Origin: Micromonospora parva
GTDB taxonomy: Bacteria; Actinomycetota; Actinomycetes; Mycobacteriales; Micromonosporaceae
Assembly (NCBI RefSeq): GCF_000718515.1
Contig: NZ_JNZS01000012.1
Location: forward strand, 124,001-188,000
DNA: 64,000 bases
Reading direction: 5' to 3'
Positions 1 to 64,000 of the stretch are shown in pieces (the stretch's first letter is position 1; each line of letters begins with the position of its first letter). The notes beneath the pieces are model-generated. The model searched no databases. It was not told the origin of the DNA and saw only the letters and a program-made list of their open reading frames with translations. The translations under genes were made by a program, and so were the position numbers.

Positions 1-811
1 AGACCCGCGTACCCTCGGCCTGGATTCGTCGGGAAACCTCGGCGACCGCGTTGCTGGCCCACCCCCGTCCGCGTTGGGTGGGCGGGGTGTACACCGGGCC
101 CACCCGGGCCACTCCGAACGACGGCGGGTTGGCACCCGTCAGGTGCACCGGCTCTCCGGCGTCGTCGACCCAGAACCACAGCCGTCCGGCGTGGAGGCGG
201 CGCACCATGTCCGCCCGGTCGGGCATCTCGTGGGCTCTGGTGCCGCGTGGTCGGCCAGCCTGTTCGTCGGCGTCGTCCATGAACGCGGCGAACCAGTCCG
301 TGACCAGCTCCACATCGTCCTCGGTGGCGACCGTCAAGCCGCCCGGCACCGGTGGCGGCATCGTCAGCTCGCCGAGCTCGTGCAGTCGGGTGTGCTGGGT
401 GATGTCGACTCGACCCCCGCCGAGCCGGGTCAGCTCGGCGGCGCACAGTTCCACGGCAGGCAGGGCCCCGTTGACAGCGAGTACCTCCTCCTCGCGCTCG
501 TGCAACGCGTGGGCCAGCGCAACGGACGCCTCGTCGGGCATGGGCAGCAGAAACGGGGGGTGGGGGGCATACGGTGCCGTACGCATCCCGGCGCCGACCA
601 CGACGCCGGAGCTGTCGCTGACCACCAGCCACCAATTGCGGTCGGGCTGTGAGATGCCCTCGGCCCGCTGCGACAGCAGCCGGTGCGCGACGGTCGTCAC
701 GACCGTGCTGACGACCGGATCGGCGCTCAGGTAGTCATCGGCCACAGCCAGGAACTCGCCCGGATCGGTGCAGAACCGCAGGCGCAGCCCGGCTGTCGAG
801 ACAGCGCTCAT
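1..811 (-). CDS. GNAT-family N-acetyltransferase, 3' end beyond the window
   Basis: The reverse strand is open from an ATG at 811 to the left edge (270 codons), so the C-terminus is missing. It begins MSAVSTAGLRLRFCTDPGEF. The last visible part reads GPVYTPPTQRGRGWASNAVAEVS, which matches the acetyl-CoA-binding motif A of GNAT enzymes (V-x-P-x-x-R-G-x-G-x-A). That makes it a two-lobed GNAT protein with an N-terminal lobe of about 150 residues. GNAT enzymes move an acetyl group from acetyl-CoA to an amine; the acceptor here cannot be told. No operon partner is visible. Family assignment is good, substrate unknown. Confidence 0.8.
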   Translation of the reverse strand, partial: MSAVSTAGLRLRFCTDPGEFLAVADDYLSADPVVSTVVTTVAHRLLSQRAEGISQPDRNWWLVVSDSSGVVVGAGMRTAPYAPHPPFLLPMPDEASVALAHALHEREEEVLAVNGALPAVELCAAELTRLGGGRVDITQHTRLHELGELTMPPPVPGGLTVATEDDVELVTDWFAAFMDDADEQAGRPRGTRAHEMPDRADMVRRLHAGRLWFWVDDAGEPVHLTGANPPSFGVARVGPVYTPPTQRGRGWASNAVAEVSRRIQAEGTRV

Positions 812-885
812 CCGCCTACGCTAGCCACCGCCCCATTCTCCGCGCCTCCGAATTACCGGCTGCGGCCGGGACTGAGGAGGGCGAC

Positions 886-1083
886 TCAGCTGCCGTCAAC
901 CGTGCCGTCGCTGAGCTGCGGAGGCTTGGGTAGCAGGATCGGGACCGTTGACAGGCCTTGGATCGCCATCGAGTAGTACGAGTCGAAGAGGTCGAACACC
1001 TCGTTGGCCTGGTCAAGGGTGAGGTCGTCGGCGCCGGTGCCGGCTGGCCAGTCGTGCGATGAGACGTGGTACTCGGAGTCCAT
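886..1083 (-). CDS. Small hypothetical protein, 65 residues
   Basis: I chose the ATG at 1083 because AGGTGATG lies just upstream at a proper distance; the frame can also be opened at GTG 1092. The product starts MDSEYHVSSHDWPAGTGADD and ends KPPQLSDGTVDGS. It is acidic, has no signal peptide or membrane segment, and contains a short predicted helix (LDQANEVFDLFDSYYSMAI). No known family was recognised. Codon use looks like that of the surrounding genes, which is the main reason to call it. It lies downstream of, and on the same strand as, the large membrane protein at 1231-3243, 147 bp away. Confidence 0.5.
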   Translation of the reverse strand: MDSEYHVSSHDWPAGTGADDLTLDQANEVFDLFDSYYSMAIQGLSTVPILLPKPPQLSDGTVDGS

Positions 1084-1230
1084 GGACATCACCTGAACCG
1101 ATCCGATCTGCCGGGGCGTACGAGGCTCACCTCAGTGAAAACGTACGCGGTGCCGTTCTGGTTCACAGACGGGTGCGTCGATGTATCGTGATCGCTCGAT
1201 GTGGTGGGCCGAGTGTAACAGGGCTCCACC

Positions 1231-3243
1231 CTAGTGAAGGTGCTCTTTGGGGCCACCGAATCCGTCGGTTCTGCCCGATAGATGGATGAATTCCCACGTC
1301 CTCGCGAGGTACGCGTAACCGGTGGTGCTCGCGTTCAACAGGGCCAGCAACATCAGCGCGCTCCATGCCATCGACGTGATGCCCAGGATCTGCATATCGG
1401 CCGGGACTTTCCATTGCAGGAGGGGGAGTTCTGCCTTGTAAACCATGAACAGGCCGCTGGCGGCGATCGAACACAGCACAGTGGCCAGCAGGGAGATCCG
1501 CGCCGCGAGTGTTCCCTCAAGTAGACGTCGCGGTTGGCTGTCAAAGCCGAGCCAGGCTGCGGCGACGGCGGGAAAAACCAGAAGGAACGCCGGCACGTCG
1601 GTTCCCGGGTCGGGGTCGCGCGAGGTGACGAAGCCGATCAGCCAGATGAGGAGTGCCGCCGCTGTGGAAGCGATGAGCGCGCGGAAGACCGAACCCGGTG
1701 GCACCTCGTAGAAGCGGAACCGCACATCCGGGATGCGATCACCGTTGGGCAGTTTTTCCCTGGGCTCGGGAAAGAAGCGTGTGTAGAAGTGGGCGTAGCG
1801 TTGGCCGGCGCGTCGGCGGAAACGGTAGTAGGGCGGGGGCGTGGTCAGTTCCAGCAGCGGCCCCGACTTCTCCTGCGCGAAGCTCTGCTCAAGTCGTGAC
1901 TGGCGATCGTTCCAGTGGGCGTTCAGGTATCCCACCAGTTCCTGCGCCTCCTGTACGCCGACGAACACCCCGTCCTGGCAGTCGATGATGAGGTGATAGC
2001 TCTGCGTGGTCCACGCGTTGTCCAACGATATGGAGAAGTCGACAGGTCGGGAGCCGAGCAGCAGACGTGCGCGCGCCTTCAACCAGCTCAGGATGCCCTC
2101 GGACAAGGGCGCAAGGGCGAGGGTGGGCGTCATCATCCGCTCGTACGAGACGACGAATCGACCATCCACGGGACAGGGCACAGCCGCCACGACCGCGTAG
2201 TGGGATGACAGCTTCTTGATCAGTTGCGCCGCCAGCTTCAGCGCTGCGGGGTTCGCGAGCTTCGTCCGGCCGTTCGCGTGTCCTGCCCGGTACAGCGCGT
2301 TGCTGCCCTCGCTGTCATCAGGCTCGTCGCTCGTGGTCGTGGCCCGGCGCATCACCGCCTGGAGAGCGGTCCGTTCCGCGTCGAGAGCGTCCGGGTGTCT
2401 GCCGTTGGAGATGTCCTCGCCGTAGGCGATGTCGAGGAGGGTCCGGAGCACTTTGGCGACGAGTTGCAGGTACTGCCGGTAGGAGAGCACCGGTACCGCG
2501 CTGCCGTCGGCGGCCAGGACCCGCAGGTTGTCCACCATCTCGCCCTTGCGGGGCACGAGTACGGGGAAGAGGATGACGGCCGGATGCTGGGTGGCGTCGG
2601 TGGCGTCGCTCCGCCCACCTTCGAAGCCCTCGTTGCCTGTTGTCGTCCGCTGGGCCGGAATTCCTGGCCTCGGAAGTGTCGCGGTATCAGCGGTGTTCAG
2701 CAGCCGTTGGACGTCCCGTGACGGCAACTGCGCATCGATGGTGACCAGCTGGGTCAGCGTCCGCTGGCCCGGATCGTATCGCTCGGTGAGCCGCTGACGA
2801 ACGTGCGCGGGGTAGATGACGGCAGAGGCGAAAATGCGCGCCTGTGCGGGACCGGCGTTGTCCGAGGTGTTGCTGATCTGCGCTTGGCCAGCGGTTCGCT
2901 GCAGGACGTTGACCTGGTATTCGGGTAGCCCCCATACCTTCGTGGATCGATGTGATGTCCGTTGCGGAAGAACGTAACGGCGTCGGGTGTGTATGACGAG
3001 GAGCAGACCGAGCGTCAACGCCGCCAGTGCCCGTAGCGCCCATCTCAGGTCGGCGCCCCATCTGTCCGGCGTGCCGACGATCACGAAGACAAACAACAGC
3101 GCCATGAGGATGCAGGTGACGAAAACGGAGAGGGCCGATGGCGGCGATACCACTTTTCGCTCTGCGGTGACACGGGCCGACGACGATTTACCCGCCGGCT
3201 CTGCTTCCTGCGCGGCCGGTGCGTGTTTGAGCGAGGAGACCAC
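1231..3243 (-). CDS. Large membrane protein of unknown function, about 670 residues
   Basis: The start is placed at GTG 3243 because GGAGG sits five bases before it; GTG 3249 would abut the ribosome site. Two hydrophobic segments lie near the N-terminus (from about residue 40: LSVFVTCILMALLFVFVIVG, then LRALAALTLGLLLVIHT). A soluble region of roughly 420 residues follows, then four more hydrophobic segments after about residue 530. The soluble part has no motif I recognise. A proline- and aromatic-rich stretch (TTPPPYYRFRRR) precedes the second membrane block. The layout suggests a membrane-anchored scaffold or sensor rather than a transporter, but that is inference. No operon partner other than the small gene downstream. 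Confidence 0.75.
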   Translation of the reverse strand: MVSSLKHAPAAQEAEPAGKSSSARVTAERKVVSPPSALSVFVTCILMALLFVFVIVGTPDRWGADLRWALRALAALTLGLLLVIHTRRRYVLPQRTSHRSTKVWGLPEYQVNVLQRTAGQAQISNTSDNAGPAQARIFASAVIYPAHVRQRLTERYDPGQRTLTQLVTIDAQLPSRDVQRLLNTADTATLPRPGIPAQRTTTGNEGFEGGRSDATDATQHPAVILFPVLVPRKGEMVDNLRVLAADGSAVPVLSYRQYLQLVAKVLRTLLDIAYGEDISNGRHPDALDAERTALQAVMRRATTTSDEPDDSEGSNALYRAGHANGRTKLANPAALKLAAQLIKKLSSHYAVVAAVPCPVDGRFVVSYERMMTPTLALAPLSEGILSWLKARARLLLGSRPVDFSISLDNAWTTQSYHLIIDCQDGVFVGVQEAQELVGYLNAHWNDRQSRLEQSFAQEKSGPLLELTTPPPYYRFRRRAGQRYAHFYTRFFPEPREKLPNGDRIPDVRFRFYEVPPGSVFRALIASTAAALLIWLIGFVTSRDPDPGTDVPAFLLVFPAVAAAWLGFDSQPRRLLEGTLAARISLLATVLCSIAASGLFMVYKAELPLLQWKVPADMQILGITSMAWSALMLLALLNASTTGYAYLARTWEFIHLSGRTDGFGGPKEHLH

Positions 3244-3522
3244 ATCCACCTCCGGGATCGCCGCTAGGACTCAATGAAATTCACGTTGGGTTCTACACCC
3301 TTACGGCCGGCCATAGAGGGAAGAAGATTGGTGTCAGCGATGCGACAGCAGGACCGGGCGGGCGGTTACAGTTGCCCACAGCAACGGTTCGATTACGGTG
3401 GACGGCCGGGCCGGCTGCTGCTCCTCCGAACCGGTTGATTGGGCCCGGCGGCTCAGCCCGCTGGGGGAGCGGGCGGCCAGCGGTACGCCGACAATGGGGG
3501 GATGAAGCGAGAGGTGAGCCTG

Positions 3523-3756
3523 ATGCGGGCGAACGGCGCGGTGGCGACGGGTGCGGCGGCCACCGGTGCGCGGGCTGCGGGGGCTGTGTCGCTCGGTGCG
3601 CTGGCCGTGGGGGCGCTGGCCGTCGGGGCCGTGGCCGTCGGGGCGCTGGCCATCGGGCGGCTGGCTATCCGCAGGGCAGTGGTGCGGGAGCTGCGCGTCG
3701 GCCGGTTGGAGATCGACGAACTGGTGGTGCGCAGTCGACCCACCGCCGAGGAGTAG
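3523..3756 (+). CDS. Small Ala/Gly/Val-repeat protein
   Basis: The ATG at 3523 has GAGAGGTGAG six bases upstream and is preferred; an in-frame ATG at 3502 would add MKREVSL. The 77-residue product has a low-complexity middle made of short repeats (LGALAVGALAVGAVAVGALAIG), followed by a charged tail (LRVGRLEIDELVVRSRPTAEE). The repeats have small hydrophobic residues at alternate places, so a membrane-associated helix or a pentapeptide-like beta structure is possible. Similar small proteins are common in actinomycetes but lack a known role. It is monocistronic, between two genes on the other strand. Confidence 0.6.
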   Translation: MRANGAVATGAAATGARAAGAVSLGALAVGALAVGAVAVGALAIGRLAIRRAVVRELRVGRLEIDELVVRSRPTAEE

Positions 3757-3853
3757 GGCGTAGCCGCAGCGGGCGGTAGCCGCTGGGCGGGGTCTGGCCG
3801 CACCGCGTACGGGAGTCTTGCGGGCACTTGCCGCTCCGGTCGGAGCTGACGCG

Positions 3854-3888
3854 GGTCCGTCGGCGGGGCATGCTCCCGCCGACGGACC
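3854..3888. terminator. Hairpin between convergent genes
   Basis: A perfect 14-bp inverted repeat (GGTCCGTCGGCGGG and its complement) with a 7-base loop lies 15 bases past the stop of the methyltransferase gene on the minus strand and about 100 bases past the small plus-strand gene. No T-run follows, as is usual in actinomycetes. Confidence 0.6.
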
Positions 3889-3903
3889 TCAGGCAGGGCG
3901 GGC

Positions 3904-4731
3904 CTACGGTTTGCGGGCGAGCATCCCGACGAACGTGTGATAGGTATCGGTCTGCACCGTGACGGGTGCGTCCGGCTCCGGGCGCCACTCGGCCAGCGGC
4001 ACCAGCCCCGGTTCCAGCACCGTCAGCCCTTCGGCGAACGAGAGGATCTCCTCGTCGGTACGCCAGCGGCCGGTGCCCAGCGACTCGTTGAAGACCCGTT
4101 CGACCTCGCGGGCCTTGCGGGAGCCCTCTGGGTCCCGGTCGCCCGGGTCGCGGAAGTGTGAGATCGCCACGTAGCTGCCGGAGGGCAGCGCGTCGATCAG
4201 CGCCGCTGCCACCGCCTTCGGGTCCTCGTCGTCACCGAGGTGGTGCAGGATCGCGAAGAGCAGCAACCCGATCGGCCGGTCGAAGTCGAGGAACCGGCGT
4301 GCGTCGGGGTGGTTGAGGATCGCCTGCGGTTCGCGGATGTCCGCCTGGATCACCGTCGCGGTGCCCTCCGCGGCGAGCAGGGCGCGCCCGTGCGTCAGGA
4401 CGATGGGGTCGTTGTCCACATAGACCACCTGAGCCTTCGGGTTCTGCTCGGTGGCGACCTCGTGCACGTTGCCCTGAGTGGGCAGCCCGGAACCGATGTC
4501 GAGGAACTGGTCGATGCCCGCCTCGGTGACGAGGTAGCGGATCACTCGACGCAGGAAGGCCCGGTTCGCCTGGCCGGCGGCCGGCCCGTCCGGGGTGATC
4601 CGCAGGGCGTGCTCGGCGACCTTCCGGTCGGCCTCGAAGTTGTCCTTGCCGCCCAGGAAGAAGTCGTAGACCCGGGCCACGCTGGGAATGGTGGGGTCGA
4701 TGCCGGCGGGTGCCGCCTTGTCGCGGGTCAT
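3904..4731 (-). CDS. SAM-dependent methyltransferase of the DUF574 / Methyltransf_19 type
   Basis: The 275-residue protein shows the hallmarks of the actinobacterial PF04672 family: ARVYDFFLGGKDNFEADR near the N-terminus, FLDIGSGLPTQGNVHEVA as the SAM-binding glycine loop, VYVDNDPIVL as the acidic end of strand 2, and FAILHH in the centre. ATG 4731 is chosen because GGAGACG precedes it; the upstream in-frame ATG 4743 has no ribosome site. The family is expanded in Streptomyces and Micromonospora; substrates are unknown. It is transcribed divergently from the FN3-CBM2 gene at 4978 with a 246-bp spacer in which I saw no clear operator. Confidence 0.85.
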   Translation of the reverse strand: MTRDKAAPAGIDPTIPSVARVYDFFLGGKDNFEADRKVAEHALRITPDGPAAGQANRAFLRRVIRYLVTEAGIDQFLDIGSGLPTQGNVHEVATEQNPKAQVVYVDNDPIVLTHGRALLAAEGTATVIQADIREPQAILNHPDARRFLDFDRPIGLLLFAILHHLGDDEDPKAVAAALIDALPSGSYVAISHFRDPGDRDPEGSRKAREVERVFNESLGTGRWRTDEEILSFAEGLTVLEPGLVPLAEWRPEPDAPVTVQTDTYHTFVGMLARKP

Positions 4732-4977
4732 AGGCGTCTCCATTCGATCGGGGTTGGCGCAGGCAGGGGTCTACGGATGGTGCCGGCGTTGCGGCGAGTG
4801 TAACGATCGGAACTGTTGAATTTTGCCCCACTGGTATCGCTCCCAGCCCAGCGAGGGGCGTGAATGGTGCTGACTCGGGAGGAAGGGTGCGGCGACCCTC
4901 CGGTGTGGACCGGGCCGTCGCCGACCGAGGCGTGAGATACGTTGGCGATCATCGATGTATCACTGCATGGTCGGTGT

Positions 4978-6159
4978 ATGACAGGCGTCTCCTGGTCCTC
5001 GCTGCTCTGCCGTCCCCGGCCGGCCCTGCTGGCCGCCGTCCTGCTGTCGACGGCGGTCCTCGGCACCGCCCTGAGCGCCGCGCCGGCGGCCGATGCCGCC
5101 ACCGTCGCGCCCGCCGCCCATCCGGGAGTGGCCCCGGCAGCCGCTGCGGGCGCGGTGTCCGCCGCGACGCCGGCCGGAACCGCGCCGCCGGCGCCTGTCA
5201 GTACGCCGAGCACCACGCCCGTCCCGCCGAGCCCGCCCACGAACGTGACCGCCAGCGAGGTCCGGACCGGGGCGATCACCCTCACCTGGACGGCCGCCAC
5301 GTCCGGCTGCTGCGGCATCGCCGGCTACGACATCGCGTATTCCCAGGAGTTTGGCGATATCGGCCTCAGCGCCACCGCCGGCGCGGTCACCACCACCACG
5401 ATCACCGCCCACGTTGGGCCGGGCATGCAGTTCTCGATCCGCATGATGGCCCGGGACAGTCTCGGGCAACGCTCGAACTGGTCGGACGTGCTGACGGTGG
5501 TCACCCCGGTGACGGACACCGGCCCGGACACCACCCCGCCGAGCGCGCCGCAGAGCCTCACCGTCGGCGAGGTGACCGCCTCGACCGCCACGTTGTCCTG
5601 GTCATCGTCGACGGACAACGTCGGCGTGCTCGGATACAGCGTCTACCAATTCGACGGCTGGTTCACCTCCAGGCTGATCGCCACCGTGCCGGGTACGACG
5701 TACACGGCGTCGCTACCCACGTCGACGCCGACGCCGCTGCGCAACCTGTACTACGTGCGGGCCCGGGACGCGGTGGGCAACGTCTCGATCGCGTCCAACA
5801 CGGTCGAGCTGCCCACGATGCCCACGACGCCGCCACCCGCCACCTGCCGGGTGACCTACCGCAACCAGTCCGAGTGGCCGGGCGGTTTCGTGGCCACCGC
5901 GACGGTTTACAACCTTGGCGCAGCACCGGTCGACGGCTGGACCGTGACCTTCAGCTACCCGGGGGACCAGCAGGTCACCTCGGGGTGGAACGCCACGATC
6001 GGCCAGACCGGCACCACCGTGACCGCCCGTAACGTCGACTGGAACCGGGTCCTCGCGCCGGACGGCTCGGCGACCTTCGGCATCCAGGGCCGGTGGGGGG
6101 TCAGCGACGCGCCGCCGACCGGTTTCTCGCTGAACGGCGCTCCCTGCACCGTGGGCTGA
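4978..6159 (+). CDS. Secreted non-catalytic FN3-FN3-CBM2 protein
   Basis: About 393 residues from ATG 4978; a TTG at 4942 could extend it. A signal peptide (RPALLAAVLLSTAVLGTALSAAPAADA) is followed by an Ala/Pro/Thr linker. Two fibronectin type III domains come next (PPTNVTASEVRTGAITLTW and PPSAPQSLTVGEVTASTATLSW), then a C-terminal CBM2 module starting CRVTYRNQSEWPGGFVATATV and ending FSLNGAPCTVG. No catalytic domain is present. CBM2 modules bind crystalline cellulose or xylan, so the protein probably sits on plant cell wall outside the cell. The stop lies only 9 bp before the galactanase gene, so the two are probably co-transcribed and act on the same material. Confidence 0.85.
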   Translation: MTGVSWSSLLCRPRPALLAAVLLSTAVLGTALSAAPAADAATVAPAAHPGVAPAAAAGAVSAATPAGTAPPAPVSTPSTTPVPPSPPTNVTASEVRTGAITLTWTAATSGCCGIAGYDIAYSQEFGDIGLSATAGAVTTTTITAHVGPGMQFSIRMMARDSLGQRSNWSDVLTVVTPVTDTGPDTTPPSAPQSLTVGEVTASTATLSWSSSTDNVGVLGYSVYQFDGWFTSRLIATVPGTTYTASLPTSTPTPLRNLYYVRARDAVGNVSIASNTVELPTMPTTPPPATCRVTYRNQSEWPGGFVATATVYNLGAAPVDGWTVTFSYPGDQQVTSGWNATIGQTGTTVTARNVDWNRVLAPDGSATFGIQGRWGVSDAPPTGFSLNGAPCTVG

Positions 6160-6168
6160 AGGAGTCTC

Positions 6169-7305
6169 GTGAACACCCGTCCGGTCACTCCCCACCGTCG
6201 CACCAGGGCCCTGGCCGCCGCTGTCACCGCCGGCGTCCTCGTCGCCGCCACGCTCGTCGGCGCGCCCGCACCCGCCTGGGCCGCGAACACGCTCACCATG
6301 AGGGGTGCCGACGTCTCCTCGCTTCAGCGCAGCCTGGATCTGGGGGCCACGTACTACGACGCCGGCGGGGTCGCCCGCGACCCGCTGGACATTCTGAGGT
6401 CCGTCGGCGTCAACTACGTCCGGCTGCGCGTCTGGAACAACCCGATCAGCGGCTACAACAACAAGAGCAGGGTGTTGGCCCAGGCGAGAGCGGCCAGGGC
6501 GAAGGGCCTCAAGGTGCTCATCGACTTTCACTACTCGGACACCTGGGCCGACCCTGGTAAGCAGTACAAACCCGCCGCCTGGGCCACCCACAACCTGAGC
6601 CAGCTGCGTACCGACGTCTACGCCTTCACCTACGACGTCTGCGCCAGCCTCAGCGGGCAGGGCACCCCACCGGACAGCGTCCAGATCGGCAACGAGATCA
6701 ACGTCGGGATGCTGTGGAACGAGGGCAAGGTCGTCAACAACGACTTCGCGCCGCTCGCCAGCCTGCTGAAACAGGGCTACTACGCCACGAAGGCGTGCGG
6801 CGGCGGCATCCCGGTGATGATCCATACCGCCAACGCCGACAGCAACGCCAACGCCAGATGGTTCTACGACGGCATCCGCGCCCAGGGTGTGCAGTGGGAC
6901 ATCACCGCCCAGTCGTACTACTGCATGTGGCACGGCAGCCTGGCGAACCTCTACAACAACATCGTCGACCTGCGTGGTCGCTACGGCAAGCCGGTGGTGA
7001 TCGTGGAGACCGCGTACCCCTTCACCCGCAACAACGCGGACAGCGAGCCGAACGCCATCGGCGACGCGACCTGCGACGGCATCAGCGCGACCTGGTCCGG
7101 GCAGGCCCAGGAGTTCGACTGGGTGCAGAACACGGCGCGCAACGCGGGGGCCATCGGTGTCTTCTACTGGGAGCCGACCTGGTACGCCGTCCGGGGCAAC
7201 GGCTGGGACCCGGCCAACATCATCGGCACCGGAAACCAGTGGGACAACATGGCCATCTTCAACTGGTCCGGCCAGGTGAACCCGGGCGTGCGCTGGACAC
7301 CGTGA
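6169..7305 (+). CDS. Secreted endo-beta-1,4-galactanase, GH53
   Basis: GTG 6169 follows AAGGAG by five bases. A signal peptide (LAAAVTAGVLVAATLVGAPAPAWA) precedes the TIM-barrel domain. GH53 signatures are clear: MRGADVSSLQ, VGVNYVRLRVWN, LIDFHYSDTWADPGKQYKPAAW, VQIGNEINVGMLWNEGK with the likely acid/base Glu176, and VVIVETAYPF with the likely nucleophile Glu280, then GVFYWEPTWY. The full length (378 residues) is normal for the family and there is no attached binding module. It cuts beta-1,4-galactan side chains of pectin (arabinogalactan I). The preceding gene makes an FN3-CBM2 protein that could supply substrate targeting. Confidence 0.92.
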   Translation: MNTRPVTPHRRTRALAAAVTAGVLVAATLVGAPAPAWAANTLTMRGADVSSLQRSLDLGATYYDAGGVARDPLDILRSVGVNYVRLRVWNNPISGYNNKSRVLAQARAARAKGLKVLIDFHYSDTWADPGKQYKPAAWATHNLSQLRTDVYAFTYDVCASLSGQGTPPDSVQIGNEINVGMLWNEGKVVNNDFAPLASLLKQGYYATKACGGGIPVMIHTANADSNANARWFYDGIRAQGVQWDITAQSYYCMWHGSLANLYNNIVDLRGRYGKPVVIVETAYPFTRNNADSEPNAIGDATCDGISATWSGQAQEFDWVQNTARNAGAIGVFYWEPTWYAVRGNGWDPANIIGTGNQWDNMAIFNWSGQVNPGVRWTP

Positions 7306-7431
7306 CCCGGCCGGGTCGGACGTCCGGCGGCGGCTCCCGGCGTGTGCCACTGCCCCTCGGAGCGGCGGCCACGATCCGTCGCCGAACGTCCGCGATCAGG
7401 CGTCGGGGGAGGGTCAGCAGGTGCGGAACCG

Positions 7432-8724
7432 TCAGCGGTTGAGGTAGGCGGCCAGGCCGCCGAGTTCCTCACTGGCGATGAAGACCGACCGCACGTTGAG
7501 GATGGCCTCCTCGACGTGGGTGGGGCAGCCCCACGCCGCGTCGCCCCACGAATCGGCAATCTTGATCTCGGCCGGCGCGGTGCACCCGGCGGCGCCGCCG
7601 AGTTGGCAGTGCTCAGGGTGCGGCGCGGCGGCCTGCGCCGCCGCGGCGGCTCGCATCTGGGTGGCGAGTTCCGCGGCGGCGGCGGCACGCTGCTCAGCCT
7701 CGGCGCGGAGCTCCCGCTCCACGAGCACCACCCTGGCCAGCTCGTCATTGGCCGACCTGGCGTGTGCCTCGGCGGCGAGCTTCGCCTGCTCGATGTGGTG
7801 GCGTTCGATGGCCAGGGCTGCGGTGCCGGCGAAGAGCCGGGCAAGGGCGAGGTCGGTGTCCTGCGGGACGCGCGGGGTGCGGTGGTACATCGCGAAGGTG
7901 CCCAGCAGGCCGCCGTCGCGGGCCAGGATCGGCGTCGACCAGCAGGCCGCCAGTCCGGCCTGGTCGGCCAGGCCCCGGAAGTCGTCCCAGAACGGGTCGG
8001 TGGCGATGTCGGTGACGATGACCGGCGCCCGCCGGTGGGCGGCGGTGCCGCAGGAGCCGACACCTTCGCCGGTCGCGATGCCGTCGATGGCCTTGTTGTA
8101 GAAGTCGGGCAGGCTCGGCGCGGCACCGTGGCGCAGGTGTCGGGCGTCGGCGTCGGCGAGCAGGACGGAGACGAGCACCCCCGGTGCGAGGTTCTCGATG
8201 CAGCGGGCCATCCCGTCGAGCACCTCGGTCAGCGGTGCCTGGCGGGCGATCTGCTCCAGCAGGGCCCGGTGTTCGGCCATCAGCCGTTGGGCATGTCTGA
8301 CCTGTGTGGTCTCCACACCGAGCACCCGAATCCCGGTGACGTTGCCGTCGGCGTCCCGGCGCGGCTCGTAGGTGAAGTCGAAGAACGCCTCCCGCACCTG
8401 CGGGCCGCTGCCCAGCATCACCTGGATGTCCCGACCGGTGTAGGGCTCACCCGTACGGAAGACCTGGTCCAGTAGCGCGATGAAGCCCTGATCGGCCAAC
8501 TCGGGCATCAGTTCGGCGAGCGGGAGCCCGACGCGGGCGCGTTCTTCACCGATGGTGGCGAAGAACGCCGGGTTGGCCGTCTCCAGCAGGTGCTCGGGCC
8601 CCGTGAGCGACGCGAAGACGGCGATGGACTCCCCGAACAAACGCCGCAGGTCCTCCTCCGCTGCCTGCTCGGCAGCAGCCGGAGCCGCAGCGGCAGGAGA
8701 CCGTTGGCCTGGCACTGCGGTCAT
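7432..8724 (-). CDS. PAS-GAF domain sensor or regulatory protein
   Basis: ATG 8724 has GAGGCGAG upstream; the frame stays open to 8913 but without a ribosome site. The 430-residue protein has a PAS domain around residues 30-150 (HLLETANPAFFATIG, FFDFTYEPRRDADGNVTGIRVLG). A GAF domain follows (LTEVLDGMARCIENL through TAALAIERHHIEQA), then an Ala/Glu-rich coiled coil. The C-terminal segment contains CQLGGAAGCTAPAEIKIADSWGDAAWGCPTHVEEAI. No kinase, GGDEF or STAS output domain is seen. It may bind a small ligand and act through partner proteins. Transcribed alone, convergent with the galactanase. Confidence 0.75.
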   Translation of the reverse strand: MTAVPGQRSPAAAAPAAAEQAAEEDLRRLFGESIAVFASLTGPEHLLETANPAFFATIGEERARVGLPLAELMPELADQGFIALLDQVFRTGEPYTGRDIQVMLGSGPQVREAFFDFTYEPRRDADGNVTGIRVLGVETTQVRHAQRLMAEHRALLEQIARQAPLTEVLDGMARCIENLAPGVLVSVLLADADARHLRHGAAPSLPDFYNKAIDGIATGEGVGSCGTAAHRRAPVIVTDIATDPFWDDFRGLADQAGLAACWSTPILARDGGLLGTFAMYHRTPRVPQDTDLALARLFAGTAALAIERHHIEQAKLAAEAHARSANDELARVVLVERELRAEAEQRAAAAAELATQMRAAAAAQAAAPHPEHCQLGGAAGCTAPAEIKIADSWGDAAWGCPTHVEEAILNVRSVFIASEELGGLAAYLNR

Positions 8725-8858
8725 CGTGTGGTCTCGCCTCTCGTCTGCGGCTGTCGCCGGTCCAGCGTACTCACGCGCCCGGCACTGAGGTCCTACCCAC
8801 CAACCAGGCGTCGCAACCCGCCGCCCGAGCAGCCACGACACCCGGCACGCGGGGTTCG

Positions 8859-9302
8859 TCAGCCCGTCTGGTGCGAGGGCTCCGCCGTGGTGGGCCGGGG
8901 TTGCTGTTGCCACGGATCACCGCGGGCGCCGGCGGCGAGGTGTCGCTCGTAGCTGTCCACCTTGCCGTCGACGAGGTCGAGGCAGTCGCGCAGCCGCGTG
9001 AGCTGCTCGGTGATGTGGCGCCGGTGTTCACGGAGCAGTTCGAGCCGTTCGGCCTCGTTGCCGCTGCCCTCGCGAACGAGCTGGGCCAGGCGGCCGATGG
9101 TCGTGAGCGGCATACCGGAGGCCCGGAACTTGACGCAGTTCGCCAGCCACTCGACGTCCCAGGTGCTGTAGACGCGCCTGCCGGACCTGTCACGCTGCAC
9201 CTCGCTGGCCAACAGACCCGCACGCTCGTAGAGGCGCAGGGTGTGCACACTCAACCCGGTGCGCTGTGCCACCTGCCCGATGCGCAGCCCGCCGTCCGCC
9301 AT
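8859..9302 (-). CDS. MerR-family transcriptional regulator
   Basis: About 147 residues from ATG 9302. The N-terminal winged helix-turn-helix is typical (LRIGQVAQRTGLSVHTLRLYERAGLLASEVQRDRSGRRVYSTWDVEWL), followed by a dimer helix with LREHRRHITEQLTRLRDCLDLVDGKVDSYERHL. No cysteine metal site is visible, so an organic effector is likelier than a metal. It is divergent from the SDR gene at 9359, with a MerR-type promoter between them, and is very probably its regulator. Confidence 0.88.
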   Translation of the reverse strand: MADGGLRIGQVAQRTGLSVHTLRLYERAGLLASEVQRDRSGRRVYSTWDVEWLANCVKFRASGMPLTTIGRLAQLVREGSGNEAERLELLREHRRHITEQLTRLRDCLDLVDGKVDSYERHLAAGARGDPWQQQPRPTTAEPSHQTG

Positions 9303-9320
9303 GGCACCGACCGTAGCCCG

Positions 9321-9351
9321 TTGACCTAGACCCCGGTCTAGCACCTAACGT
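9321..9351 (+). promoter_or_regulatory. MerR-type promoter with palindromic 19-bp spacer
   Basis: The -35 box TTGACC (9321-9326) and -10 box TAACGT (9346-9351) are 19 bp apart. Such a long spacer is the known hallmark of promoters that MerR proteins untwist to activate. The perfect palindrome CTAGACC-CC-GGTCTAG fills 9326-9341. Transcription would start at about 9358, one base before the SDR start codon at 9359, so that mRNA would be leaderless. Confidence 0.75.
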
Positions 9352-9358
9352 CCGCCTC

Positions 9359-10264
9359 ATGACCCACACCACATTCGGCCCGCACAGTACGACCGACGAC
9401 GTCCTCGCCGGAATCGACCTCACCGGCACTACCGCAGTCGTCACGGGCGGCTACTCCGGCCTCGGTCTCGCCACCACCCGCGCCCTCACCCAGGCCGGGG
9501 CCCGGGTCATCGTCCCCGCTCTTCGGCCGGACGCGGCGCGCCAGGCACTCGCCGACACCGCCGGGGTCGAGGTCGACCGCCTCGATCTGGCCGATCTCGC
9601 CTCCGTCCGCGCGTTCGCCGAACGGTTCCTCCGCAACCATCCCGCCCTCGACATCCTGGTCGCGAGCGCCGGCATCATGGCCTGTCCGGAGACACGCGTC
9701 GGCCCCGGCTGGGAAGCGCACTTCGCGGTCAACCACCTCGGCCACTATGCGCTGACGAACCTGCTGTGGCCCGCCCTCACCGCCGCCGACACGGCTCGGG
9801 TCGTCTCGGTCGCCTCCGGACGGGACCCGGCGTGGCGTATCCGGTGGGACGACGTGCAGTTCGAGCGCCGCTACGACAAGTGGGAGGCGTACACCCAGTC
9901 GAAGCTCGCGAACATCCTGTTCGCCCGCCACCTCGACCTGCTCGGCAGGGAACACGGCGTCCGCGCCTTCTCCGTCAACCCTGGCTGGATCCGCACGCCC
10001 CTGCAACGGCACCTCGCGGCCGAGGAGATGGTCGCAGCCGGCTGGATCGACGCGGACGGGAACTCCGCGCCGGGCCTGTTCAAGACCGTCGAGCAGGGCG
10101 CTGCCACCCAGGTCTGGGCCGCCACGTCACCCCAGCTCGACGGGAACGGCGGCGACTACTGCGTGGACTGCCACCGCACCGACAGCGACCCGACGGACAG
10201 TGGCGAGGCAGCTCGACTCTGGGCGTTGTCAGCCGAGCTGACCGGCCTCGATCTCATCGCCTGA
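9359..10264 (+). CDS. SDR-family NAD(P)-dependent oxidoreductase
   Basis: The 301-residue protein has the Rossmann glycine motif TGGYSGLG, the NAG-like motif VASAGIMA, and the catalytic Ser and YxxxK region (YTQSKLANILFARHL). HFAVNHLGHYALTNLL is typical of the retinol dehydrogenase/WW-oxidoreductase-like SDR group. It probably reduces or oxidises an aldehyde or ketone; the substrate is unknown. The ATG has no ribosome site, which fits the leaderless transcript implied by the MerR-type promoter directly upstream. The MerR gene is divergent. Confidence 0.88.
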   Translation: MTHTTFGPHSTTDDVLAGIDLTGTTAVVTGGYSGLGLATTRALTQAGARVIVPALRPDAARQALADTAGVEVDRLDLADLASVRAFAERFLRNHPALDILVASAGIMACPETRVGPGWEAHFAVNHLGHYALTNLLWPALTAADTARVVSVASGRDPAWRIRWDDVQFERRYDKWEAYTQSKLANILFARHLDLLGREHGVRAFSVNPGWIRTPLQRHLAAEEMVAAGWIDADGNSAPGLFKTVEQGAATQVWAATSPQLDGNGGDYCVDCHRTDSDPTDSGEAARLWALSAELTGLDLIA

Positions 10265-10629
10265 GCCGGAGTCGTGCGGCGAGGGCGGGCTCCTTCCCGG
10301 AAGGCTTGTCGAATCAGGCTTGTCCTGCAATTCAGTTCATGGAAATCCGCGTCTTGATCTATGTCTGCACCATCCACAATTGAGCGAAGTTGCTGGACAT
10401 GGGACCGAATTGCGTTTCACGGCCGACGCCGGGCGCCACATGAAATCCTATCGATTGCTGGATGTCTCAACGTCCGAGAGCCTTATGAACAAAGAAGGTG
10501 CCTTCTTTAGCTAATCGGTTGGTGCGACGAGACAGCAGGGGGACGCCATCGGCAGCATCGCCATGGCACCTTGAACGCGCTGCCCCCATCCGGGCGCATC
10601 ACCAGCAGATCTGGGAGACCTACACACCA
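10265..10629. other. Intergenic stretch with lower GC and a short hairpin
   Basis: No convincing gene is present in these 365 bp. The part from about 10310 to 10510 is visibly richer in A and T than its surroundings. A perfect hairpin AAAGAAGG-TG-CCTTCTTT occupies 10491-10508. An open frame at 10320-10514 has no ribosome site or recognisable product. It probably holds the promoter of the DUF4352 gene downstream. Confidence 0.4.
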
Positions 10630-11436
10630 ATGACCAACCCCTACGACCCTGCGCAAAACCAGCCATCCTCAGGCGCTCAGCAGCCGGCACCGCCAACCGC
10701 TCAATTTGCCCAGGTTCCCGCCGGCCAGTATCCGCCGCCGCCCGGGCAGAATCCGGCGCCTGTGGCGCCGCCGCCCACGCGCAAGCGGTCGTGGCTGATG
10801 CCCACCCTTATCGGTGCGGCTGTCGTCGTGGTGCTCTGCTGCGGTGGTGGGCTCGTGATCAGCCTGACCGGCGATGACAAGACGTCCGACGTGTCGGCCA
10901 GCACGGACATCCCCGCAACCGGCAGCAGTGCATCCGCACCAGCTGCGGCAGCGCCGAGCACGGCGGAGTCGGCACCCGCGTCCGCGAAGCCTGACCCGGT
11001 GACGACGACCGCCGCTCCCGACAAGCCCAAGGCCTTCGGCACTGGTGACAAAGTGCGCGGCGGTGACTTCGAATTCACCGTCAACAGCGTGAAGTGTGGG
11101 ATCTCCCAGGTTGGCAGCGAGTTCCTGAACAAGAAGGCGCAGGGCACCTTCTGCCGGGCCAGCGTGACCGTCAAGAACGTCACCAAGAGCGCCCACACCT
11201 TCCACGCTGATGGCACCATCACCGCCCAGGACGGCTCTGGTCGGAAGTACGAGGTCGACGGCGAGGCAGCCATCTACGGCAACACCGACGGGCAGGGCTT
11301 CCTCGACAAAATCAACCCGGGCAACTCGGTGAAGGCAAACGTCTACTTCGACGTACCGAAGGGCACGAAGCTGAAGAGCATCACGTTCGATGCCGGCTTG
11401 TTCACTCTCGCCGAGGACGCTGTCGTCACTCTGTGA
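10630..11436 (+). CDS. Membrane-anchored DUF4352 protein
   Basis: The ATG at 10630 opens a 268-residue protein. A Pro/Gln-rich cytoplasmic start (MTNPYDPAQNQPSSGAQQ) is followed by one membrane helix (LMPTLIGAAVVVVLCCGGGLVISL), a Ser/Ala/Pro linker, and a C-terminal DUF4352 immunoglobulin-like domain. The domain shows its usual pattern: GTGDKVRGGDFEFTVNSV, ASVTVKNVTKSAHTF, and VYFDVPKGTKLKSITF. The domain faces outside. DUF4352 proteins are common lipoproteins or membrane proteins in actinomycetes and Firmicutes with no settled role. It stands alone, ending in front of a strong hairpin. Confidence 0.85.
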   Translation: MTNPYDPAQNQPSSGAQQPAPPTAQFAQVPAGQYPPPPGQNPAPVAPPPTRKRSWLMPTLIGAAVVVVLCCGGGLVISLTGDDKTSDVSASTDIPATGSSASAPAAAAPSTAESAPASAKPDPVTTTAAPDKPKAFGTGDKVRGGDFEFTVNSVKCGISQVGSEFLNKKAQGTFCRASVTVKNVTKSAHTFHADGTITAQDGSGRKYEVDGEAAIYGNTDGQGFLDKINPGNSVKANVYFDVPKGTKLKSITFDAGLFTLAEDAVVTL

Positions 11437-11539
11437 CGGAGACGAACCAGCAAGGCGCCGGGCTCACGGATGTGGGCGTGCCTCGTCGTCATTAGACCAA
11501 TCGATGGCGGCGAGGACGCTGATGCTCTCCAAGGCTGCG

Positions 11540-11580
11540 GATCGCCCGTCGTGCCGCCAATGGCGGCACGACGGGCGATC
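11540..11580. terminator. Strong bidirectional hairpin terminator
   Basis: A perfect 19-bp inverted repeat (GATCGCCCGTCGTGCCGCC) with a three-base AAT loop lies between the convergent DUF4352 and F420-oxidoreductase genes, about 100 and 65 bases past their stops. It lacks a T-run. Confidence 0.8.
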
Positions 11581-11645
11581 GCTGTCGCGCACCAGGCATC
11601 GCCGTACCAGACGGCGGTTCTCCGGTCGCCCTGGTCTCGCGAAGG

Positions 11646-12509
11646 TCAGATCAGGGCCGCGGCCAGGGTGCGGAACGCGTCGGCGGGGAACGTCGTGTCG
11701 TCGCCGCCGTTGAGCACCTGGATCGCCACCTCGTCGGCGCCGGCCTGGTAGTGCTGCTCCAGGCCGGCCGCCACCTTCTCGACCGTCCCCCAGGGGATCA
11801 GAGCGTCGACGAGCCGGTCGCTGCCGCCGTCGGCGAAGTCCTCATCGGTCCAGCCGAAGCGCCGCAGGTTGTTGGTGTAGTTCGGTAGCGCGAGGTACCC
11901 GCTCGTGTACTGCCGGGCGGTGGCGCGTGCGGTGGTGGCGTCCGCGTCGAGGACCACCGCGACCTCCGGGGCGAGCAGCCGGTCTGGCCCGATCGCCGCC
12001 CGGGCCTCGGCGGTGTGCTCGGCCGGGACGAAGTACGGGTGGGCCCCGGCGGAACGGTCGCGGGAGAGTTTCAGCATCCGCGGGCCCAGGGCGGCCAGGA
12101 TGCGTCGCTCGGGCGAGAGCCCGGCCGCGTCGAGGCCGTCCAGGTAGTCCACCATCCTTGAGTACGGCTTGCGGTAGTCGGTGCCGCCGCTCTCCACCAC
12201 CACTGCGTGGCTGGCACCGAGACCGAGCAGGAACCGGCCCGGATGCGCCCGCTCGGCGTCCTGGGCGAACGCCGCCACCTCGGGGGGCGACGAGTGCCAG
12301 ATGCTCACGATTCCCGACGCGACCCCGATGCGCGTGGTCCCGTCCAGGATCTCCCGGAAGCGCGGGGCGACGTTCTCGCCGAAACCACCGGAGAACCAGA
12401 TTCGTGAGTAGCCGAGATCCTCCAGCTCGGTCGCGGCGTCGATCACCGCGCCCCGACTCTCGCTGGCGAGGAAGAACGGTTGCCATACGCTGACGAGTCG
12501 TTGTGCCAT
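11646..12509 (-). CDS. LLM-class F420-dependent oxidoreductase
   Basis: The 287-residue protein has the luciferase-like TIM barrel: ELEDLGYSRIWFSGGFGENV near the start, GVASGIVSIWHSSPPEVAAFA, and the HPGRFLLGLGASH motif typical of F420-binding members of TIGR03620-like groups. It likely uses the deazaflavin F420 as hydride carrier, in the cytoplasm. The substrate is unknown. ATG 12509 is the only good start. It is monocistronic and convergent with the DUF4352 gene. Confidence 0.88.
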   Translation of the reverse strand: MAQRLVSVWQPFFLASESRGAVIDAATELEDLGYSRIWFSGGFGENVAPRFREILDGTTRIGVASGIVSIWHSSPPEVAAFAQDAERAHPGRFLLGLGASHAVVVESGGTDYRKPYSRMVDYLDGLDAAGLSPERRILAALGPRMLKLSRDRSAGAHPYFVPAEHTAEARAAIGPDRLLAPEVAVVLDADATTARATARQYTSGYLALPNYTNNLRRFGWTDEDFADGGSDRLVDALIPWGTVEKVAAGLEQHYQAGADEVAIQVLNGGDDTTFPADAFRTLAAALI

Positions 12510-12652
12510 ACCTGAACCCTACGGCCTGCGGCAGCGTCGCGGCGTGGGTTCAACCCGGCCGATGACCATCCGCCTCGGTCTGCTGTGGACAGTCATGGCG
12601 TCGGCCCGCTTCATCGCTCTCGTGGCCGGGGTGCCTGTCCGGCCTGGATCAC

Positions 12653-13300
12653 TCACGGTGCCAGGCCGGCCTGGATCGCCAGGATGGCCGCTCGTACCCG
12701 GTCGCGGCTGCCGGTCTTGGCCAGCACGTTCGTCACGTGGGACTTGACGGTGCTCATCGACAGGTAGAGGCGTTCGGCGATCTCGTTGTTGTTGAGCCCG
12801 GCGCCGATCAGGGCCAGCACGTCGACCTCCCGGGCGGTCAACTTGTAGGTCGACAGGTCCACCCGGGTCGCCGGGCCGGTCGCCCGGACCCGGTCGAGGA
12901 CGGCACCGGTGACCTCGGCGGAGAGGACCGCCTCGCCGGCCGCGACGGTGCGCACCGCGGCGATCAGGTCGCGGGCGCTGGACCGTTTCAGCAGGAACCC
13001 GCGCGCCCCGGAGGCGATGGCGTCCAGCACGTAGGCGTCGTCGTCGAAGGTGGTGACGACGATGACGGCCGGTGCGTGCGGGATCGTGGCCAGCTCACGG
13101 GTGGCCTGCAGACCGTCGAGCACCGGCATGCGGATGTCGACGAGGGCGACGTCGATGCGGGAGTCGCGGCGCACCGCGTCGAGGAACTGCCGGCCGTCGG
13201 CCGCCTCGGCCGCGACCTGGATGTCGGGTTGGGATCGCAGGATCAGGCTGAAGCCGTCCCGGACCAACTCCTGGTCGTCGGCGATCGCGACGCGGATCAC
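12653..13300 (-). CDS. NarL/FixJ-type response regulator
   Basis: The GTG at 13300 overlaps the stop of the kinase gene by four bases (GTGA), so the two are translationally coupled. The receiver domain has the acidic pair in IADDQELVRDG, the phospho-acceptor Asp in VALVDIRMPVLDGL, and the conserved Thr and Lys (VVTTFDD, LLKRSSA). The C-terminal LuxR helix-turn-helix reads LTAREVDVLALIGAGLNNNEIAERLYLSMSTVKSHVTNVLAKTGSRDRVRAAILA. It is a DNA-binding response regulator controlled by the adjacent kinase. Targets are unknown. Confidence 0.93.
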   Translation of the reverse strand: MIRVAIADDQELVRDGFSLILRSQPDIQVAAEAADGRQFLDAVRRDSRIDVALVDIRMPVLDGLQATRELATIPHAPAVIVVTTFDDDAYVLDAIASGARGFLLKRSSARDLIAAVRTVAAGEAVLSAEVTGAVLDRVRATGPATRVDLSTYKLTAREVDVLALIGAGLNNNEIAERLYLSMSTVKSHVTNVLAKTGSRDRVRAAILAIQAGLAP

Positions 13301-14403
13301 CGGTTCACCACCGGCAGGTTGGCCTGCACGACGGTGCCGCCGCCGGGGCGTTGGCCCAGCTCCCAGCTGCCACCGTACGCGGAGACGCGTTCCCCGATGC
13401 CGAGCAGACCCGACCCGCTCGTGGGCGTGCGGGGCGGTCCGACGCCGTCGTCGCTGACCCGCAGGCGGGCATGGTCGCCGACCCGGACCAGTTCGACCCA
13501 GGCCGCCGTGGCTTTCGCGTGCCGGGCGATGTTGGTGAGGGCCTCCTGGGCGATGCGGTAGACGGTCAACACCCCGATCTCGTCCAGACCCGGATCGGGG
13601 TCCAGTTGGACCCGCACCGTCACGCCCTGCTGGCGCAACGGCTGCGCGAGCAGTTCGTCGATGTCGGACAGGCGCGGCGGCGCGCTCACCGCGATCGACG
13701 CGTTCGGGTCACGCAGGTGCACGACGAGAGTGTCGAGTTCGCTCAGCGCGGTACGGCCGCTGCCCGCTATCGCCCGCAACGCCGCCCCCGGGTCGTCGCT
13801 GAGTTGGCCCGCCTCGGCCTGCACCACCATCGCGGTGACGTGGTGGCCGACCACGTCATGCAGCTCGCGGGCCAGGTTGGTGCGCTGTTCGAGCCAGGCG
13901 GCCTGGCCGCGTAGGTCGGCTGTCTCCCGGGTGAGGGCGTAGCCGCGTGACCACGAGCGCAACAGGATCGCCAGGAGGTAGCCGGCCGTCACGAAGAAGA
14001 ACGGCTGCTCGTACAGCCCCCGCTCGTTGAGCAGTGCGATGCCGAGTGCGCCGGCCGCACCGGTCAGACCACCCACCCAGCCCAGCCACGGGTGTCGGGC
14101 CGGGTCCTCGCAGGTGGAGACGAACACCAGGCCGGCGGCTGCGAGGCCCAGCTGCACCGATTCCCCGGTGCTCACGATCGCCACGAACCCCGCGCAGACC
14201 GCGAAGATCAGGGCTCGGTGGCGCGGGTGCAGCGCGGTGGCCCCGAGGCCGACCGGCAGCACCAGCCACGCCCAGCCGGCCGGAACGGACACGCCCCCCT
14301 CGACGGTGGTGACGACGGCGACGATGATCACGCCAACCACGCCGTACGCGAGTCGGCGCGCCCGCGCGGGGTCACGCAACAGTTCGCGGATTCCAGTGCT
14401 CAC
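13297..14403 (-). CDS. Sensor histidine kinase, NarX/DesK-like (HisKA_3)
   Basis: The start is GTG 14403 (VSTGIRELLRD), with GGAGA upstream; the frame is open to 14505. Several membrane helices fill the first 170 residues. The dimerisation box is NLARELHDVVGHHVTAMVVQ with the phospho-His. The ATPase domain shows IAQEALTNIARHAKA and DDGVGPPRTPTSGSGLLGIGERV. The membrane part is the likely sensor; the signal is unknown. It forms an operon with the response regulator. It is divergent from the phosphatidyltransferase gene at 14542. Confidence 0.92.
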   Translation of the reverse strand: MSTGIRELLRDPARARRLAYGVVGVIIVAVVTTVEGGVSVPAGWAWLVLPVGLGATALHPRHRALIFAVCAGFVAIVSTGESVQLGLAAAGLVFVSTCEDPARHPWLGWVGGLTGAAGALGIALLNERGLYEQPFFFVTAGYLLAILLRSWSRGYALTRETADLRGQAAWLEQRTNLARELHDVVGHHVTAMVVQAEAGQLSDDPGAALRAIAGSGRTALSELDTLVVHLRDPNASIAVSAPPRLSDIDELLAQPLRQQGVTVRVQLDPDPGLDEIGVLTVYRIAQEALTNIARHAKATAAWVELVRVGDHARLRVSDDGVGPPRTPTSGSGLLGIGERVSAYGGSWELGQRPGGGTVVQANLPVVNR

Positions 14404-14541
14404 CCGCACAGTCTCCGCGACCAGCCGGAACGCCGACCAGTACCCAGGTACCGGATCGGCCGGCACCCCGGTACCGCCCGCGCGCCCAGATCGGCACCGC
14501 GGCACGTTCCGCGCGAACGCTCAGCGGACGAACCTGCGGGG

Positions 14542-15135
14542 GTGACTCTCGTTGACTCCCGTGCCGCCCTCACCGTCGGCCCTTTCCGTACGGTTCCCAA
14601 CTACATCACCGCCGTTCGTACGGTCGCCGCTGTCGCCGTCGGTGTCGTCGCCCTCGTCTCCGGTTCGGTGGCATTGATGGCGGTATCGTATGGTATCTAC
14701 TGGGTCGGCGACGTGCTCGACGGCTGGGCCGCCCGCCGACTCGGCCAGGAAACGCGAGCCGGGGCCGTCTTCGACATCGTGAGCGACCGCGCCTGCACCG
14801 CCGTGCTCTGCGGGGGCCTGGTCGCCCTCGTGCCTGAGGTCGCGGTCGTCGCGGTGGTCTTTCTGCTCTCGTTCCTGGTGCTGGACACCATGCTGTCGCT
14901 GGCGTTCCTGTGCTGGCCGGTGCTCAGCCCCAACTACTTCCACCTCGTCGACCGGCGGGTATGGGCGTGGAACTGGTCGCCGCTGGCCAAGGTCGCCAAC
15001 ACCGCCGGGGTGATCGGCGCCATCGCGTTCGGGCAGTACCGGCTCGCGCTGGCCGTCGCCGTCGCCGTCGTCGCGGTGAAGCTGTGGTCGGTCGCAGCGG
15101 TGCTCCGGCTGCTCCACCGGGACGGCCGGGCGTGA
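14542..15135 (+). CDS. CDP-alcohol phosphatidyltransferase
   Basis: GTG 14542 is preceded by a short G-rich run and gives 197 residues. The family motif D-x2-DG-x2-AR-x8-G-x3-D-x3-D is complete: GDVLDGWAARRLGQETRAG followed by AVFDIVSDRA. Four to six membrane helices follow. These enzymes join CDP-diacylglycerol (or another CDP-alcohol) with a second alcohol such as glycerol phosphate, inositol phosphate or another phospholipid at the inner membrane. The exact product cannot be read from sequence. It overlaps the next gene by four bases. Confidence 0.88.
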   Translation: MTLVDSRAALTVGPFRTVPNYITAVRTVAAVAVGVVALVSGSVALMAVSYGIYWVGDVLDGWAARRLGQETRAGAVFDIVSDRACTAVLCGGLVALVPEVAVVAVVFLLSFLVLDTMLSLAFLCWPVLSPNYFHLVDRRVWAWNWSPLAKVANTAGVIGAIAFGQYRLALAVAVAVVAVKLWSVAAVLRLLHRDGRA

Positions 15136-15602
15136 ACAGCCTCGCCGAGGCCGCGGTGGCGCTCGGCTACGGTCTCGCCTCGGCGCTCGTCCCGGTCGTC
15201 AACGCCGAGGCGTACGCGGTGGTCGCCGGGCACCGTGGCGGGCACGCTCTCCTCGCCGTGCTCGCCCTGGCGCTCGGGCAGACCGTCGGCAAGCTGCTCC
15301 TGTTCGAATCGGCGCGACGCGGATCGGGGCGGCTGGCCCGGACGCTCGCGCGGCGCGACGAGTCAGGTCGCGCGGCGGCCCGGACGGCACGGTGGACCGC
15401 GCCGATCCGGCGCTGGCTCTCCCGCCGCCGCACCGCGCTGCCGACCGTGCTCGTCTCCGCCACGGTGGGGGTTCCACCGCTGGCTGTCGTCAGCCTCGCC
15501 GCCGGCACCGCGGGCCTTCGACGCTGGGAGTTCGTCGTCGTGTGCCTGTCCGGTCGGATGCTCCGGTTCGCGGTCCTCGTCCTGCCGGCGGCGCTGGCCT
15601 GA
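15132..15602 (+). CDS. Small VTT/YqaA-like membrane protein
   Basis: GTG 15132 overlaps the preceding stop (GTGA). The 156-residue product has hydrophobic segments at both ends and a charged central loop (ESARRGSGRLARTLARRDESGRAAARTARW). The C-terminal part, VGVPPLAVVSLAAGTAGLRRWEFVVVCLSGRMLRFAVLVL, resembles the SNARE-associated/VTT domain of DedA and YqaA proteins, which are linked to lipid movement across membranes. Coupling to a CDP-alcohol phosphatidyltransferase supports a role in phospholipid handling. Family call is moderate. Confidence 0.65.
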   Translation: MNSLAEAAVALGYGLASALVPVVNAEAYAVVAGHRGGHALLAVLALALGQTVGKLLLFESARRGSGRLARTLARRDESGRAAARTARWTAPIRRWLSRRRTALPTVLVSATVGVPPLAVVSLAAGTAGLRRWEFVVVCLSGRMLRFAVLVLPAALA

Positions 15603-15615
15603 CCGCCGGTTCACC

Positions 15616-16269
15616 TCAGAGGAGCCGGCCGTCGTGGGCGAGCAGGGCGATCTGGGTACGGTTGTCGAAATCCAGCTTGGTCAGGATGTGCGAGACGTGG
15701 GCCTTCACCGTCGTCACGCTCATCAGCAGCTCGCCGGCGATCTCGGCGTTGGAACGCCCGTGGGCGATGGCCAGCACGACGTCGCGTTCCCGGGGCGTGA
15801 GCACCGCCAACCGCCCTCGCGCCTGCTCGTAGGTCTCGGCCCCCGACGCGACCCGCTGCATGAGCCGGCGCGTCACCCCCGGCGACAGCATCGGGTTGCC
15901 GGCCGCCACCGCGCGGACCGCCTGGCTGATCTGCTCGGGTGGAGTGTCCTTGAGCAGGAAGCCGCTCGCGCCCGCTCGCAGGGCCCGCACCACGTGCTCG
16001 TCGGTGTCGAAGGTGGTGAGCACGATGATCTCGGGCGGCCGGTGGCGGCGGCGCAGGCGCTCGGTGGCGGTGATGCCGTTGACGCCGGGCATCCTGATGT
16101 CCATCAGCACCACGTCGGGCAGGTGCCGGTCCACAGCGGTGATCGCCGTGGCACCGTCGGCGGCCTCGCCCACGACGACGATCCCGTCCGCCCCGTCGAG
16201 CATCAGCGTGAGCATCCCCCGCACGAGGGGATCGTCGTCGACGATCACGACCCGGATCGGTCCCGTCAC
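15616..16269 (-). CDS. NarL/FixJ-type response regulator (second pair)
   Basis: I place the start at GTG 16269 (VTGPIRVVIVDDDP), which overlaps the kinase stop as GTGA, just as in the first pair; the frame extends to 16287. The receiver domain carries DDDPLVRGM, the phospho-acceptor in VVLMDIRMPGVNGI, and VLTTFDTD with FLLKDTPPE. The LuxR-type helix-turn-helix is LTPRERDVVLAIAHGRSNAEIAGELLMSVTTVKAHVSHILTKLDFDNRTQIALLAH. It pairs with the kinase at 16266-17435. Targets are unknown. Confidence 0.93.
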   Translation of the reverse strand: MTGPIRVVIVDDDPLVRGMLTLMLDGADGIVVVGEAADGATAITAVDRHLPDVVLMDIRMPGVNGITATERLRRRHRPPEIIVLTTFDTDEHVVRALRAGASGFLLKDTPPEQISQAVRAVAAGNPMLSPGVTRRLMQRVASGAETYEQARGRLAVLTPRERDVVLAIAHGRSNAEIAGELLMSVTTVKAHVSHILTKLDFDNRTQIALLAHDGRLL

Positions 16270-17435
16270 GTCGGCCACGGCAGCCACGCGGTGAGGTGGA
16301 ACCGGCCCGTGGCGTCGACGTGGTGGGTGACCCGACCACCGGTGAGCGCGGCCCGCTCGGCGAGGCCGATCAGACCCGTGCCGGCGCTGCCGGTGGCGCC
16401 GCCGTCAGGCGTGGTCGGGTTGCTCACCGCGATGCGCAGGCCCGTGCCGGGCGCGCCGCCGAGCACCAGCCGGACCGGCTGCCCGGCGGCGTGCTTGCGG
16501 GCGTTGGTCAGCGCCTCCTGCGCGATCCGGTACGCGGTGCGGCCCACCGCGGCGGGAATCTCGACCGGCGGACCGAGCGGGTCGTCGACCTCGATCCGTT
16601 GCCCGGCGGCCCGCGCCTCGTGGAGCAGGCTCGGCAGGTCGGCGAGGGTCTGCCCGGGTGGCGCGTCAGTCGGCGACTCGGCGTCGTCGCTGCGCAGCAG
16701 GGTGATGACCTCGCGCAGCTCGTCGAGGGCGTGATGGGCGCTGGCCCGGATCACCCCGGCGGCGGCGCTGAGCCGCTCGGGCGGCGCGTCCGGCCGGTAC
16801 TCCATCGCGCCGGCCGCCGCCGCCAGCAGTGACAGCCGGTGGGCCAGCACGTCGTGCATCTCCCGTGCGATCCGGCCGCGTTCCGCCGCCCGCGCCTCGT
16901 CGACCCGCCGTTCCTGCTCCCGCTCGGCCCGCCGGGCCCGGTCCCGCAGCTCCGCCAACAGGGCGTTGCGGGCCTGCGCCCAGGTGCCCCAGCCGAACAG
17001 GGCCGCGTACGCGATCGTCATCAGCACCAGCCGCCACCCGTACGGCAGGCTCGGCACCGGCCGCCAGAACGCCTGCACCGCCTCACCCGCCACGCTGACC
17101 GCCGCCACCGCCGCCGCCTGGCGAAACGGCCGGTTGCGGGCGAGGAACAGCACCGCGAAGCTGGCCACCGGCGTGGCCACCGGGGACAGCGCGACGAGCA
17201 CACCGGCCAGCACACCACCGGTGCGCGGGCGGCGGATGACCACCGGAACGAGGATCAGGGCGGTCACCGCCAGCGCGACGTCGACGCCGATCATTCCGGC
17301 GGAGCTGGACCGGGTGGCGGACCACAGCATGGTCGCGACGAGGACGCCGACCGCCGCTGTCGTCACGCCCACCCGAGCGAATCGCCACGCCCCGGGCGGT
17401 TCGACCTCGCACGCCGCCGCATCCACATCGCGCAC
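16266..17435 (-). CDS. Sensor histidine kinase, HisKA_3 type (second pair)
   Basis: 389 residues from GTG 17435. About five membrane helices occupy residues 20-160. The dimerisation helix is RGRIAREMHDVLAHRLSLLAAAAGAMEY with the phospho-His, then the ATPase domain (IAQEALTNARKHAAG, GSAGTGLIGLAERAALTGG). Its architecture is the same as the first kinase at 13297, but the sequences are clearly different, so they are paralogous systems. It may respond to an envelope signal. It is divergent from the DUF6069 gene at 17558. Confidence 0.92.
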   Translation of the reverse strand: MRDVDAAACEVEPPGAWRFARVGVTTAAVGVLVATMLWSATRSSSAGMIGVDVALAVTALILVPVVIRRPRTGGVLAGVLVALSPVATPVASFAVLFLARNRPFRQAAAVAAVSVAGEAVQAFWRPVPSLPYGWRLVLMTIAYAALFGWGTWAQARNALLAELRDRARRAEREQERRVDEARAAERGRIAREMHDVLAHRLSLLAAAAGAMEYRPDAPPERLSAAAGVIRASAHHALDELREVITLLRSDDAESPTDAPPGQTLADLPSLLHEARAAGQRIEVDDPLGPPVEIPAAVGRTAYRIAQEALTNARKHAAGQPVRLVLGGAPGTGLRIAVSNPTTPDGGATGSAGTGLIGLAERAALTGGRVTHHVDATGRFHLTAWLPWPT

Positions 17436-17557
17436 GCTACTGCGCTGGTGGCGGGCCGGACCACCTCCTTTGGTAGTACGCCGAGCCGCCGGCGGACGTA
17501 CCCGTCGCGGCGTCCGGACCGACGCGTCCCGCCCGGCCCGGTCCGCAGACTCAGGCC

Positions 17558-17959
17558 ATGACGAAGAACCTTCCCCTGGTACGGGCCATCGTGGCGGCCG
17601 GCGCGATCGTGGTGGCGGTGGCCGAGTTCGCGTTGCTGCACTCGGCTGCCGGCGTCGACCTGTCGGTCAGGTCCGGCAGCTCGACCCGACAGGTCACTGT
17701 GGGCGCTGTCATCGTCGCCGCGGCGGTCGCGGCGCTGGCGGGCTGGGCGCTGCTCGCGGTGCTGGAAGGTCGCACCGACCGCTCCCGTGTCTGGTGGACC
17801 TCGACAGCGGTGACGGTCCTGCTGCTGTCGCTCGTGGTCGGGCCACCCAGTGGCGTCGGCGGGGCAGCGAAGGCGACCCTCGCGCTGCTGCACCTGAGCG
17901 TCGGCCTCGTCCTCATCCTCGGCCTGCCCCGGCCCCGACCGGCAGGGGCGGACCGGTGA
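17558..17959 (+). CDS. DUF6069-like four-helix membrane protein
   Basis: The 133-residue protein has four hydrophobic segments (about residues 8-28, 48-68, 78-96 and 106-124). Its pattern AAGVDLSVRSGS, AALAGWALLAVLEGRT and VGLVLILGLPRPR matches small actinobacterial DUF6069 proteins as I recall them. Function is unknown. The next gene overlaps it by four bases, so they are co-transcribed. It is divergent from the histidine kinase and may be a target of that system. Confidence 0.65.
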   Translation: MTKNLPLVRAIVAAGAIVVAVAEFALLHSAAGVDLSVRSGSSTRQVTVGAVIVAAAVAALAGWALLAVLEGRTDRSRVWWTSTAVTVLLLSLVVGPPSGVGGAAKATLALLHLSVGLVLILGLPRPRPAGADR

Positions 17960-18411
17960 CCGCGCTGACCGTCCGCAAGCAGGACGGGGCGTTCGTCCTC
18001 GACTCCGGGTCACGCGCCTCGCTGCGTACCGGCTGGACCTGGCGGTGCGGTGAGATCCGCACCGGCACCGGCCGCTGGACGGTCGAACCGACCGGCCGCC
18101 GACGGACCGGATTCACCGCCCGGGGCGAGTACGGCGTGCCGGTGCGGCTCGACCCGGGCCGGTCGCACGTGCCGGGGCCGGGCGGGGTGGCGCGCTGGCT
18201 GCCCGGTCACTGCGGTGGTGAGCTGGTCCGCGACGGGCACCGCCTGGCGGTGCGGCTTCCCGGCCGACGGGGTGGGCCGATCCGCGTCGACGTCACCGGC
18301 GAGTGGGCCGAGCTGGAGTTGGTGGTGCTCACCGCCTGTTTCGCGCTGATGAGCCAGCGGCGGCGGCGCACCCTGATCATGATGGCGGTGGTCAGCGGGG
18401 CCGGTGGCTGA
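17956..18411 (+). CDS. Hypothetical protein, about 151 residues
   Basis: GTG 17956 overlaps the stop of the DUF6069 gene (GTGA). The product is arginine- and glycine-rich (VTALTVRKQDGAFVLDSGSRASLRTGWTWRCGEI), predicted beta-rich for about 120 residues, and ends with a hydrophobic helix (LELVVLTACFALMSQRRRRTLIMMAVVSG). I do not recognise a family. Its 3' end overlaps the 3' end of the MFS gene on the other strand by 20 bp. Translational coupling is the best support that it is real. Confidence 0.6.
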   Translation: MTALTVRKQDGAFVLDSGSRASLRTGWTWRCGEIRTGTGRWTVEPTGRRRTGFTARGEYGVPVRLDPGRSHVPGPGGVARWLPGHCGGELVRDGHRLAVRLPGRRGGPIRVDVTGEWAELELVVLTACFALMSQRRRRTLIMMAVVSGAGG

Positions 18412-19627
18412 CCGTTCGACGGCGGAGCGTGCGACGCGACGCGGTGGGGTCGGCCAGCGCTGGTCCGACGGCGCGACCGCGACGCGTGTCCACGGCGAGC
18501 AGGGTGAGCGCGGCCAGCGCCAGCAGCCCGCCGACGAGCGCCAGCGGGCGGGCCCCCGAGGTGGGCAGCAGGGCACCGCCGAGCAGTGACCCGCCGGCGA
18601 TGCCGGTGTTGAAGGCGATGCTGACCCCGGCCGACGCGATGTCGGTGCTGCCCGGGGCCAGGTGCAACATCCGGTTCTGCACGGCGGAGCCGAACGCCGC
18701 GTACGCGAGGCCGATCCCGGCGAGGAACGCGACCACACCCGGCTTGAGCGCGCCGAGCGCGTACAGCCCCAGCAGCGACACCATGCCGATGCTCAGCGGC
18801 GTCAGCAGCGAGGCGATCGGTCGGCTGTCCAGAGTCCGCGCCGCGACCAGGGTGCCGACGACCCCGGCCGCGCCGGAGACGAACAGCAGCGGTGCCAGCA
18901 CCGCGTCGGCGAAGCCGCTGACGTCGAGCAGGAACGGTGTCACGTAGGTCTGCAGGGTCATGAAGCCGCCGATGCCGAGGGCAGTGGCGATCAACAACAC
19001 CACGAAGCGACGCCCGTCCGGCGCGGAGCCCCGGGCGGCGCCACCAGCGGCCGGGGGATAGGACGGGAGGAGGACCACCACCGCGGCGGCGATCGCCAGA
19101 CCGACCCCGGCCAGCACCGCGAACGCGGCGCGCCAGCCGGCCTGCTGCCCGAGCCAGGTGCCGAGGGGTACGCCGAGCACCGGGGCGAGCGTCGCCCCGG
19201 TCGCGAACAGGGCCACCGCCCGGCCGCGTACCGCGACCGGAAACGGTCCGATCACCGTCGCCGTGGCAACGGACCAGAACAGCGCCTGGGCGAGGGCGGT
19301 GACCAGACGGGCACCCGCCAGCACGGTGTACGTCGAGGCGAGCGCGGCGGCGGCGTTGGCGACGGCGAACAGCAGCATCGTGACGCCGAGCAGCTGCCGC
19401 CGGGGGATCCGCTGGGTCAGCCGGGTCAGCGGCACGGACGCCAGCACCACCACCACGGCGTACCCGCTGACCAGCAGTCCCACCTGTGAGCGGGACCGGC
19501 CGAGATCGGGTGCGATGTGGGTGAGCAGACCGACCGGCAGCAGTTCGGTCGTGATGAACGCGAACGCGGCGAGGGAGAGCGTGACGAGCACCGCCCTGGC
19601 CCTTCGCGGCGACACCTCCGGTGCCAT
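18392..19627 (-). CDS. MFS transporter, DHA1 (drug:proton antiporter) type
   Basis: 411 residues with 12 predicted membrane helices. The family motifs are seen: LGRSRSQVGLLVSGYAVVVVLASVPLTRLTQRIPRRQLLG (motif A region) and GARLVTALAQALFWSVATATV. SVAFNTGIAGG-like sequence (VSIAFNTGIAGGSLLGGALLP) near the C-terminus is typical of AraJ/CmlR-like exporters. It most likely exports a sugar or a drug-like compound using the proton gradient. ATG 19627 has only a weak ribosome site. No regulator is adjacent. Confidence 0.9.
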   Translation of the reverse strand: MAPEVSPRRARAVLVTLSLAAFAFITTELLPVGLLTHIAPDLGRSRSQVGLLVSGYAVVVVLASVPLTRLTQRIPRRQLLGVTMLLFAVANAAAALASTYTVLAGARLVTALAQALFWSVATATVIGPFPVAVRGRAVALFATGATLAPVLGVPLGTWLGQQAGWRAAFAVLAGVGLAIAAAVVVLLPSYPPAAGGAARGSAPDGRRFVVLLIATALGIGGFMTLQTYVTPFLLDVSGFADAVLAPLLFVSGAAGVVGTLVAARTLDSRPIASLLTPLSIGMVSLLGLYALGALKPGVVAFLAGIGLAYAAFGSAVQNRMLHLAPGSTDIASAGVSIAFNTGIAGGSLLGGALLPTSGARPLALVGGLLALAALTLLAVDTRRGRAVGPALADPTASRRTLRRRTVSHRPR

Positions 19628-19754
19628 GGTCCACCCCCGTTCCAGGGGTCACCGTAGTGGAGTCCCCGACCTCAGCTCCGCTCGCGGGTCTCTCGACGGA
19701 CGTCGATCCCGTCACGGGCGGGCCGGTTGCCGTTGTCGACGGCCGGGCCTGCGC

Positions 19755-20624
19755 TCACTGTCGGGTCCGGAACGGGGCAAGGACGGCCCGAATCTGCTCA
19801 GCCGCGCCCCAGTCGTCGTCGAACTGGGCCAGCACGGCGAGGTGCTGCCGCAGTTGGATGAGCGGCATGCGGGCCTCCCAGCCGTCGTCGAGCGAGGTCA
19901 GCTCCGCGTAGAGCGCGAACATCCGTCGTGCCTCGGGTGGGGGAGAGGTGGACCACACGTGCGCGAGGTCCACCTCGGCCCACATGTACGACACGGCCGG
20001 GTCGATCAGCGCTGGCTCTCCGTCCACGGTCGCCATGATGTTCTGTGCCCACAGGTCGCCGTGCGTCAGACACGCCGGCCGGTCCGGCAGCAGGTCCGGC
20101 AGCCGGTCGCAGAGCCGTTCCAGCGCGGCTCGGTCCGCCGCGTCCAGCGCCGCCTCGACGCGGGGCTGATCGAGCCAGCGAAGCAGCCGGTGCTCGGCGA
20201 AGAAGGCGAAGCCGTCGTCGTTCCAGGTGTTGATCTGGCGGCGGCGACCCAGCCAGTTGTCGTGGTGCCAGCCGAAGCGAGGATGGGTGGTGCTCAGGTG
20301 CAGGCGGGCGAGCAGGTGCGCGAACCGCTCCCAGAAGACCTCGCTCTGCGGCCTGGCCCGCAGCACCGACAACACCAGCAGGTCCCGATCCGCCAGGATC
20401 ACCTCGGGGGTCGCCACCCCGCCGAGCTCGCGCAGCGCGGCCAGCCCGTCGGCCTCGGCGGCGAAGACGTCGTCGGCCGGCGGATCGGCGAAACCCTTGA
20501 CGAACACCGGCGGAGCGTCCCGGCGGGTGGCGATGCCGGCCAGCGCCGCGAGCCCGCCCGTCACCGGCCGCACCGTCACCACCTCACGCATGCCGGCCCG
20601 GTGCAGCCGCTCCAGCAGGGTCAT
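19755..20624 (-). CDS. Fructosamine kinase / ketosamine-3-kinase family protein
   Basis: 289 residues from ATG 20624. The kinase-like fold shows VFVKGFADPP as the ATP-binding lysine region, the catalytic loop CLTHGDLWAQNIM and the metal-binding DPAVSYMWAEVDLAH. Members phosphorylate sugar amines on glycated proteins or small molecules, which leads to their breakdown; close relatives include aminoglycoside phosphotransferase-like enzymes. HPRFGWHHDNWLG is a family signature. Monocistronic; divergent from the serine hydrolase at 20712. Confidence 0.87.
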   Translation of the reverse strand: MTLLERLHRAGMREVVTVRPVTGGLAALAGIATRRDAPPVFVKGFADPPADDVFAAEADGLAALRELGGVATPEVILADRDLLVLSVLRARPQSEVFWERFAHLLARLHLSTTHPRFGWHHDNWLGRRRQINTWNDDGFAFFAEHRLLRWLDQPRVEAALDAADRAALERLCDRLPDLLPDRPACLTHGDLWAQNIMATVDGEPALIDPAVSYMWAEVDLAHVWSTSPPPEARRMFALYAELTSLDDGWEARMPLIQLRQHLAVLAQFDDDWGAAEQIRAVLAPFRTRQ

Positions 20625-20711
20625 CCGGGATGCTCCTCGTGTCCGGCGACGGTCAGCCGATCCTAGGTGGCCGGTCGCGGCTCGTCCTCCCGGTGTTGGA
20701 CACTGCTGGGC

Positions 20712-21779
20712 ATGGGTCACGTGTCGGTGGACCAGCAGCGGCTGGAGCGGGTCGTCCAGGAGTTCGGTGCGCGGTGGACGAGAGACGCCGCCGACATCGA
20801 GACCTACCTGGCGGCGCAGGTCGCGGACACCAGCCACCGCGAGGTCGTCGGCCCGCTGCTCGCCGCCAGTGGGGCCAGCGGCGTGGTCCTGGTCGGCGGT
20901 CGTGAGGTCGCGGCCTGGGGCGACCCGGACGTCCCGGAGATGGCTTTCAGCGTCACCAAGTCCGTGGTGTCCGTGGTGGCCGGCCTGGCCTTCGACGACG
21001 GGCTGTTGGTGCCGGACCAACCGGTGCACCAGGTCGTCGACGTCGCTGAGTTCCACGGGCCGCACAACGAGCAGATCACCTGGCGTCATCTGCTGCAGCA
21101 GTCGAGCCAGTGGAAGGGCGAGCTGTGGGGCAAGCCGACGAGCGTCGACGCGCAGAGCTTCCGCGAGCGGACGGAGGTGCACGGTACGCCTCCAGGGCAG
21201 GGGTGGGCGTACAACGACGTGCGGATGAACCTGCTGGCGTACGCGTTGACGCTGCTGCTCCGCCGGTCGCTGCCGGAGGTGCTGCGGCAGCGGGTCATGG
21301 ACCCGCTGGGCGCCTCCGACCGGTGGTCGTGGCACGGGTACCGGACGAGCGTCGTCGACATCGACGGTCGCCCGACCGCTGTGGTCTCCGGCGGCGCACA
21401 CTGGGGCGGAGGGCTGATCATCCCCGCCCGGGACCTGGCCCTGATCGGTCAGCTCTTCCTGGACCGGGGGACCCATGCCGGGACCAGGCTGCTCAGCGCC
21501 GAGTGGGTTGATCAGTCGTGGTCTCCGTGCCCGGTGAAGCGGGAGTACGGCTATCTGTGGTGGCTCAACGACGATCAGGTGCCGTGGCCGGGAGCCCCGG
21601 CCACCGGCCGCAGCGCCCGGGGCAACGGCGGACGACACCTGCTGTGGGTGGATCCGGCCCGGGAGCTGGTCCTCGTCTCCCACTGGACCGAGGAACCGCT
21701 CGAACTGATCCGTGCGGTATCCCGCGCCGTCGGCCGGTCAGGGCCGGTTGTGGACGAACCACACGTCACCGGCCGATAG
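20712..21779 (+). CDS. Serine hydrolase of the beta-lactamase / class C PBP family
   Basis: 355 residues from ATG 20712. The catalytic SxxK motif is FSVTKSVVSVVAG, the YxN motif is WAYNDVRMNLLAYAL, and the C-terminal part has GNGGRHLLWVDP in place of the KTG-type box. No signal peptide is evident, so it is likely cytoplasmic, as for many EstB-like esterases and amidases of this fold. The substrate is not known. The 3' end overlaps the 3' end of the minus-strand gene at 21766-22197 by 14 bp. Confidence 0.85.
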   Translation: MGHVSVDQQRLERVVQEFGARWTRDAADIETYLAAQVADTSHREVVGPLLAASGASGVVLVGGREVAAWGDPDVPEMAFSVTKSVVSVVAGLAFDDGLLVPDQPVHQVVDVAEFHGPHNEQITWRHLLQQSSQWKGELWGKPTSVDAQSFRERTEVHGTPPGQGWAYNDVRMNLLAYALTLLLRRSLPEVLRQRVMDPLGASDRWSWHGYRTSVVDIDGRPTAVVSGGAHWGGGLIIPARDLALIGQLFLDRGTHAGTRLLSAEWVDQSWSPCPVKREYGYLWWLNDDQVPWPGAPATGRSARGNGGRHLLWVDPARELVLVSHWTEEPLELIRAVSRAVGRSGPVVDEPHVTGR

Positions 21780-22197
21780 GGCGACGGCGACCTCCCACCG
21801 GCGCAGGTCGAGGTTCGGGGCGCGCATGGTAGTCGATCTCGTTCTGCTCGACCTGCTGGTCCTCGCTGTAGTGGCGGTAGCTCAGCCAGGGTGCGGAGGT
21901 TGCGGCGGCCCCGGCGAACGCGCGCAGCTCGGATTCCGACGGACCCTGCTCGGGCTCCGGCCGGATCGTGAGCCCGTCGTCGAAGTCGTCGGTGACCAGG
22001 ACGGGCCGACGTCCGGTGACCGGCACCAGCGCGTCTGCGGCCCGCCAGGCCTCGTACAGACTATCGGGGTCGACGTCGGCGACGAGGATGGTGCCCGACG
22101 GGCCGTGCCCGATCGGCAGGCCGGCCAGTGGGGTGCCCACGAATGCCGCTTCGATCCGGGCGAGGTCGTCTGGCCCCTCGACGGGTTTCCCGCTCAT
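21766..22197 (-). CDS. Hypothetical protein, 143 residues, probable C-terminal frameshift
   Basis: ATG 22197 overlaps the stop of the DinB gene (ATGA), so it is coupled to it. It starts MSGKPVEGPDDLARIEAAFV and is globular and acidic up to SYRHYSEDQQVEQNEIDY. It then turns into an Arg/Pro-rich tail (HARPEPRPAPVGGRRRPIGR). Dropping one C near 21828 would continue as MRAPNLDLRRWEVAVALSAG and DVWFVHNRP, ending at 21738. That reads like an ordinary protein end. A frameshift, biological or a sequencing error, is likely. Family not recognised. Confidence 0.6.
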   Translation of the reverse strand: MSGKPVEGPDDLARIEAAFVGTPLAGLPIGHGPSGTILVADVDPDSLYEAWRAADALVPVTGRRPVLVTDDFDDGLTIRPEPEQGPSESELRAFAGAAATSAPWLSYRHYSEDQQVEQNEIDYHARPEPRPAPVGGRRRPIGR

Positions 22198-22784
22198 GCG
22201 AAGCGGTCGGCCAGCTTCGTCAGCTTGCTGACGTAGGCCGGCCAGTCGAAGTCGTCGGGGAGGATGGTGCTGTCCCGCCGAAGGCCGATCGCCGCGTCGT
22301 GCTGTTCGCGGATGATGTCGGCGTGCCCGGCGTGACGGGCGAGATCGCAGGTCACGTGGATGATGATCCGGTGCAGCGTCACGTCCTGCGAACCGGGCCG
22401 CCACCACGACACGTGCCCCGGCGCGTCGAGCGGTAGCTGGTCGATCGTCTGGTCGGCGAACGCGGCGACCCGGCGATACAGGTCGATCAGCCCGTCCTTC
22501 GTCTCGTCCTCCCGGGCGTACCAGTCGGCCTGCGGGTCCTCGTCGAACGCCGCCATCGGGACCAGCTCGTCAGGGGTCGGGAACTCGCGGCCGAAGGTGG
22601 GCCCGAAGTAGCCGGCTTCGACATTGAGGCAATGCTTGAGAATGCCCAGCAGGTTGTTTCCGGTCGCCGTGCGGGGCAGCCTGACCTCGCGTTCGCTGAG
22701 CCCGTCGAGCTTCCAGATGAGGTCTTCGCGGGTCCCTCGAAGGTAGAGGTGCAGCGCAGCCTTCATGTCGCTCAGATCAGCCAT
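22194..22784 (-). CDS. DinB-family protein
   Basis: 196 residues with the four-helix DinB/DUF664 pattern: LRGTREDLIWKLDGLSEREVRLPRTATGNNLLGILKHCLNVEAGYF at the start, then TLHRIIIHVTCDLARHAGHADIIREQHDAAIG near the end. The three metal-binding histidines of the family are present (LKHCLNVE, HVTCDLARHAGH). DinB proteins often act as metal-dependent thiol (mycothiol, bacillithiol) transferases. The role here is unknown. It is the first gene of a two-gene operon. Confidence 0.88.
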   Translation of the reverse strand: MADLSDMKAALHLYLRGTREDLIWKLDGLSEREVRLPRTATGNNLLGILKHCLNVEAGYFGPTFGREFPTPDELVPMAAFDEDPQADWYAREDETKDGLIDLYRRVAAFADQTIDQLPLDAPGHVSWWRPGSQDVTLHRIIIHVTCDLARHAGHADIIREQHDAAIGLRRDSTILPDDFDWPAYVSKLTKLADRFA

Positions 22785-22823
22785 GCCGGCCAGTCTTCCC
22801 TACCCGTCTGACGTTTTGGCACC

Positions 22824-22859
22824 CTCGGCGGGCCGGTGCCGGGGCACCGGCCCGCCGAG
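22824..22859 (-). terminator. Hairpin terminator downstream of the CBM2 esterase
   Basis: A 17-bp inverted repeat (CTCGGCGGGCCGGTGCC and its complement) with a two-base centre starts 9 bases past the esterase stop at 22868, reading on the minus strand. A short T-rich stretch on that strand follows it at 22812-22817. Confidence 0.75.
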
Positions 22860-22867
22860 CGACGTGG

Positions 22868-24103
22868 TCAGCTTCCGGTGCAACTCGCGGTGGCTCCGCT
22901 GCCGGTGCCGGTGCCCTGGAATCCGAAACTGGTGGCCTGTCCCGCGGCCAGTCGCCCGTTGTAGCTCTGGTTCGCGACGGTGATGGTTCCGCTGGTGCCG
23001 CTGCTGACCCCGTTCCACAGCGAGCTGACCGACGCGCCGCCGGGCAGGGTGAGGGTGACCCGCCAGCCGGTCAGCGCGGTGGTTCCCGCGGTGACGCTGA
23101 CGTTGGCGACGAATCCGCCGTTCCACTGGTCCTGCACGGAGTAGACAGCGGTGCAGCCGGGGGTGCCGGTGGGCGGCGGCGTGGTGGGAGGTGGGGTGGT
23201 CGGCGGCGGCGTGGTGGGAGGTGGGGTGGTCGGCGGCGGCGTGGTGGGCGGTGTGCCGTCGTCGAGCGTCAGGTTCTTCTGCTGGACGCTCCACTGGCTG
23301 CGGCACAGACCGCAGTCGGCGCCGACGAAGTTGCGACCGGCGGTGGTGTCACCCTTCAGGCGCCACTTGAAGTAGAGGGTCGCGACCCGACCGAACTCGC
23401 CGCCGTTGGTCTGGTCGTAGGTGCCGCCGTGCCCGACGTTCAGGTTGCCCATGAAAGCGGGCAGGCCGGCGGGGAGTTTGCCCCAGTCATCCATGGCGTT
23501 CGGGTACGCGATGTCGCTGGGCCCGCCGACGAAGTAGGCGATCGGCTTGGTCAGCCTCCGGAGCTGGTAGTCGTCGGCGTCGTTCAGCAGTCCGCTGCTG
23601 AAGATGCCGGTCGTGGTGACGCGCGGGTCGTTCGAGACGGCGTACGCCTCCAAGCCTCCGCAGGAGAAGCCGGCGACGGCGACCTTGCTCGTGTCGATCT
23701 TGTTGTAGTACTTGCTGCCCTGCCGGGAGTTCTCCGCGACGGCCCAGTCGATGGACTGGGTGAGCATCTGGGAGGTGGTGGAGCCGGACCCGTTCGGAGC
23801 ACCGTTGGCGATGGCCAGGAAGCCGTGGGAGGCGATCTCGCGGAGGAAGTTGCCCTGGGAGAGGCCGTTGGCCGAGCAGCCGCCGTTGCCCCACACGACG
23901 ATGGGCAGGCGTTCGGACGGGAGTGTCTGGGGTCGGAAGATGGTGTGATTGGCAAGGGTGGTCGAGGTTTCGTAGTCGGCCGGGTAGGGGCCGGAGCCGC
24001 CGACGGCGGCGGACGCCGGTGTCCCGCTCAGCGCCATGATCACGGAGGTGACCGGGACGATGGCGGCCGCCAGGCCCGCGTAGATCTTCGATCGCCTTCT
24101 CAT
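22868..24103 (-). CDS. Secreted alpha/beta-hydrolase (esterase) with C-terminal CBM2
   Basis: 411 residues from ATG 24103, with GGAGGG upstream. A signal peptide (IYAGLAAAIVPVTSVIMALSGTPASA) leads to a hydrolase domain of about 245 residues. It has an oxyanion-type VVWGNGG motif and the nucleophile elbow VAGFSCGG (Ser147). A proline-threonine linker of repeated TTPPP units joins it to a CBM2 module (CTAVYSVQDQWNGGFVANVSV to the end). The fold is close to poly(ethylene terephthalate) hydrolase/cutinase-like and acetylxylan esterase-like proteins, but the substrate is unclear. The CBM2 implies plant-wall targeting. A PaaX-type regulator lies immediately upstream on the same strand. Confidence 0.82.
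   Translation of the reverse strand: MRRRSKIYAGLAAAIVPVTSVIMALSGTPASAAVGGSGPYPADYETSTTLANHTIFRPQTLPSERLPIVVWGNGGCSANGLSQGNFLREIASHGFLAIANGAPNGSGSTTSQMLTQSIDWAVAENSRQGSKYYNKIDTSKVAVAGFSCGGLEAYAVSNDPRVTTTGIFSSGLLNDADDYQLRRLTKPIAYFVGGPSDIAYPNAMDDWGKLPAGLPAFMGNLNVGHGGTYDQTNGGEFGRVATLYFKWRLKGDTTAGRNFVGADCGLCRSQWSVQQKNLTLDDGTPPTTPPPTTPPPTTPPPTTPPPTTPPPTGTPGCTAVYSVQDQWNGGFVANVSVTAGTTALTGWRVTLTLPGGASVSSLWNGVSSGTSGTITVANQSYNGRLAAGQATSFGFQGTGTGSGATASCTGS
23167..23252 (-). repeat. Tandem repeats coding for a TTPPP linker
   Basis: Fifteen-base units, arranged as alternating 30-base pairs, encode repeated Thr-Thr-Pro-Pro-Pro between the hydrolase and CBM2 domains. The exact repeat makes unit number likely to vary between strains. 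It is not a CRISPR: there are no spacers. Confidence 0.85.
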
Positions 24104-24319
24104 TGAACCCTCCAGGAACAGTCACGGTGGCGCTCCCTGGGGTGGTGGTGTCATCCGCACCCCGACGAAGGTGGTCGGCGCTGGCCACGGGTCTGGTCGA
24201 CAGGGGCGCGTCGCGGCCTGGGCGGTGGCCGTGCCCTCGGCCACCACTGCCCGCTCGTCCGGCGCCGGCGACCGCCCGGCCGCGGTCCCCACAGGCGATC
24301 CGATGGGAGCTGTGTGCAG

Positions 24320-24351
24320 TTACTATCACTCTCGTAACGAAAAGTGTCAAT
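24320..24351 (-). promoter_or_regulatory. Putative PaaX-linked promoter/operator of the CBM2 esterase
   Basis: A 32-bp element matches the one at 47231-47262 at 24 of 32 positions, in the same orientation relative to the esterase gene it precedes. Read on the minus strand it opens with TTGACACTT, a -35 box at 24345-24350. A GTTAC/GTAAC inverted repeat surrounds the centre. It lies between the PaaX stop and the esterase start, about 220 bp upstream of the ATG. Confidence 0.6.
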
Positions 24352-24381
24352 GTCTGGGCTATTCTGACCGGCCGCGACCGG

Positions 24382-25341
24382 TCAGCCGACAGGTGGTCTG
24401 CCGCCGATCGGCGCCGGGCGGGAGGGGTTCCTCGACGCCCGGAAATGGGTGATCCACGACGAGGCCTGCGGCCAGTGCGGCGTCATCACCTCGACCAGAC
24501 GCGCCTGGGCGAGCGAGCCGAGCATGGTGTGGATGTCCAGGAAGGTCTCCCGGGCCTCGGGACGGGGCCAGGGCTGCGGTAGCAGATGCGCGGGCAGGTC
24601 CGGGTCGACGTCGGCGAACTTCCGCCAGGAGTCCATGGCTGAGGTGCGCGCCACCAGCGCCCGGGCCCCGTCCACCTCCCCGTTGCGCGCGGCCGTTCGC
24701 AGTTGCGCGTACCGCGCGACGAAGCTCGCGTACGCCGAGGCGAGAGCGGTCAGGTCGTACGCGGCGGCCGGACCGTGTGGCCCGGTCTCCTCGTCGAACC
24801 GGGCGTGCAGGACCGACCACCGGGCGCCCTCCACGTGCCGCAGCAACGCACGCAGCGCCTCCCGCACCGGCGCGGCGTCGGACCCCGGCCGGATCCACAC
24901 GCGGTCGTACAGGCCCACGAAGCCCAGTGCGCTCAACGACCTGCGCAGCGCGTGACGGGACGCCTGGCCGGAACTCGGAAGGGAGAAGGACGCCAACAGC
25001 CACTCGCCGGTCCAGGACGCCGGGTGGGAGCCGAAGTTCAGGAAGTGCTGCATCCGGGAGCGGTGCTTGGCGATCGCCTGCGGCGTGAGGTGGTAGACCG
25101 GCGGCCGGCGGTTCCCCCGCACGGCGATGAGACCACGCTTGACCAGCCGGGACAGCGCGGCACGGGCACTGGACTCGCTGACCCCGAACTCGCCCAGCAT
25201 CGCGATGACCGCCGTCGAGGGCAGGTCGGCCTCCGCGGAGTCGAGGTACTCGCCGAGCAGGGTCGTCAGAAGGTGCTGCGGGCTGGACCCGGCCTGGGCC
25301 CGGGGGGTTCGGACGTCGTCGGCGGGCTCGTGGAGGTTCAC
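24382..25341 (-). CDS. PaaX-family transcriptional regulator
   Basis: I prefer GTG 25341; GTG 25383 would add 14 unconvincing residues. The N-terminal winged helix is typical of PaaX (SPQHLLTTLLGEYLDSAEADLPSTAVIAMLGEFGVSESSARAALSRLVKRGLI). The central part shows WLLASFSLPSSGQASRHALRRSLSALGFVGLYDRVWIRPG and the family motif YASFVARYAQL. PaaX represses phenylacetyl-CoA catabolism in E. coli. Here the neighbour is a CBM2 esterase, so a repressor sensing a wall-derived ester product is a reasonable inference. No paa genes are present. Confidence 0.87.
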   Translation of the reverse strand: MNLHEPADDVRTPRAQAGSSPQHLLTTLLGEYLDSAEADLPSTAVIAMLGEFGVSESSARAALSRLVKRGLIAVRGNRRPPVYHLTPQAIAKHRSRMQHFLNFGSHPASWTGEWLLASFSLPSSGQASRHALRRSLSALGFVGLYDRVWIRPGSDAAPVREALRALLRHVEGARWSVLHARFDEETGPHGPAAAYDLTALASAYASFVARYAQLRTAARNGEVDGARALVARTSAMDSWRKFADVDPDLPAHLLPQPWPRPEARETFLDIHTMLGSLAQARLVEVMTPHWPQASSWITHFRASRNPSRPAPIGGRPPVG

Positions 25342-25438
25342 CTCACCAGACTGCCGCACCACGACGCGCACGGGCCTCGTCACGAGCAGGGCGGGGTAAG
25401 GCGCTGCCCGGGGCGGACGAGGGCACTATCGTTCTGGC

Positions 25439-25936
25439 GTGCACATCCGCTTCGACGTCCCCGCCGATCCCGCCTACCCCGGCCGGGTGGCCGCCGCGCT
25501 CGGCGCCGTCCGGCTCCGCAGATTCGGCTATATCGGAGCGGTCCTGACGGCGGTCGGGGTCATCGGCCTCGTCATCTCGCGGGGGTTCGGGTGGGGCGAG
25601 CGGAGTGCACCGCTGTGGACCGCGCTGGTCGTTGCCGGTGTGCTGTCGATGCTGTACCGGCCGTGGGTGCTGGCCCGCGCCCGACGCCGCTCCGGCCGCT
25701 ACGCCGTCGCGGGCGCGTACGACATCACCGATGACAACATCATGATGCGCAGCGGCTCCGAGTCCGGTGGCATCGCCTGGGACGGGGTCGACCAGGTGCG
25801 CGACGTCGGAGATTTCTGGGTCGTGTACGTCGGCCGGATGCCGGCGACCGTGATCCCGCGCTGGCTGATGGCCGCCGAGGACGCCGAGACGTTGCGCGCC
25901 CACCTGACCGAACGAGGGCTGCTGGGACATCGGTGA
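25439..25936 (+). CDS. YcxB-like membrane protein
   Basis: 165 residues from GTG 25439. Two hydrophobic helices (residues about 30-48 and 58-74) are followed by a C-terminal beta-rich domain reading YDITDDNIMMRSGSESGGIAWDGVDQVRDVGDFWVVYVG and FAVIP-like VIPRWLM, which is the YcxB/PH-like pattern. These proteins are widespread and uncharacterised. It is divergent from the PaaX gene and ends at a strong hairpin six bases past its stop. Confidence 0.75.
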   Translation: MHIRFDVPADPAYPGRVAAALGAVRLRRFGYIGAVLTAVGVIGLVISRGFGWGERSAPLWTALVVAGVLSMLYRPWVLARARRRSGRYAVAGAYDITDDNIMMRSGSESGGIAWDGVDQVRDVGDFWVVYVGRMPATVIPRWLMAAEDAETLRAHLTERGLLGHR

Positions 25937-25941
25937 GCCCG

Positions 25942-25970
25942 GCTGGCGTGCCGGAAAGCGGCACGCCAGC
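25942..25970 (+). terminator. Hairpin terminator
   Basis: A perfect 12-bp inverted repeat (GCTGGCGTGCCG and its complement) with a GAAAG loop begins six bases after the stop of the YcxB-like gene. Confidence 0.8.
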
Positions 25971-26094
25971 GTCGCGGAATCGGGCCGCCGTGTCGGCATC
26001 CGCGGCCCCTGATCGGCGACGGCTACCTATCCTCGACGGAGATGCACCACATCTGAGTGGTGGCCGTCGGCCCGACGGCTGACAGGAGGCCGTC

Positions 26095-26469
26095 ATGAGC
26101 AGCAAGGATCGACCTGCGGGGATCAGCCCCACGGCGGTGGAGTCAGCGCCGGGGCTGTGGCGGATCGACCTGCAACGGCACGACCTCAGCATCCCCGGGC
26201 GGGAGGTCATTCAGACCCGGGTGGAGTTCACGCCGGATTCGCCACCGTTCAAGCACTTCCACCCCGGCGAGGAAATCATCTGCGTTCTGCAGGGAACGCT
26301 GGAATACCGGCTCGAGGGGCAGCCGCCCGTGGTGTGCAATCCCGGCGACGCGCTGACCGTTCCGTACGGTGTGCACCACCAGGCCCGCAATGTCGGTGAC
26401 GGTATCGCTGTCGAGCTGGCCACGTACGTCGTCGAGAAGGGGAAACCACTTCTCACCAAGGTGGAGTGA
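26095..26469 (+). CDS. Cupin-domain protein
   Basis: 124 residues from ATG 26095 with ACAGGAGG upstream at good spacing. It is a single cupin barrel. Motif 1 is FKHFHPGEEIICVLQGTLEYRLEG with metal-binding His and Glu; motif 2 is VCNPGDALTVPYGVHHQARN with the last His. Such proteins bind a metal and act as small oxygenases, isomerases or ligand binders; the role here is unknown. It stands alone and ends at a hairpin. Confidence 0.88.
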   Translation: MSSKDRPAGISPTAVESAPGLWRIDLQRHDLSIPGREVIQTRVEFTPDSPPFKHFHPGEEIICVLQGTLEYRLEGQPPVVCNPGDALTVPYGVHHQARNVGDGIAVELATYVVEKGKPLLTKVE

Positions 26470-26472
26470 GTC

Positions 26473-26499
26473 GGGGGCCAGGCGAGTCGCCTGGCCCCC
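26473..26499. terminator. Bidirectional hairpin terminator
   Basis: A 12-bp perfect inverted repeat (GGGGGCCAGGCG and its complement, loop AGT) lies between the convergent cupin and PhoX-type genes, a few bases past each stop. Confidence 0.85.
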
Positions 26500-26514
26500 T
26501 CCGTGCGGGCTCGG

Positions 26515-27969
26515 TCAGCCCAGGTACTTCTCCCACGGACCGGTGATGGCCAGGGTGAGGCCCGGGTCCTGCATGTTGACGAAGAGCACCTTGCCGTCGG
26601 CGCTGAAGGTCGGCCCGCAGAACTCCGAGTCGTTGAGCTGGTTGCGGGCGATCGGGTACGTCGGGCCGCCCGGGATGGTGCTGAGCACGTGCGAGGCGCC
26701 GGAGCCGTCCTCGGCGAGCACGAGGCTGCCCCACGGGGTGACCGTCACGTTGTCCGGGCCGTCGAAGGTGAGGTCGGTGTACCTGACCGCCGTGCCCTCC
26801 TCGGACTGGGTCTGGTGCGGGAAGTACGTCACCAACTGGATGGTCTGGTCCTTGAAGTTGTAGAACCACACCATGCCGTCGTGCGGCGCCGCGTCCGCCG
26901 GCAGGTCACCCTCGTCCCAGGCGTACGAGTTGACCACGTACACGCCCTCGTCGGTGGCCCACACGCCCTCGAACTTGCGTCCCCGGGTGACCTGGCCGTC
27001 GGCGAACTGCTCGCGTACCGACGTGGTGCGTGCGTCGCGGTCCGGCACCTCGATCCAGCGGACCGGGAAGGGGCGGCCCAACTGGGCGGAGGTCAGGTAC
27101 GCGACGTCCGGCAGCACCGAACCGTCGTCCATGATGATCTGCATGGCGGCGAGGACACCGGCGTTCGGTGCGAGGCGGGTGAGCACGCCCGGGCCCAGCT
27201 TGACGCCGTGCGGCGCCGTCCAGCGGTAGAAGAGGCCGTTGGGCCCGTCGGCGTCCTCGGAGAGGTAGATCCGGGTGCGGTCCCTGTCGACGGCCAGAGC
27301 CTCGTGGGAGTAGCGGCCCAGGCACTTGATCGGCTTCGGGTCGGCGCTGCCGTCGGCCCACACCTCGAAGACGTAGCCGTGGTCCTTCTGGTAGACGCCG
27401 GAGCGGTTGCCCTCTTCCCACTTGTCGCCGGCCCGGTCCTCGGTCTCCTCGCAGGTGAGCCAGGTGCCCCAGGGGGTCGGCCCGCCGGCGCAGTTGGAGA
27501 TGGTGCCGGAGAGCGCCACGAACTCACCCAGGTTGCGGCCCGCGAGGTCGGTCTTGATCACTGTGCAACCGCCGGCGTCGACAGCGCCCGCGTCGTAGAC
27601 GGTCCCCTTGACGTGCGGCACACCGAACTCGGCGCCCGGGTCGATCTCGTGGTTCTGGATCAGGGTGTACCGGCCCCGGCCGGCGTCGTAGACGGCCATG
27701 CCGTCGTGGTCCGAGGGGGTCACGCCCTGGCCGCGGTCGAGCCGGGTGACGCCGGTCCGGGTGATCACCGTGTAGCTGAAGCCCTTGGGCAGGGCCAGGA
27801 CTCCCTTGGGGTCGTCCACCAGCGGCGGGAAGGGCACGTTGCCGGGCTTCACCGGCGGGTGCGGCCGGGCCGGGCTGGCCTGGGCCAGGGACGGCAGGCC
27901 GCCCGCGACGGCAAGGCCGACGCCGGCGGCGGCACCGCTGGCGAGGAAGGTACGACGAGAGGAAGGCAC
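26515..27969 (-). CDS. PhoX/DUF839-type phosphatase with Tat signal
   Basis: 484 residues from GTG 27969, with AGGAG upstream. It starts VPSSRRTFLASGAAAGVGLAVAGG, a twin-arginine export signal. The rest is a DUF839 beta-propeller of the PhoX family: GFSYTVITRTG, SDHDGMAVY, LIQNHEI, GGPTPWGTWLTCEET, GRYSHEALAVD, YLSEDADG, FEGVWATDEGVYVV and DNVTVTPWGSLVLAED. PhoX-type enzymes are calcium/iron-dependent alkaline phosphatases folded in the cytoplasm before export. This one probably releases phosphate from organic esters outside the cell. It stands alone, and no PHO-box was identified. Confidence 0.87.
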   Translation of the reverse strand: MPSSRRTFLASGAAAGVGLAVAGGLPSLAQASPARPHPPVKPGNVPFPPLVDDPKGVLALPKGFSYTVITRTGVTRLDRGQGVTPSDHDGMAVYDAGRGRYTLIQNHEIDPGAEFGVPHVKGTVYDAGAVDAGGCTVIKTDLAGRNLGEFVALSGTISNCAGGPTPWGTWLTCEETEDRAGDKWEEGNRSGVYQKDHGYVFEVWADGSADPKPIKCLGRYSHEALAVDRDRTRIYLSEDADGPNGLFYRWTAPHGVKLGPGVLTRLAPNAGVLAAMQIIMDDGSVLPDVAYLTSAQLGRPFPVRWIEVPDRDARTTSVREQFADGQVTRGRKFEGVWATDEGVYVVNSYAWDEGDLPADAAPHDGMVWFYNFKDQTIQLVTYFPHQTQSEEGTAVRYTDLTFDGPDNVTVTPWGSLVLAEDGSGASHVLSTIPGGPTYPIARNQLNDSEFCGPTFSADGKVLFVNMQDPGLTLAITGPWEKYLG

Positions 27970-28123
27970 GCGGATCAGCTCCTGGTCAGGACAAGTGCGA
28001 CGGCTCGCAGCCAACTCCTGCGGGCGGACGGCGACACGTCACCAGTGGGAGCGGACGGTGACATCGGGGTGAAGAGTCAGGGTCGCGACGGCGTGCGGGT
28101 TGTGATGTCGGCGGCCTGCGGGC

Positions 28124-28155
28124 TTGACCTTGACGCTGCGTCAACCCTCCATGCT
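28124..28155 (+). promoter_or_regulatory. MerR-type promoter region of the ABC-MerR operon
   Basis: TTGACC at 28124-28129 is followed by the palindrome TTGACGC-T-GCGTCAA (28130-28144), then by a poorly conserved -10 around 28149-28155. A palindrome filling a long spacer is typical of MerR-controlled promoters. The operon's third gene is a MerR regulator, so autoregulation is likely. Confidence 0.6.
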
Positions 28156-28161
28156 GACGCC

Positions 28162-28959
28162 ATGAGCATCCCGCCACCAACAGCGCAGGTCGAGCAGCCA
28201 GCGATCCACGTGCACGGCCTGGAGAAGTCGTTCAAGCAGCTGAGGGTGCTGCGCGGCGTCGACATCGACGTGGCGCGCGGCAGCATCTTCGCCCTGCTCG
28301 GCTCGAACGGGGCCGGCAAGACCACCGTGGTGCGAATCCTGGCCACGCTCCTGAAGGCCGACGGGGGGACCGCCCGGGTTGCCGGCTTCGACGTGGCGAC
28401 CCAGGCCGCCGACGTACGGCAGGCGATCAGCCTCACCGGGCAGTTCGCGGCTGTCGACGAAATCCTCACCGGCCGGGAGAACCTGGTCCTGGTCGCCCGG
28501 TTGCGCCACCTCAGTGAGCCCGGCGTGATCGCTGACGACCTGCTGCGGCGCTTCTCGCTGACCGAGGCGGGCAGCCGCAGGGTGCGGACCTACTCCGGCG
28601 GCATGCGTCGCCGGCTGGACATCGCGATGAGCCTGATCGGGAACCCGCCGGTGATCTTCCTCGACGAGCCGACGACCGGGCTGGACCCGGAGGCGCGCAT
28701 CGAGGTGTGGCAGGCGGTCAGGGAACTCGCCAGTGGCGGCACCACAGTGCTGCTCACCACCCAGTACCTCGACGAGGCGGAGCAGCTCGCCGACCGCATC
28801 GCGATCCTGCACGAGGGCCGGATCGTCGTGAACGGCACCCTCGACGAACTCAAGCAGCTCCTGCCACCCGCCCAGGTCGAGTACGTGGAGAAGCAGCCGA
28901 CCCTGGAGGACGTCTTCCTCACCCTCGTCGGCACGAAGACGGAGAAGGAACAACGATGA
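28162..28959 (+). CDS. ABC transporter ATP-binding protein, drug-efflux (DrrA) type
   Basis: 265 residues from ATG 28162. Walker A is LLGSNGAGKTT, the Q-loop LTGQFAAVDEILTGRENL, the signature YSGGMRRRLDIAMSL, Walker B PPVIFLDEPTTGLDP and the H-loop TTQYLDEAEQLADRI. The C-terminal tail (PTLEDVFLTLVG) is the DrrA/ATP-binding type. It powers the partner permease at 28956, with which it shares an ATGA overlap. A MerR gene closes the operon. Likely role: export of a drug or lipid-like compound across the inner membrane. Confidence 0.93.
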   Translation: MSIPPPTAQVEQPAIHVHGLEKSFKQLRVLRGVDIDVARGSIFALLGSNGAGKTTVVRILATLLKADGGTARVAGFDVATQAADVRQAISLTGQFAAVDEILTGRENLVLVARLRHLSEPGVIADDLLRRFSLTEAGSRRVRTYSGGMRRRLDIAMSLIGNPPVIFLDEPTTGLDPEARIEVWQAVRELASGGTTVLLTTQYLDEAEQLADRIAILHEGRIVVNGTLDELKQLLPPAQVEYVEKQPTLEDVFLTLVGTKTEKEQR

Positions 28960-29717
28960 ACAAGCACTTCCTCGGCGACACGACGGTCCTGCTGGGACGC
29001 TCACTGCGCCACATCGCCCGCAGCCCGGACACCATCATCACGACCGCTGTCATGCCGATCGCCTTCCTGCTGCTGTTCGTCTACGTCTTCGGCGGCGCGA
29101 TCGAGACCGGCTCCGACTCGTACGTGAACTATCTGCTCCCCGGCATCCTGCTCATCACCATCGCGTCGGGCATCTCGTACACCGCCTTCCGGCTGTTCCT
29201 GGACATGCAGGGCGGCATCTTCGAACGGTTCCAGTCCATGCCGATCGCCCGATCCTCGGTGCTGTGGGCGCACGTGCTGACCTCGCTGGTCGCCAACCTG
29301 ATCTCGCTCGCCGTGATCGTCCTCGTGGCCCTGGTGATGGGCTTCCGCACCGGCGCCGGGGTGCTGGACTGGCTCGCCGTCGCCGGCATCCTGCTGCTGT
29401 TCACCCTGGCGCTGACCTGGATCGCCGTGATCCCCGGCCTCACCGCGAAGTCGGTGGACGGCGCGAGCGCGTTCTCGTACCCGCTGATCTTCCTGCCGTT
29501 CGTCAGCTCGGCCTTCGTGCCCACCGCGTCGATGCCCGGCCCGGTGCGCGCCTTCGCCGAGCACCAGCCGGTGACCGCCATCGTCAACGCGATCCGGGAC
29601 ATCTTCGCGCAGAAGCCGGTCGGTGCCGGCATCTGGGCCGCCCTGGCCTGGTGCGTCGGGATCCTCGTGGTCGCGTACGTGTTCGCCAACCTGACCTACC
29701 GCCGCAAGATCTCCTGA
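28956..29717 (+). CDS. ABC-2 type permease, DrrB-like
   Basis: 253 residues with six membrane helices: residues 24-50, 60-78, 100-120, 125-150, 160-180 and 230-250 by eye. The permease signature LLFVYVFGGAIETGSDSYVNYLLPGI and FRLFLDMQGGIFERFQSMPIARSSVLWAHVLTSL match DrrB/ABC2_membrane proteins. It overlaps the ATPase gene by four bases. Together they form a two-component efflux pump. Confidence 0.93.
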   Translation: MNKHFLGDTTVLLGRSLRHIARSPDTIITTAVMPIAFLLLFVYVFGGAIETGSDSYVNYLLPGILLITIASGISYTAFRLFLDMQGGIFERFQSMPIARSSVLWAHVLTSLVANLISLAVIVLVALVMGFRTGAGVLDWLAVAGILLLFTLALTWIAVIPGLTAKSVDGASAFSYPLIFLPFVSSAFVPTASMPGPVRAFAEHQPVTAIVNAIRDIFAQKPVGAGIWAALAWCVGILVVAYVFANLTYRRKIS

Positions 29718-29763
29718 TGCGGATTCGGGTGGGGCCGGACGACTCGCAAGGCAGGATCAGTGC

Positions 29764-30543
29764 ATGTTGACGATCAGCCAACTGGCGGCGTACGCCGGCG
29801 TCACCGTGCGGGCGGTACGGCACTACCACCAGATCGGCCTGCTGCCGGAGCCCGAGCGGGACTCCTCGGGCTACCGGCGGTACGGCGCTGCGGCGGCGGT
29901 GTCCCTCATCCGGATTCGGATCCTCGCCAACGCCGGGGTGCCGCTGTCCCAGATCGGTCAGATGCTGGAGGCCGACGCGCCGACCTTCGCCGCCGCGGTC
30001 GCTGACATCGACAGACAGTTGAGCGACGAGATCGCCCGACTGGAGGCCAGCCGTCAGCAGATCGCGCAACTCGCCGCAGGGGACCGGCTGGCACTCCCGC
30101 CGCAGGTGATCGCCTATCTCGACCGGCTCCGGGAGATCGGGGCCTCGGAGCGGGTGGTGGCGGGCGAGCGGGACGGCTGGATCCTGATGGCGGCCCGTTG
30201 GCCCGACCGCGTCGGCGACTGGATGCCCGGCAAGATCGCGCAGCTGGATGACCCGCAGGTCGTTCGGCTGTACCAGATCCTGTCCGGGGTCTTCGACAGC
30301 GACGCGGGCGACGACGCGCGCCTGGAGGAAGCCGCCGACCTCATCGCCGGCCTGGCCGAGCAGGCGTACGCCTCCGGCGAGATCGACCTCGGCGAGGTGG
30401 GGCAGGACGACCTGCCGTTCGACCTGCTGGACGCGCTCGCCGTCGAGGCCGACCCGCGGTTGCAACGCCTGCTGGACCTCGTCCGGGAACGGGGTTGGGC
30501 CGGGCTGGCCAGGTTGGAGCGGCTGCCGGCGTCCCCCGACTGA
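29764..30543 (+). CDS. MerR-family regulator of the ABC operon
   Basis: 259 residues. The winged HTH is MLTISQLAAYAGVTVRAVRHYHQIGLLPEPERDSSGYRRYGAAAAVSLIRIRILANAGVPLSQI. A coiled-coil dimer helix follows, then a C-terminal domain of about 140 residues with DDARLEEAADLIAGLAEQAYASGEIDLGE, which may bind the effector. It follows the permease by 46 bp on the same strand. The operon probably opens when the regulator binds the pump's substrate, as in TipA-like MerR proteins. Confidence 0.9.
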   Translation: MLTISQLAAYAGVTVRAVRHYHQIGLLPEPERDSSGYRRYGAAAAVSLIRIRILANAGVPLSQIGQMLEADAPTFAAAVADIDRQLSDEIARLEASRQQIAQLAAGDRLALPPQVIAYLDRLREIGASERVVAGERDGWILMAARWPDRVGDWMPGKIAQLDDPQVVRLYQILSGVFDSDAGDDARLEEAADLIAGLAEQAYASGEIDLGEVGQDDLPFDLLDALAVEADPRLQRLLDLVRERGWAGLARLERLPASPD

Positions 30544-30562
30544 CCATCGCCAGCAACCGCGG

Positions 30563-31516
30563 TCAGCTCTGCTGGTAGTTCACCGCGGCGAACCCGCACG
30601 GCTGGTGCAGGTGCAGGTAGTAGGCGCCCTCGCCGACCTCGTCCAGGTCGGCACCCCCGATCAGGCCCAGGTAGTCCATCGGCTCGCCGCAGCCGGGGCA
30701 GTCGGGGTGCTCGGCGTCCTGGATCCAGTCGGGCCGGCCACCCACCGTCGAGCCACCCTCGTTCCAGGCGCTGGCCTGGTACGGGCTCGCCAGGGCCGGC
30801 CCCGGAACCGGGAGCAGCGTCGGCGGGTCCTCCGGCCCGACGTCACCGCCCAGGTAGCTCGGACGGATGTTGTCAGCCCACCAGTCGGTGGTGCCGGCCG
30901 GCGTGACCCGGCTGTACAACGTCGTGTAGCAGGCGCAGAAGTGGCAGGTCTCGATGACCAGGCGGCCGGACCAGCCGGTATGTGCCAGCGCGGCGCGGAT
31001 CGTGGGGTCGGTGGTGTCAAGGTCGGCGGCGACCCAGAGGGGTGACGTGCACCAGGGGCAGGCGGGTCGGTCGGCTGGCGCGGGCCCGTCCCGCATGACC
31101 CACCGGTACGCGAGGTCAGCGCACAGGTCCCGGCGGTTGCCGTCCGGCCCGATCGTCCAACCGCCCTCGAGCGCATAGCTCAGCACGCCGACGTGCAGGT
31201 CGTCCGCACCGGCTGGCGGCTGCGTCGACCAGCGACGCAGGGCACGCTCGGCGAGCGGGTGCCCGCTGTGGGCCAGGATGAGGAGCAGGTGGTTGAGCCG
31301 GTCCGGCGTCCGCCCGCCGTCGATCTGCTCGATGACCCGGCCGACCACGTCGGCGTTCGCCGCCCGGTACAACGTCGCCGGCCACAGCAGATCGAGGTCG
31401 AGCAGACTTGCGTGGTACGGCGACAGTCTCCGCGGATCGGCGGCACCGATCCCGGTCAACTCCTCGATCGCGTCGTCGTCCCCGTCCGCCGCTCTGCCGA
31501 TCAGTTCCTCGATCAC
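30563..31516 (-). CDS. Hypothetical protein with paired Cys motifs (DUF1963-like)
   Basis: 317 residues from GTG 31516. Two probable zinc sites are visible: ACPWCTSPLW with ETCHFCACYTTLY in the middle, and CPGCGEPMDYLGLIGG near the end. The C-terminal part WIQDAEHPDCPGC-EPMDYLG-EGAYYLHLHQPCGF resembles the end of DUF1963/YwqG proteins. The N-terminal third is helical and may be repeat-like. Function is unknown. It overlaps the VanZ gene by four bases on the same strand, so both are in one transcript. Confidence 0.7.
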   Translation of the reverse strand: MIEELIGRAADGDDDAIEELTGIGAADPRRLSPYHASLLDLDLLWPATLYRAANADVVGRVIEQIDGGRTPDRLNHLLLILAHSGHPLAERALRRWSTQPPAGADDLHVGVLSYALEGGWTIGPDGNRRDLCADLAYRWVMRDGPAPADRPACPWCTSPLWVAADLDTTDPTIRAALAHTGWSGRLVIETCHFCACYTTLYSRVTPAGTTDWWADNIRPSYLGGDVGPEDPPTLLPVPGPALASPYQASAWNEGGSTVGGRPDWIQDAEHPDCPGCGEPMDYLGLIGGADLDEVGEGAYYLHLHQPCGFAAVNYQQS

Positions 31517-32121
31517 CAGCGGATGGTAGCCGGGTGGCGGCCGCGCTTGTGAGGTCGGCGATCCGTTGACGCATCCGGCGCGGCTCGCCACCACCGGCGG
31601 GACGCCCACGCCGCCAGTCCGGCGCCGGCGGCGTTGAGCAGCACGTCGTCCACCGACGACACCCGGTCGAGCCGCAGGACGTACTGGGCGGTCTCGACCA
31701 GGATGGAGGAGCCGGCCGCGAGGGCCAGGATTCGCGGTACCGACGCCAGCGCCCGGAACCGCAGCGGGGCGAAGAACCCCACCGAAGCGAAGACCAGCAG
31801 ATTGCCGACGACCTGGACCGTCGCCGTCAGCGGGCCCCCGTCGGAAAAGATCGTGAGCAGGTCGCGTAGCGGCACCAGGGCCACCCGGCCGGACACCACC
31901 CCGGCCTGGTCGCCCGGCAACATGATCATCCAGACCCACGGCACCGTGCCGTAGACGATGCCGACGTCGGCCAGCGACGTCCGCCACGCCGAGGTGGTGC
32001 CGGCGGCACGTCGGCGGCGCGCCACCGCCCACACCGTCAGCGCGGCCAACGGCAGCAGGAGCACCGTGATGAGGACGACGCCGTTGATCGTGCCGAGCCA
32101 ACCGTGCCAACCCTTGACCAC
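31513..32121 (-). CDS. VanZ-family membrane protein
   Basis: 202 residues from GTG 32121. Four membrane helices and the VanZ pattern are present: VPLRDLLTIF, then VVGNLLVFASVGFFAPL, ILVETAQYVLRL and SVDDVLLNAAGAGLAAW. VanZ-like proteins relate to teicoplanin resistance in enterococci but are general membrane proteins in actinomycetes, so a resistance role is not implied here. It is coupled to the Cys-motif protein downstream. Confidence 0.87.
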   Translation of the reverse strand: MVKGWHGWLGTINGVVLITVLLLPLAALTVWAVARRRRAAGTTSAWRTSLADVGIVYGTVPWVWMIMLPGDQAGVVSGRVALVPLRDLLTIFSDGGPLTATVQVVGNLLVFASVGFFAPLRFRALASVPRILALAAGSSILVETAQYVLRLDRVSSVDDVLLNAAGAGLAAWASRRWWRAAPDASTDRRPHKRGRHPATIRW

Positions 32122-32216
32122 GTGCCCCCGCCTCTCGCCCGGCCCCGAAACCTACCCGGACCGGGCGGCGCGCGTTCGCCCGTTTGTGACACCCGTGGGT
32201 CGGGGACAACAGCGGC

Positions 32217-32810
32217 ATGGGGACGCAGATCCTGGTGATCCAGGGAGCCGGTGCCGGCGTACACGACGAGTGGGACAACCGGCTGGTGGACAGCCTGCGC
32301 CGTGAGCTCGGGGACGGGTACGAGGTCCGCTATCCGCGGATGCCCGACGAGGACGACCCGAGCTACGCCACCTGGAGCGCGGCCATCCGGCGGGAGATCG
32401 CGGCGCTGGCCGACGGGGCGATCGTCGTGGGCCACTCGGTGGGCGGGACGATCCTCGTCCACACCCTCGCCGAGCAGCCACCGCAGCGGGTGCTCGGCGC
32501 GATCGTGCTGATCGCCGCCCCGTTCGTCGGCACCGGCGGCTGGGCCGCCGACGAGTTCGAGTTGCCGCCCGACCTCGGCGCGAGGCTGCCGCGCGGGGTG
32601 CCGGTGCACGTGTTCCACGGCCTCCGGGACGACACGGCGCCACCGTCGCACGCCGACCGGTACGCCGACGTCATCCCGCAGGCGCGTCTGCACCGGCTGC
32701 CGGAGCGCGATCACCAGCTCAACGATGACCTGCGCGAGGTGGCTGCGGTGATCCGGCGCGGTCCAGCGACCGCAGCGGACCGTGTTCCGCCGCGGTCGCC
32801 GCTCGTCTGA
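32217..32810 (+). CDS. Small alpha/beta-hydrolase of the RBBP9/YdeN type
   Basis: 197 residues. The nucleophile elbow is IVVGHSVGGTIL, the oxyanion region is LVIQGAGAGVHDEWDN, the acid is in FHGLRDDTAPPSHA and the terminal His in LPERDHQLNDDL. The short length matches the RBBP9/DUF1749-like serine hydrolases. The substrate is unknown. It is alone, divergent from the VanZ gene. Confidence 0.85.
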   Translation: MGTQILVIQGAGAGVHDEWDNRLVDSLRRELGDGYEVRYPRMPDEDDPSYATWSAAIRREIAALADGAIVVGHSVGGTILVHTLAEQPPQRVLGAIVLIAAPFVGTGGWAADEFELPPDLGARLPRGVPVHVFHGLRDDTAPPSHADRYADVIPQARLHRLPERDHQLNDDLREVAAVIRRGPATAADRVPPRSPLV

Positions 32811-32832
32811 ACCGAAGCTGGTGCTCAGCGCA

Positions 32833-33786
32833 TCACGGGTTCAACCGCACCTCGGGCTGGTGGCGGCGGGCGAGGTGATCGATGCCGGTAACAATGGCGG
32901 CGATCACCGTGATGAGGATTGCCAGTGGTAGCGGCTGACCGTCGAAGTGCCGCATCGCCGTGTTGACGAGAAGCGGGTCGGGGATGAGCCACCCGGCCAG
33001 GAATCCGGTGAGTCCGACGCCGACGATGACGGCGGGCCGATGGCGGCGGACCGCGAAGGCGGCGACGACAGCGGCGGTGGCGGCGGCGAGGATCCCCAGG
33101 ACCGTCGGCACGGCGTCGAGAACGTAGACGCCGTGGCGTCCCCATGCTCCGGTGCCTTTCCAGGCGAGGATCCCGAGCGGGACGAGGGCCCACCAGAACA
33201 GGCGCGGCCGGGGCGCGGTCCACCGCTCCCGGGCGGCGATCACGAGCAGGACGAGGATCGAGACCGGTACGGCGGTGGTGAAGAGCTGTTGGCCGAGATT
33301 CGTGCCCATGCCGCCGCCGTTGCGAGCATCGACGACGAACCAACCGACGGTGGCCGTCAGGAATATCGCCTGTACGGTGAGGGCGGTCCGGGCCGCGCCG
33401 CACAGCCAGGCGATCAGCGGTGCGAGGGGCAGCAGGCCGAGACCGACTGTCTGTGGCCAGCCGGCGATGATGGCCGGCATGTCGGTGGCGAGGACGGCGC
33501 CGGTGAACAGGTCCAGGGTCTGACCGGCGGGCTGGGTGCCGGCGGCGACGAGCAGGGCACTGAGGCCAGTGGTGAGGGCTGTGGTGGTGACGGGCGTGGT
33601 GAGTCTCAGTCGGATAGCCAGGGCGACGATGTGCAGTGTCTCGTGCCAGCTCGGGTGCCGGCGGCCGTGGTCGAGGTCCAGCAGCAGTCCGAGTAGTTCC
33701 TCGCCGCGGGCGGTGCGGTGCGCGGCTGGCAGCAGCCGCAGCAGCCGTCGATATCGTCGCTCCAGACTGCTCCTGCCCGGGTTCAT
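32833..33786 (-). CDS. Multi-helix membrane protein partnered with PadR
   Basis: 317 residues with about eight hydrophobic segments after a charged N-terminus (MNPGRSSLERRYRRLLRLLPAAHRTARGEELLGLLLDLD). The start overlaps the PadR stop (ATGA), the standard layout for PadR-controlled membrane protein operons in actinomycetes. The N-terminal motif of an arginine-rich helix followed by RGEELLGLLLDL is often seen in such partners. Function is unknown; it may be a membrane stress protein or transporter component. Confidence 0.8.
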   Translation of the reverse strand: MNPGRSSLERRYRRLLRLLPAAHRTARGEELLGLLLDLDHGRRHPSWHETLHIVALAIRLRLTTPVTTTALTTGLSALLVAAGTQPAGQTLDLFTGAVLATDMPAIIAGWPQTVGLGLLPLAPLIAWLCGAARTALTVQAIFLTATVGWFVVDARNGGGMGTNLGQQLFTTAVPVSILVLLVIAARERWTAPRPRLFWWALVPLGILAWKGTGAWGRHGVYVLDAVPTVLGILAAATAAVVAAFAVRRHRPAVIVGVGLTGFLAGWLIPDPLLVNTAMRHFDGQPLPLAILITVIAAIVTGIDHLARRHQPEVRLNP

Positions 33787-34130
33787 CCGGTGGTCCCGAG
33801 GCGCGGAGCGTTGCGGGCGGCACGTTTGCTGAGGCGCTCCTCGGCGAGCCGGACCGCTCCGGCCATCCGCTGGCTCTCGGCACGGATGGCGTCTGCCCCC
33901 GCGTCGGTCAGTTTGTAGAAACGTCGCAGCCGACCCTTCTCCACCTCGTCGTGGTCGGGGGCGATGAGCCCCTGGGCGACGAGACGGTCAAGGGCTCCGT
34001 AGAGGGTGCCGGCGCGTAACCGGATCCTGCCGTCGGTCATCTGGTCGACCTCCGTCACCACGGCGTAGCCGTGCCGGGGTTGGTCGGCGAGGGCGGAGAG
34101 GATCAGGAACGTCTGCTCACTGAGGTCCAT
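33783..34130 (-). CDS. PadR-family transcriptional regulator
   Basis: 115 residues from ATG 34130 (MDLSEQTFLILSALADQPRHGYAVVTEVDQMTDGRIRLRAGTLYGALDRLVAQGLIAP). This is the complete PadR winged helix; the C-terminal dimer helix follows. The operator lies just upstream (34137-34159) and covers its own promoter, so autorepression is expected. It is co-transcribed with the membrane protein at 32833. Confidence 0.92.
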   Translation of the reverse strand: MDLSEQTFLILSALADQPRHGYAVVTEVDQMTDGRIRLRAGTLYGALDRLVAQGLIAPDHDEVEKGRLRRFYKLTDAGADAIRAESQRMAGAVRLAEERLSKRAARNAPRLGTTG

Positions 34131-35727
34131 GCACGATATATATCGCACCGCGATATATAAAGCAACGATGCCGGTGTGGGACGTCGCCGGTCGTGCCGCC
34201 CCCGGCTGCGTTGCGGGGGGCGGCGCGACCGATCAGTGGGTGGGTGGGCCAGCTGCGGGTGGACCACTGCTGGTTGCTGCCACCGTTGCAGGCCCAGAGG
34301 ATGAGTTTGGTGCCGTTGGCGGTGGCGGCGCCGTTGGCGTCGAGGCAGAGCCCGGACTGGACGCCGGTGATGGTGCCGTTGGAGTTGAGGTTCCACTGCT
34401 GGTTGGTGCCGCCGTGGCAGTCCCAGATGATGGCCTGGGTGCCGTTGGTGGTGCCCTGGCCGAAGGCGTCGAGGCACTTGTTGCCGTACACCTGGAGTTG
34501 TTTGCCGGCGGTGTAGGTCCAGCGCTGCGCGGTGCTGTTGCTGATGCAGTCCCAGAGCTGGACCTGGGTGCCGTTGGTGGTGGTGCCGTTCGGTACGTCG
34601 GCGCAGCGCCCGGACTGGCCGCCCACGACCTGGGCGTTCTGTTGCGGGTTGCCGCCTCCGGCCGGTGCGTAGCCGGCGGCGTTGATGTTGGCCTGGACGG
34701 CGTTCTCGGTGGCGGCCGTCGGGTAGCCGGAGGTCAGTACGCCCTCGAAGAACGTGCCCCGGCCGGTGATGCTGTTGTCGCCGCCGATGCCGAGCAGGAT
34801 GGCCCCTTCCTTCTTCATCGGGTGGTAGCCGTTGGGGCGTGGCCCGTCGAAGTAGGTCGTCAGGCTGCCCGACTGAGCGTTTCCGCCCCGGATCGCCCAG
34901 TGGTTCGGCTCGCCCTTGACCATGGCCGTGACGAAGCGGTGGTTGATGGACGCGATGTTGTTGTAGCCCGCGTTCACCCCGGAGAACAGCCCCCACTCCA
35001 GGTCGGCCATGATCCAGGGGCCGGCGCCCGCGCCGTAGCCCCACTGCTTGTTGGCGCCGAAGTAGACGGTCTCCATGATGGCGCGTTCGTCGGCCAGGTT
35101 GTTGGTCTGGGCGTTGCCGTAGTCGAAGCAGCACCACTGGTTGTAGTGCGTGCCGTCGACGACCGCGTAGATGCCCTCGGGCTGGTCGCCGGTGGCGACA
35201 CCGTTGGTGTTGTTGTTGCGGTAGCCGGTGCCGGGGGCGATGTAGACGCCGTACGCCTTCTGGCCACCGACGGTGACCGGGGCCGCCTTCGCGTCGGCGA
35301 GGTTGTCCCAACCGCCAGGTGCGGGGCCGGCGAAGCCGCCGGGCGGTGCCTGGGTGAGCCGGTTGTTGCGGCCGGACTGGTCATAGATGATCGTGATGAC
35401 GCAGCTGGTGTTGGCGCAGAAGGCGTCCTGGGTGGCGGCGTTGGCGTAGCCCCCCTCGCTGAGTACGCCCACGTCGCGGGTGGTGTTGTCCGACGAGCGT
35501 CGGACCTGGTAGAGCGGGCCGTTGTAGGCGCCGTACAGCGCGCGGGTGGTGCTGTGCGCGGCCACGCAGGGTGTGCCGCCGGAGGCGTAGATGTCGCACG
35601 GGCCGGTGCCGGCGGCATGGGCGACGCCCGGGGTGTCCGAGACCACGTAGACGCCGGCGCTGACGACCACTGCCAGCAGGGTCCCGGCGGCGGCCATCAG
35701 GCGACCCAGTTTTCTCTTCACATTCAT
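34117..35727 (-). CDS. Secreted alpha-L-arabinofuranosidase, GH54 with C-terminal ricin-type lectin
   Basis: 536 residues from ATG 35727. A signal peptide leads to the GH54 catalytic domain (about residues 40-355): [54 protein letters not shown], and [11 protein letters not shown] with the likely nucleophile Glu244, ending NAVQANINAAGY. The ricin-type lectin follows (364-488), with [14 protein letters not shown] and repeated QxW motifs. GH54 removes L-arabinose from arabinan and arabinoxylan. Unlike related ends, residues 489-536 run past the last QQW into an Arg/Pro tail, through a hairpin and into the PadR operator. The gene probably lost its own stop. Confidence 0.85.
   Translation of the reverse strand: MNVKRKLGRLMAAAGTLLAVVVSAGVYVVSDTPGVAHAAGTGPCDIYASGGTPCVAAHSTTRALYGAYNGPLYQVRRSSDNTTRDVGVLSEGGYANAATQDAFCANTSCVITIIYDQSGRNNRLTQAPPGGFAGPAPGGWDNLADAKAAPVTVGGQKAYGVYIAPGTGYRNNNTNGVATGDQPEGIYAVVDGTHYNQWCCFDYGNAQTNNLADERAIMETVYFGANKQWGYGAGAGPWIMADLEWGLFSGVNAGYNNIASINHRFVTAMVKGEPNHWAIRGGNAQSGSLTTYFDGPRPNGYHPMKKEGAILLGIGGDNSITGRGTFFEGVLTSGYPTAATENAVQANINAAGYAPAGGGNPQQNAQVVGGQSGRCADVPNGTTTNGTQVQLWDCISNSTAQRWTYTAGKQLQVYGNKCLDAFGQGTTNGTQAIIWDCHGGTNQQWNLNSNGTITGVQSGLCLDANGAATANGTKLILWACNGGSNQQWSTRSWPTHPLIGRAAPRNAAGGGTTGDVPHRHRCFIYRGAIYIVHGPQ
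34137..34159 (-). promoter_or_regulatory. PadR-type operator/promoter
   Basis: A perfect palindrome with 10-bp arms, TATATATCGC-ACC-GCGATATATA, sits seven bases upstream of the PadR start codon on the minus strand. AT-rich repeats of TATA around a CG core are typical of PadR operators. TATA on this strand also can serve as the -10 box, so binding would block transcription. Confidence 0.8.
34192..34227 (-). terminator. Terminator-like hairpin inside the GH54 3' tail
   Basis: A GC-rich stem, GCCGCCCCC paired with GGGGGCGGC, with two to three further closing pairs and a 12-base loop, lies at the end of the lectin-coding part. It sits where a terminator would be expected if the gene stopped near 34230. 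It supports a lost stop. Confidence 0.55.
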
Positions 35728-35766
35728 CGGATCCTTTCCGGTACGGGACGGGGTGCGGTGCGGAGA

Positions 35767-35785
35767 TTGACGTCACACGTCATAC
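35767..35785. promoter_or_regulatory. 19-bp motif shared with the GntR/ABC promoter
   Basis: TTGACGTCACACGTCATAC is identical to 52941-52959. TGACG and CGTCA form an inverted repeat around TCACA. It lies 40 bases upstream of the GH54 gene (minus strand) and 142 bases before lacI. The likely binding protein is the GntR regulator at 52113 or a relative. Confidence 0.6.
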
Positions 35786-35905
35786 CTGTGACATTAATAG
35801 TCGTCCATCTATGAGCGCTAGTTGGCACACGTTGGTTGTCGATCGATGAGCCTGAGGACGGATATGCTGGCCGGCGGTGCAAGGTGCGTCCCCGTGTCGG
35901 GGCAA

Positions 35906-35915
35906 GAATCGATTC
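35906..35915 (+). promoter_or_regulatory. LacI operator GAATCGATTC (autoregulatory)
   Basis: The palindrome core GAATCGATTC lies 11 bases before the ATG of lacI, next to its ribosome site. It is the same core as at 41849, 42004 and 44009. Binding here would block lacI expression. Confidence 0.7.
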
Positions 35916-35926
35916 GAGGGCGATTG

Positions 35927-36940
35927 ATGAACATCGGGGAGATCGCCCGTCGGGCGGGGGTGTCCCGCAGCACCGTCTCCTACGTGCTCAGCGGGAAACG
36001 CAGCGTCTCGGAGGGGACCCGGCAACGCATCCAGTCGGTCATCGACGAGTTGAACTACCGGCCGAACGCCAGCGCCCGCGCGCTGAAGGAGGGGCGCACC
36101 CGCACCCTCGGGCTGGTCATCCCGCCGGCCAGCCAGCGATTGACAGACATGCAGCTGGGCTTCGTCGCCAGCGTCGTCGAGGCGGCCGCCCGCCACGACC
36201 TCGATGTGCTGCTGTCCCCCTCCGGTGGCGACCATGACCGGTCCTTCGAACGGATCGTGACCGGGCGTCGGGTGGACGGCGTGGTCCTGATGGAGATCCG
36301 GTTGGCCGACGACCGGGTGACCCGGTTGACCACGGCCGGGCTGCCGTTCGTCACGATCGGCCGGACCGCCGAGCCGCACGGGATGAGCTGGATCGACATC
36401 GACTACGCCGGCCTGATCGCCCGGTGCGTGCAACACCTGGCCGATCTGGGGCACCGGCAGGTGGCCCTCGTGAACCGGTCGGCGGAGCTGGTGGCCGCCG
36501 GATACGGCCCCAGCCATCGCGCGCTGGCCGGCTTTCGTGCGGCGGCGCTGGAGCGGGGGCTGACCGGCGTGGAGGTCTGCAGCGGCGACGACACGGCCTC
36601 CGGCGAGGCGTGCATGGAGCAGCTGCTCGCCACGCACCCGGAGGTCACCGCGGTGGCCACCATCAACGAGGCCGCACTGCCCGGGATGCAGCGCGCGCTG
36701 ACCGGCGCCGGGTTGTCGGTGCCCCGCGACTTCTCCGTCACCGGCGTCGCCGCGCAGCACTGGGCGGAGGACTTCCGTCCGCCGTTGACCGCCGCCGACG
36801 TGCCGATGGTCGAGATGGGCGCCGAGGCGGTGGCGCTCCTGCTGGAGATCATCGCGGCTCCCGGCGCCGTGCCACGACACCGCCTCTACAGCCCGCCCAT
36901 CTCGTTGCGTTCCAGCACCGGGCCGGTCCGGGCCCGCTGA
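35927..36940 (+). CDS. LacI-family transcriptional regulator of arabinan-type polysaccharide use
   Basis: 337 residues from ATG 35927, with GAGGG upstream. The N-terminal HTH and hinge are NIGEIARRAGVSRSTVSYVLSGKRSVSEGTRQRIQSVIDELNYRPNASARALKEGRT. The periplasmic-binding-like effector domain follows (LGLVIPPAS..., DGVVLMEIRLADDRV, HRQVALVNR, AVATINEAALPGMQRAL, DFSVTGVAAQHWAEDFRPPLTAADVPMVEMGAEAV). The protein is convergent with the GH63-like gene and close to the sugar importer. A palindrome in front of it and in front of three other units points to it as regulator of this regulon. The effector is probably a sugar or oligosaccharide. Confidence 0.9.
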   Translation: MNIGEIARRAGVSRSTVSYVLSGKRSVSEGTRQRIQSVIDELNYRPNASARALKEGRTRTLGLVIPPASQRLTDMQLGFVASVVEAAARHDLDVLLSPSGGDHDRSFERIVTGRRVDGVVLMEIRLADDRVTRLTTAGLPFVTIGRTAEPHGMSWIDIDYAGLIARCVQHLADLGHRQVALVNRSAELVAAGYGPSHRALAGFRAAALERGLTGVEVCSGDDTASGEACMEQLLATHPEVTAVATINEAALPGMQRALTGAGLSVPRDFSVTGVAAQHWAEDFRPPLTAADVPMVEMGAEAVALLLEIIAAPGAVPRHRLYSPPISLRSSTGPVRAR

Positions 36941-36950
36941 TCCGACCCGG

Positions 36951-38663
36951 CTACCCGCCCCTGACCCGCCGTTGCTCCGCGGCGGCGGCGAGGATGAGAT
37001 AGCTGCTCGCGGTCCAGGTATACGCCCGGTCGCGCAGGCCGGTGCCGGTCTCGGCGTCGAAGTTCTCCGCGAAGCCGGACTTCTCACACAGGGCGAGGAA
37101 GCGTCGGCTGATGTCGTCGGCGATCCTGGTCTGCCCGGCCCGGCGCAGGCCGTCCTCGACCAGCACCGTGGACGGTGCCCAGATCGGGCCACGCCAGTAG
37201 CCGTCGGCCACGTAGTGGGCCGAGTCCGTCGGCTCGGTGGCCAGCCCGTGCGTGGTCAGGTGGGTTTCGACGCCTCGCGCCAGCGCGGCGGCGACCGGGG
37301 CCGGCAGGTCGGCCCCCAGCGCGACGGGCATCAGGTCGAGCAGACTGCGGCTGGATCGCCGCTGCCCGGTACGGGGGTCACGGGCACGGAAACGCTCACC
37401 GTCCCACAGGTCGCGCAGCATGGCAGCGTGGATCCGGTCGGCCTCCCGGGACCAGCGGGCGGCGGGCTCACCCAGCTCGGTGGCGAGGTCGGCGAGGCAG
37501 CGCAGCTGCGACACCAGGAACGCGGCGAGGTCGGCCGTCTCGAGGACCCGGCTGTCGTCGAAGGTGGTGGCGTTGTCCCAACCGCTGTCGTTGCCGTGGT
37601 GGTAGTGCGGCAGGTCGTGGCCGGGGGCCCGCCGCGCGTCGAGCCAGAACCCGGTCCAGCGCGCCACCCGGTCGTAGGTCTGCGCCAGCGCCGCCCGATC
37701 CGGCGGCTCGGGAAGGCGTCGGCGCAGGTGACGCAGGGCCCAGCCGTGGATGGGGGGCTTGACGTAGTTGTGCAGGACCTCGGAGTGGGTGACCGAGTCG
37801 GGCAGGGCGCCGGTCTCGTCCTGGTGGTCGAAGGGCAGCTGGAACTGGTGCCAGGCCAGCTCCGGCTCGCCGGCAGCCAGGGCTATCGCGTTGAAGCAGT
37901 GGTCCCAGCTCCACACCTTGTCCATCCAGTGCTTGGACATCAGCACGGCCGGTCGGGTGACGAAACCCGCCGGAGCGACGGTGGCCGACCACAGGACGTA
38001 CGCGGCCAGCTCGGCGGCCGGGGTCTGGGCACCACGCCAGGGCGCGATCGCGTCGACGAACGCGGTGAACTCGGCCATCCGGTCACGGCACAACCGCTCG
38101 AAGGCGACGGATCCGGCGTACGGACGGCGCGCCGTGGCGTACTCCTCGATCGCGATCTCCCAGGGCTGGTCGCCCGGCAGGTCCACGGACCGGTCGGCGG
38201 TGCCGAGCGCCTGCGCGCCGTCGGTCCGCGACAGAGCGCCGGAGAGCACTGTGACCCGGTAGCGGCGACCGGTCTCGTACGAGGTGAACACGTGTGACCC
38301 GTCGACCGGGTCGGCGTACAGGTAGGTGCCGCTGAACGGGGTGAGGGTGTGCGCGGCGGCGGCCACCCGCAGGCCGAGCCGGTGGCCCCGGATCCGCAGG
38401 GTGTCCGGCCCGTCGTAGACGGCCTCGATCCGGCCGGTGCCGTTGTGCCAGGTCAGCACCGTGGGTGTGGCGACGACGGTGGTGCCGGCGACACTGGGGG
38501 CGAGCCGCAGGACGGGGTGCAGCCCGGTCTGGTGCGAGACCAGGTGCAGATCGTCGGCGTACGTCTTCTCGGCTACCACCGGGGAGATGTCGAACCAGGA
38601 TCCTCGGTAGCTGAACGGGATGTCCTGGATTCCGAACTCCGGACCGGACGGGGCGACGGTCAT
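36951..38663 (-). CDS. GH63/MGH1-like glycoside hydrolase
   Basis: 570 residues from ATG 38663, without a signal peptide, so cytoplasmic. The N-terminal part is beta-rich. The C-terminal (alpha/alpha)6 barrel shows WMDKVWSWDHCFNAIAL, HYHHGNDSGWDNATTFDDSRVLETADLAAFL and YWRGPIWAPSTVLVEDGLRRAG, which correspond to the catalytic motifs of the GH63/GH37-like clan-G enzymes such as YgjK. It probably hydrolyses an imported oligosaccharide. It is the last gene of the ABC importer operon, 56 bp past the second permease. Substrate unknown. Confidence 0.8.
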   Translation of the reverse strand: MTVAPSGPEFGIQDIPFSYRGSWFDISPVVAEKTYADDLHLVSHQTGLHPVLRLAPSVAGTTVVATPTVLTWHNGTGRIEAVYDGPDTLRIRGHRLGLRVAAAAHTLTPFSGTYLYADPVDGSHVFTSYETGRRYRVTVLSGALSRTDGAQALGTADRSVDLPGDQPWEIAIEEYATARRPYAGSVAFERLCRDRMAEFTAFVDAIAPWRGAQTPAAELAAYVLWSATVAPAGFVTRPAVLMSKHWMDKVWSWDHCFNAIALAAGEPELAWHQFQLPFDHQDETGALPDSVTHSEVLHNYVKPPIHGWALRHLRRRLPEPPDRAALAQTYDRVARWTGFWLDARRAPGHDLPHYHHGNDSGWDNATTFDDSRVLETADLAAFLVSQLRCLADLATELGEPAARWSREADRIHAAMLRDLWDGERFRARDPRTGQRRSSRSLLDLMPVALGADLPAPVAAALARGVETHLTTHGLATEPTDSAHYVADGYWRGPIWAPSTVLVEDGLRRAGQTRIADDISRRFLALCEKSGFAENFDAETGTGLRDRAYTWTASSYLILAAAAEQRRVRGG

Positions 38664-38719
38664 GGGTGGCGGGTGCCTCTCTGTGGTGCGGGTGGTCGGT
38701 CCTCGACCGCCGCGGATGG

Positions 38720-39544
38720 TCAGTCCTTGACGGCGCCGGCGGTCACGCCCATCGAGACGTAGCGCTGGGCCAGGATCAGCAGTACGGCGGCGGGGATCGA
38801 GGCGACGACGGCGGTGGCCATGATGGCGTTCCACTGCTGGTTGTTGTTGCCGATGTAGTGGTAGATGCCGAGGGTGATCGGCTGGTGGTCGCCGCCTCCG
38901 GCCAGGGTCGAGGCGAAGATGAAGTCCGACCAGGACCACAGGAACGCGAAGAGCGACACCGTGACGATCGAGTTGCGGCTGACCGGCAGCACCACCGACC
39001 AGAAGGTCCGCAGTCGACCGGCGCCGTCGACCACTGCGGCCTGGAGCAGCTCGTCGGGGATGCCTGACATGAAGGCCGTGAAGATCAGGACGCCGAACGG
39101 CACCGCGAGCGTGGTGTCGGCCAGGATCAGGCCGGGCAGCGTGTTCAGGACGCCGAGGGTGAGGAAGATGGCGTAGAAGCCCATCGCCATGATGATTCCC
39201 GGGATCATCTGCGCGATCAGCAGCACGAAGCTCAGCGCCGGCCCGCCGGGTGGCCGCAGCTTCGCCAGGGCGTAGCCGGCGGGGGCGGCCAGTGCGACTG
39301 TCAGTGCCACGGTGCCGAGGCCGACCAGGAAGCTGGTGCCGAGGTACGGCAGTTGCTGGTCGAGCACCGCCCGGTAGCCGTCCAGGGTGCCGTTCGTGGG
39401 GAACAGGTGCGGGGGACTGGCCCGCATGTCCTGGTCCCGGGTGAAGGACACATTGATCATCCAGTAGACGGGGAAGAGCATCAGCCCGGTCAGCACCAGG
39501 CCGACGCCGGTCTTCCACCAGGCCCGAGGCGTCGAGGTGGTCAT
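38720..39544 (-). CDS. Sugar ABC transporter permease, MalG type
   Basis: 274 residues from ATG 39544, overlapping the stop of the first permease (ATGA). Six membrane helices and the EAA loop ELLQAAVVDGAGRLRTFWSVVLPVSRNSIVTV identify a CUT1 permease of the MalG kind. FTRDQDMRASPPHLFPTNGTLDGYRAVL is the periplasmic part. It works with the permease at 39541 and the lipoprotein at 40531. No ATPase gene is nearby. Confidence 0.93.
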   Translation of the reverse strand: MTTSTPRAWWKTGVGLVLTGLMLFPVYWMINVSFTRDQDMRASPPHLFPTNGTLDGYRAVLDQQLPYLGTSFLVGLGTVALTVALAAPAGYALAKLRPPGGPALSFVLLIAQMIPGIIMAMGFYAIFLTLGVLNTLPGLILADTTLAVPFGVLIFTAFMSGIPDELLQAAVVDGAGRLRTFWSVVLPVSRNSIVTVSLFAFLWSWSDFIFASTLAGGGDHQPITLGIYHYIGNNNQQWNAIMATAVVASIPAAVLLILAQRYVSMGVTAGAVKD

Positions 39545-40512
39545 CGCAGCTGCTGCCTCCGCTCGATCCGGATGTAGACGAGGCCGGCGATCAGGGCCAG
39601 CACGATGAGCAGGTTCCCGATGGCCGCGCCCGGGCCGAACTCGGGCAGCAGGTTGCCGAAGCCGAGCCGGTACGACCAGGTGGCGAGCGTGGCGGAGGAG
39701 CCGGTCGGGCCACCCCTGGTCATGATCCAGATGATGTCGAAGACCTTCAGCGTGTAGATCAACCCCAGCAGGAGCGTGATCGCGGAGACGGGACGCAGCA
39801 GCGGGAAGGTGATCCCCCAGAACCGTTGCCACCCGGTCGCGCCGTCGAGCGCGGACGCCTCGTACATCTCCGCCGGGATCGCCTGGAGGCCGCTGTACAG
39901 CACCACCAGGTTGAACGGGATGCCGATCCAGACGTTCGCGATGACCACCGAGGTGAGCGACCAGCCCGGTGAGGTGAGCCAGTTGACCGGGTCGATCCCG
40001 ACGACGCCGAGCGCCGCGTTGACCAGCCCCGAGTCGCTGTTGAGCAGCCACGACCAGGTCGACGCCGAGACGATCAGCGGCAACAGCCACGGTACGAGGA
40101 TCAGCGCCCGCAGCGTGCGCGACAGCGGGAAGTGCTGGTGGAAGAAGAGGGCCAGGGCCATCCCGATGGTGAACTGGAAGGCGAGCGAGGCCGCGGTGAA
40201 GACCACCGTGTGCGTGAGCGTGGGCCAGAACGCCGGGTCGGTCAGGACCGTCCGGTAGTTGTCGAGGCCGGCGAACGGTGCCCCGCCCTGCACGAACGAG
40301 CGGACGGTGTACTCCCGCAGGCTCAACTCGACGTTGCGGTAGAGCGGGTAGGCGTAGAAGGCCGCCAGGTAGATGGTCACCGGGGCCAGGAAGCCCCAGG
40401 CCCACCATCGGTTGGGCCGGCGGGCCCGGGACGGGGGAGGCCCGGGTGGGGCGGTGCTCGCCGCCCCACCCTGGTCCCGTACGGCAGTGGAGGTCTCTGT
40501 CGTGGCGCGCAT
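39541..40512 (-). CDS. Sugar ABC transporter permease, MalF type
   Basis: 323 residues with an extended cytoplasmic N-terminus rich in Pro and Arg, then six membrane helices. The family EAA loop is AEMYEASALDGATGWQRFWGITFPLLRPVSAIT. It forms the heterodimeric channel with the MalG-type protein. It follows the substrate-binding gene by 18 bp. Substrate is likely an arabino- or galacto-oligosaccharide, judged from neighbours, but unproven. Confidence 0.93.
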   Translation of the reverse strand: MRATTETSTAVRDQGGAASTAPPGPPPSRARRPNRWWAWGFLAPVTIYLAAFYAYPLYRNVELSLREYTVRSFVQGGAPFAGLDNYRTVLTDPAFWPTLTHTVVFTAASLAFQFTIGMALALFFHQHFPLSRTLRALILVPWLLPLIVSASTWSWLLNSDSGLVNAALGVVGIDPVNWLTSPGWSLTSVVIANVWIGIPFNLVVLYSGLQAIPAEMYEASALDGATGWQRFWGITFPLLRPVSAITLLLGLIYTLKVFDIIWIMTRGGPTGSSATLATWSYRLGFGNLLPEFGPGAAIGNLLIVLALIAGLVYIRIERRQQLR

Positions 40513-40530
40513 GGTGTCGGTTCGGATCGC

Positions 40531-41769
40531 TTACCTGGTCGAGGCGGCGGTCTGCGCGGCGGTCAGCGCCTCCTGTGGTGACTTCCCGCCGCTGAGGGCC
40601 GCCTGGACCGCCGTCCACAGGGATTCGGAGATCTTCGGGTACTTCGTACCGAGGTTGTCACCGGTGCGGCCCTTGGCTGCCCGGACCGCCTCCACCCAGA
40701 CCTTGAGCTTCGGGTCCGCGGTCGCCTGTCGCTCCTGCACGGCGGCGACGGGTGCGACGTAGGAGAGCGTGGTGTCCGTGGTGAGGAGGTTGTCGGCGTT
40801 GGTCAGACAGGCGACGAGCTGCTGCGACGTCTGGTAACGACCGGTGTTTTTCTGCACCGGGATGGAGACGAACTCACCACCGGTGGGCGCCGGGGCCGGG
40901 CCGCCCGCGCTGGCCGGGACCGGGATGGTGCCGTACGCGAAGGGAAGCTTCTCCGCGTTCGCCAACTGCCAGGTGCCGTTCTCGGCGAACGCGTAGTCGC
41001 CGGTGGCGAACTCCTGCCAGCTGGTGGTCTGGGTGTTGTTGATGACGGAGTTGGGGGCGTGGCCCTGCTTGAGCCAGTCGGTCCAGAGCGTCAGTGCGGA
41101 CACCGCCTGCGGCGAGTCCAGGCTGGTCAGTTGGGCCCCCGATCCCCAGAACCAGGGCAGGAACTGGAAGCTGCCCTCCTCGGTGCCGATCGCGGAGAAG
41201 GTGATGCCCTTCTTCCCCTTGGCCTTGACCTTGGTCAGGGCTGCGGTCAGCGACGTCCAGTCCGTGACGGTGGCGGGATCGACGCCGGCGGCGGTGAGCA
41301 GGTCCTTGTTGTAGTAGAGGGCGAGGGTGTTGGCCCCGATCGGCACCCCGTAGGTCTTGCCGTCGCTCTGGCCGGCGCCGAGCAGGTTCTTCTCCATGGC
41401 GGAGACGTCCAGCTTGTTGTCGTCGGTGGTGGTGAGCGCACCGGCCTCGGCCAGCGTCGAGATGACCGGGTTGTCGACGATCAGCACGTCCGGCGAGTTC
41501 CCCTGCTGGGCGGCGAGCAGCGCCTTGTTGGTCAGGTCGGTGGTGTCGTAGCCGGTTCGCTCGACCGTCACTCCGGCCGAGGTGCCGCACTTCTTGAGCA
41601 GCGCGACCCACTCGGAGTCGTCGGCGAACTGCGGATACGGGTCCCAGACGAGGTAGGCGCCCCCGTCGGAGGGGCCGTCGGTGGACGACGAGCAGGCACT
41701 GCCCGTCACTGCGGCGAGAGCTATCACGGCGACGGCGGCCAGGCGCCGCCGACGATTCAGTCCGGTCAT
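40531..41769 (-). CDS. Sugar ABC transporter substrate-binding lipoprotein
   Basis: 412 residues from ATG 41769. The lipobox is AAVTGSACSSSTDG, so the protein is lipid-anchored outside the membrane. The type-1 solute-binding fold shows SPDVLIVDNPVISTLAEAG, YGVPIGANTLALYYNKDLL, DYAFAENGTWQLANAEKLPFAYGTIPVPA and EFVSIPVQKNT. It delivers the sugar to the two permeases downstream. Two GAATCGATTC-type sites lie about 80-105 bp upstream, so LacI control is likely. Confidence 0.93.
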   Translation of the reverse strand: MTGLNRRRRLAAVAVIALAAVTGSACSSSTDGPSDGGAYLVWDPYPQFADDSEWVALLKKCGTSAGVTVERTGYDTTDLTNKALLAAQQGNSPDVLIVDNPVISTLAEAGALTTTDDNKLDVSAMEKNLLGAGQSDGKTYGVPIGANTLALYYNKDLLTAAGVDPATVTDWTSLTAALTKVKAKGKKGITFSAIGTEEGSFQFLPWFWGSGAQLTSLDSPQAVSALTLWTDWLKQGHAPNSVINNTQTTSWQEFATGDYAFAENGTWQLANAEKLPFAYGTIPVPASAGGPAPAPTGGEFVSIPVQKNTGRYQTSQQLVACLTNADNLLTTDTTLSYVAPVAAVQERQATADPKLKVWVEAVRAAKGRTGDNLGTKYPKISESLWTAVQAALSGGKSPQEALTAAQTAASTR

Positions 41770-41848
41770 CTGGTGCCTCACTTCAAATCGATCGTCAGGT
41801 GGGGTGTGTGGGTTGATCGTCGCGGGTTGGACCAGTCCAACCATGACG

Positions 41849-41873
41849 CGAATCGATTCGACGAATCGGTTCG
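41849..41873 (-). promoter_or_regulatory. Tandem LacI operators upstream of the sugar ABC operon
   Basis: CGAATCGATTCG (41849-41860) and CGAATCGGTTCG (41862-41873) are one base apart. The first is a perfect palindrome, the second has one changed base. They precede the ABC operon on the minus strand and may cover its promoter. Confidence 0.7.
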
Positions 41874-41970
41874 CCCGAAGATAGGTCTGGGCGTGGCCGG
41901 GGGTCAAGAGCCGGTCGGCCGGTCGAGGAGGATCGCAGGGCAACGTGGACGTAACCGCGCCGTCATCTCA

Positions 41971-42000
41971 TTGACATCGTTCAGTTCGTGGTCCTACGAT
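41971..42000 (+). promoter_or_regulatory. Promoter of the clan-A glycoside hydrolase gene
   Basis: TTGACA (41971-41976) and TACGAT (41995-42000) are separated by 18 bp. The LacI palindrome begins four bases after the -10 box. The same pair of boxes with the same spacing precedes the GH54 gene at 44086. Confidence 0.75.
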
Positions 42001-42003
42001 CCG

Positions 42004-42019
42004 TGCGAATCGATTCGCA
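42004..42019 (+). promoter_or_regulatory. LacI operator at the transcription start
   Basis: TGCGAATCGATTCGCA is a perfect 16-bp palindrome just after the -10 box, where repressor binding would block initiation. Confidence 0.75.
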
Positions 42020-42068
42020 AGCGCTGCCCTCCGGAGAGCGTCCCCCGCGCCCCACCAAGGAGCCGCCC

Positions 42069-43904
42069 GTGAAAACCCCGTCCCGCAGCAGGTCAGGACG
42101 AGCCCGCGTGTTCGCGGCCCGACTCGTCGTCGGCCTGCTCGCCGCCGCAGCCGCCGTCACCGTCGTCGCGTCCCCCGCCCAGGCCGCCGACGAGTCGATC
42201 AGTGTCAACTTCTCCACCACCAGCGGTGCGCCGACCTACCGCGCGTCCGGCTGGATCTACGGCATGACCGAGAACGCCAGCGGCCCCGCCGACCACTTCT
42301 ACCGGGACGTCAAGTTCCAGTACATGCGCGCCGGTGGCGCGCAGCTTCCGGGGAGTGGCTGGGTCGGCGGCACGTACGACCGTCGCTGGAACTCGACCCT
42401 CGCCCAGGCGCGCCGGACCACGTCCCTCGGCGGAAAGTTCATCATCCTGCCGCACGACCTGTGGGGCGCCGACGGTGCCGGAATCTCCCGCTTCCCCGGT
42501 GACAACGGCAACTGGACCGACTACGACAACTTCCTGACCCGCCTGATCAGCGACGTACGGGCGTCCGGCCTGTCGGTGCAGTGGGACATCTGGAACGAAC
42601 CCAACATCACCATCTTCTGGAACCGGCCGATCTCCCAGTACCTCGAACTCTGGCGTCGGACCTACCAGCGCATCCGGGCGGAGTTCCCCAGCCAGCTCAT
42701 CGTCGGGCCGAGCTGCGCCTGCGTGCCGTCGACCACGCACGCCTTCTGGAACCAGTACCTGGACTTCGTGCGCTCGACCAACACGGTGCCGGACATCATC
42801 AGCTGGCACTCGCTGCCCGGTGACCCGGTCGCCAACGTCGCCGCCGCCAACGCCACCCTCGACCCGCGCGGCATCGCCCACCCACGTCCGTACCAGATCA
42901 ACGAGTACGGCGCGCCGGACGAGCAGAACCCGGCCGACGGCGCCTGGTACATCGCGCGTCTGGAACGGGCCCGGGCCGACGGCCTGCGGGCGAACTGGGC
43001 CAGCGGCGGCAGTCTGCACAACGACCTCGGCAACCTGTTGATCCGCAACTCGGCCGGCCAGCACCAGCCCAAGGGGGAGTGGTGGAACTACCGCTACTAC
43101 GCCTCCCAGGTCGGCGAGAACGTCGCGGTGACCCCCAGCCAGTCGTACGACGCGTACGCCACGAAGACGGCCGGGTCGGCGAAGGTCCTGCTCGGCGGTG
43201 GTCGTACCACCGGGAACCTGACCGTCAACCTGCAACGCCTGGACACCACCAGCGGCATCGTGCAGAACAACCAGGTCCGGGTCGTCACCCAACGCATCCT
43301 GCACAACGGCGGTGGCGCCGTGCCGGGGCCGGTCACGGTCTCGAACAGCGTGGTCACGGTCTCCAACAACAACGCGACGGTGACAGTTCCGTACACCAAC
43401 CAGACCGACACCTACACCGTCACGCTGCTGCCCCCCTCGGACGGTGGCTTCCAGTCGGTGGCGGTGGCCCAACACTCCCAGCAGTGCCTGAACAACGCCG
43501 GGCTGAGCACCGCCGACGGCAACGTCCAGCAGCAGAACCACTGCGACGGGGGTGACCAGCAGCTGTGGAACTTCCGGCCGGTGGCCGGCGTGGCCAACAC
43601 CTACACGGTGGTCAACCAGCAGAGCGGCAAGTGTCTCGACGTCAGCGGCGTGTCCACCGCCGACGGCGCGGCGGTGCACCAGTGGACCTGCCTGAACGGC
43701 CTCAACCAGCAGTTCACGCTGCGCAAGGTGACCTACGCCGGCAGCGACTCGCACGACTACCAGCTCATCGCCCGCCACAGTGGCAAGTGCGTCGATGTCA
43801 ACGCGGTCTCCACGGCGGCCGGCGCGCAGGTGCACCAGTGGACCTGCCGGGCGGCCAACCAGGGCAGCCCGTTGAACCAGACGTGGCGGCTCCTGGGGCG
43901 GTAG
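42069..43904 (+). CDS. Secreted clan-A glycoside hydrolase (GH39-like) with ricin-type lectin
   Basis: 611 residues from GTG 42069, with AAGGAG upstream. A signal peptide ends near residue 40. The (beta/alpha)8 domain has FQYMRAGGAQLPGSGWVGGTYDRRWN, WDIWNEPNITIFW with the likely acid/base Glu177, and PYQINEYGAPDEQ with the likely nucleophile Glu279, as in GH39-like retaining enzymes. A beta-sandwich follows. The C-terminal ricin-type lectin begins around residue 465 with repeated QxW and CLDVSG motifs. It probably attacks a plant arabinose- or galactose-containing polymer. The exact family is uncertain. Confidence 0.75.
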   Translation: MKTPSRSRSGRARVFAARLVVGLLAAAAAVTVVASPAQAADESISVNFSTTSGAPTYRASGWIYGMTENASGPADHFYRDVKFQYMRAGGAQLPGSGWVGGTYDRRWNSTLAQARRTTSLGGKFIILPHDLWGADGAGISRFPGDNGNWTDYDNFLTRLISDVRASGLSVQWDIWNEPNITIFWNRPISQYLELWRRTYQRIRAEFPSQLIVGPSCACVPSTTHAFWNQYLDFVRSTNTVPDIISWHSLPGDPVANVAAANATLDPRGIAHPRPYQINEYGAPDEQNPADGAWYIARLERARADGLRANWASGGSLHNDLGNLLIRNSAGQHQPKGEWWNYRYYASQVGENVAVTPSQSYDAYATKTAGSAKVLLGGGRTTGNLTVNLQRLDTTSGIVQNNQVRVVTQRILHNGGGAVPGPVTVSNSVVTVSNNNATVTVPYTNQTDTYTVTLLPPSDGGFQSVAVAQHSQQCLNNAGLSTADGNVQQQNHCDGGDQQLWNFRPVAGVANTYTVVNQQSGKCLDVSGVSTADGAAVHQWTCLNGLNQQFTLRKVTYAGSDSHDYQLIARHSGKCVDVNAVSTAAGAQVHQWTCRAANQGSPLNQTWRLLGR

Positions 43905-43919
43905 GCGTCCCGGGAAATG

Positions 43920-43958
43920 GTGACGCGCTGGCCGTCGGTCCCACGGCCAGCGCGTCAC
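43920..43958 (+). terminator. Hairpin terminator
   Basis: A perfect 16-bp inverted repeat (GTGACGCGCTGGCCGT and its complement, 7-base loop) begins 15 bases after the stop of the clan-A hydrolase gene and separates it from the next promoter. Confidence 0.85.
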
Positions 43959-43973
43959 GTCGCATTGCATTCA

Positions 43974-44003
43974 TTGACATAAATTCCACAAAGGTCATAC
44001 GAT
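43974..44003 (+). promoter_or_regulatory. Promoter of the GH54 gene at 44086
   Basis: TTGACA (43974-43979) and TACGAT (43998-44003) with an 18-bp spacer, matching the promoter at 41971-42000. Confidence 0.75.
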
Positions 44004-44008
44004 TCGCT

Positions 44009-44022
44009 GCGAATCGATTCGC
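44009..44022 (+). promoter_or_regulatory. LacI operator upstream of GH54
   Basis: GCGAATCGATTCGC is a perfect palindrome lying five bases past the -10 box, as at 42004. Confidence 0.75.
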
Positions 44023-44034
44023 CGCCACCACTGA

Positions 44035-45660
<1,626 letters not shown>

Positions 45661-45682
45661 CCCGGTGACGCCGGAACGGGGG

Positions 45683-45719
45683 AGTGCGCCGGTCACCACG
45701 CGGTGGTGACCGGCGCACT
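45683..45719. terminator. Bidirectional hairpin terminator
   Basis: A perfect 17-bp inverted repeat (AGTGCGCCGGTCACCAC and its complement, loop GCG) lies between the convergent GH54 and esterase genes. Confidence 0.85.
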
Positions 45720-45742
45720 GTCTCGCCGACGCCAGCCTGGTC

Positions 45743-47092
45743 TCAGGCGATGGCGCAGGACGCGCCGTTGAGGGTGAACGAGGACGGCCGGGCGTTGTTG
45801 CCGGTGTGGGTGGCCTGGAAGCCGATGGTCACCGAGCCGTTGGCGGGGATGCCGCCGTTGTAGGCGACGTTGCGGGCCGTCACCTGCCCGGAGTTGGGCG
45901 AATAGGTGGCGTTCCAGCCCGAGGTGATGGTCTGCCCGCTCGGCAGGGTGAAGACCAGTGACCAGCCGTTGACGGCGCTGGTGCTGGTGTTCGTAATGGT
46001 GATGTTCTCGGTCAGGCCGTTGTTCCAGGCGTTGACGGCGACGCTCACCCGACAGGCGCCGTTGGCCGGCGGCGGCGTGGTGGGCGGCGGCGTGGTCGGG
46101 GGTGGCGTGGTCGGGGGTGGCGTCGTCGGCGGCGGGGTGGTCGGCGGCGGCGTCGTGGGGTTGGTCAGGCCGAAGAACTGCAGGGCCGCGGCAGCCATTC
46201 CGCCGGAGGGCAGGCTGTGCCCGGCCCCCTGGATGCTGTACGCCTCAACCTGGACGGTGCCGTTGCTGTCGGCGTAGCGACGCCGGTTCCAGTTGGCCTG
46301 GGGCGTGTCGGTGGAGGTGGGTGTCTGGCTCAGCCCGAACACGTTGGTCCACTGCTCGATCGTCTCCTGCAGCAACGAGTACGGCACGAGCGTGTCGCTG
46401 GTGCCGTGCCACAGCTGCACGCGCGGGCGGGGCCCGGAGTAACCCGGGTACGCCTGGCGGACCGCGTCGCCCCACTGCTGCGGGGTCCGGTTCATGTTGC
46501 CGCCGGTGCACTGGCTGCTGCCGGGCGGATAGTCCGCCGCGTTGGCGAAGCAGTTGAACGGCACGCCCATGAACGCGGCGCCGGCCTTGAACACGTCGGG
46601 GTAGAGCGCCAGCATGTGGTTCGTCATCATGCCGCCGGAGGAACTGCCGGTGGCGTAGACCCGGTCCCCGTCGGCCGCGTACTGCTGCTGCACGTACCGG
46701 ATCATGGAGATGATCGACACCGGGTCGCTGCCGCCACCACGTCGCTTGGCGGCGTCCGACCAGGTGTCGAAGCAGTTGCCGAACCCGGCCTGCTGGGTGG
46801 CGGACGGGTAGATGACGATGTATCCGTAGCGGTCCGCGAGGCTGGCGAACTCGCTCCCGGAGTAGAAGCCGGGGCCGGATCCTCCGCAGCCGTGCATGGC
46901 CACCACGACCGCCGGGCGGGCCGGGCGGTTGTCCGGCACGTAGACGTGCATGCGCATCCGACCCGGGTTGTCACCGAAGCTGGTCACCTCGGTCAGCGAC
47001 GCCGCGTACGCGGGTCGGAGCGCGGGGACCAGCAGGCCGGCTGTCAGCAGCGGCACGGCGAGGGCGAGCAGCAGTTTTCTCTTGATTCTCAA
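45743..47092 (-). CDS. Secreted CE1/PHB-depolymerase-type esterase with C-terminal CBM2
   Basis: 449 residues from TTG 47092, chosen because AAGGAGT lies seven bases upstream. A signal peptide is followed by an esterase domain with VVVAMHGCGGSGPGFYSGSEFASLADRYGYIVIYP, the nucleophile elbow ATGSSSGGMM (Ser151), and a late His in IQGAGHSLPSGG. A TTPPP-repeat linker leads to a CBM2 (CRVSVAVNAWNNGLTENITIT to SFTLNGASCAIA). CE1 members are acetylxylan or feruloyl esterases; some are PHB depolymerases. CBM2 and the context favour an ester attached to plant polymers. It is divergent from a PaaX gene that is probably its regulator. Confidence 0.87.
   Translation of the reverse strand: MRIKRKLLLALAVPLLTAGLLVPALRPAYAASLTEVTSFGDNPGRMRMHVYVPDNRPARPAVVVAMHGCGGSGPGFYSGSEFASLADRYGYIVIYPSATQQAGFGNCFDTWSDAAKRRGGGSDPVSIISMIRYVQQQYAADGDRVYATGSSSGGMMTNHMLALYPDVFKAGAAFMGVPFNCFANAADYPPGSSQCTGGNMNRTPQQWGDAVRQAYPGYSGPRPRVQLWHGTSDTLVPYSLLQETIEQWTNVFGLSQTPTSTDTPQANWNRRRYADSNGTVQVEAYSIQGAGHSLPSGGMAAAALQFFGLTNPTTPPPTTPPPTTPPPTTPPPTTPPPTTPPPANGACRVSVAVNAWNNGLTENITITNTSTSAVNGWSLVFTLPSGQTITSGWNATYSPNSGQVTARNVAYNGGIPANGSVTIGFQATHTGNNARPSSFTLNGASCAIA
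46069..46158 (-). repeat. Tandem 15-bp repeats coding for a TTPPP linker
   Basis: About six 15-base units encode Thr-Thr-Pro-Pro-Pro between the esterase and its CBM2. The same linker type occurs in the CBM2 esterase at 22868. Unit number may vary between strains. Confidence 0.85.
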
Positions 47093-47230
47093 CGGACGAC
47101 TCCTTCGATTGCCGGTTCGGCTGGGATTGGTCGCGCGATCCGTCAGCGGGTGCGCCCGGTTCCCGCGTGATCGCGCCTGCCCGCTACCTGTGGCTTGCCC
47201 TGCCCGGCTCCGGACGGCATTGCGTGGCAA

Positions 47231-47262
47231 TTAGTGTTCCCCTCGGACCGACAAGTGTCAAT
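47231..47262 (-). promoter_or_regulatory. Putative PaaX-linked promoter/operator of the CE1 esterase
   Basis: This 32-bp element matches 24320-24351 at 24 of 32 positions, including AAGTGTCAAT at the + strand right end. Read toward the esterase it opens with TTGACACTT, a -35 box. It lies 139 bp upstream of the esterase start and 96 bp upstream of the divergent PaaX start. Confidence 0.6.
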
Positions 47263-47357
47263 CGAAGTTTCTCTATCGCGAGGTGGTCCCGGGGCTCGGC
47301 GGGGAGCGGCGATCCGTCTACAGTCGTCACACCGTCCCTGAAGAGCACGGAGCGCCT

Positions 47358-48356
47358 GTGGCAAGCCCGTTCGACATCGACGAGATATATCCGGACGACG
47401 GAGATCACGAACTCCGGCTGCCCAGGCGGCAGGTGGGCAACTCCCCCCAGGGGGTCGCCGTGACCCTGTTGGCGGACTACACCCTGCGGACCCGTGTCCC
47501 CCTGCCGTCCGCCGCCATCGTGGCGCTGCTCGGAGAGACCGGCGTGACGACGGCCGGGGCGCGCACCGCGATCAGCCGGCTGGCCCGCCGCGGGGTCCTG
47601 GAGGGCAGCCGACTGGGGCGCCGCAGCTCGTACCGCCTCAGCCGCGCAGCGGCGGCCAGCCTCTCCGCGGGCGCCCACTGGATCCTCGCCTCCACCACCT
47701 CGACGGTGCGATGGGACGGGTGCTGGACGGTTGTCGCCTTCTCGCTGCCGCAGGAGCTGAGCACGCAGCGACGCGCGCTGCGGGCTCAGCTGCGGTGGCT
47801 CGGCTACGCGCCGCTGTACGACGGGCTGTGGATCTCGCCGCGCGAACTGAACGCTCCGGCTCGGGCTCGGCTCGACCAGCTCACCCTCGGTGCCGTGACG
47901 GTGTTTCGCGGCCGACAGACCCCGCTCGGCTCGGCGGCTCATCGTGCCCCGATCGAGGCCTGGGACATCCAGGCGATCAGTCGGAGCTACGACGCGTTCC
48001 TGCGGCGCTGGACGCCGCTGCTGCCCGCTGTGGTGTCCGGGGAGGTCGACGGGGTTGCCGCGGTGCGGGCGCGTACCGAGGTGATGGACACCTTCCGGCG
48101 GTTTCCCGTACTCGATCCGCAGTTGCCCCTGGAGCTTCTTCCGCAGGGGTGGCTCCGGCGGCCGGCGCAGGAGTTGTTCGCGGCCGTCTACGACGGCCTC
48201 GCCGCGCCCGCCGAGCGGCACGTTCGGGCGGTCGTCGCCCGGTTTGCCGACGGCACACAGCCCGACATCCGGGCACACACCACCGCCGACATGCTCGCCG
48301 GTGTACGCGTCGAGGCGAGCCTGGCCGAGCATGGGCATAGCGGTTCTGCCGGCTGA
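47358..48356 (+). CDS. PaaX-family transcriptional regulator (second copy)
   Basis: 332 residues from GTG 47358. The winged helix is SPQGVAVTLLADYTLRTRVPLPSAAIVALLGETGVTTAGARTAISRLARRGVLEGSRLG. The rest follows the PaaX pattern (CWTVVAFSLPQELSTQRRALRAQLRWLGYAPLYDGLWISP and YDAFLRRWTPLL). It differs from the PaaX at 24382 but has the same layout and the same kind of neighbour, a secreted CBM2 esterase. Repression of the divergent esterase is the natural inference. Confidence 0.88.
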   Translation: MASPFDIDEIYPDDGDHELRLPRRQVGNSPQGVAVTLLADYTLRTRVPLPSAAIVALLGETGVTTAGARTAISRLARRGVLEGSRLGRRSSYRLSRAAAASLSAGAHWILASTTSTVRWDGCWTVVAFSLPQELSTQRRALRAQLRWLGYAPLYDGLWISPRELNAPARARLDQLTLGAVTVFRGRQTPLGSAAHRAPIEAWDIQAISRSYDAFLRRWTPLLPAVVSGEVDGVAAVRARTEVMDTFRRFPVLDPQLPLELLPQGWLRRPAQELFAAVYDGLAAPAERHVRAVVARFADGTQPDIRAHTTADMLAGVRVEASLAEHGHSGSAG

Positions 48357-48562
48357 CGAGAATTACGTGGATCGTGCCGATGGCGCACTCGGGGTCTGGG
48401 GTCGGCGCGCTTGGCGATGACGCCTACGGGCAGCTGATCAAGGACGGTCTGGATCGGCTGGCGCAGGAGCTGACCTCCACGTAGGCGCGCGTTGCCGATA
48501 AGGACCTCTGGTCGCCGGATCGCCTGCCCCGCCGCCGCCCGTGCCCGGTCTCGCTTGCTAGC

Positions 48563-48576
48563 TGTGAGCGATAACA
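48563..48576 (+). promoter_or_regulatory. LacI-type operator, first of an inverted pair
   Basis: TGTGAGCGATAACA is a near-palindrome around a central CG, typical of LacI-family sites. Its 13-base core GTGAGCGATAACA occurs again, inverted, at 48734-48746. Confidence 0.6.
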
Positions 48577-48733
48577 GAGCCACCCTCAGGCGTCTTTCGG
48601 TAGCGCCGTGGCGCGGCCGTTCCGGCAGGTCGCTCGGCGAATGACGCGGATCCTCGCAGGCGGCGGGTGGTGATCGAGGCGAGGTGTTCGGGTGCGTCGG
48701 CGTGAACGGCTCATTTCGTCTTGACGAACGACA

Positions 48734-48746
48734 TGTTATCGCTCAC
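48734..48746 (-). promoter_or_regulatory. LacI-type operator, second of an inverted pair
   Basis: TGTTATCGCTCAC is the exact reverse complement of GTGAGCGATAACA at 48564. It lies 217 bp before the xylanase start. Confidence 0.6.
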
Positions 48747-48917
48747 TCTCGATATAGAGGACGATCGTTTCGTTGGGTTCACCGGGCGGGCCCTACGCGT
48801 CGTTTCTCGGTTCTCGGCGTCCATCCGGGCAGGCGGACGTCACCTCAGGGCTCCCGGCGGTGCCGGCGAACGCCTTCCCCAACCATGTGCGCCGGCACCA
48901 GGGGCCGTCCTGACTGA

Positions 48918-50230
<1,313 letters not shown>

Positions 50231-50314
50231 TCGCTGCCATTGCCTGAGCTGGGGGAGAAGGGCTGCCGGCCGACCGGGATCCGGCCGGCGCCCGCCCCGG
50301 CGAGGTGTGACGAC

Positions 50315-50348
50315 CGGTGGCCCGTCCCCGGGTGGGGGCGGGCCACCG
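50315..50348 (+). terminator. Hairpin terminator after the xylanase
   Basis: 15-bp arms (CGGTGGCCCGTCCCC with one G-U pair) and a four-base loop lie 85 bases past the xylanase stop. Confidence 0.65.
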
Positions 50349-50398
50349 CGACCATCAGGTAGTCGTTTCGGGCCGCCATTCGAATCGATGACAGTCAT

Positions 50399-50427
50399 TT
50401 GACGTATGACGTCTTTGCCGCTAATTT
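50399..50427 (+). promoter_or_regulatory. Promoter of the CBM13 esterase with a partial GntR-type motif
   Basis: TTGACG (50399-50404) and TAATTT (50422-50427) are 17 bp apart. The spacer starts TATGACGTC; read in reverse this gives ACGTCATACG, a part of the 19-bp motif at 52941-52959. Confidence 0.55.
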
Positions 50428-50654
50428 TCACCAGCGGGCGACGCGGCAGCCGGGAGCCAGGACGTCGCGCCGCGCGGCTCGACGCGGCCTGCTCCGAAGC
50501 CCGGATCGCGGCATCGCCATCGACGTGCGCCGAAGGCCGCAGGATGCCCGCACAACACCCCCAGACGTGCTGACGCCACCACCACGACGCCGGCACGCAC
50601 GCCAGGGCACCCGCGGCTCTCCGCTCGTGGGTGACCCCGATCGAAGGAGTGGAC

Positions 50655-52040
50655 ATGAAAGCCCTCGGTGAGGCTCGTCCCGCCTCTCGACAGAGACGTC
50701 GCTGGCGGTCAGGGTTGGCCGCGGCGACGGCCACGGTCATGGCCGCCAGCACCCTCGTCGCCGTCAACGCGGCGCCCGCGGCGGCAGCGACAGTGGACAC
50801 CAACGCCTGGTACACCCTCGTGAACCGGAACAGCGGCAAGGCGTTGGACCTGTACGCCTCGGCCACCAACGACGGTGCGCGGATCAGCCAGTGGACGCGC
50901 AACAACGGCACCAACCAGCAGTGGCAGTTCGTGGACTCCGGGGGCGGCTACTACCGGGTCAAGTCCCGGCACTCGGGCAAGGTGCTCGACGTCAGCAACT
51001 TCTCCACCGCCGACGGCGGCGCGATCGTGCAGTGGTCCGACCTCAACGGGACGAACCAGCAGTTCCGGCTGGCCGACTCGGACGGTGGCTACGTCCGGCT
51101 GATCAACCGCAACAGCAACAAGGTCGTCGAGGTGCAGGGCGCGTCCACCGCCGACGGCGGCAACATCGTGCAGTACGCCGACTGGGGCGGCGCCAACCAG
51201 CAGTGGCAACTCGTTCCCGTCGGCGGCAGCAACCCCCCGCCGACCGGCGGCAGCGGGTGCGGCAAGGCGCCGACGCTGGCCAGCGGCACGCACACGATCC
51301 AGAGCAACGGCAAGAGCCGAACCTTCATCCTGCGGGTGCCCGCCAACTACAACAACAGCAACCCGTACCGGCTGATCTTCGCCTTCCACTGGCGGGGCGG
51401 CACCATGCAGGAGATATCCTCCGGCGGCACCAGTGGGGCCGCCTGGTCCTACTACGGGCAGCAGGAGCAGTCGAACAACAGCGCGATCCTGGTGGCGCCG
51501 CAGGGGTTCGGCAACGGCTGGGGCAACTCCGGCGGTGAGGACATCACCTTCGTCGACGACATGATCAGCCGGATCGAGAGCAGCCTCTGCGTCAACCCGA
51601 GGCAGCGGTTCGCGCTCGGCTTCAGCTGGGGTGGCGGCATGAGCTACGCCGTCGCCTGCGCACGGGCCACCGTCTTCCGGGCGGTCGCTGTCATCTCCGG
51701 CGCGCAGATCAGCGGGTGCAGCGGCGGCACCCAGCCGATCGCGTACTTCGGGCTGCACGGCATCTCGGACAACGTCCTGAACATCTCCCAGGGCAGGGCG
51801 TTGCGCGACACCTTCGTCCGCAACAACGGTTGCACCGCCCAGAACCCGCCCGAGCCGGCCGGCGGCAGTCGTACGCACATCACGACCGCCTACTCCGGTT
51901 GCCGGACCGGCTACCCGGTGCAGTGGGCGGCGTACGACAACGGTCACATGCCCGGCCCGGTGGACGGCACCTACGCCGAGAGCGGCATCACGACCTGGAC
52001 CAAGGGTGAGATCTGGAGGTTCTTCGCCCAGTTCTCGTGA
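50655..52040 (+). CDS. Secreted esterase with N-terminal ricin-type lectin (CE1/PHB-depolymerase type)
   Basis: 461 residues from ATG 50655, AAGGAG upstream. A signal peptide, then a ricin-type lectin (about 47-188) almost the same as in the broken xylanase. After a short Pro/Gly linker comes the esterase (about 203-461): FILRVPANYNNSNPYRLIFAFHWRGG, the nucleophile elbow ALGFSWGGGM (Ser324), FGLHGISDNVLN and the terminal His in AAYDNGHMPGP. CE1-type feruloyl or acetylxylan esterase activity is likely. The module order is reversed relative to the CBM2 esterases. It is convergent with the GntR gene. Confidence 0.87.
   Translation: MKALGEARPASRQRRRWRSGLAAATATVMAASTLVAVNAAPAAAATVDTNAWYTLVNRNSGKALDLYASATNDGARISQWTRNNGTNQQWQFVDSGGGYYRVKSRHSGKVLDVSNFSTADGGAIVQWSDLNGTNQQFRLADSDGGYVRLINRNSNKVVEVQGASTADGGNIVQYADWGGANQQWQLVPVGGSNPPPTGGSGCGKAPTLASGTHTIQSNGKSRTFILRVPANYNNSNPYRLIFAFHWRGGTMQEISSGGTSGAAWSYYGQQEQSNNSAILVAPQGFGNGWGNSGGEDITFVDDMISRIESSLCVNPRQRFALGFSWGGGMSYAVACARATVFRAVAVISGAQISGCSGGTQPIAYFGLHGISDNVLNISQGRALRDTFVRNNGCTAQNPPEPAGGSRTHITTAYSGCRTGYPVQWAAYDNGHMPGPVDGTYAESGITTWTKGEIWRFFAQFS
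50793..51209 (+). repeat. Copy 2 of the duplicated lectin-coding segment
   Basis: See 49796-50212. This copy is at the N-terminus of the esterase. Confidence 0.85.
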
Positions 52041-52112
52041 CACTGATCGGCGCAGCCGGCGGCGTCCGCTCCCGTACCCCGGGGGTGGGCGCCGTTCCGG
52101 CTGGGGTGGCGG

Positions 52113-52883
52113 TCAGCGTTCGAGGCGGGCGGGGCTCCCCGAGCCGTTGCGGCGGACCAGCCAGGCCTCGGTGATGTGGGTGAACATCGCCTCAGCGGCG
52201 CCGTTGGCGTCGTGGGCGGCGATGCGTTCGTAGATGCGTCGGTGGCCCTGGTTGGACGCCACGCACAGGGCGCGTTCCGTCCGGCCCATGTACCGGGCGG
52301 TGTTGATCACCTGGCTTTCCAGCGCACGGACGACGCCACGAGCGATGCGGTTCCCCGACGCCTGCATGATCGTGTCGTGGAAGGCCCGGTCGTGGTCGTG
52401 GTAGGTGACGTGGTCGTCGACGAGCTCGTCCATCCGGTCGACCATGGCCCGCAGGCGCTCGATGGTCTCGGTGTCGGCGAGGCGGGCGGCGACGTTCGCC
52501 ATGTCGGACTCCAGCACCCGCCGGGTGACGACCAGGTCGTCGAGGATGGCGAAGCTGTCGTCCACGGCGATGGTCGCGGCGAGGACGAGCTCGTCGAGCA
52601 TGTCCCAGTGTGCCGGTGGGGTGACCATGGTGCCGGCGCCCTGGCGGACCTGCACCAGCCCCTTCTCCTGGAGGATCTTCACTGCTTCCCGGACGACGGT
52701 CCGGCTCACCCCGAAGGTCTCGCAGAGGATCGGCTCGGGAGGTAGGGACGTCCCGGACGGGTGTACGCCGCGGACGATGCGCTCCACCAGTTCGGCGGTG
52801 ACCGCCCTGGCGAGGTTGGTCGGCCGACGCACCCACGCCGGGGTCGCCGGGCTGTTCAGGGCTGTCTCCCGTGGTGGCGTCAT
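52113..52883 (-). CDS. GntR-family regulator, FadR/FCD subfamily
   Basis: 256 residues. The winged helix is NLARAVTAELVERIVRGVHPSGTSLPPEPILCETFGVSRTVVREAVKILQEKGLVQVRQGAGTMV. The FCD effector domain has a helical bundle with the metal-binding Asp and His positions (LVVTRRVLESDMANVAA, YHDHDRAFHDTIMQASGN, HRRIYERIAAHD). It is divergent from the ABC-catabolic operon at 53028, with a 144-bp spacer holding the TGACG-type motif, and is its likely repressor. The ligand would be a sugar acid. Confidence 0.92.
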   Translation of the reverse strand: MTPPRETALNSPATPAWVRRPTNLARAVTAELVERIVRGVHPSGTSLPPEPILCETFGVSRTVVREAVKILQEKGLVQVRQGAGTMVTPPAHWDMLDELVLAATIAVDDSFAILDDLVVTRRVLESDMANVAARLADTETIERLRAMVDRMDELVDDHVTYHDHDRAFHDTIMQASGNRIARGVVRALESQVINTARYMGRTERALCVASNQGHRRIYERIAAHDANGAAEAMFTHITEAWLVRRNGSGSPARLER

Positions 52884-52940
52884 GTCCCCCTCCGAATGGC
52901 TCGCCGTGGCACGACGTCCGGATCAGTGTACGGCCGGGTG

Positions 52941-52969
52941 TTGACGTCACACGTCATACGAGTTACGTT
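52941..52969 (+). promoter_or_regulatory. Promoter and GntR-type operator of the catabolic operon
   Basis: TTGACG (52941-52946) and TACGTT (52964-52969) are 17 bp apart. TTGACGTCACACGTCATAC (52941-52959) covers the -35 and spacer. The inverted TGACG/CGTCA halves look like a GntR site. Confidence 0.7.
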
Positions 52970-53027
52970 CCCGTCAACATTGGCTCGCGGGGCACCCGCC
53001 GGCCACCCCCCATATAGAGGTGACAAC

Positions 53028-54290
53028 ATGAGACAGCGCGCAATGTGGTCGGCCGTCCTCGTTGTGGGCCTGGCCCTGGCCGGTTGTGGAAGTGCTAGCG
53101 ATTCGGGCAAGTCAACCAGCTCGGACGGCAAGTTGGTGGTGTGGGACTGGAAGTCCGGCGAGCCGTTCGCCAAATCCTATCTGGACAAGGCCAAGGCCGA
53201 CTTCAAAAAGAAGCACGCCGACGTCGAGGTCGAGTTCGTCGCACAGCCCTTCGATCAGTACTACACCCTGCTCGGTGCGGCGATTCAGTCCGGCAAGGGC
53301 CCGGACGTCATGCTGTTCAACGGTGGCGGCCAGATCCGCGACCGGGTGGACGCGCTGGTGCCCCTCGACGAGTACGTGGCCGAGGACAAGCAGCGGCTGG
53401 CCGGTTGGGAGGCGTTCACCAAGGACGGCAAGATCTACGCCGCCCCGGTGACGCTGCAGGGTTACCCGATCTACTACAACAAGGCGATCTACCAGAAGGC
53501 CAACCTCGACCCGGCGAGCCCGGCCACCACCTGGGACAAGTTCGTCGCCGACTGCGCCGCCATCGCCAAGGCCGGTTCCAAGTGCTTCGCCCTCGGCAAC
53601 AAGGAGGGCGTCGGCATCCAGTTCTGGATCTCCAGCATGGGCTCGACGACCCTCACCGCCGCCGAGTACGACGCCTGGATCGCCGGCAAGCGCGACTGGA
53701 ACTCGGCCAACGTCAAGCGGCTCTTCCAGCTCTGGAAAGAGACCGGCGACAAGAAGATGAACAGCGACGGGGCCAACTCGACCGCCATGTTCAACGACTC
53801 CTTCGCGCTCTTCCAGTCCGGTAAGGCCGCCCACGTCATGGGCCTGATGTCGGACGTGGGTCACTGGCAGGACTTCAACGAGTTCCTCACCCCGGAGAAG
53901 CTCGGCGTCATGAAGGCCCCGGTCGTCACCGCCGGCACCACCCCGAGCCTTCCCTACGACGGCGGCATCGGCTACGCGGTCGCCAAGTGGACGAAGGACC
54001 CGAAGATGGCCGCCGACCTGGCGCGCTCGCTGAGCTCGGCCGAGGCGTTGAAGGCCTTCTACGCTGACGCCGGCGCGATCGCCGCCGACACCACCATCGA
54101 CGTGTCGGCGGGCGGCCCGGCGGTCTCCACGATCGTCGGTGAGCTCAAGAGCGGCAAGCCCGCTCTGCACGTGGCGCTCTCCTCGAAGACGATCGACCTG
54201 ATGGGGCGCCTCTCCCAGCAGCTCCTCAGCGGTTCGATCACCGTCGACGAGGTGGTGAAGCAGTTGGCCGCTTCTGACCAGGCGGGCTGA
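53028..54290 (+). CDS. Sugar ABC transporter substrate-binding lipoprotein (second system)
   Basis: 420 residues from ATG 53028, with AGAGGTGA upstream. The lipobox is VGLALAGCGSAS. The solute-binding fold shows KLVVWDWKSGEPFAKSYLDKAKADFKKKHADVEVEFV, QSGKGPDVMLFNGGG, GKIYAAPVTLQGYPIYYNKAIYQKANLDP and GGIGYAVAKWTKDPK. It is the first gene of an operon with two permeases and five catabolic genes. The sugar is likely the substrate of those enzymes. Confidence 0.93.
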   Translation: MRQRAMWSAVLVVGLALAGCGSASDSGKSTSSDGKLVVWDWKSGEPFAKSYLDKAKADFKKKHADVEVEFVAQPFDQYYTLLGAAIQSGKGPDVMLFNGGGQIRDRVDALVPLDEYVAEDKQRLAGWEAFTKDGKIYAAPVTLQGYPIYYNKAIYQKANLDPASPATTWDKFVADCAAIAKAGSKCFALGNKEGVGIQFWISSMGSTTLTAAEYDAWIAGKRDWNSANVKRLFQLWKETGDKKMNSDGANSTAMFNDSFALFQSGKAAHVMGLMSDVGHWQDFNEFLTPEKLGVMKAPVVTAGTTPSLPYDGGIGYAVAKWTKDPKMAADLARSLSSAEALKAFYADAGAIAADTTIDVSAGGPAVSTIVGELKSGKPALHVALSSKTIDLMGRLSQQLLSGSITVDEVVKQLAASDQAG

Positions 54291-54294
54291 CCTC

Positions 54295-55275
54295 GTGCCA
54301 ATGGGAAACACGCAACCATCGGTCCGTCCGGCTTCGGCCGGACGGGCCGGCGGGGCGGCAGTCACCCCCGTCGCCCATCGCAGCGGCGCACGACCGCGTC
54401 GCGCCCGTGGCGGCCCGGGGGCCGAGCGTTACGCCCCCTACATCCTGGTCGCCCCGGCCGTCCTGATCATCGTGCTGCTGCGGCTCTACCCGCTGATCCT
54501 CGGCGTCAACTTCTCCTTCACCGGCGACGGCGCGCAGAACGGCACAGCGGTCGGATTCGGCAACTACCGCGAGCTGTTCGCGGACCCGCTGTTCCGGACC
54601 GCGCTGAGCAACGTCGGGCTGCTGGTGCTGCTGCTGCCGGTGGCGGTGGCGATCCCCGGTCTCCTCGCGACGTTCATCTACCTGCGGGTGCCGGGTCACC
54701 GCTTCTACCGCAGCGTCTACTTCTTCCCGGCGGTGCTCTCGCCGGTCATCGTCGGTGCGATCTTCAACCTGCTGCTCGCCTTCGACGGCCCGCTCAACGC
54801 CGTGCTCGGGTCGGTCGGTGTCGGTCCGGTGGACTGGCTCGGGGACCCGGACATCGCGATGTTCATGGTGGTGGGCGTGCACATCTGGGCCACCTTCGGG
54901 ATGGCGCTGGTGGTGTTCCTCGCCGGCTTCGCCACGCTGGACGCCGCGCTCCTGGACGCTGCCCGGGTGGACGGGGCGTCGCTGCGTCAGGTCGTCTGGC
55001 ACGTGGTCGTTCCGAGCCTCGCCCGGACCATCCAGTTCGTCTTCGTGACCACGATGATCGGGATGCTGACCTCGATGTTCGGGTTGCTCTTCGTGATGAC
55101 CAGCGGCGGCCCGGAGGGCTCGACGTACCTGCCGGAGTACTACATCTGGATCCAGCAGGGCCAGATGAACCGCCCGGCCCTCGCGTCGGCAGCGTCGACG
55201 ATCCTCTTCGTGATCATGCTGGTGGTGGGGCTCATGCAGATCAAACTGCTGGAACGAGCGGGGAAGGAGGACTGA
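54295..55275 (+). CDS. Sugar ABC transporter permease, MalF type (second system)
   Basis: About 326 residues; GTG 54295 or ATG 54301 is the start, neither with a strong ribosome site. After an Arg-rich N-terminus come six membrane helices. The EAA loop is LDAALLDAARVDGASLRQVVWHVVVPSLARTIQF. It forms the channel with the permease at 55275. It follows the binding protein closely and ends one base into the next ATG. Confidence 0.92.
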   Translation: MPMGNTQPSVRPASAGRAGGAAVTPVAHRSGARPRRARGGPGAERYAPYILVAPAVLIIVLLRLYPLILGVNFSFTGDGAQNGTAVGFGNYRELFADPLFRTALSNVGLLVLLLPVAVAIPGLLATFIYLRVPGHRFYRSVYFFPAVLSPVIVGAIFNLLLAFDGPLNAVLGSVGVGPVDWLGDPDIAMFMVVGVHIWATFGMALVVFLAGFATLDAALLDAARVDGASLRQVVWHVVVPSLARTIQFVFVTTMIGMLTSMFGLLFVMTSGGPEGSTYLPEYYIWIQQGQMNRPALASAASTILFVIMLVVGLMQIKLLERAGKED

Positions 55276-56102
55276 TGTCTCGCATCCGACTGGGACGGTG
55301 GCTGATCGCCGTCCCGATGGCACTGCTCGCGCTGGCGACGATCTACCCCCTGCTCTTCACCGCCAACGTCGCGATGAAGACGCGGCGCGACTACATCCTC
55401 GACCGGTTCTCGCTGACCGACGCGCTGCGCTGGGAGAACATCAGCATGGCGTGGAGCAGCGTCGGCATGGGCCGCTACTTCGTCAACTCGCTGTTCGTGG
55501 TGACGGCGTCGGTGCTCCTGCTGCTGCTGTTCGGGTCGATGGCCGGCTTCGCCCTGAGCCAGCTGCGGTTCCGTGGCTCATCGGCGTTGTTCCTGGGTTG
55601 CCTCGCGGGGCTCTTCATCCCGTTCCAGGTGATCATGGTGCCGCTCGCCCGGATCATGGCCGACACCGCGCTCATCGACACCTACCCGGGCCTGATCCTG
55701 GTCTACGTGGCCCAGTTTCTGCCCTTCACGGTCTTCCTCATGACGAGCTACTACAAGGGCATCCCGCCGGAGATCGTGGACGCCGCGCGGATCGACGGCA
55801 GCACCGTGTACGGGGTGTACCGCCGGATCATGCTGCCCCTGGGCACCCCGGCGCTGCTGTCGGTCGGCATCCTCAACGCCCTGTTCTGCTGGAACGACGT
55901 CCTCATGGCGCTGGTGATGATGCCCTCGGCCGACCACCGGACGCTCATGATCGGGGTGACCTCGTTGCGCGGGCAGTACTCCGACAACATTCCCACCTTC
56001 GCCTCGGGTGTGCTGATCGCCGCGATACCCGTCCTGTTGGTCTACCTGTTCCTCCAGCGCCAAATTGCCGACGGCGTCGCCGCCGGTTCCACGAAGGGTT
56101 GA
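55275..56102 (+). CDS. Sugar ABC transporter permease, MalG type (second system)
   Basis: 275 residues from ATG 55275, overlapping the prior stop by one base. Six membrane helices and the EAA loop IPPEIVDAARIDGSTVYGVYRRIMLPLGTPALLSV are present. No ATPase follows, so the system probably uses a shared ATPase elsewhere (MsiK in Streptomyces). Confidence 0.93.
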   Translation: MSRIRLGRWLIAVPMALLALATIYPLLFTANVAMKTRRDYILDRFSLTDALRWENISMAWSSVGMGRYFVNSLFVVTASVLLLLLFGSMAGFALSQLRFRGSSALFLGCLAGLFIPFQVIMVPLARIMADTALIDTYPGLILVYVAQFLPFTVFLMTSYYKGIPPEIVDAARIDGSTVYGVYRRIMLPLGTPALLSVGILNALFCWNDVLMALVMMPSADHRTLMIGVTSLRGQYSDNIPTFASGVLIAAIPVLLVYLFLQRQIADGVAAGSTKG

Positions 56103-56103
56103 C

Positions 56104-57327
56104 ATGCGGATCACGGGATATCGGACGCTCACGACGGTCCAGGAGTGGGGGCGACCCGTCGGCGACGCCAACGGGGTGTTCGCCGACGGGGTGGTCCCCG
56201 TCTCGATCGTCATCGTCGACACCGACGAGGGAATCTCGGGAATCGGCCTCGGGCCGCACGTCGAGATAGAGCGGATCTTCGCAGCCGTCGAGGGCGAAGA
56301 CCCCCGTGCCGTGACGTCCCTGTACGACCGCATGTTGCGGCACACCTTCAAGGCGGGCCACGCGGGGCCGGTGTTCGGCACCATCGGCGCGCTGGACACC
56401 GCGCTCTGGGACATCAAGGCGCAGGCCGCCGGCGAACCGCTGTGGCGGCTGCTGGGCGGAAGCGACCGGCGGGTCACCGCCTACGCGTCCGGTCTGGACA
56501 TCGGGCTCACCGACGACGAACTCGTCGCGGAGTACGAGGTCTACGCGAGCCACGGCCTCCGGGCGGCCAAGCTCAAGGGCGGGCTCGACATCGAGCACGA
56601 CAGGCGCCGCCTCGGGCTGGTCAAGGAGGTCCTGACCGAGGCCGGGAAGGGGCAGCGGCCGGGCCTCATGCTCGACGTCAACGAGGCGTGGACGCGCAAG
56701 CAGGCTGTCCGGCACGTCTGCGAACTGGAACGTACGCTGGATCTCATCTGGATCGAGGAGCCGGTCCGGCGTTGGGACGCCGAGGGTCTCGCCGCGGTGA
56801 GCCGGGGCGTGTCCGCGTCGGTAGCCACCGGCGAGAACCTCACCGGGCTCGAACAGTACCGTCCGCTGATCGCCGCCGGCGCTGTCGACATCGTCCAGAT
56901 GGCGGCCGTCTGGGGGGTCACCCACTTCCTGCGGGCGTCCGCCCTGGCCCACGCCCACGACCTGCCGGTCAGCCCGATCGGCAACAGCCCGATCGGGCTG
57001 CTGCACGCCGCGACCTCGGTGCCGAACCACCTGACGAGCGAGTTGCAGGACCTGCACCCGCCGGTCGGCGTCTCCCTCGACCTGCACGTCGAGGATGGCG
57101 CCTTCATCCTCGGTGACACACCGGGGCTGGGGGTCCGAGTGGACGAGGACCGGATCCGGGCGGCCAACCGCCGCCCGCAGGCGCAGACGGCCGACAGCCC
57201 CAACGTCCGGCCGGAGCGGGCCGGTCGGCGGCTGCTGGCCGGTGTCGACGGGGTGATCCCCACACGTCAGGTGCCGGTCACGTCGCTGCACCCCCACAAT
57301 GACGTGTCACCGACCGCACGGCACTGA
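56104..57327 (+). CDS. Enolase-superfamily sugar-acid dehydratase (mandelate racemase type)
   Basis: 407 residues from ATG 56104. The TIM-barrel carries the acid/base lysines AAKLKGG (Lys156, Lys158), metal ligands in LMLDVNEAW (Asp191), WIEEP (Glu218/219) and ATGENLTG (Glu244), and the late VSPIGNSPIGLLHA. This is the MR/MLE subgroup, which takes water from a sugar acid to make a 2-keto-3-deoxy acid, or racemises. Position with dehydrogenase and lactonase genes suggests dehydration of L-fuconate or a similar acid. The exact substrate is not proven. Confidence 0.85.
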   Translation: MRITGYRTLTTVQEWGRPVGDANGVFADGVVPVSIVIVDTDEGISGIGLGPHVEIERIFAAVEGEDPRAVTSLYDRMLRHTFKAGHAGPVFGTIGALDTALWDIKAQAAGEPLWRLLGGSDRRVTAYASGLDIGLTDDELVAEYEVYASHGLRAAKLKGGLDIEHDRRRLGLVKEVLTEAGKGQRPGLMLDVNEAWTRKQAVRHVCELERTLDLIWIEEPVRRWDAEGLAAVSRGVSASVATGENLTGLEQYRPLIAAGAVDIVQMAAVWGVTHFLRASALAHAHDLPVSPIGNSPIGLLHAATSVPNHLTSELQDLHPPVGVSLDLHVEDGAFILGDTPGLGVRVDEDRIRAANRRPQAQTADSPNVRPERAGRRLLAGVDGVIPTRQVPVTSLHPHNDVSPTARH

Positions 57328-57432
57328 GCTGACCGACAGAACAGGGAGACGTGGGTGCATCGCGACGGCGGTGCACCCACGACCATGCCCGGTCGGCACG
57401 ACCGACGTACCGACCGTCGAGACGGAGGAACG

Positions 57433-58458
57433 ATGAAGGCAGTCGTCTACCGGGGGGCGCGAAACCTCGGAATCGAGCACCGCGACCCGGAGCCACCGGG
57501 CCGGGGTCAGGTACGCATCGAGGTGGCGTACACCGGGATCTGCGGTACGGATCTGCACATCTACCACGGCGACATGGACGCCCGGGTTGGTGACTCCGCC
57601 GTCATCGGGCACGAGATGTCCGGCCGCATCGCGGCCCTCGGTGAGGGCGTGACCGGCTGGGAGGTCGGTCAGCCGGTCACCGTGATGCCGACCCGGCCGT
57701 GTGGACGCTGCGCCGCCTGCCAGCGGGGCAACTCCCACGTCTGCCACGCCATGAACTTCCTCGGCATCGACTCACCGGGTGCCATGCAGTCGTCCTGGAC
57801 GGTGCCGGTGGAGCTGGTCCTGCCACTTCCGCAGGAGTTGCCCCTCGACCACGCGGCGCTCGTCGAGCCGGTGGCGGTCGCCGTGCACGACGTACGCCGG
57901 GGGAACGTGACCGCCGACGACCAGGTGGTCGTCGTCGGTGGCGGACCGGTCGGCGTCCTCATCGCCACCGTCGCGCGCAGCCGTGGCGCGCGGGTCCTCC
58001 TCGTCGAGCCGGACCCGTTCCGCCGCGAGGTGGCCGAAGGGATCGGGGTCGAGGCCGTCGACCCGCTGTCGACCGATGTCGTGGCGCTGGTCAACGACCG
58101 TACCGACGGCGCGGGCGCCGACATCGCCTTCGAGGTGTCCGGCTCCGCCGCCGGTGTCACCACGGCGGTCGACGTCCTCACCACCCGTGGGCGGCTGGTG
58201 ATGGTGGCGATCCACCCCCAGCCCCGGGAGGTCAACCTGCACCGGTTCTTCTGGCGTGAGCTGGAGCTCCTCGGCGCCCGGCTGTATCAGCGCGACGACA
58301 TGGTGGAGGCGATCCGGCTGGTCGCCTCGGGTGCGATCCCGGCCCAGCGGCTCATCTCCCGGATCGAGCCGGTCGAGTCGGCCAGCGCAGCCTTCGCGGC
58401 GCTGGAGGGTGGCGGCGTGATGAAGGTGCTGCTCGACGTGCGGGAGGGTAACCAGTGA
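57433..58458 (+). CDS. Zinc-dependent alcohol dehydrogenase (MDR family)
   Basis: 341 residues from ATG 57433, GGAGGAACG upstream. The catalytic zinc site is ICGTDLHIYHGD with GHEMSGRIAALG, the structural zinc cysteines are CGRCAACQRGNSHVC, and the Rossmann motif is VVVVGGGPVGVLIA. LVEPDPFRREVAE suggests NAD(H). The family includes L-threonine-, sorbitol- and galactitol dehydrogenases. In this operon it probably oxidises a sugar alcohol, keto acid or lactaldehyde intermediate. Confidence 0.88.
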   Translation: MKAVVYRGARNLGIEHRDPEPPGRGQVRIEVAYTGICGTDLHIYHGDMDARVGDSAVIGHEMSGRIAALGEGVTGWEVGQPVTVMPTRPCGRCAACQRGNSHVCHAMNFLGIDSPGAMQSSWTVPVELVLPLPQELPLDHAALVEPVAVAVHDVRRGNVTADDQVVVVGGGPVGVLIATVARSRGARVLLVEPDPFRREVAEGIGVEAVDPLSTDVVALVNDRTDGAGADIAFEVSGSAAGVTTAVDVLTTRGRLVMVAIHPQPREVNLHRFFWRELELLGARLYQRDDMVEAIRLVASGAIPAQRLISRIEPVESASAAFAALEGGGVMKVLLDVREGNQ

Positions 58459-59216
58459 CGGCCCTGTTCGACCTGTCCGGACGGACCGCCGTGGTGACCG
58501 GGGCGCGGCGCGGTATCGGTCTCGCCATGGCCGAGGCGCTGGCAGTGGCCGGTGCCGACATCGTGGGCGTCTCCGCGCAGCTCGAAGCCGACGGCAGCGA
58601 GGTCGAGCGTCGGGTGCGCGCCGCCGGCCGCCGGTTCACCGCGTTGCGGGCCGACCTCGGCGACCGGGCGGCCGTGCACCGCCTGGCCCGCGACATCATC
58701 GCGCTCGGACCGGTCGACATCCTGGTGAACAACGGCGGCACGATCGCCCGGACCCCGGCCGCGGAGCACCCGGACGAGATGTGGGACCAGGTGATCGAAG
58801 TGAACCTCAGCAGCCAGTTCATCCTCAGCCGGGAGATCGGCCGGACGATGGTCGAGCGCGGCCGAGGGAAGATCGTTTTCACCGCGTCGCTGTTGAGTTT
58901 CCAGGGCGGCATCACCGTCCCCGGTTACGCCGCGTCGAAGTCCGGCGTGGCCGGCCTCACCAAGGCGCTGGCGAACGAGTGGGCGGCCCACGGGGTGAAC
59001 GTCAACGCCATCGCGCCCGGCTACATCGCCACCGACAACACGCAGGCGCTGCGCGACGACCCCGATCGCAACCAGGCGATCCTCGGCCGCATCCCGGCCG
59101 GGCGGTGGGGCCGGGCCGACGATCTCGGCGGCGCCACGGTGTTCTTGGCGTCGTCCGCGTCGGACTACGTCAACGGCGTGGTGCTGCCCGTCGACGGCGG
59201 CTGGTTGGGCCGATGA
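58455..59216 (+). CDS. SDR-family oxidoreductase, 2-keto-3-deoxy sugar-acid type
   Basis: 253 residues from GTG 58455, overlapping the ADH stop by four bases. TGARRGIG is the cofactor loop, NNGG the core motif, and TASLLSFQGGITVPGYAASKSGV holds the Ser-Tyr-Lys catalytic set. VNAIAPGYIATDNT and VLPVDGGWLGR resemble KduD and gluconate 5-dehydrogenase. Oxidation of the 2-keto-3-deoxy product of the dehydratase would fit. Confidence 0.88.
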   Translation: MTALFDLSGRTAVVTGARRGIGLAMAEALAVAGADIVGVSAQLEADGSEVERRVRAAGRRFTALRADLGDRAAVHRLARDIIALGPVDILVNNGGTIARTPAAEHPDEMWDQVIEVNLSSQFILSREIGRTMVERGRGKIVFTASLLSFQGGITVPGYAASKSGVAGLTKALANEWAAHGVNVNAIAPGYIATDNTQALRDDPDRNQAILGRIPAGRWGRADDLGGATVFLASSASDYVNGVVLPVDGGWLGR

Positions 59217-60091
59217 CGGGCGCACCGGAGCCCGGCCGCGCCGGGATCGTCGACGCACACCACCACCTCTGGGTCCGGGCCCGGCACCCGCAGTCGTGGA
59301 TCGACCCGGTGACCATGGCGGCCATCGACGCCGACTTCGAACCCGCCGATCTCGCGCCGCTGGCACGGGCGGCCGGGGTCACCGCGACCGTGGTGGTGCA
59401 GTCCATTCCCTCGGTGGCGGAGACGGTGGACCTGCTGGGCATCGCGGCCGAGGACACAGTGATCCGTGGGGTCGTCGGCTGGGTGGACCTGACCGCCGAC
59501 GATGTCGCGGAGCGCCTCGACCGGCTACGGTCCGCTCGGGGCGGGGAGCGTCTCGTCGGCATCCGCCACCTCGTGCAGTCCGAGACCGACCCGGCGTACC
59601 TGGACCGCCCGGACGTCCGCCGGGGGATCGCCGCGGTGGGGGCCGCCGGCCTCGTCTTCGATTTGTTGGTACGCCAGCACCAGCTCCCCATGGCCGCGCG
59701 CCTCACGCGCGACCTGCCCGAGGTGAGCTTCGTCCTCGACCACCTGGCCAAGCCGGCGATCGGTCGTCCGGAGATGGCGCAGTGGAGCCGGGGCCTGCGG
59801 TCGTTGGCGGCCTCGCCGAACACCACGGCGAAGCTCTCCGGGCTGGTGACGGAGGTGCCGGGTTCGGCCTGGACGCCGGGGGACCTGCGACCCGCCGTCG
59901 AGGACGCGCTGGACGCGTTCGGGCCGGACCGACTGATGTTCGGCTCGGACTGGCCGGTCTGCCTGCTCGCCAGCTCGTACCAGCGGTGGGTGGACACCGT
60001 GGCGGAGCTGCTGGACGGCCAGGACGCGGCCGACCAGGCGTCGGTCTGGGGCGCGACGGCACGCCGCGCCTACGGGCTGGAGACGTCATGA
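59213..60091 (+). CDS. Amidohydrolase-family lactonase (amidohydrolase 2)
   Basis: 292 residues from ATG 59213, overlapping the SDR stop. VDAHHHLWVR is the metal-binding start. VVVQSIPSVAETVDLLG, VGIRHLVQSETDP, FVLDHLAKP with GRPEMAQW, LSGLVTE and RLMFGSDWPVC match the L-fuconolactone/L-rhamnonolactone hydrolase group in COG3618. It would open the sugar lactone made by the aldo/keto reductase or ADH. Confidence 0.9.
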   Translation: MTGAPEPGRAGIVDAHHHLWVRARHPQSWIDPVTMAAIDADFEPADLAPLARAAGVTATVVVQSIPSVAETVDLLGIAAEDTVIRGVVGWVDLTADDVAERLDRLRSARGGERLVGIRHLVQSETDPAYLDRPDVRRGIAAVGAAGLVFDLLVRQHQLPMAARLTRDLPEVSFVLDHLAKPAIGRPEMAQWSRGLRSLAASPNTTAKLSGLVTEVPGSAWTPGDLRPAVEDALDAFGPDRLMFGSDWPVCLLASSYQRWVDTVAELLDGQDAADQASVWGATARRAYGLETS

Positions 60092-61095
60092 TGACGCGTG
60101 CGCTGCCGCGCCGGCCGGGGACACGTCTCACCGAGCTGGGCTTCGGCGCGGCCCAGGGAGGCAACCTCTACCGGGCGACGACGGACGAGGAGTTCGCCTC
60201 GGCCGTCGACGCCGCGTGGGAGGCGGGCGTCCGGTACTTCGACACCGCGCCGCACTACGGTCTCGGGCTGTCCGAACGCCGCCTCGGCGTCGCGCTGCGC
60301 CAACGGCGGCGCGACGAGTACGTGGTGTCGACGAAGGTCGGGCGGCTCCTGGTGCCCTCGCCCGAGGACGCGCACCTGCGGGACTCCGACGGGTTCGACG
60401 TGCCCGCGACCCATCGGCGGGTGTGGGACTTCAGCCGCGACGGCGTCCTGCGCTCCATCGAGGCCAGCCTGGACCGGACCGGGCTGGACCGGATCGACAT
60501 CGTCTACCTGCACGACCCGGACGACCACTGGGAGCAGGCCGCGCACGAGGCCGTACCCGCCCTGGTCGACCTGCGGGACCAGGGCGTCGTGGGTGCCATC
60601 GGCGCGGGCATGAACCAGTCGGCGATGCTGGCGCGGTTCGTGCGGGAGACCGACGTCGACGTGATGATGTGCGCCGGGCGGTACACCCTGCTCGAACAGG
60701 GCGCCGCCGGTGACCTGTTGCCGGCCGCCGAGGACCGGGGGGTGGGCGTGGTCATCGCGGGCGTCTACAACTCGGGGCTGCTGTCGCGGGACCGGCCGCC
60801 GGCCGACGCCGTCTACAACTACCAGCAGGCGCCGGCGGCGGTGATCGAGCGGGCGCGGCGGATCGCCGCGGTCTGCGAGACGCACGGGGTGACCCTGCCG
60901 CAGGCGGCACTGGCCTTCGTCCGCCGGCATCCGGCGGTGGTGTCGACGGTGGTCGGCGTCCGCAACGAGGCGCAGGTGGCGGAGACGGTGCGACGGTCCG
61001 GGGTCGTCGTGCCGGAGGAGTTGTGGGAGGACCTGGCGGCGGCCGGGCTGCTCGCCGAGCCGCCCGGTCGGCGCTCCCCGGCCCCGCCCGACTGA
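60088..61095 (+). CDS. Aldo/keto reductase (L-fucose/D-threo-aldose 1-dehydrogenase-like)
   Basis: 335 residues; ATG 60088 overlaps the lactonase stop. The catalytic set is YFDTAPHYG (Asp, Tyr), STKVGRLL (Lys) and YLHDPD (His). LGFGAAQGGNLYRATTDEEFASAVDAAWEAGVRYFDT and GVIAGVYNSGLLS resemble bacterial L-fucose and D-threo-aldose dehydrogenases that oxidise a sugar to its lactone. It closes the operon and probably performs the first step. A large hairpin follows. Confidence 0.88.
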   Translation: MMTRALPRRPGTRLTELGFGAAQGGNLYRATTDEEFASAVDAAWEAGVRYFDTAPHYGLGLSERRLGVALRQRRRDEYVVSTKVGRLLVPSPEDAHLRDSDGFDVPATHRRVWDFSRDGVLRSIEASLDRTGLDRIDIVYLHDPDDHWEQAAHEAVPALVDLRDQGVVGAIGAGMNQSAMLARFVRETDVDVMMCAGRYTLLEQGAAGDLLPAAEDRGVGVVIAGVYNSGLLSRDRPPADAVYNYQQAPAAVIERARRIAAVCETHGVTLPQAALAFVRRHPAVVSTVVGVRNEAQVAETVRRSGVVVPEELWEDLAAAGLLAEPPGRRSPAPPD

Positions 61096-61143
61096 CGGCT
61101 GCGTTCGCCTCTGCCGCCCACCAGTGGGTGCGACGGTGACGAC

Positions 61144-61199
61144 GACGTCCCGGCCGGGACCGGTTCCGTTCCTCGGAGACCGGTCCCGACCGGGACGTC
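61144..61199. terminator. Large hairpin between convergent genes
   Basis: Arms of 21 bp with one mismatch (starting GACGTCCCGG and ending CCGGGACGTC) and a 14-base loop lie between the AKR and the sugar dehydrogenase genes. Confidence 0.8.
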
Positions 61200-61224
61200 A
61201 GCTGTTACCGCGAGAGCGGCGGGA

Positions 61225-64000
61225 TCACACTGCGGTGAACCGCCACTGCTGGTTGGCGGCGCTGTGGCAGGTCCACTGCAACAGCCGGGCGCCGTCGGCG
61301 GTGGATGCGCCGTTGACGTCCACGCAGAGCCCGCTCAGCACGTTGCGCACCGTGTACACGCCGGAGGTTCCGGTCGCGGTAGCGGTGAACTTCTGCTGGT
61401 TGCCGTTGTTGCAGGTGGCCTGCTGGAGGAAGGCACCCGCCGTGGTGGAGCTGCCGATCACCTCGACGCACTTGCCGCTGTGCACCGCCTTGAGGTAGAG
61501 CGCACCGTTACCGGCGTCGACCGCCTGCCACCTCTGGTTGTTGCCACCGGTGGCCGCCCACTGGTTGATCTGGGCGCCGTCGGCGGTGGAGACCCCGCTG
61601 ACGTCCATCAGCTTGCCGCTGTGCTGCGCGGTGACCGTGTAGGTCTTGCCAGCCAGGCCGGTGCCGGTGCCGGTGCCGGGGGTTCCGACGCCGTTGCCGC
61701 CGAAGGTGTGCGAGTCCAGGTCGAACCAGTTGTTGCCGCTGCCCTTGAACACCATGTAGAGCGTCTGCGTCCCACTGCTGGCGGCGACGCTCACCGGTGC
61801 CGTGGACTGGTAGTTGTCCCAGCCACCGGTGGCGGGAACCGACGTGGTGGCCAGCAGCGTTCCGGTGGGTGAGCCGGAGCGCAGCTCGATGGTGCCACCG
61901 CCCGACGGCGACGACAGCCGGTAGCTGACCGTCGAGATGCCGGACAGGCTCATCGGGCTGAACGCGATCCAGTCGTTGTTGGAGATGTCACCGACGCGCT
62001 TGGTGCTCTCCGCGGCGGCCTGGTCGACGACCCGGATGCCGGACTGGCTGCTGAAGTACTCGGACTGCTTGTGCTTCGGTTGCAGAATCGCCTGGGCGGT
62101 GCCGGTGAGCGGGGCCGCCCCGCCCGCGCCGCCGCTGTCGGTGTACCGCGCGTTCAGCACATAGAACAGGTTGGCGCCGTCGGGGTGCCCGCCGAGCAGG
62201 TCGGTGGAGATGGTCCCCGAGCAGCCCGGGTACTCGGTGGTCTCGTGCGCGTGGTCGTCGTGACCCAGTGCCGGGTTGAGGAACACCTTCGAGCAGTCGA
62301 CAGTGCCGCCGTCCGGGTCGGTCACTGTGATCTGGTACGGCACCTTGTCACCGAAGGTCAGCATGCCCCCGTTCGGTGGAGTGGTGATGGTGAGCACCGG
62401 GGCGCTGTTGCCGACGGTGATCTGGACGTTGGCGAAGCCTGTCTTGCCGGTGTTGTCGGTGACCTTCAACTGCGCGGTGTAGTTGCCGTTGGCGGTGTAG
62501 ACCTTCGACGGGTTGGCAGCGGTGGAGGTGGTGCCGTCGCCGAACGTCCACTGGTAGCTCAGCGTGTTGCCCGGGTCCGGGTCGGCCGTGCCGGCGCTGC
62601 TGAACTGGACGGTGAGTGGTGCGCTACCGCTGGTGGGTGTGCCGGTGGCCTTGGCGATCGGTGACCGACCGCCCTGGATGTAGTCGATCCGGTAGAGCCC
62701 GGAGTCGCTGTTGCCACCACCGAAGTTGGTGCCCCACTCCAGCAGGTACAGCGAACCGTCCTTGCCGAATTCCATGTCCATCGGCTTGTTGAACCGGGTG
62801 TTGGGCAGGAACGGGTTGGTGCGGGTCACCGCCGAGGAGGAGTCGAAGTGCACCTCCTTGACGTAGTTGCGCGCCCACTCGTAGAAGAAGTGCACGCCGT
62901 CGTAGTAGGGCGGGAACTTCGTCTGGGACGGGTTCGACGCGTCGTACCGGTAGATCGGCCCGCCCATCGGCGCCGAGCCGCCGGAGCCCAGCTCCGGGAA
63001 GGTCGGTGAGGCGCCGTAGCCGTACCAGATGTTGGGTGCCACGACCGGCTTGAGGCTGGTCAGGCCGGTGTTGTTGGGCGAGTTGTTGACCGGCGCGTTG
63101 CAGTTGAACTTCGCGCCGACCACGCCGGTGTCCGGGTTGAACGGCGCGTACGGCTGGTTGTCACCGTGGCAGAACGGCCAGCCGTAGTTGCCGGCCTGCT
63201 TGATCACGTTGAGCTCGACCAGGCCCTCGGGCCCTCGGTTGGTGGTGGGCGGGTTGCGGTCCGGTCCGTAGTCGGCGAGGTAGACCCAGCCGTTGGCCGG
63301 GTCGATCGAGAAGCGGAACGGGTTGCGGAAGCCCATCGCGTAGATTTCCGGCTTGGTCTGCGCGGTGCCCTGCGGGTAGAGGTTGCCCGACGGGATGGTG
63401 TAGCCACCGCTCGTCGAGGGCCGGATGCGCAGCAGCTTGCCCCGCAGGTCGTTGGTGTTACCGGCGCTGCGCGCGGCGTCCAGGTTGGACTTGCCCGAGC
63501 GCCAGTCCAGCGGGGCGTAGCCCTGCCAGTTGGGGTCGAGGTTCGGGGGCGTGTCGTCGCCGGTGCCGATGTAGAGGTTGCCGTCCGGGCCGAACTTGAT
63601 GTACCCGCCGGTGTGGCCGGGCTCGGGGAAGGTCCGGTCCCGGTACGCCGGGATGTCGATGATCGTCACACCGCTGGACGTGTTCAGCGTGTCACCGCTG
63701 ACCGTGTAACGGGAGACCCGGTTGACGTCGGTGCTGCTGCTCGCCGGCGAGTGGTACAGGTAGATGTACCCGTTGCTGGCGAAGTTGGGGTCCAGCGCCA
63801 TGCCGGTGAGGCCGTCCTCGCCGCCGGTGTAGACGCTGAGCGTGCCGGCGGTCACGGTGCTGTTGGTGGAGGGCTTGAAGATCTTCACCTGACCGCCGCG
63901 CTGGACGTAGAAGACCCGGCCGTCCGGTGCCACACCCATCGCCATCGGGTCGACTGTGTTGTCGTCGAGGGTGCGCTTCTCGAAGTTGCCCCAGACGGTG
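61225..64000 (-). CDS. Multi-domain PQQ-type sugar dehydrogenase with PKD, CBM6-like and ricin-type lectin, 5' end beyond the window
   Basis: The frame is open to the right edge (about 925 residues seen). The GSDH-type beta-propeller has FPEPGHTGGYIKFGPDGNLYIGTGDD, LRGKLLRIRPSTSGGYTIPSGN, RNPFRFSIDPANGWVYLADYG and EGLVELNVIKQAGNYGWPFCHGDNQPY. A PKD domain (PLTVQFSSAGTADPDPGNTLSYQWTFGDGT) follows, then a CBM6-like module (IRVVDQAAAES to FDLDSHTFGG) and a ricin-type lectin with QxW motifs to the stop. It is probably secreted and oxidises glucose, sorbosone or a related sugar on polysaccharides. The upstream part, often a ThuA domain in such proteins, is not visible. Confidence 0.85.
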   Translation of the reverse strand, partial: TVWGNFEKRTLDDNTVDPMAMGVAPDGRVFYVQRGGQVKIFKPSTNSTVTAGTLSVYTGGEDGLTGMALDPNFASNGYIYLYHSPASSSTDVNRVSRYTVSGDTLNTSSGVTIIDIPAYRDRTFPEPGHTGGYIKFGPDGNLYIGTGDDTPPNLDPNWQGYAPLDWRSGKSNLDAARSAGNTNDLRGKLLRIRPSTSGGYTIPSGNLYPQGTAQTKPEIYAMGFRNPFRFSIDPANGWVYLADYGPDRNPPTTNRGPEGLVELNVIKQAGNYGWPFCHGDNQPYAPFNPDTGVVGAKFNCNAPVNNSPNNTGLTSLKPVVAPNIWYGYGASPTFPELGSGGSAPMGGPIYRYDASNPSQTKFPPYYDGVHFFYEWARNYVKEVHFDSSSAVTRTNPFLPNTRFNKPMDMEFGKDGSLYLLEWGTNFGGGNSDSGLYRIDYIQGGRSPIAKATGTPTSGSAPLTVQFSSAGTADPDPGNTLSYQWTFGDGTTSTAANPSKVYTANGNYTAQLKVTDNTGKTGFANVQITVGNSAPVLTITTPPNGGMLTFGDKVPYQITVTDPDGGTVDCSKVFLNPALGHDDHAHETTEYPGCSGTISTDLLGGHPDGANLFYVLNARYTDSGGAGGAAPLTGTAQAILQPKHKQSEYFSSQSGIRVVDQAAAESTKRVGDISNNDWIAFSPMSLSGISTVSYRLSSPSGGGTIELRSGSPTGTLLATTSVPATGGWDNYQSTAPVSVAASSGTQTLYMVFKGSGNNWFDLDSHTFGGNGVGTPGTGTGTGLAGKTYTVTAQHSGKLMDVSGVSTADGAQINQWAATGGNNQRWQAVDAGNGALYLKAVHSGKCVEVIGSSTTAGAFLQQATCNNGNQQKFTATATGTSGVYTVRNVLSGLCVDVNGASTADGARLLQWTCHSAANQQWRFTAV

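Follow-up and report, generated by a model that had tools for sequence, protein, structure and literature searches.

A LacI-family protein of Micromonospora parva, encoded from position 35927, very probably acts as a repressor at the operator CGAATCGATTCG (core GAATCGATTC), holding down at least four transcription units until it is relieved by an imported sugar. The units predicted to be repressed are an importer operon (binding protein, two permeases and a GH63-like glycosidase), a GH39-like gene, a GH54 gene (44086) and an unlinked esterase gene. We infer the binding by this protein, the repression and the inducer from sequence comparison. In the proposed circuit, the secreted enzymes would free a small sugar, the importer would take it up, and the repressor would be released. 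One sugar-sensing repressor appears to govern the joint induction of an importer and several secreted plant-wall enzymes. Coordinates are positions within the 64-kb stretch of DNA that was analysed (the window), unless prefixed by a contig or locus identifier.

Table 1. Genes and DNA elements of the LacI-linked cluster in the window
Feature	Position	Strand	Evidence
First GH54 arabinofuranosidase, divergent from lacI	34117..35727	-	PF09206 515.4 bits
TTGACGTCACACGTCATAC element, common to 52941-52959	35767..35785	.	
Weakly conserved operator-like site 11 bp ahead of lacI	35906..35915	.	sequence alignment
LacI-family regulator, 337 aa, proposed repressor	35927..36940	+	PF00356 67.1 bits, PF13377 91.3 bits
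GH63-like (alpha/alpha)6 glycosidase, last importer-operon gene	36951..38636	-	
ABC sugar permease	38720..39541	-	PF00528 66.6 bits
ABC sugar permease	39541..40512	-	PF00528 79 bits
ABC substrate-binding protein, first importer-operon gene	40531..41769	-	PF13416 183.3 bits (on 40531-41766); start by eye
Tandem operator, two 12-bp sites, centres 13 bp apart	41849..41873	.	
Importer promoter (TTGACC / TATCTT) and promoter-proximal operator CGAACCGATTCG	41862..41907	-	module search
Promoter TTGACA-18-TACGAT and operator (palindrome 42004-42019) of GH39-like gene	41971..42019	+	module search
GH39-like (clan GH-A) glycosidase with ricin-type beta-trefoil domain	42069..43904	+	PF14200 146.9 bits
Promoter TTGACA-18-TACGAT and operator of second GH54 gene	43974..44022	+	module search
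Second GH54 alpha-L-arabinofuranosidase with ricin-type beta-trefoil	44086..45660	+	PF09206 456.6 bits, PF00652 105.8 bits

Operator sites and the promoter module

The initial annotation had described a core recurring in front of lacI, the importer, a clan-A hydrolase and GH54, and this observation is confirmed. A search of the window returned exact GAATCGATTC at 35906-35915, 41850-41859, 42007-42016 and 44011-44020, and the one-base variant GAATCGGTTC at 41863-41872. The site positions first given were accurate to 1-3 bases, the lacI start lies 11 bases past its site as claimed, and the 16-bp perfect palindrome before the clan-A hydrolase was found (TGCGAATCGATTCGCA, 42004-42019); the copy before the second GH54 gene is a 14-bp palindrome (GCGAATCGATTCGC, 44009-44022). 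With up to one mismatch, the window holds 5 matches versus 0.64 expected, and none of 100 dinucleotide-preserving shuffles of the window reached 5. At up to one mismatch, no GAATCGATTC site was found for either the GH10 gene at 48939 or the esterase at 45743-47230.

Across the 7.1-Mb genome, exact GAATCGATTC occurs 5 times, with 1.1-2.0 copies predicted by window-trained Markov models of order 1-3. Four of these copies are in the 8-kb cluster, and no random occurrence outside sugar loci was seen in the genome-wide search: the sole off-cluster exact copy (C7:237356) precedes an unlinked feruloyl-esterase-like gene. The regulon had been called local, and this must be amended because the unlinked gene also bears an exact site. 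Allowing up to one mismatch, CGAATCGATTCG was found at 10 places, five in the cluster and one before the unlinked esterase gene; the remaining four have the promoter module on neither side.

The site, its promoter geometry, the regulon membership and the co-occurrence with LacI are shown at the sequence level. We sought a module (TTGAC, then TAnnnT, then GAATCGRTTC) in 160 genus genomes, and it was present in 56 of 56 with a LacI ortholog versus 1 of 104 without (Fisher p 9e-43, a value that ignores the kinship of these genomes), which backs the earlier claim that the operator is of LacI type and that importer and hydrolases form a regulon. The one exception (G161) lacks this LacI and keeps a single module. 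The exact 12-mer was detected in 11 of the first 37 genus genomes, that is, in 11 of 14 with the ortholog and 0 of 23 without. A looser module with GAAYCGRTTC matched 71 of the 160 genomes, 15 of them without LacI; among the matches listed, 11 from LacI-lacking genomes were all GAACCGGTTC preceded by T, which we took for a different motif, and the search was redone with GAATCGRTTC for this reason. The pattern CGAAYCGRTTCG was uninformative as a marker, as it matched 56 of 61 genomes and also caught CGAACCGGTTCG.

The site is present in 79 of 80 LacI-bearing loci, and with up to one mismatch these loci hold 251 sites, versus at most 18 for any of 179 same-composition palindromes. Across 483 oriented flanks, 151 occurrences of TTGAC begin between -37 and -32 of the site, against about 0.4 per position expected from background. 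The proteins flanking the sites are mostly of the importer, LacI and hydrolase groups. Among 279 sites checked for neighbours, 18 fall within ORFs predicted from base composition and 24 have no called gene alongside; module-to-gene assignment left 12 single and 3 tandem modules without a gene. The 17 exact sites retrieved outside the cluster in genus relatives all adjoin a hydrolase-type ORF, and a ricin-type domain was detected in each of the 7 off-cluster ORFs scanned (GH2, GH95, GH54, esterase, esterase-like or unassigned).

The regulator and competing readings

The 35927 protein has the N-terminal helix-turn-helix and the periplasmic-binding-protein-like sensor domain of the LacI family, both scoring above the cut-offs (27 for PF00356, 26.5 for PF13377). 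As in that family, the operator is an even palindrome centred on CG (CGAATCGATTCG), and the regulator gene is linked to its targets and co-occurs with the operator.

The operators could be real and yet be bound by another regulator, such as a paralogous LacI protein or one with a global role, which we consider very improbable. The genome does encode a paralogue at 40% identity, but five genus genomes with a paralogue and without this LacI (G004, G005, G010, G016 and G027) have neither the exact 12-mer nor the GAATCGRTTC module. Residues 14-19 (RSTVSY) are invariant in 80 of 80 relatives detected by tblastn, all retrieved with this protein, whereas the weaker relatives (10 loci) mostly have VSVST (7, with VSPST in 1, VSRST in 1 and no match in 1). 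The VSRST case, L061 from outside the genus, counts for this alternative, being a 47% identical LacI with the SRSTVSY helix; its genome (G039) lacks the exact 12-mer, which weighs against the main reading. Similar CG-centred sites are also frequent among LacI proteins in the available text of the RegPrecise survey (PMC4052901), a further point for another regulator.

A second alternative, slightly less probable still, is that the protein binds and activates, or does both, instead of being a simple repressor, as has been proposed for the LacI protein AraQ of bifidobacteria in the accessible part of PMC5928203. The position of the operator argues against it. At all four module-bearing promoters, those of the importer operon and the GH39-like, second GH54 and esterase genes, the 12-bp operator begins 4-6 bp past the -10 box and overlies the inferred transcription start, a position in which a dimer on the DNA would mask the start and block RNA polymerase.

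That the repeats arose by chance, serve restriction or replication, or are functionless copied promoter DNA has a negligible claim: outside the genus, 6 of the 24 order-level genomes carry the bare 12-mer (10 sites) with no LacI match at E 1e-60, and the 12-mer is unspecific there because it occurs without LacI and, in the 6 sites inspected, without the module, but within the genus the module tracks one regulator gene through 160 genomes, same-composition palindromes show no enrichment, and unrelated coding sequences follow the sites.

We retain the 35927 protein as the very probable repressor of the module-bearing units. Its control of its own gene, also proposed initially and common for local regulators of the LacI family, is only plausible in this genome: the site is there, but it is weakly conserved (in an alignment of 12 regions upstream of lacI, that of the window among them, the exact 10-mer is kept in 3, has one change in 5 and is lost in 4), and it has no promoter module here. 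In a sub-clade of relatives the module does precede lacI.

The paired operator at the importer

Abutting operators occur in this genome only at the importer. Close operator pairs in the 80 loci had 13-bp spacing in 44 of 46 cases, and the 13-bp pair, which in most cases belongs to the importer promoter, is conserved across 12 genus names. The pair is near-symmetric. The proximal site has one and the same T-to-C change in its promoter-facing half in 39 of 44 pairs; the inner half is unaltered in 43 of 44 sites on the proximal side and in 36 of 44 on the distal side. Three Planotetraspora loci instead have the pair at the GH39-type gene. A hairpin in the importer mRNA leader was seen only in close relatives.

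With two operators, the importer should be controlled more tightly or more steeply than the enzyme genes, which have one each. A more novel reading, less likely than not, is that the pair is one composite element, on which two LacI dimers would sit 13 bp apart in a mode that known LacI-DNA structures do not accommodate; selection would maintain it mostly at the importer, as the gate of the system, giving the importer a steeper response than the secreted enzymes. Our confidence in this was lowered slightly because the Planotetraspora pairs sit at a GH39-type gene. The available text of PMC4052901 reports 13-bp-spaced pairs upstream of 110 operons and finds that LacI structures do not easily explain them. 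The tandem operator is a widely conserved natural case that makes this spacing question testable. As a whole, this is a well-conserved DNA switch of a familiar type, and its paired importer version bears on an open question of LacI-DNA recognition.

Enzymes, substrate and comparison with known systems

The GH39-like ORF was listed from 41988, and the GTG at 42069 was judged the likelier start. Its product scores 21.2 bits on PF01229, short of the curated GH39 cut-off of 26; related regulon members score 26.4 (L120) and 30.5 (L205), and its PDB matches include 8uwt (E 1.9e-28) and 5u22 (E 3.1e-23). Both GH54 proteins exceed the PF09206 cut-off (25 bits). The N-termini of the GH39-like and second GH54 proteins, judged by eye, suggest secretion. 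No signal peptide was discernible by eye in the GH63-like glycosidase, which we take as cytoplasmic; the names given to its homologues are 'amylo-alpha-1,6-glucosidase', 'trehalase' or 'glycogen debranching enzyme', and fold searches with it indicated no substrate. The unlinked esterase (L026:7415-8926) matches the feruloyl esterase 8jh8 (E 1.4e-76 over residues 99-359), a sequence kinship from which its function is predicted, and scores 19.7 bits on PF00756, below the cut-off of 22.

The first GH54 gene was rejected as a LacI target here, as it lacks the LacI module and carries TTGACGTCACACGTCATAC upstream; it is probably under a GntR-type switch, with the GntR gene at 52113 as the candidate regulator. 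We took 11 genus genomes that carry the higher-scoring type of GH54 gene, looked for the 15-bp element (up to one mismatch) and found it near GH54 in 8 (G000, G002, G006, G024, G028, G029, G033 and G036), with a different chromosomal location in G006 and for one G036 copy, and not near GH54 in G008, G012 and G018. GH54 control varies between species, because one GH54 gene of G018 bears the LacI module instead of the element.

The initial annotation had named an arabinose-containing polymer as the substrate. An arabinose-containing side chain is moderately favoured, but assigning any one named polymer is doubtful, with feruloylated arabinoxylan, arabinan and arabinogalactan all still candidates; the glycan would be an arabinose-rich one of plants, perhaps feruloylated. 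The host bacterium is kin of plant-associated soil species, and the genus is reported from nitrogen-fixing nodules in the accessible part of PMC4182475. The analysis defines, across the genome and the genus, a Micromonospora regulon for plant-wall side-chain harvest, and co-regulation suggests a role for the vaguely annotated GH63-like and GH39-like enzymes.

Among known systems, the LacI proteins of the RegPrecise survey (PMC4052901, available text) are alike in the even CG-centred palindrome, the sites just before sugar genes and the tandem sites with a preferred 13-bp spacing, whereas here that pair concentrates at the importer promoter across the 12 genus names. Our literature search, with most subscription journals beyond reach, found no Micromonospora regulon with this regulator or site.

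The CelR site has a TGGGAGCGCTCCCA-like consensus. Its variants are given in the available text of PMC3377646, where actinobacterial CelR-type cellulase-linked sites, like the present ones, place a LacI palindrome before an ABC importer and unlinked hydrolases; CelR differs in its TGGGAGCGCTCCCA-like site and in serving cellulose enzymes. The same text gives a Cellulomonas flavigena site, CNAA(T/A)CGNTTCNNNG, which a search located in front of cellulases and beta-glucosidases; its letters resemble those of the present operator.

AbfR, AauR and BauR of bifidobacteria (PMC5928203, accessible part) likewise combine a LacI repressor, an ABC importer and arabinosidases in one regulon, a likeness of regulon content. 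Their enzymes are GH43, GH51, GH121 and GH127, mainly intracellular, whereas those described here look mostly secreted, with ricin-type domains, and are mostly of other families. The bifidobacterial GAfase/AAfase cluster for arabinogalactan side chains (PMC10688797, available text), whose intracellular enzyme is GH36 where ours, compared by description only, is GH63-like, is like the present regulon in having a secreted GH39 enzyme beside an ABC importer, together with a glycosidase inside the cell that would act on the disaccharide set free.

Operator sites and promoter geometry

The computational analysis established a 12-bp palindromic operator, CGAATCGATTCG, that is scarce in the genome, stands in a common promoter geometry, co-occurs with the LacI-family regulator encoded at 35927..36940 (hereafter, LacI) and is paired at the importer operon. 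The initial annotation had reported four sites with the 10-bp core GAATCGATTC and a one-base variant, and the exact strings bore out their positions; the observed site number was reached by none of 100 shuffles of the window. The M. parva genome, 7,125,718 bases long, holds five exact copies of the 10-mer, four in the cluster and one on another contig. With up to one mismatch to CGAATCGATTCG there are ten places, five within the cluster and one upstream of an esterase-like gene that also encodes a ricin-type domain; no promoter of the module form (TTGAC, TAnnnT, then GAATCGRTTC) lies ahead of the remaining four.

Four promoters share the order TTGAC, 17-20 bases, TAnnnT, a short gap and the operator. 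A set of 80 LacI-bearing loci from named actinobacteria gave 483 distinct oriented flanks, in which TTGAC begins 151 times between -37 and -32 of the site, 62 times between -48 and -45, and 9 times elsewhere within 60 bases; the second group fits operators placed as the distal partner in a pair. The operator thus covers the inferred transcription start, which is a blocking-repressor arrangement; LacI would bind and repress here, presumably under the control of an inducer.

Promoter-operators and features of the second element
Feature	Position	Strand	Remark
GH39-like gene promoter-operator	41971	+	module order
Second GH54 gene promoter-operator	43974	+	module order
Importer promoter-operator	41907-41862	-	module order
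Esterase promoter-operator	C7:237321 (contig C7)		module order
19-bp element TTGACGTCACACGTCATAC	35767-35785		between first GH54 and lacI
Identical 19-bp element TTGACGTCACACGTCATAC	52941-52959		between FadR/GntR-type regulator and second-importer operon
FadR/GntR-type regulator	52113-52883		

Co-occurrence of the operator and LacI

The first comparison covered 61 genomes, 37 of the genus and 24 order-level genomes outside it. A LacI ortholog (at least 83% identity) was detected in 14 of the 37, the exact 12-mer in 11 of these 14, and the 12-mer was absent from all 23 genus genomes without the ortholog. The other three ortholog-bearing genomes (G030, G035 and G001, in which the contig stops inside lacI) have one-mismatch variants near lacI, and in G030 and G035 a few kb from it as well. 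Beyond the genus, the 12-mer by itself has less specificity: six of the 24 genomes hold ten sites in total and have no LacI match at E 1e-60, and the module was absent at all six of these sites that were inspected. Across 160 genus genomes, the module was found in all 56 with the ortholog and in 1 of the 104 without it, a cross-table whose Fisher value overstates the independent evidence because the genomes are related. The promoter at the single site in the latter genome (G161, C3:3979389-3979433) resembles the esterase promoters in sequence. Another recurrent promoter-operator, TTGACG..TGCCTACCGTTG..TGAACCGGTTC, occurs in LacI-lacking genus genomes (e.g., G077, G005, G088 and G112) and is probably the site of a different regulator.

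The best 80 of 163 LacI-protein matches were retrieved as loci of up to 21 kb. Sites within one mismatch were present in 79 of these 80 (251 sites, 109 exact); for 179 control palindromes matched in composition the maximum was 18 and the median 1. The one locus lacking a site, L161, extends just some 560 bases upstream of lacI. All 80 LacI proteins share the same residues 14-19, which mostly differ in weaker relatives. One exception is L061 of genome G039, with 47% identity and unchanged residues 14-19, yet the exact 12-mer is absent from G039, so the helix alone does not prove the same site.

Regulon members and a probable second regulator

Beside 279 sites we grouped 216 proteins by sequence similarity, with families from Pfam on representatives; neighbours were counted on either strand within about 450 bp of a site, and some are thus mere neighbours. 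They comprise 55 binding proteins, 51 LacI of the 35927 type, 38 GH39-like, 23 GH54, 11 esterase-type, 10 GH63-like and 5 GH2 proteins, 4 of a group including Planotetraspora GH39/CBM35 proteins, 3 of another LacI, and one pair plus singles. Genus relatives supplied 17 exact sites from outside the cluster, each of which adjoins a hydrolase-type ORF, and all seven of these proteins that were scanned have a ricin-type domain, with catalytic matches to GH2, GH95 or GH54, weak matches of esterase type, or no catalytic family at threshold. In other species, GH141-like, GH27-type and GH43-type proteins adjoin genes or sites of this kind. At L107:6540-7682 and L109:6420-7562, a different LacI-family gene (VSQKTVSRVLNDEP) is divergent to a GH2 gene, with a CGAATCGATTCG site or variant between them, and two LacI regulons possibly overlap there.

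Most of the members that could be identified appear to remove side chains, and we therefore read the regulon as a system that strips side chains and takes them up; the GH43 protein may not fit this, since its family also includes endo-enzymes. The regulon esterase is similar to 8jh8, a feruloyl esterase of solved structure (E 1.4e-76), and the GH39-like enzyme to PDB 5u22 'N2152', which we take to be from a study of rumen-fungal GH39 enzymes on rare arabinosyl substrates. Feruloylated arabinoxylan, feruloylated arabinan and arabinogalactan protein are possible substrates of the putatively secreted enzymes. Homologues of the GH63-like protein have generic names only (among the 120 of 3621 listed), and its AF2 model (mean pLDDT 80.4, loops of low confidence) matches GH63-type (alpha/alpha)6 enzymes, and trehalases almost equally well; it is likely an intracellular glycosidase acting on the imported sugar.

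The LacI module was absent from the first GH54 gene (34117-35727), and the 19-bp element near it recurs beside an operon encoding a second importer, an enolase-type dehydratase, a zinc dehydrogenase and a KduD-like dehydrogenase. A 20-base search with up to three mismatches found the element at these two genome places only, and its 15-bp core with one mismatch at a third (C1:275779). Of the 11 genus genomes with this type of GH54 gene, 8 have the element near it and three do not, and the element accompanies GH54 even at another chromosomal place (G006 and one copy in G036). A separate GntR regulon around the element, presumably bound by the GntR protein, is likely. With the LacI module missing from the first GH54 gene and this element conserved nearby, two neighbouring arabinofuranosidases in M. 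parva thus seem to be under two different regulators. A second, incomplete LacI match in G036 (locus L133, C51:424001-424498; residues 101-265 at 86% identity) adjoins a second copy of GH54 with its GntR-type element and may be a remnant of a duplicated locus.

The paired operator at the importer

The 80 loci contain 46 pairs of neighbouring sites at most 60 bp apart, 44 of them (43 loci) spaced exactly 13 bp and two, in Dactylosporangium, 12 bp. All 44 have a promoter ahead, and 39 of them carry CGAACCGATTCG as the proximal site. Pairs with the 13-bp spacing are spread over 12 genus names, some perhaps synonyms, with members of the Micromonosporaceae, Streptosporangiaceae and Actinospicaceae among the holders. 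Target classes of promoter-facing sites were assigned by sequence motif in a script: 37 of the 46 tandem sites are upstream of a recognised binding-protein gene, two of a GH63-like ORF and three of a Planotetraspora GH39/CBM35-type gene (one of the three Pfam-scanned), with one before an unassigned ORF and three without a called gene. Single sites (99) are upstream of lectin-bearing hydrolases in 50 cases and of lacI in 25; seven precede a binding protein and two the GH63-like gene, the rest being three others and 12 without a called gene. By these counts the pair marks the importer strongly, though not exclusively.

In Planotetraspora (L198, L205 and L213, about 11181-11206) the 13-bp pair precedes the GH39/CBM35-type gene and a single site is on the importer side, so the pair can move between targets. 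Just after the tandem operator, the minus-strand importer leader of M. parva contains an inverted repeat (41823-41840) that could fold into a hairpin; several close relatives in Micromonospora show sequence changes there that preserve the pairing, and in distant genera no such repeat is apparent.

LacI sugar regulons are well known as a type of system, and a Micromonospora regulon of this side-chain kind was not found in the literature searched for the regulator or the site. A preferred LacI-site distance of 13 bp has been described upstream of 110 operons, with GntR of E. coli as one experimental case, and structures leave this spacing unexplained (PMC4052901). While not solving that question, the M. 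parva locus is a further strong example of 13-bp spacing.
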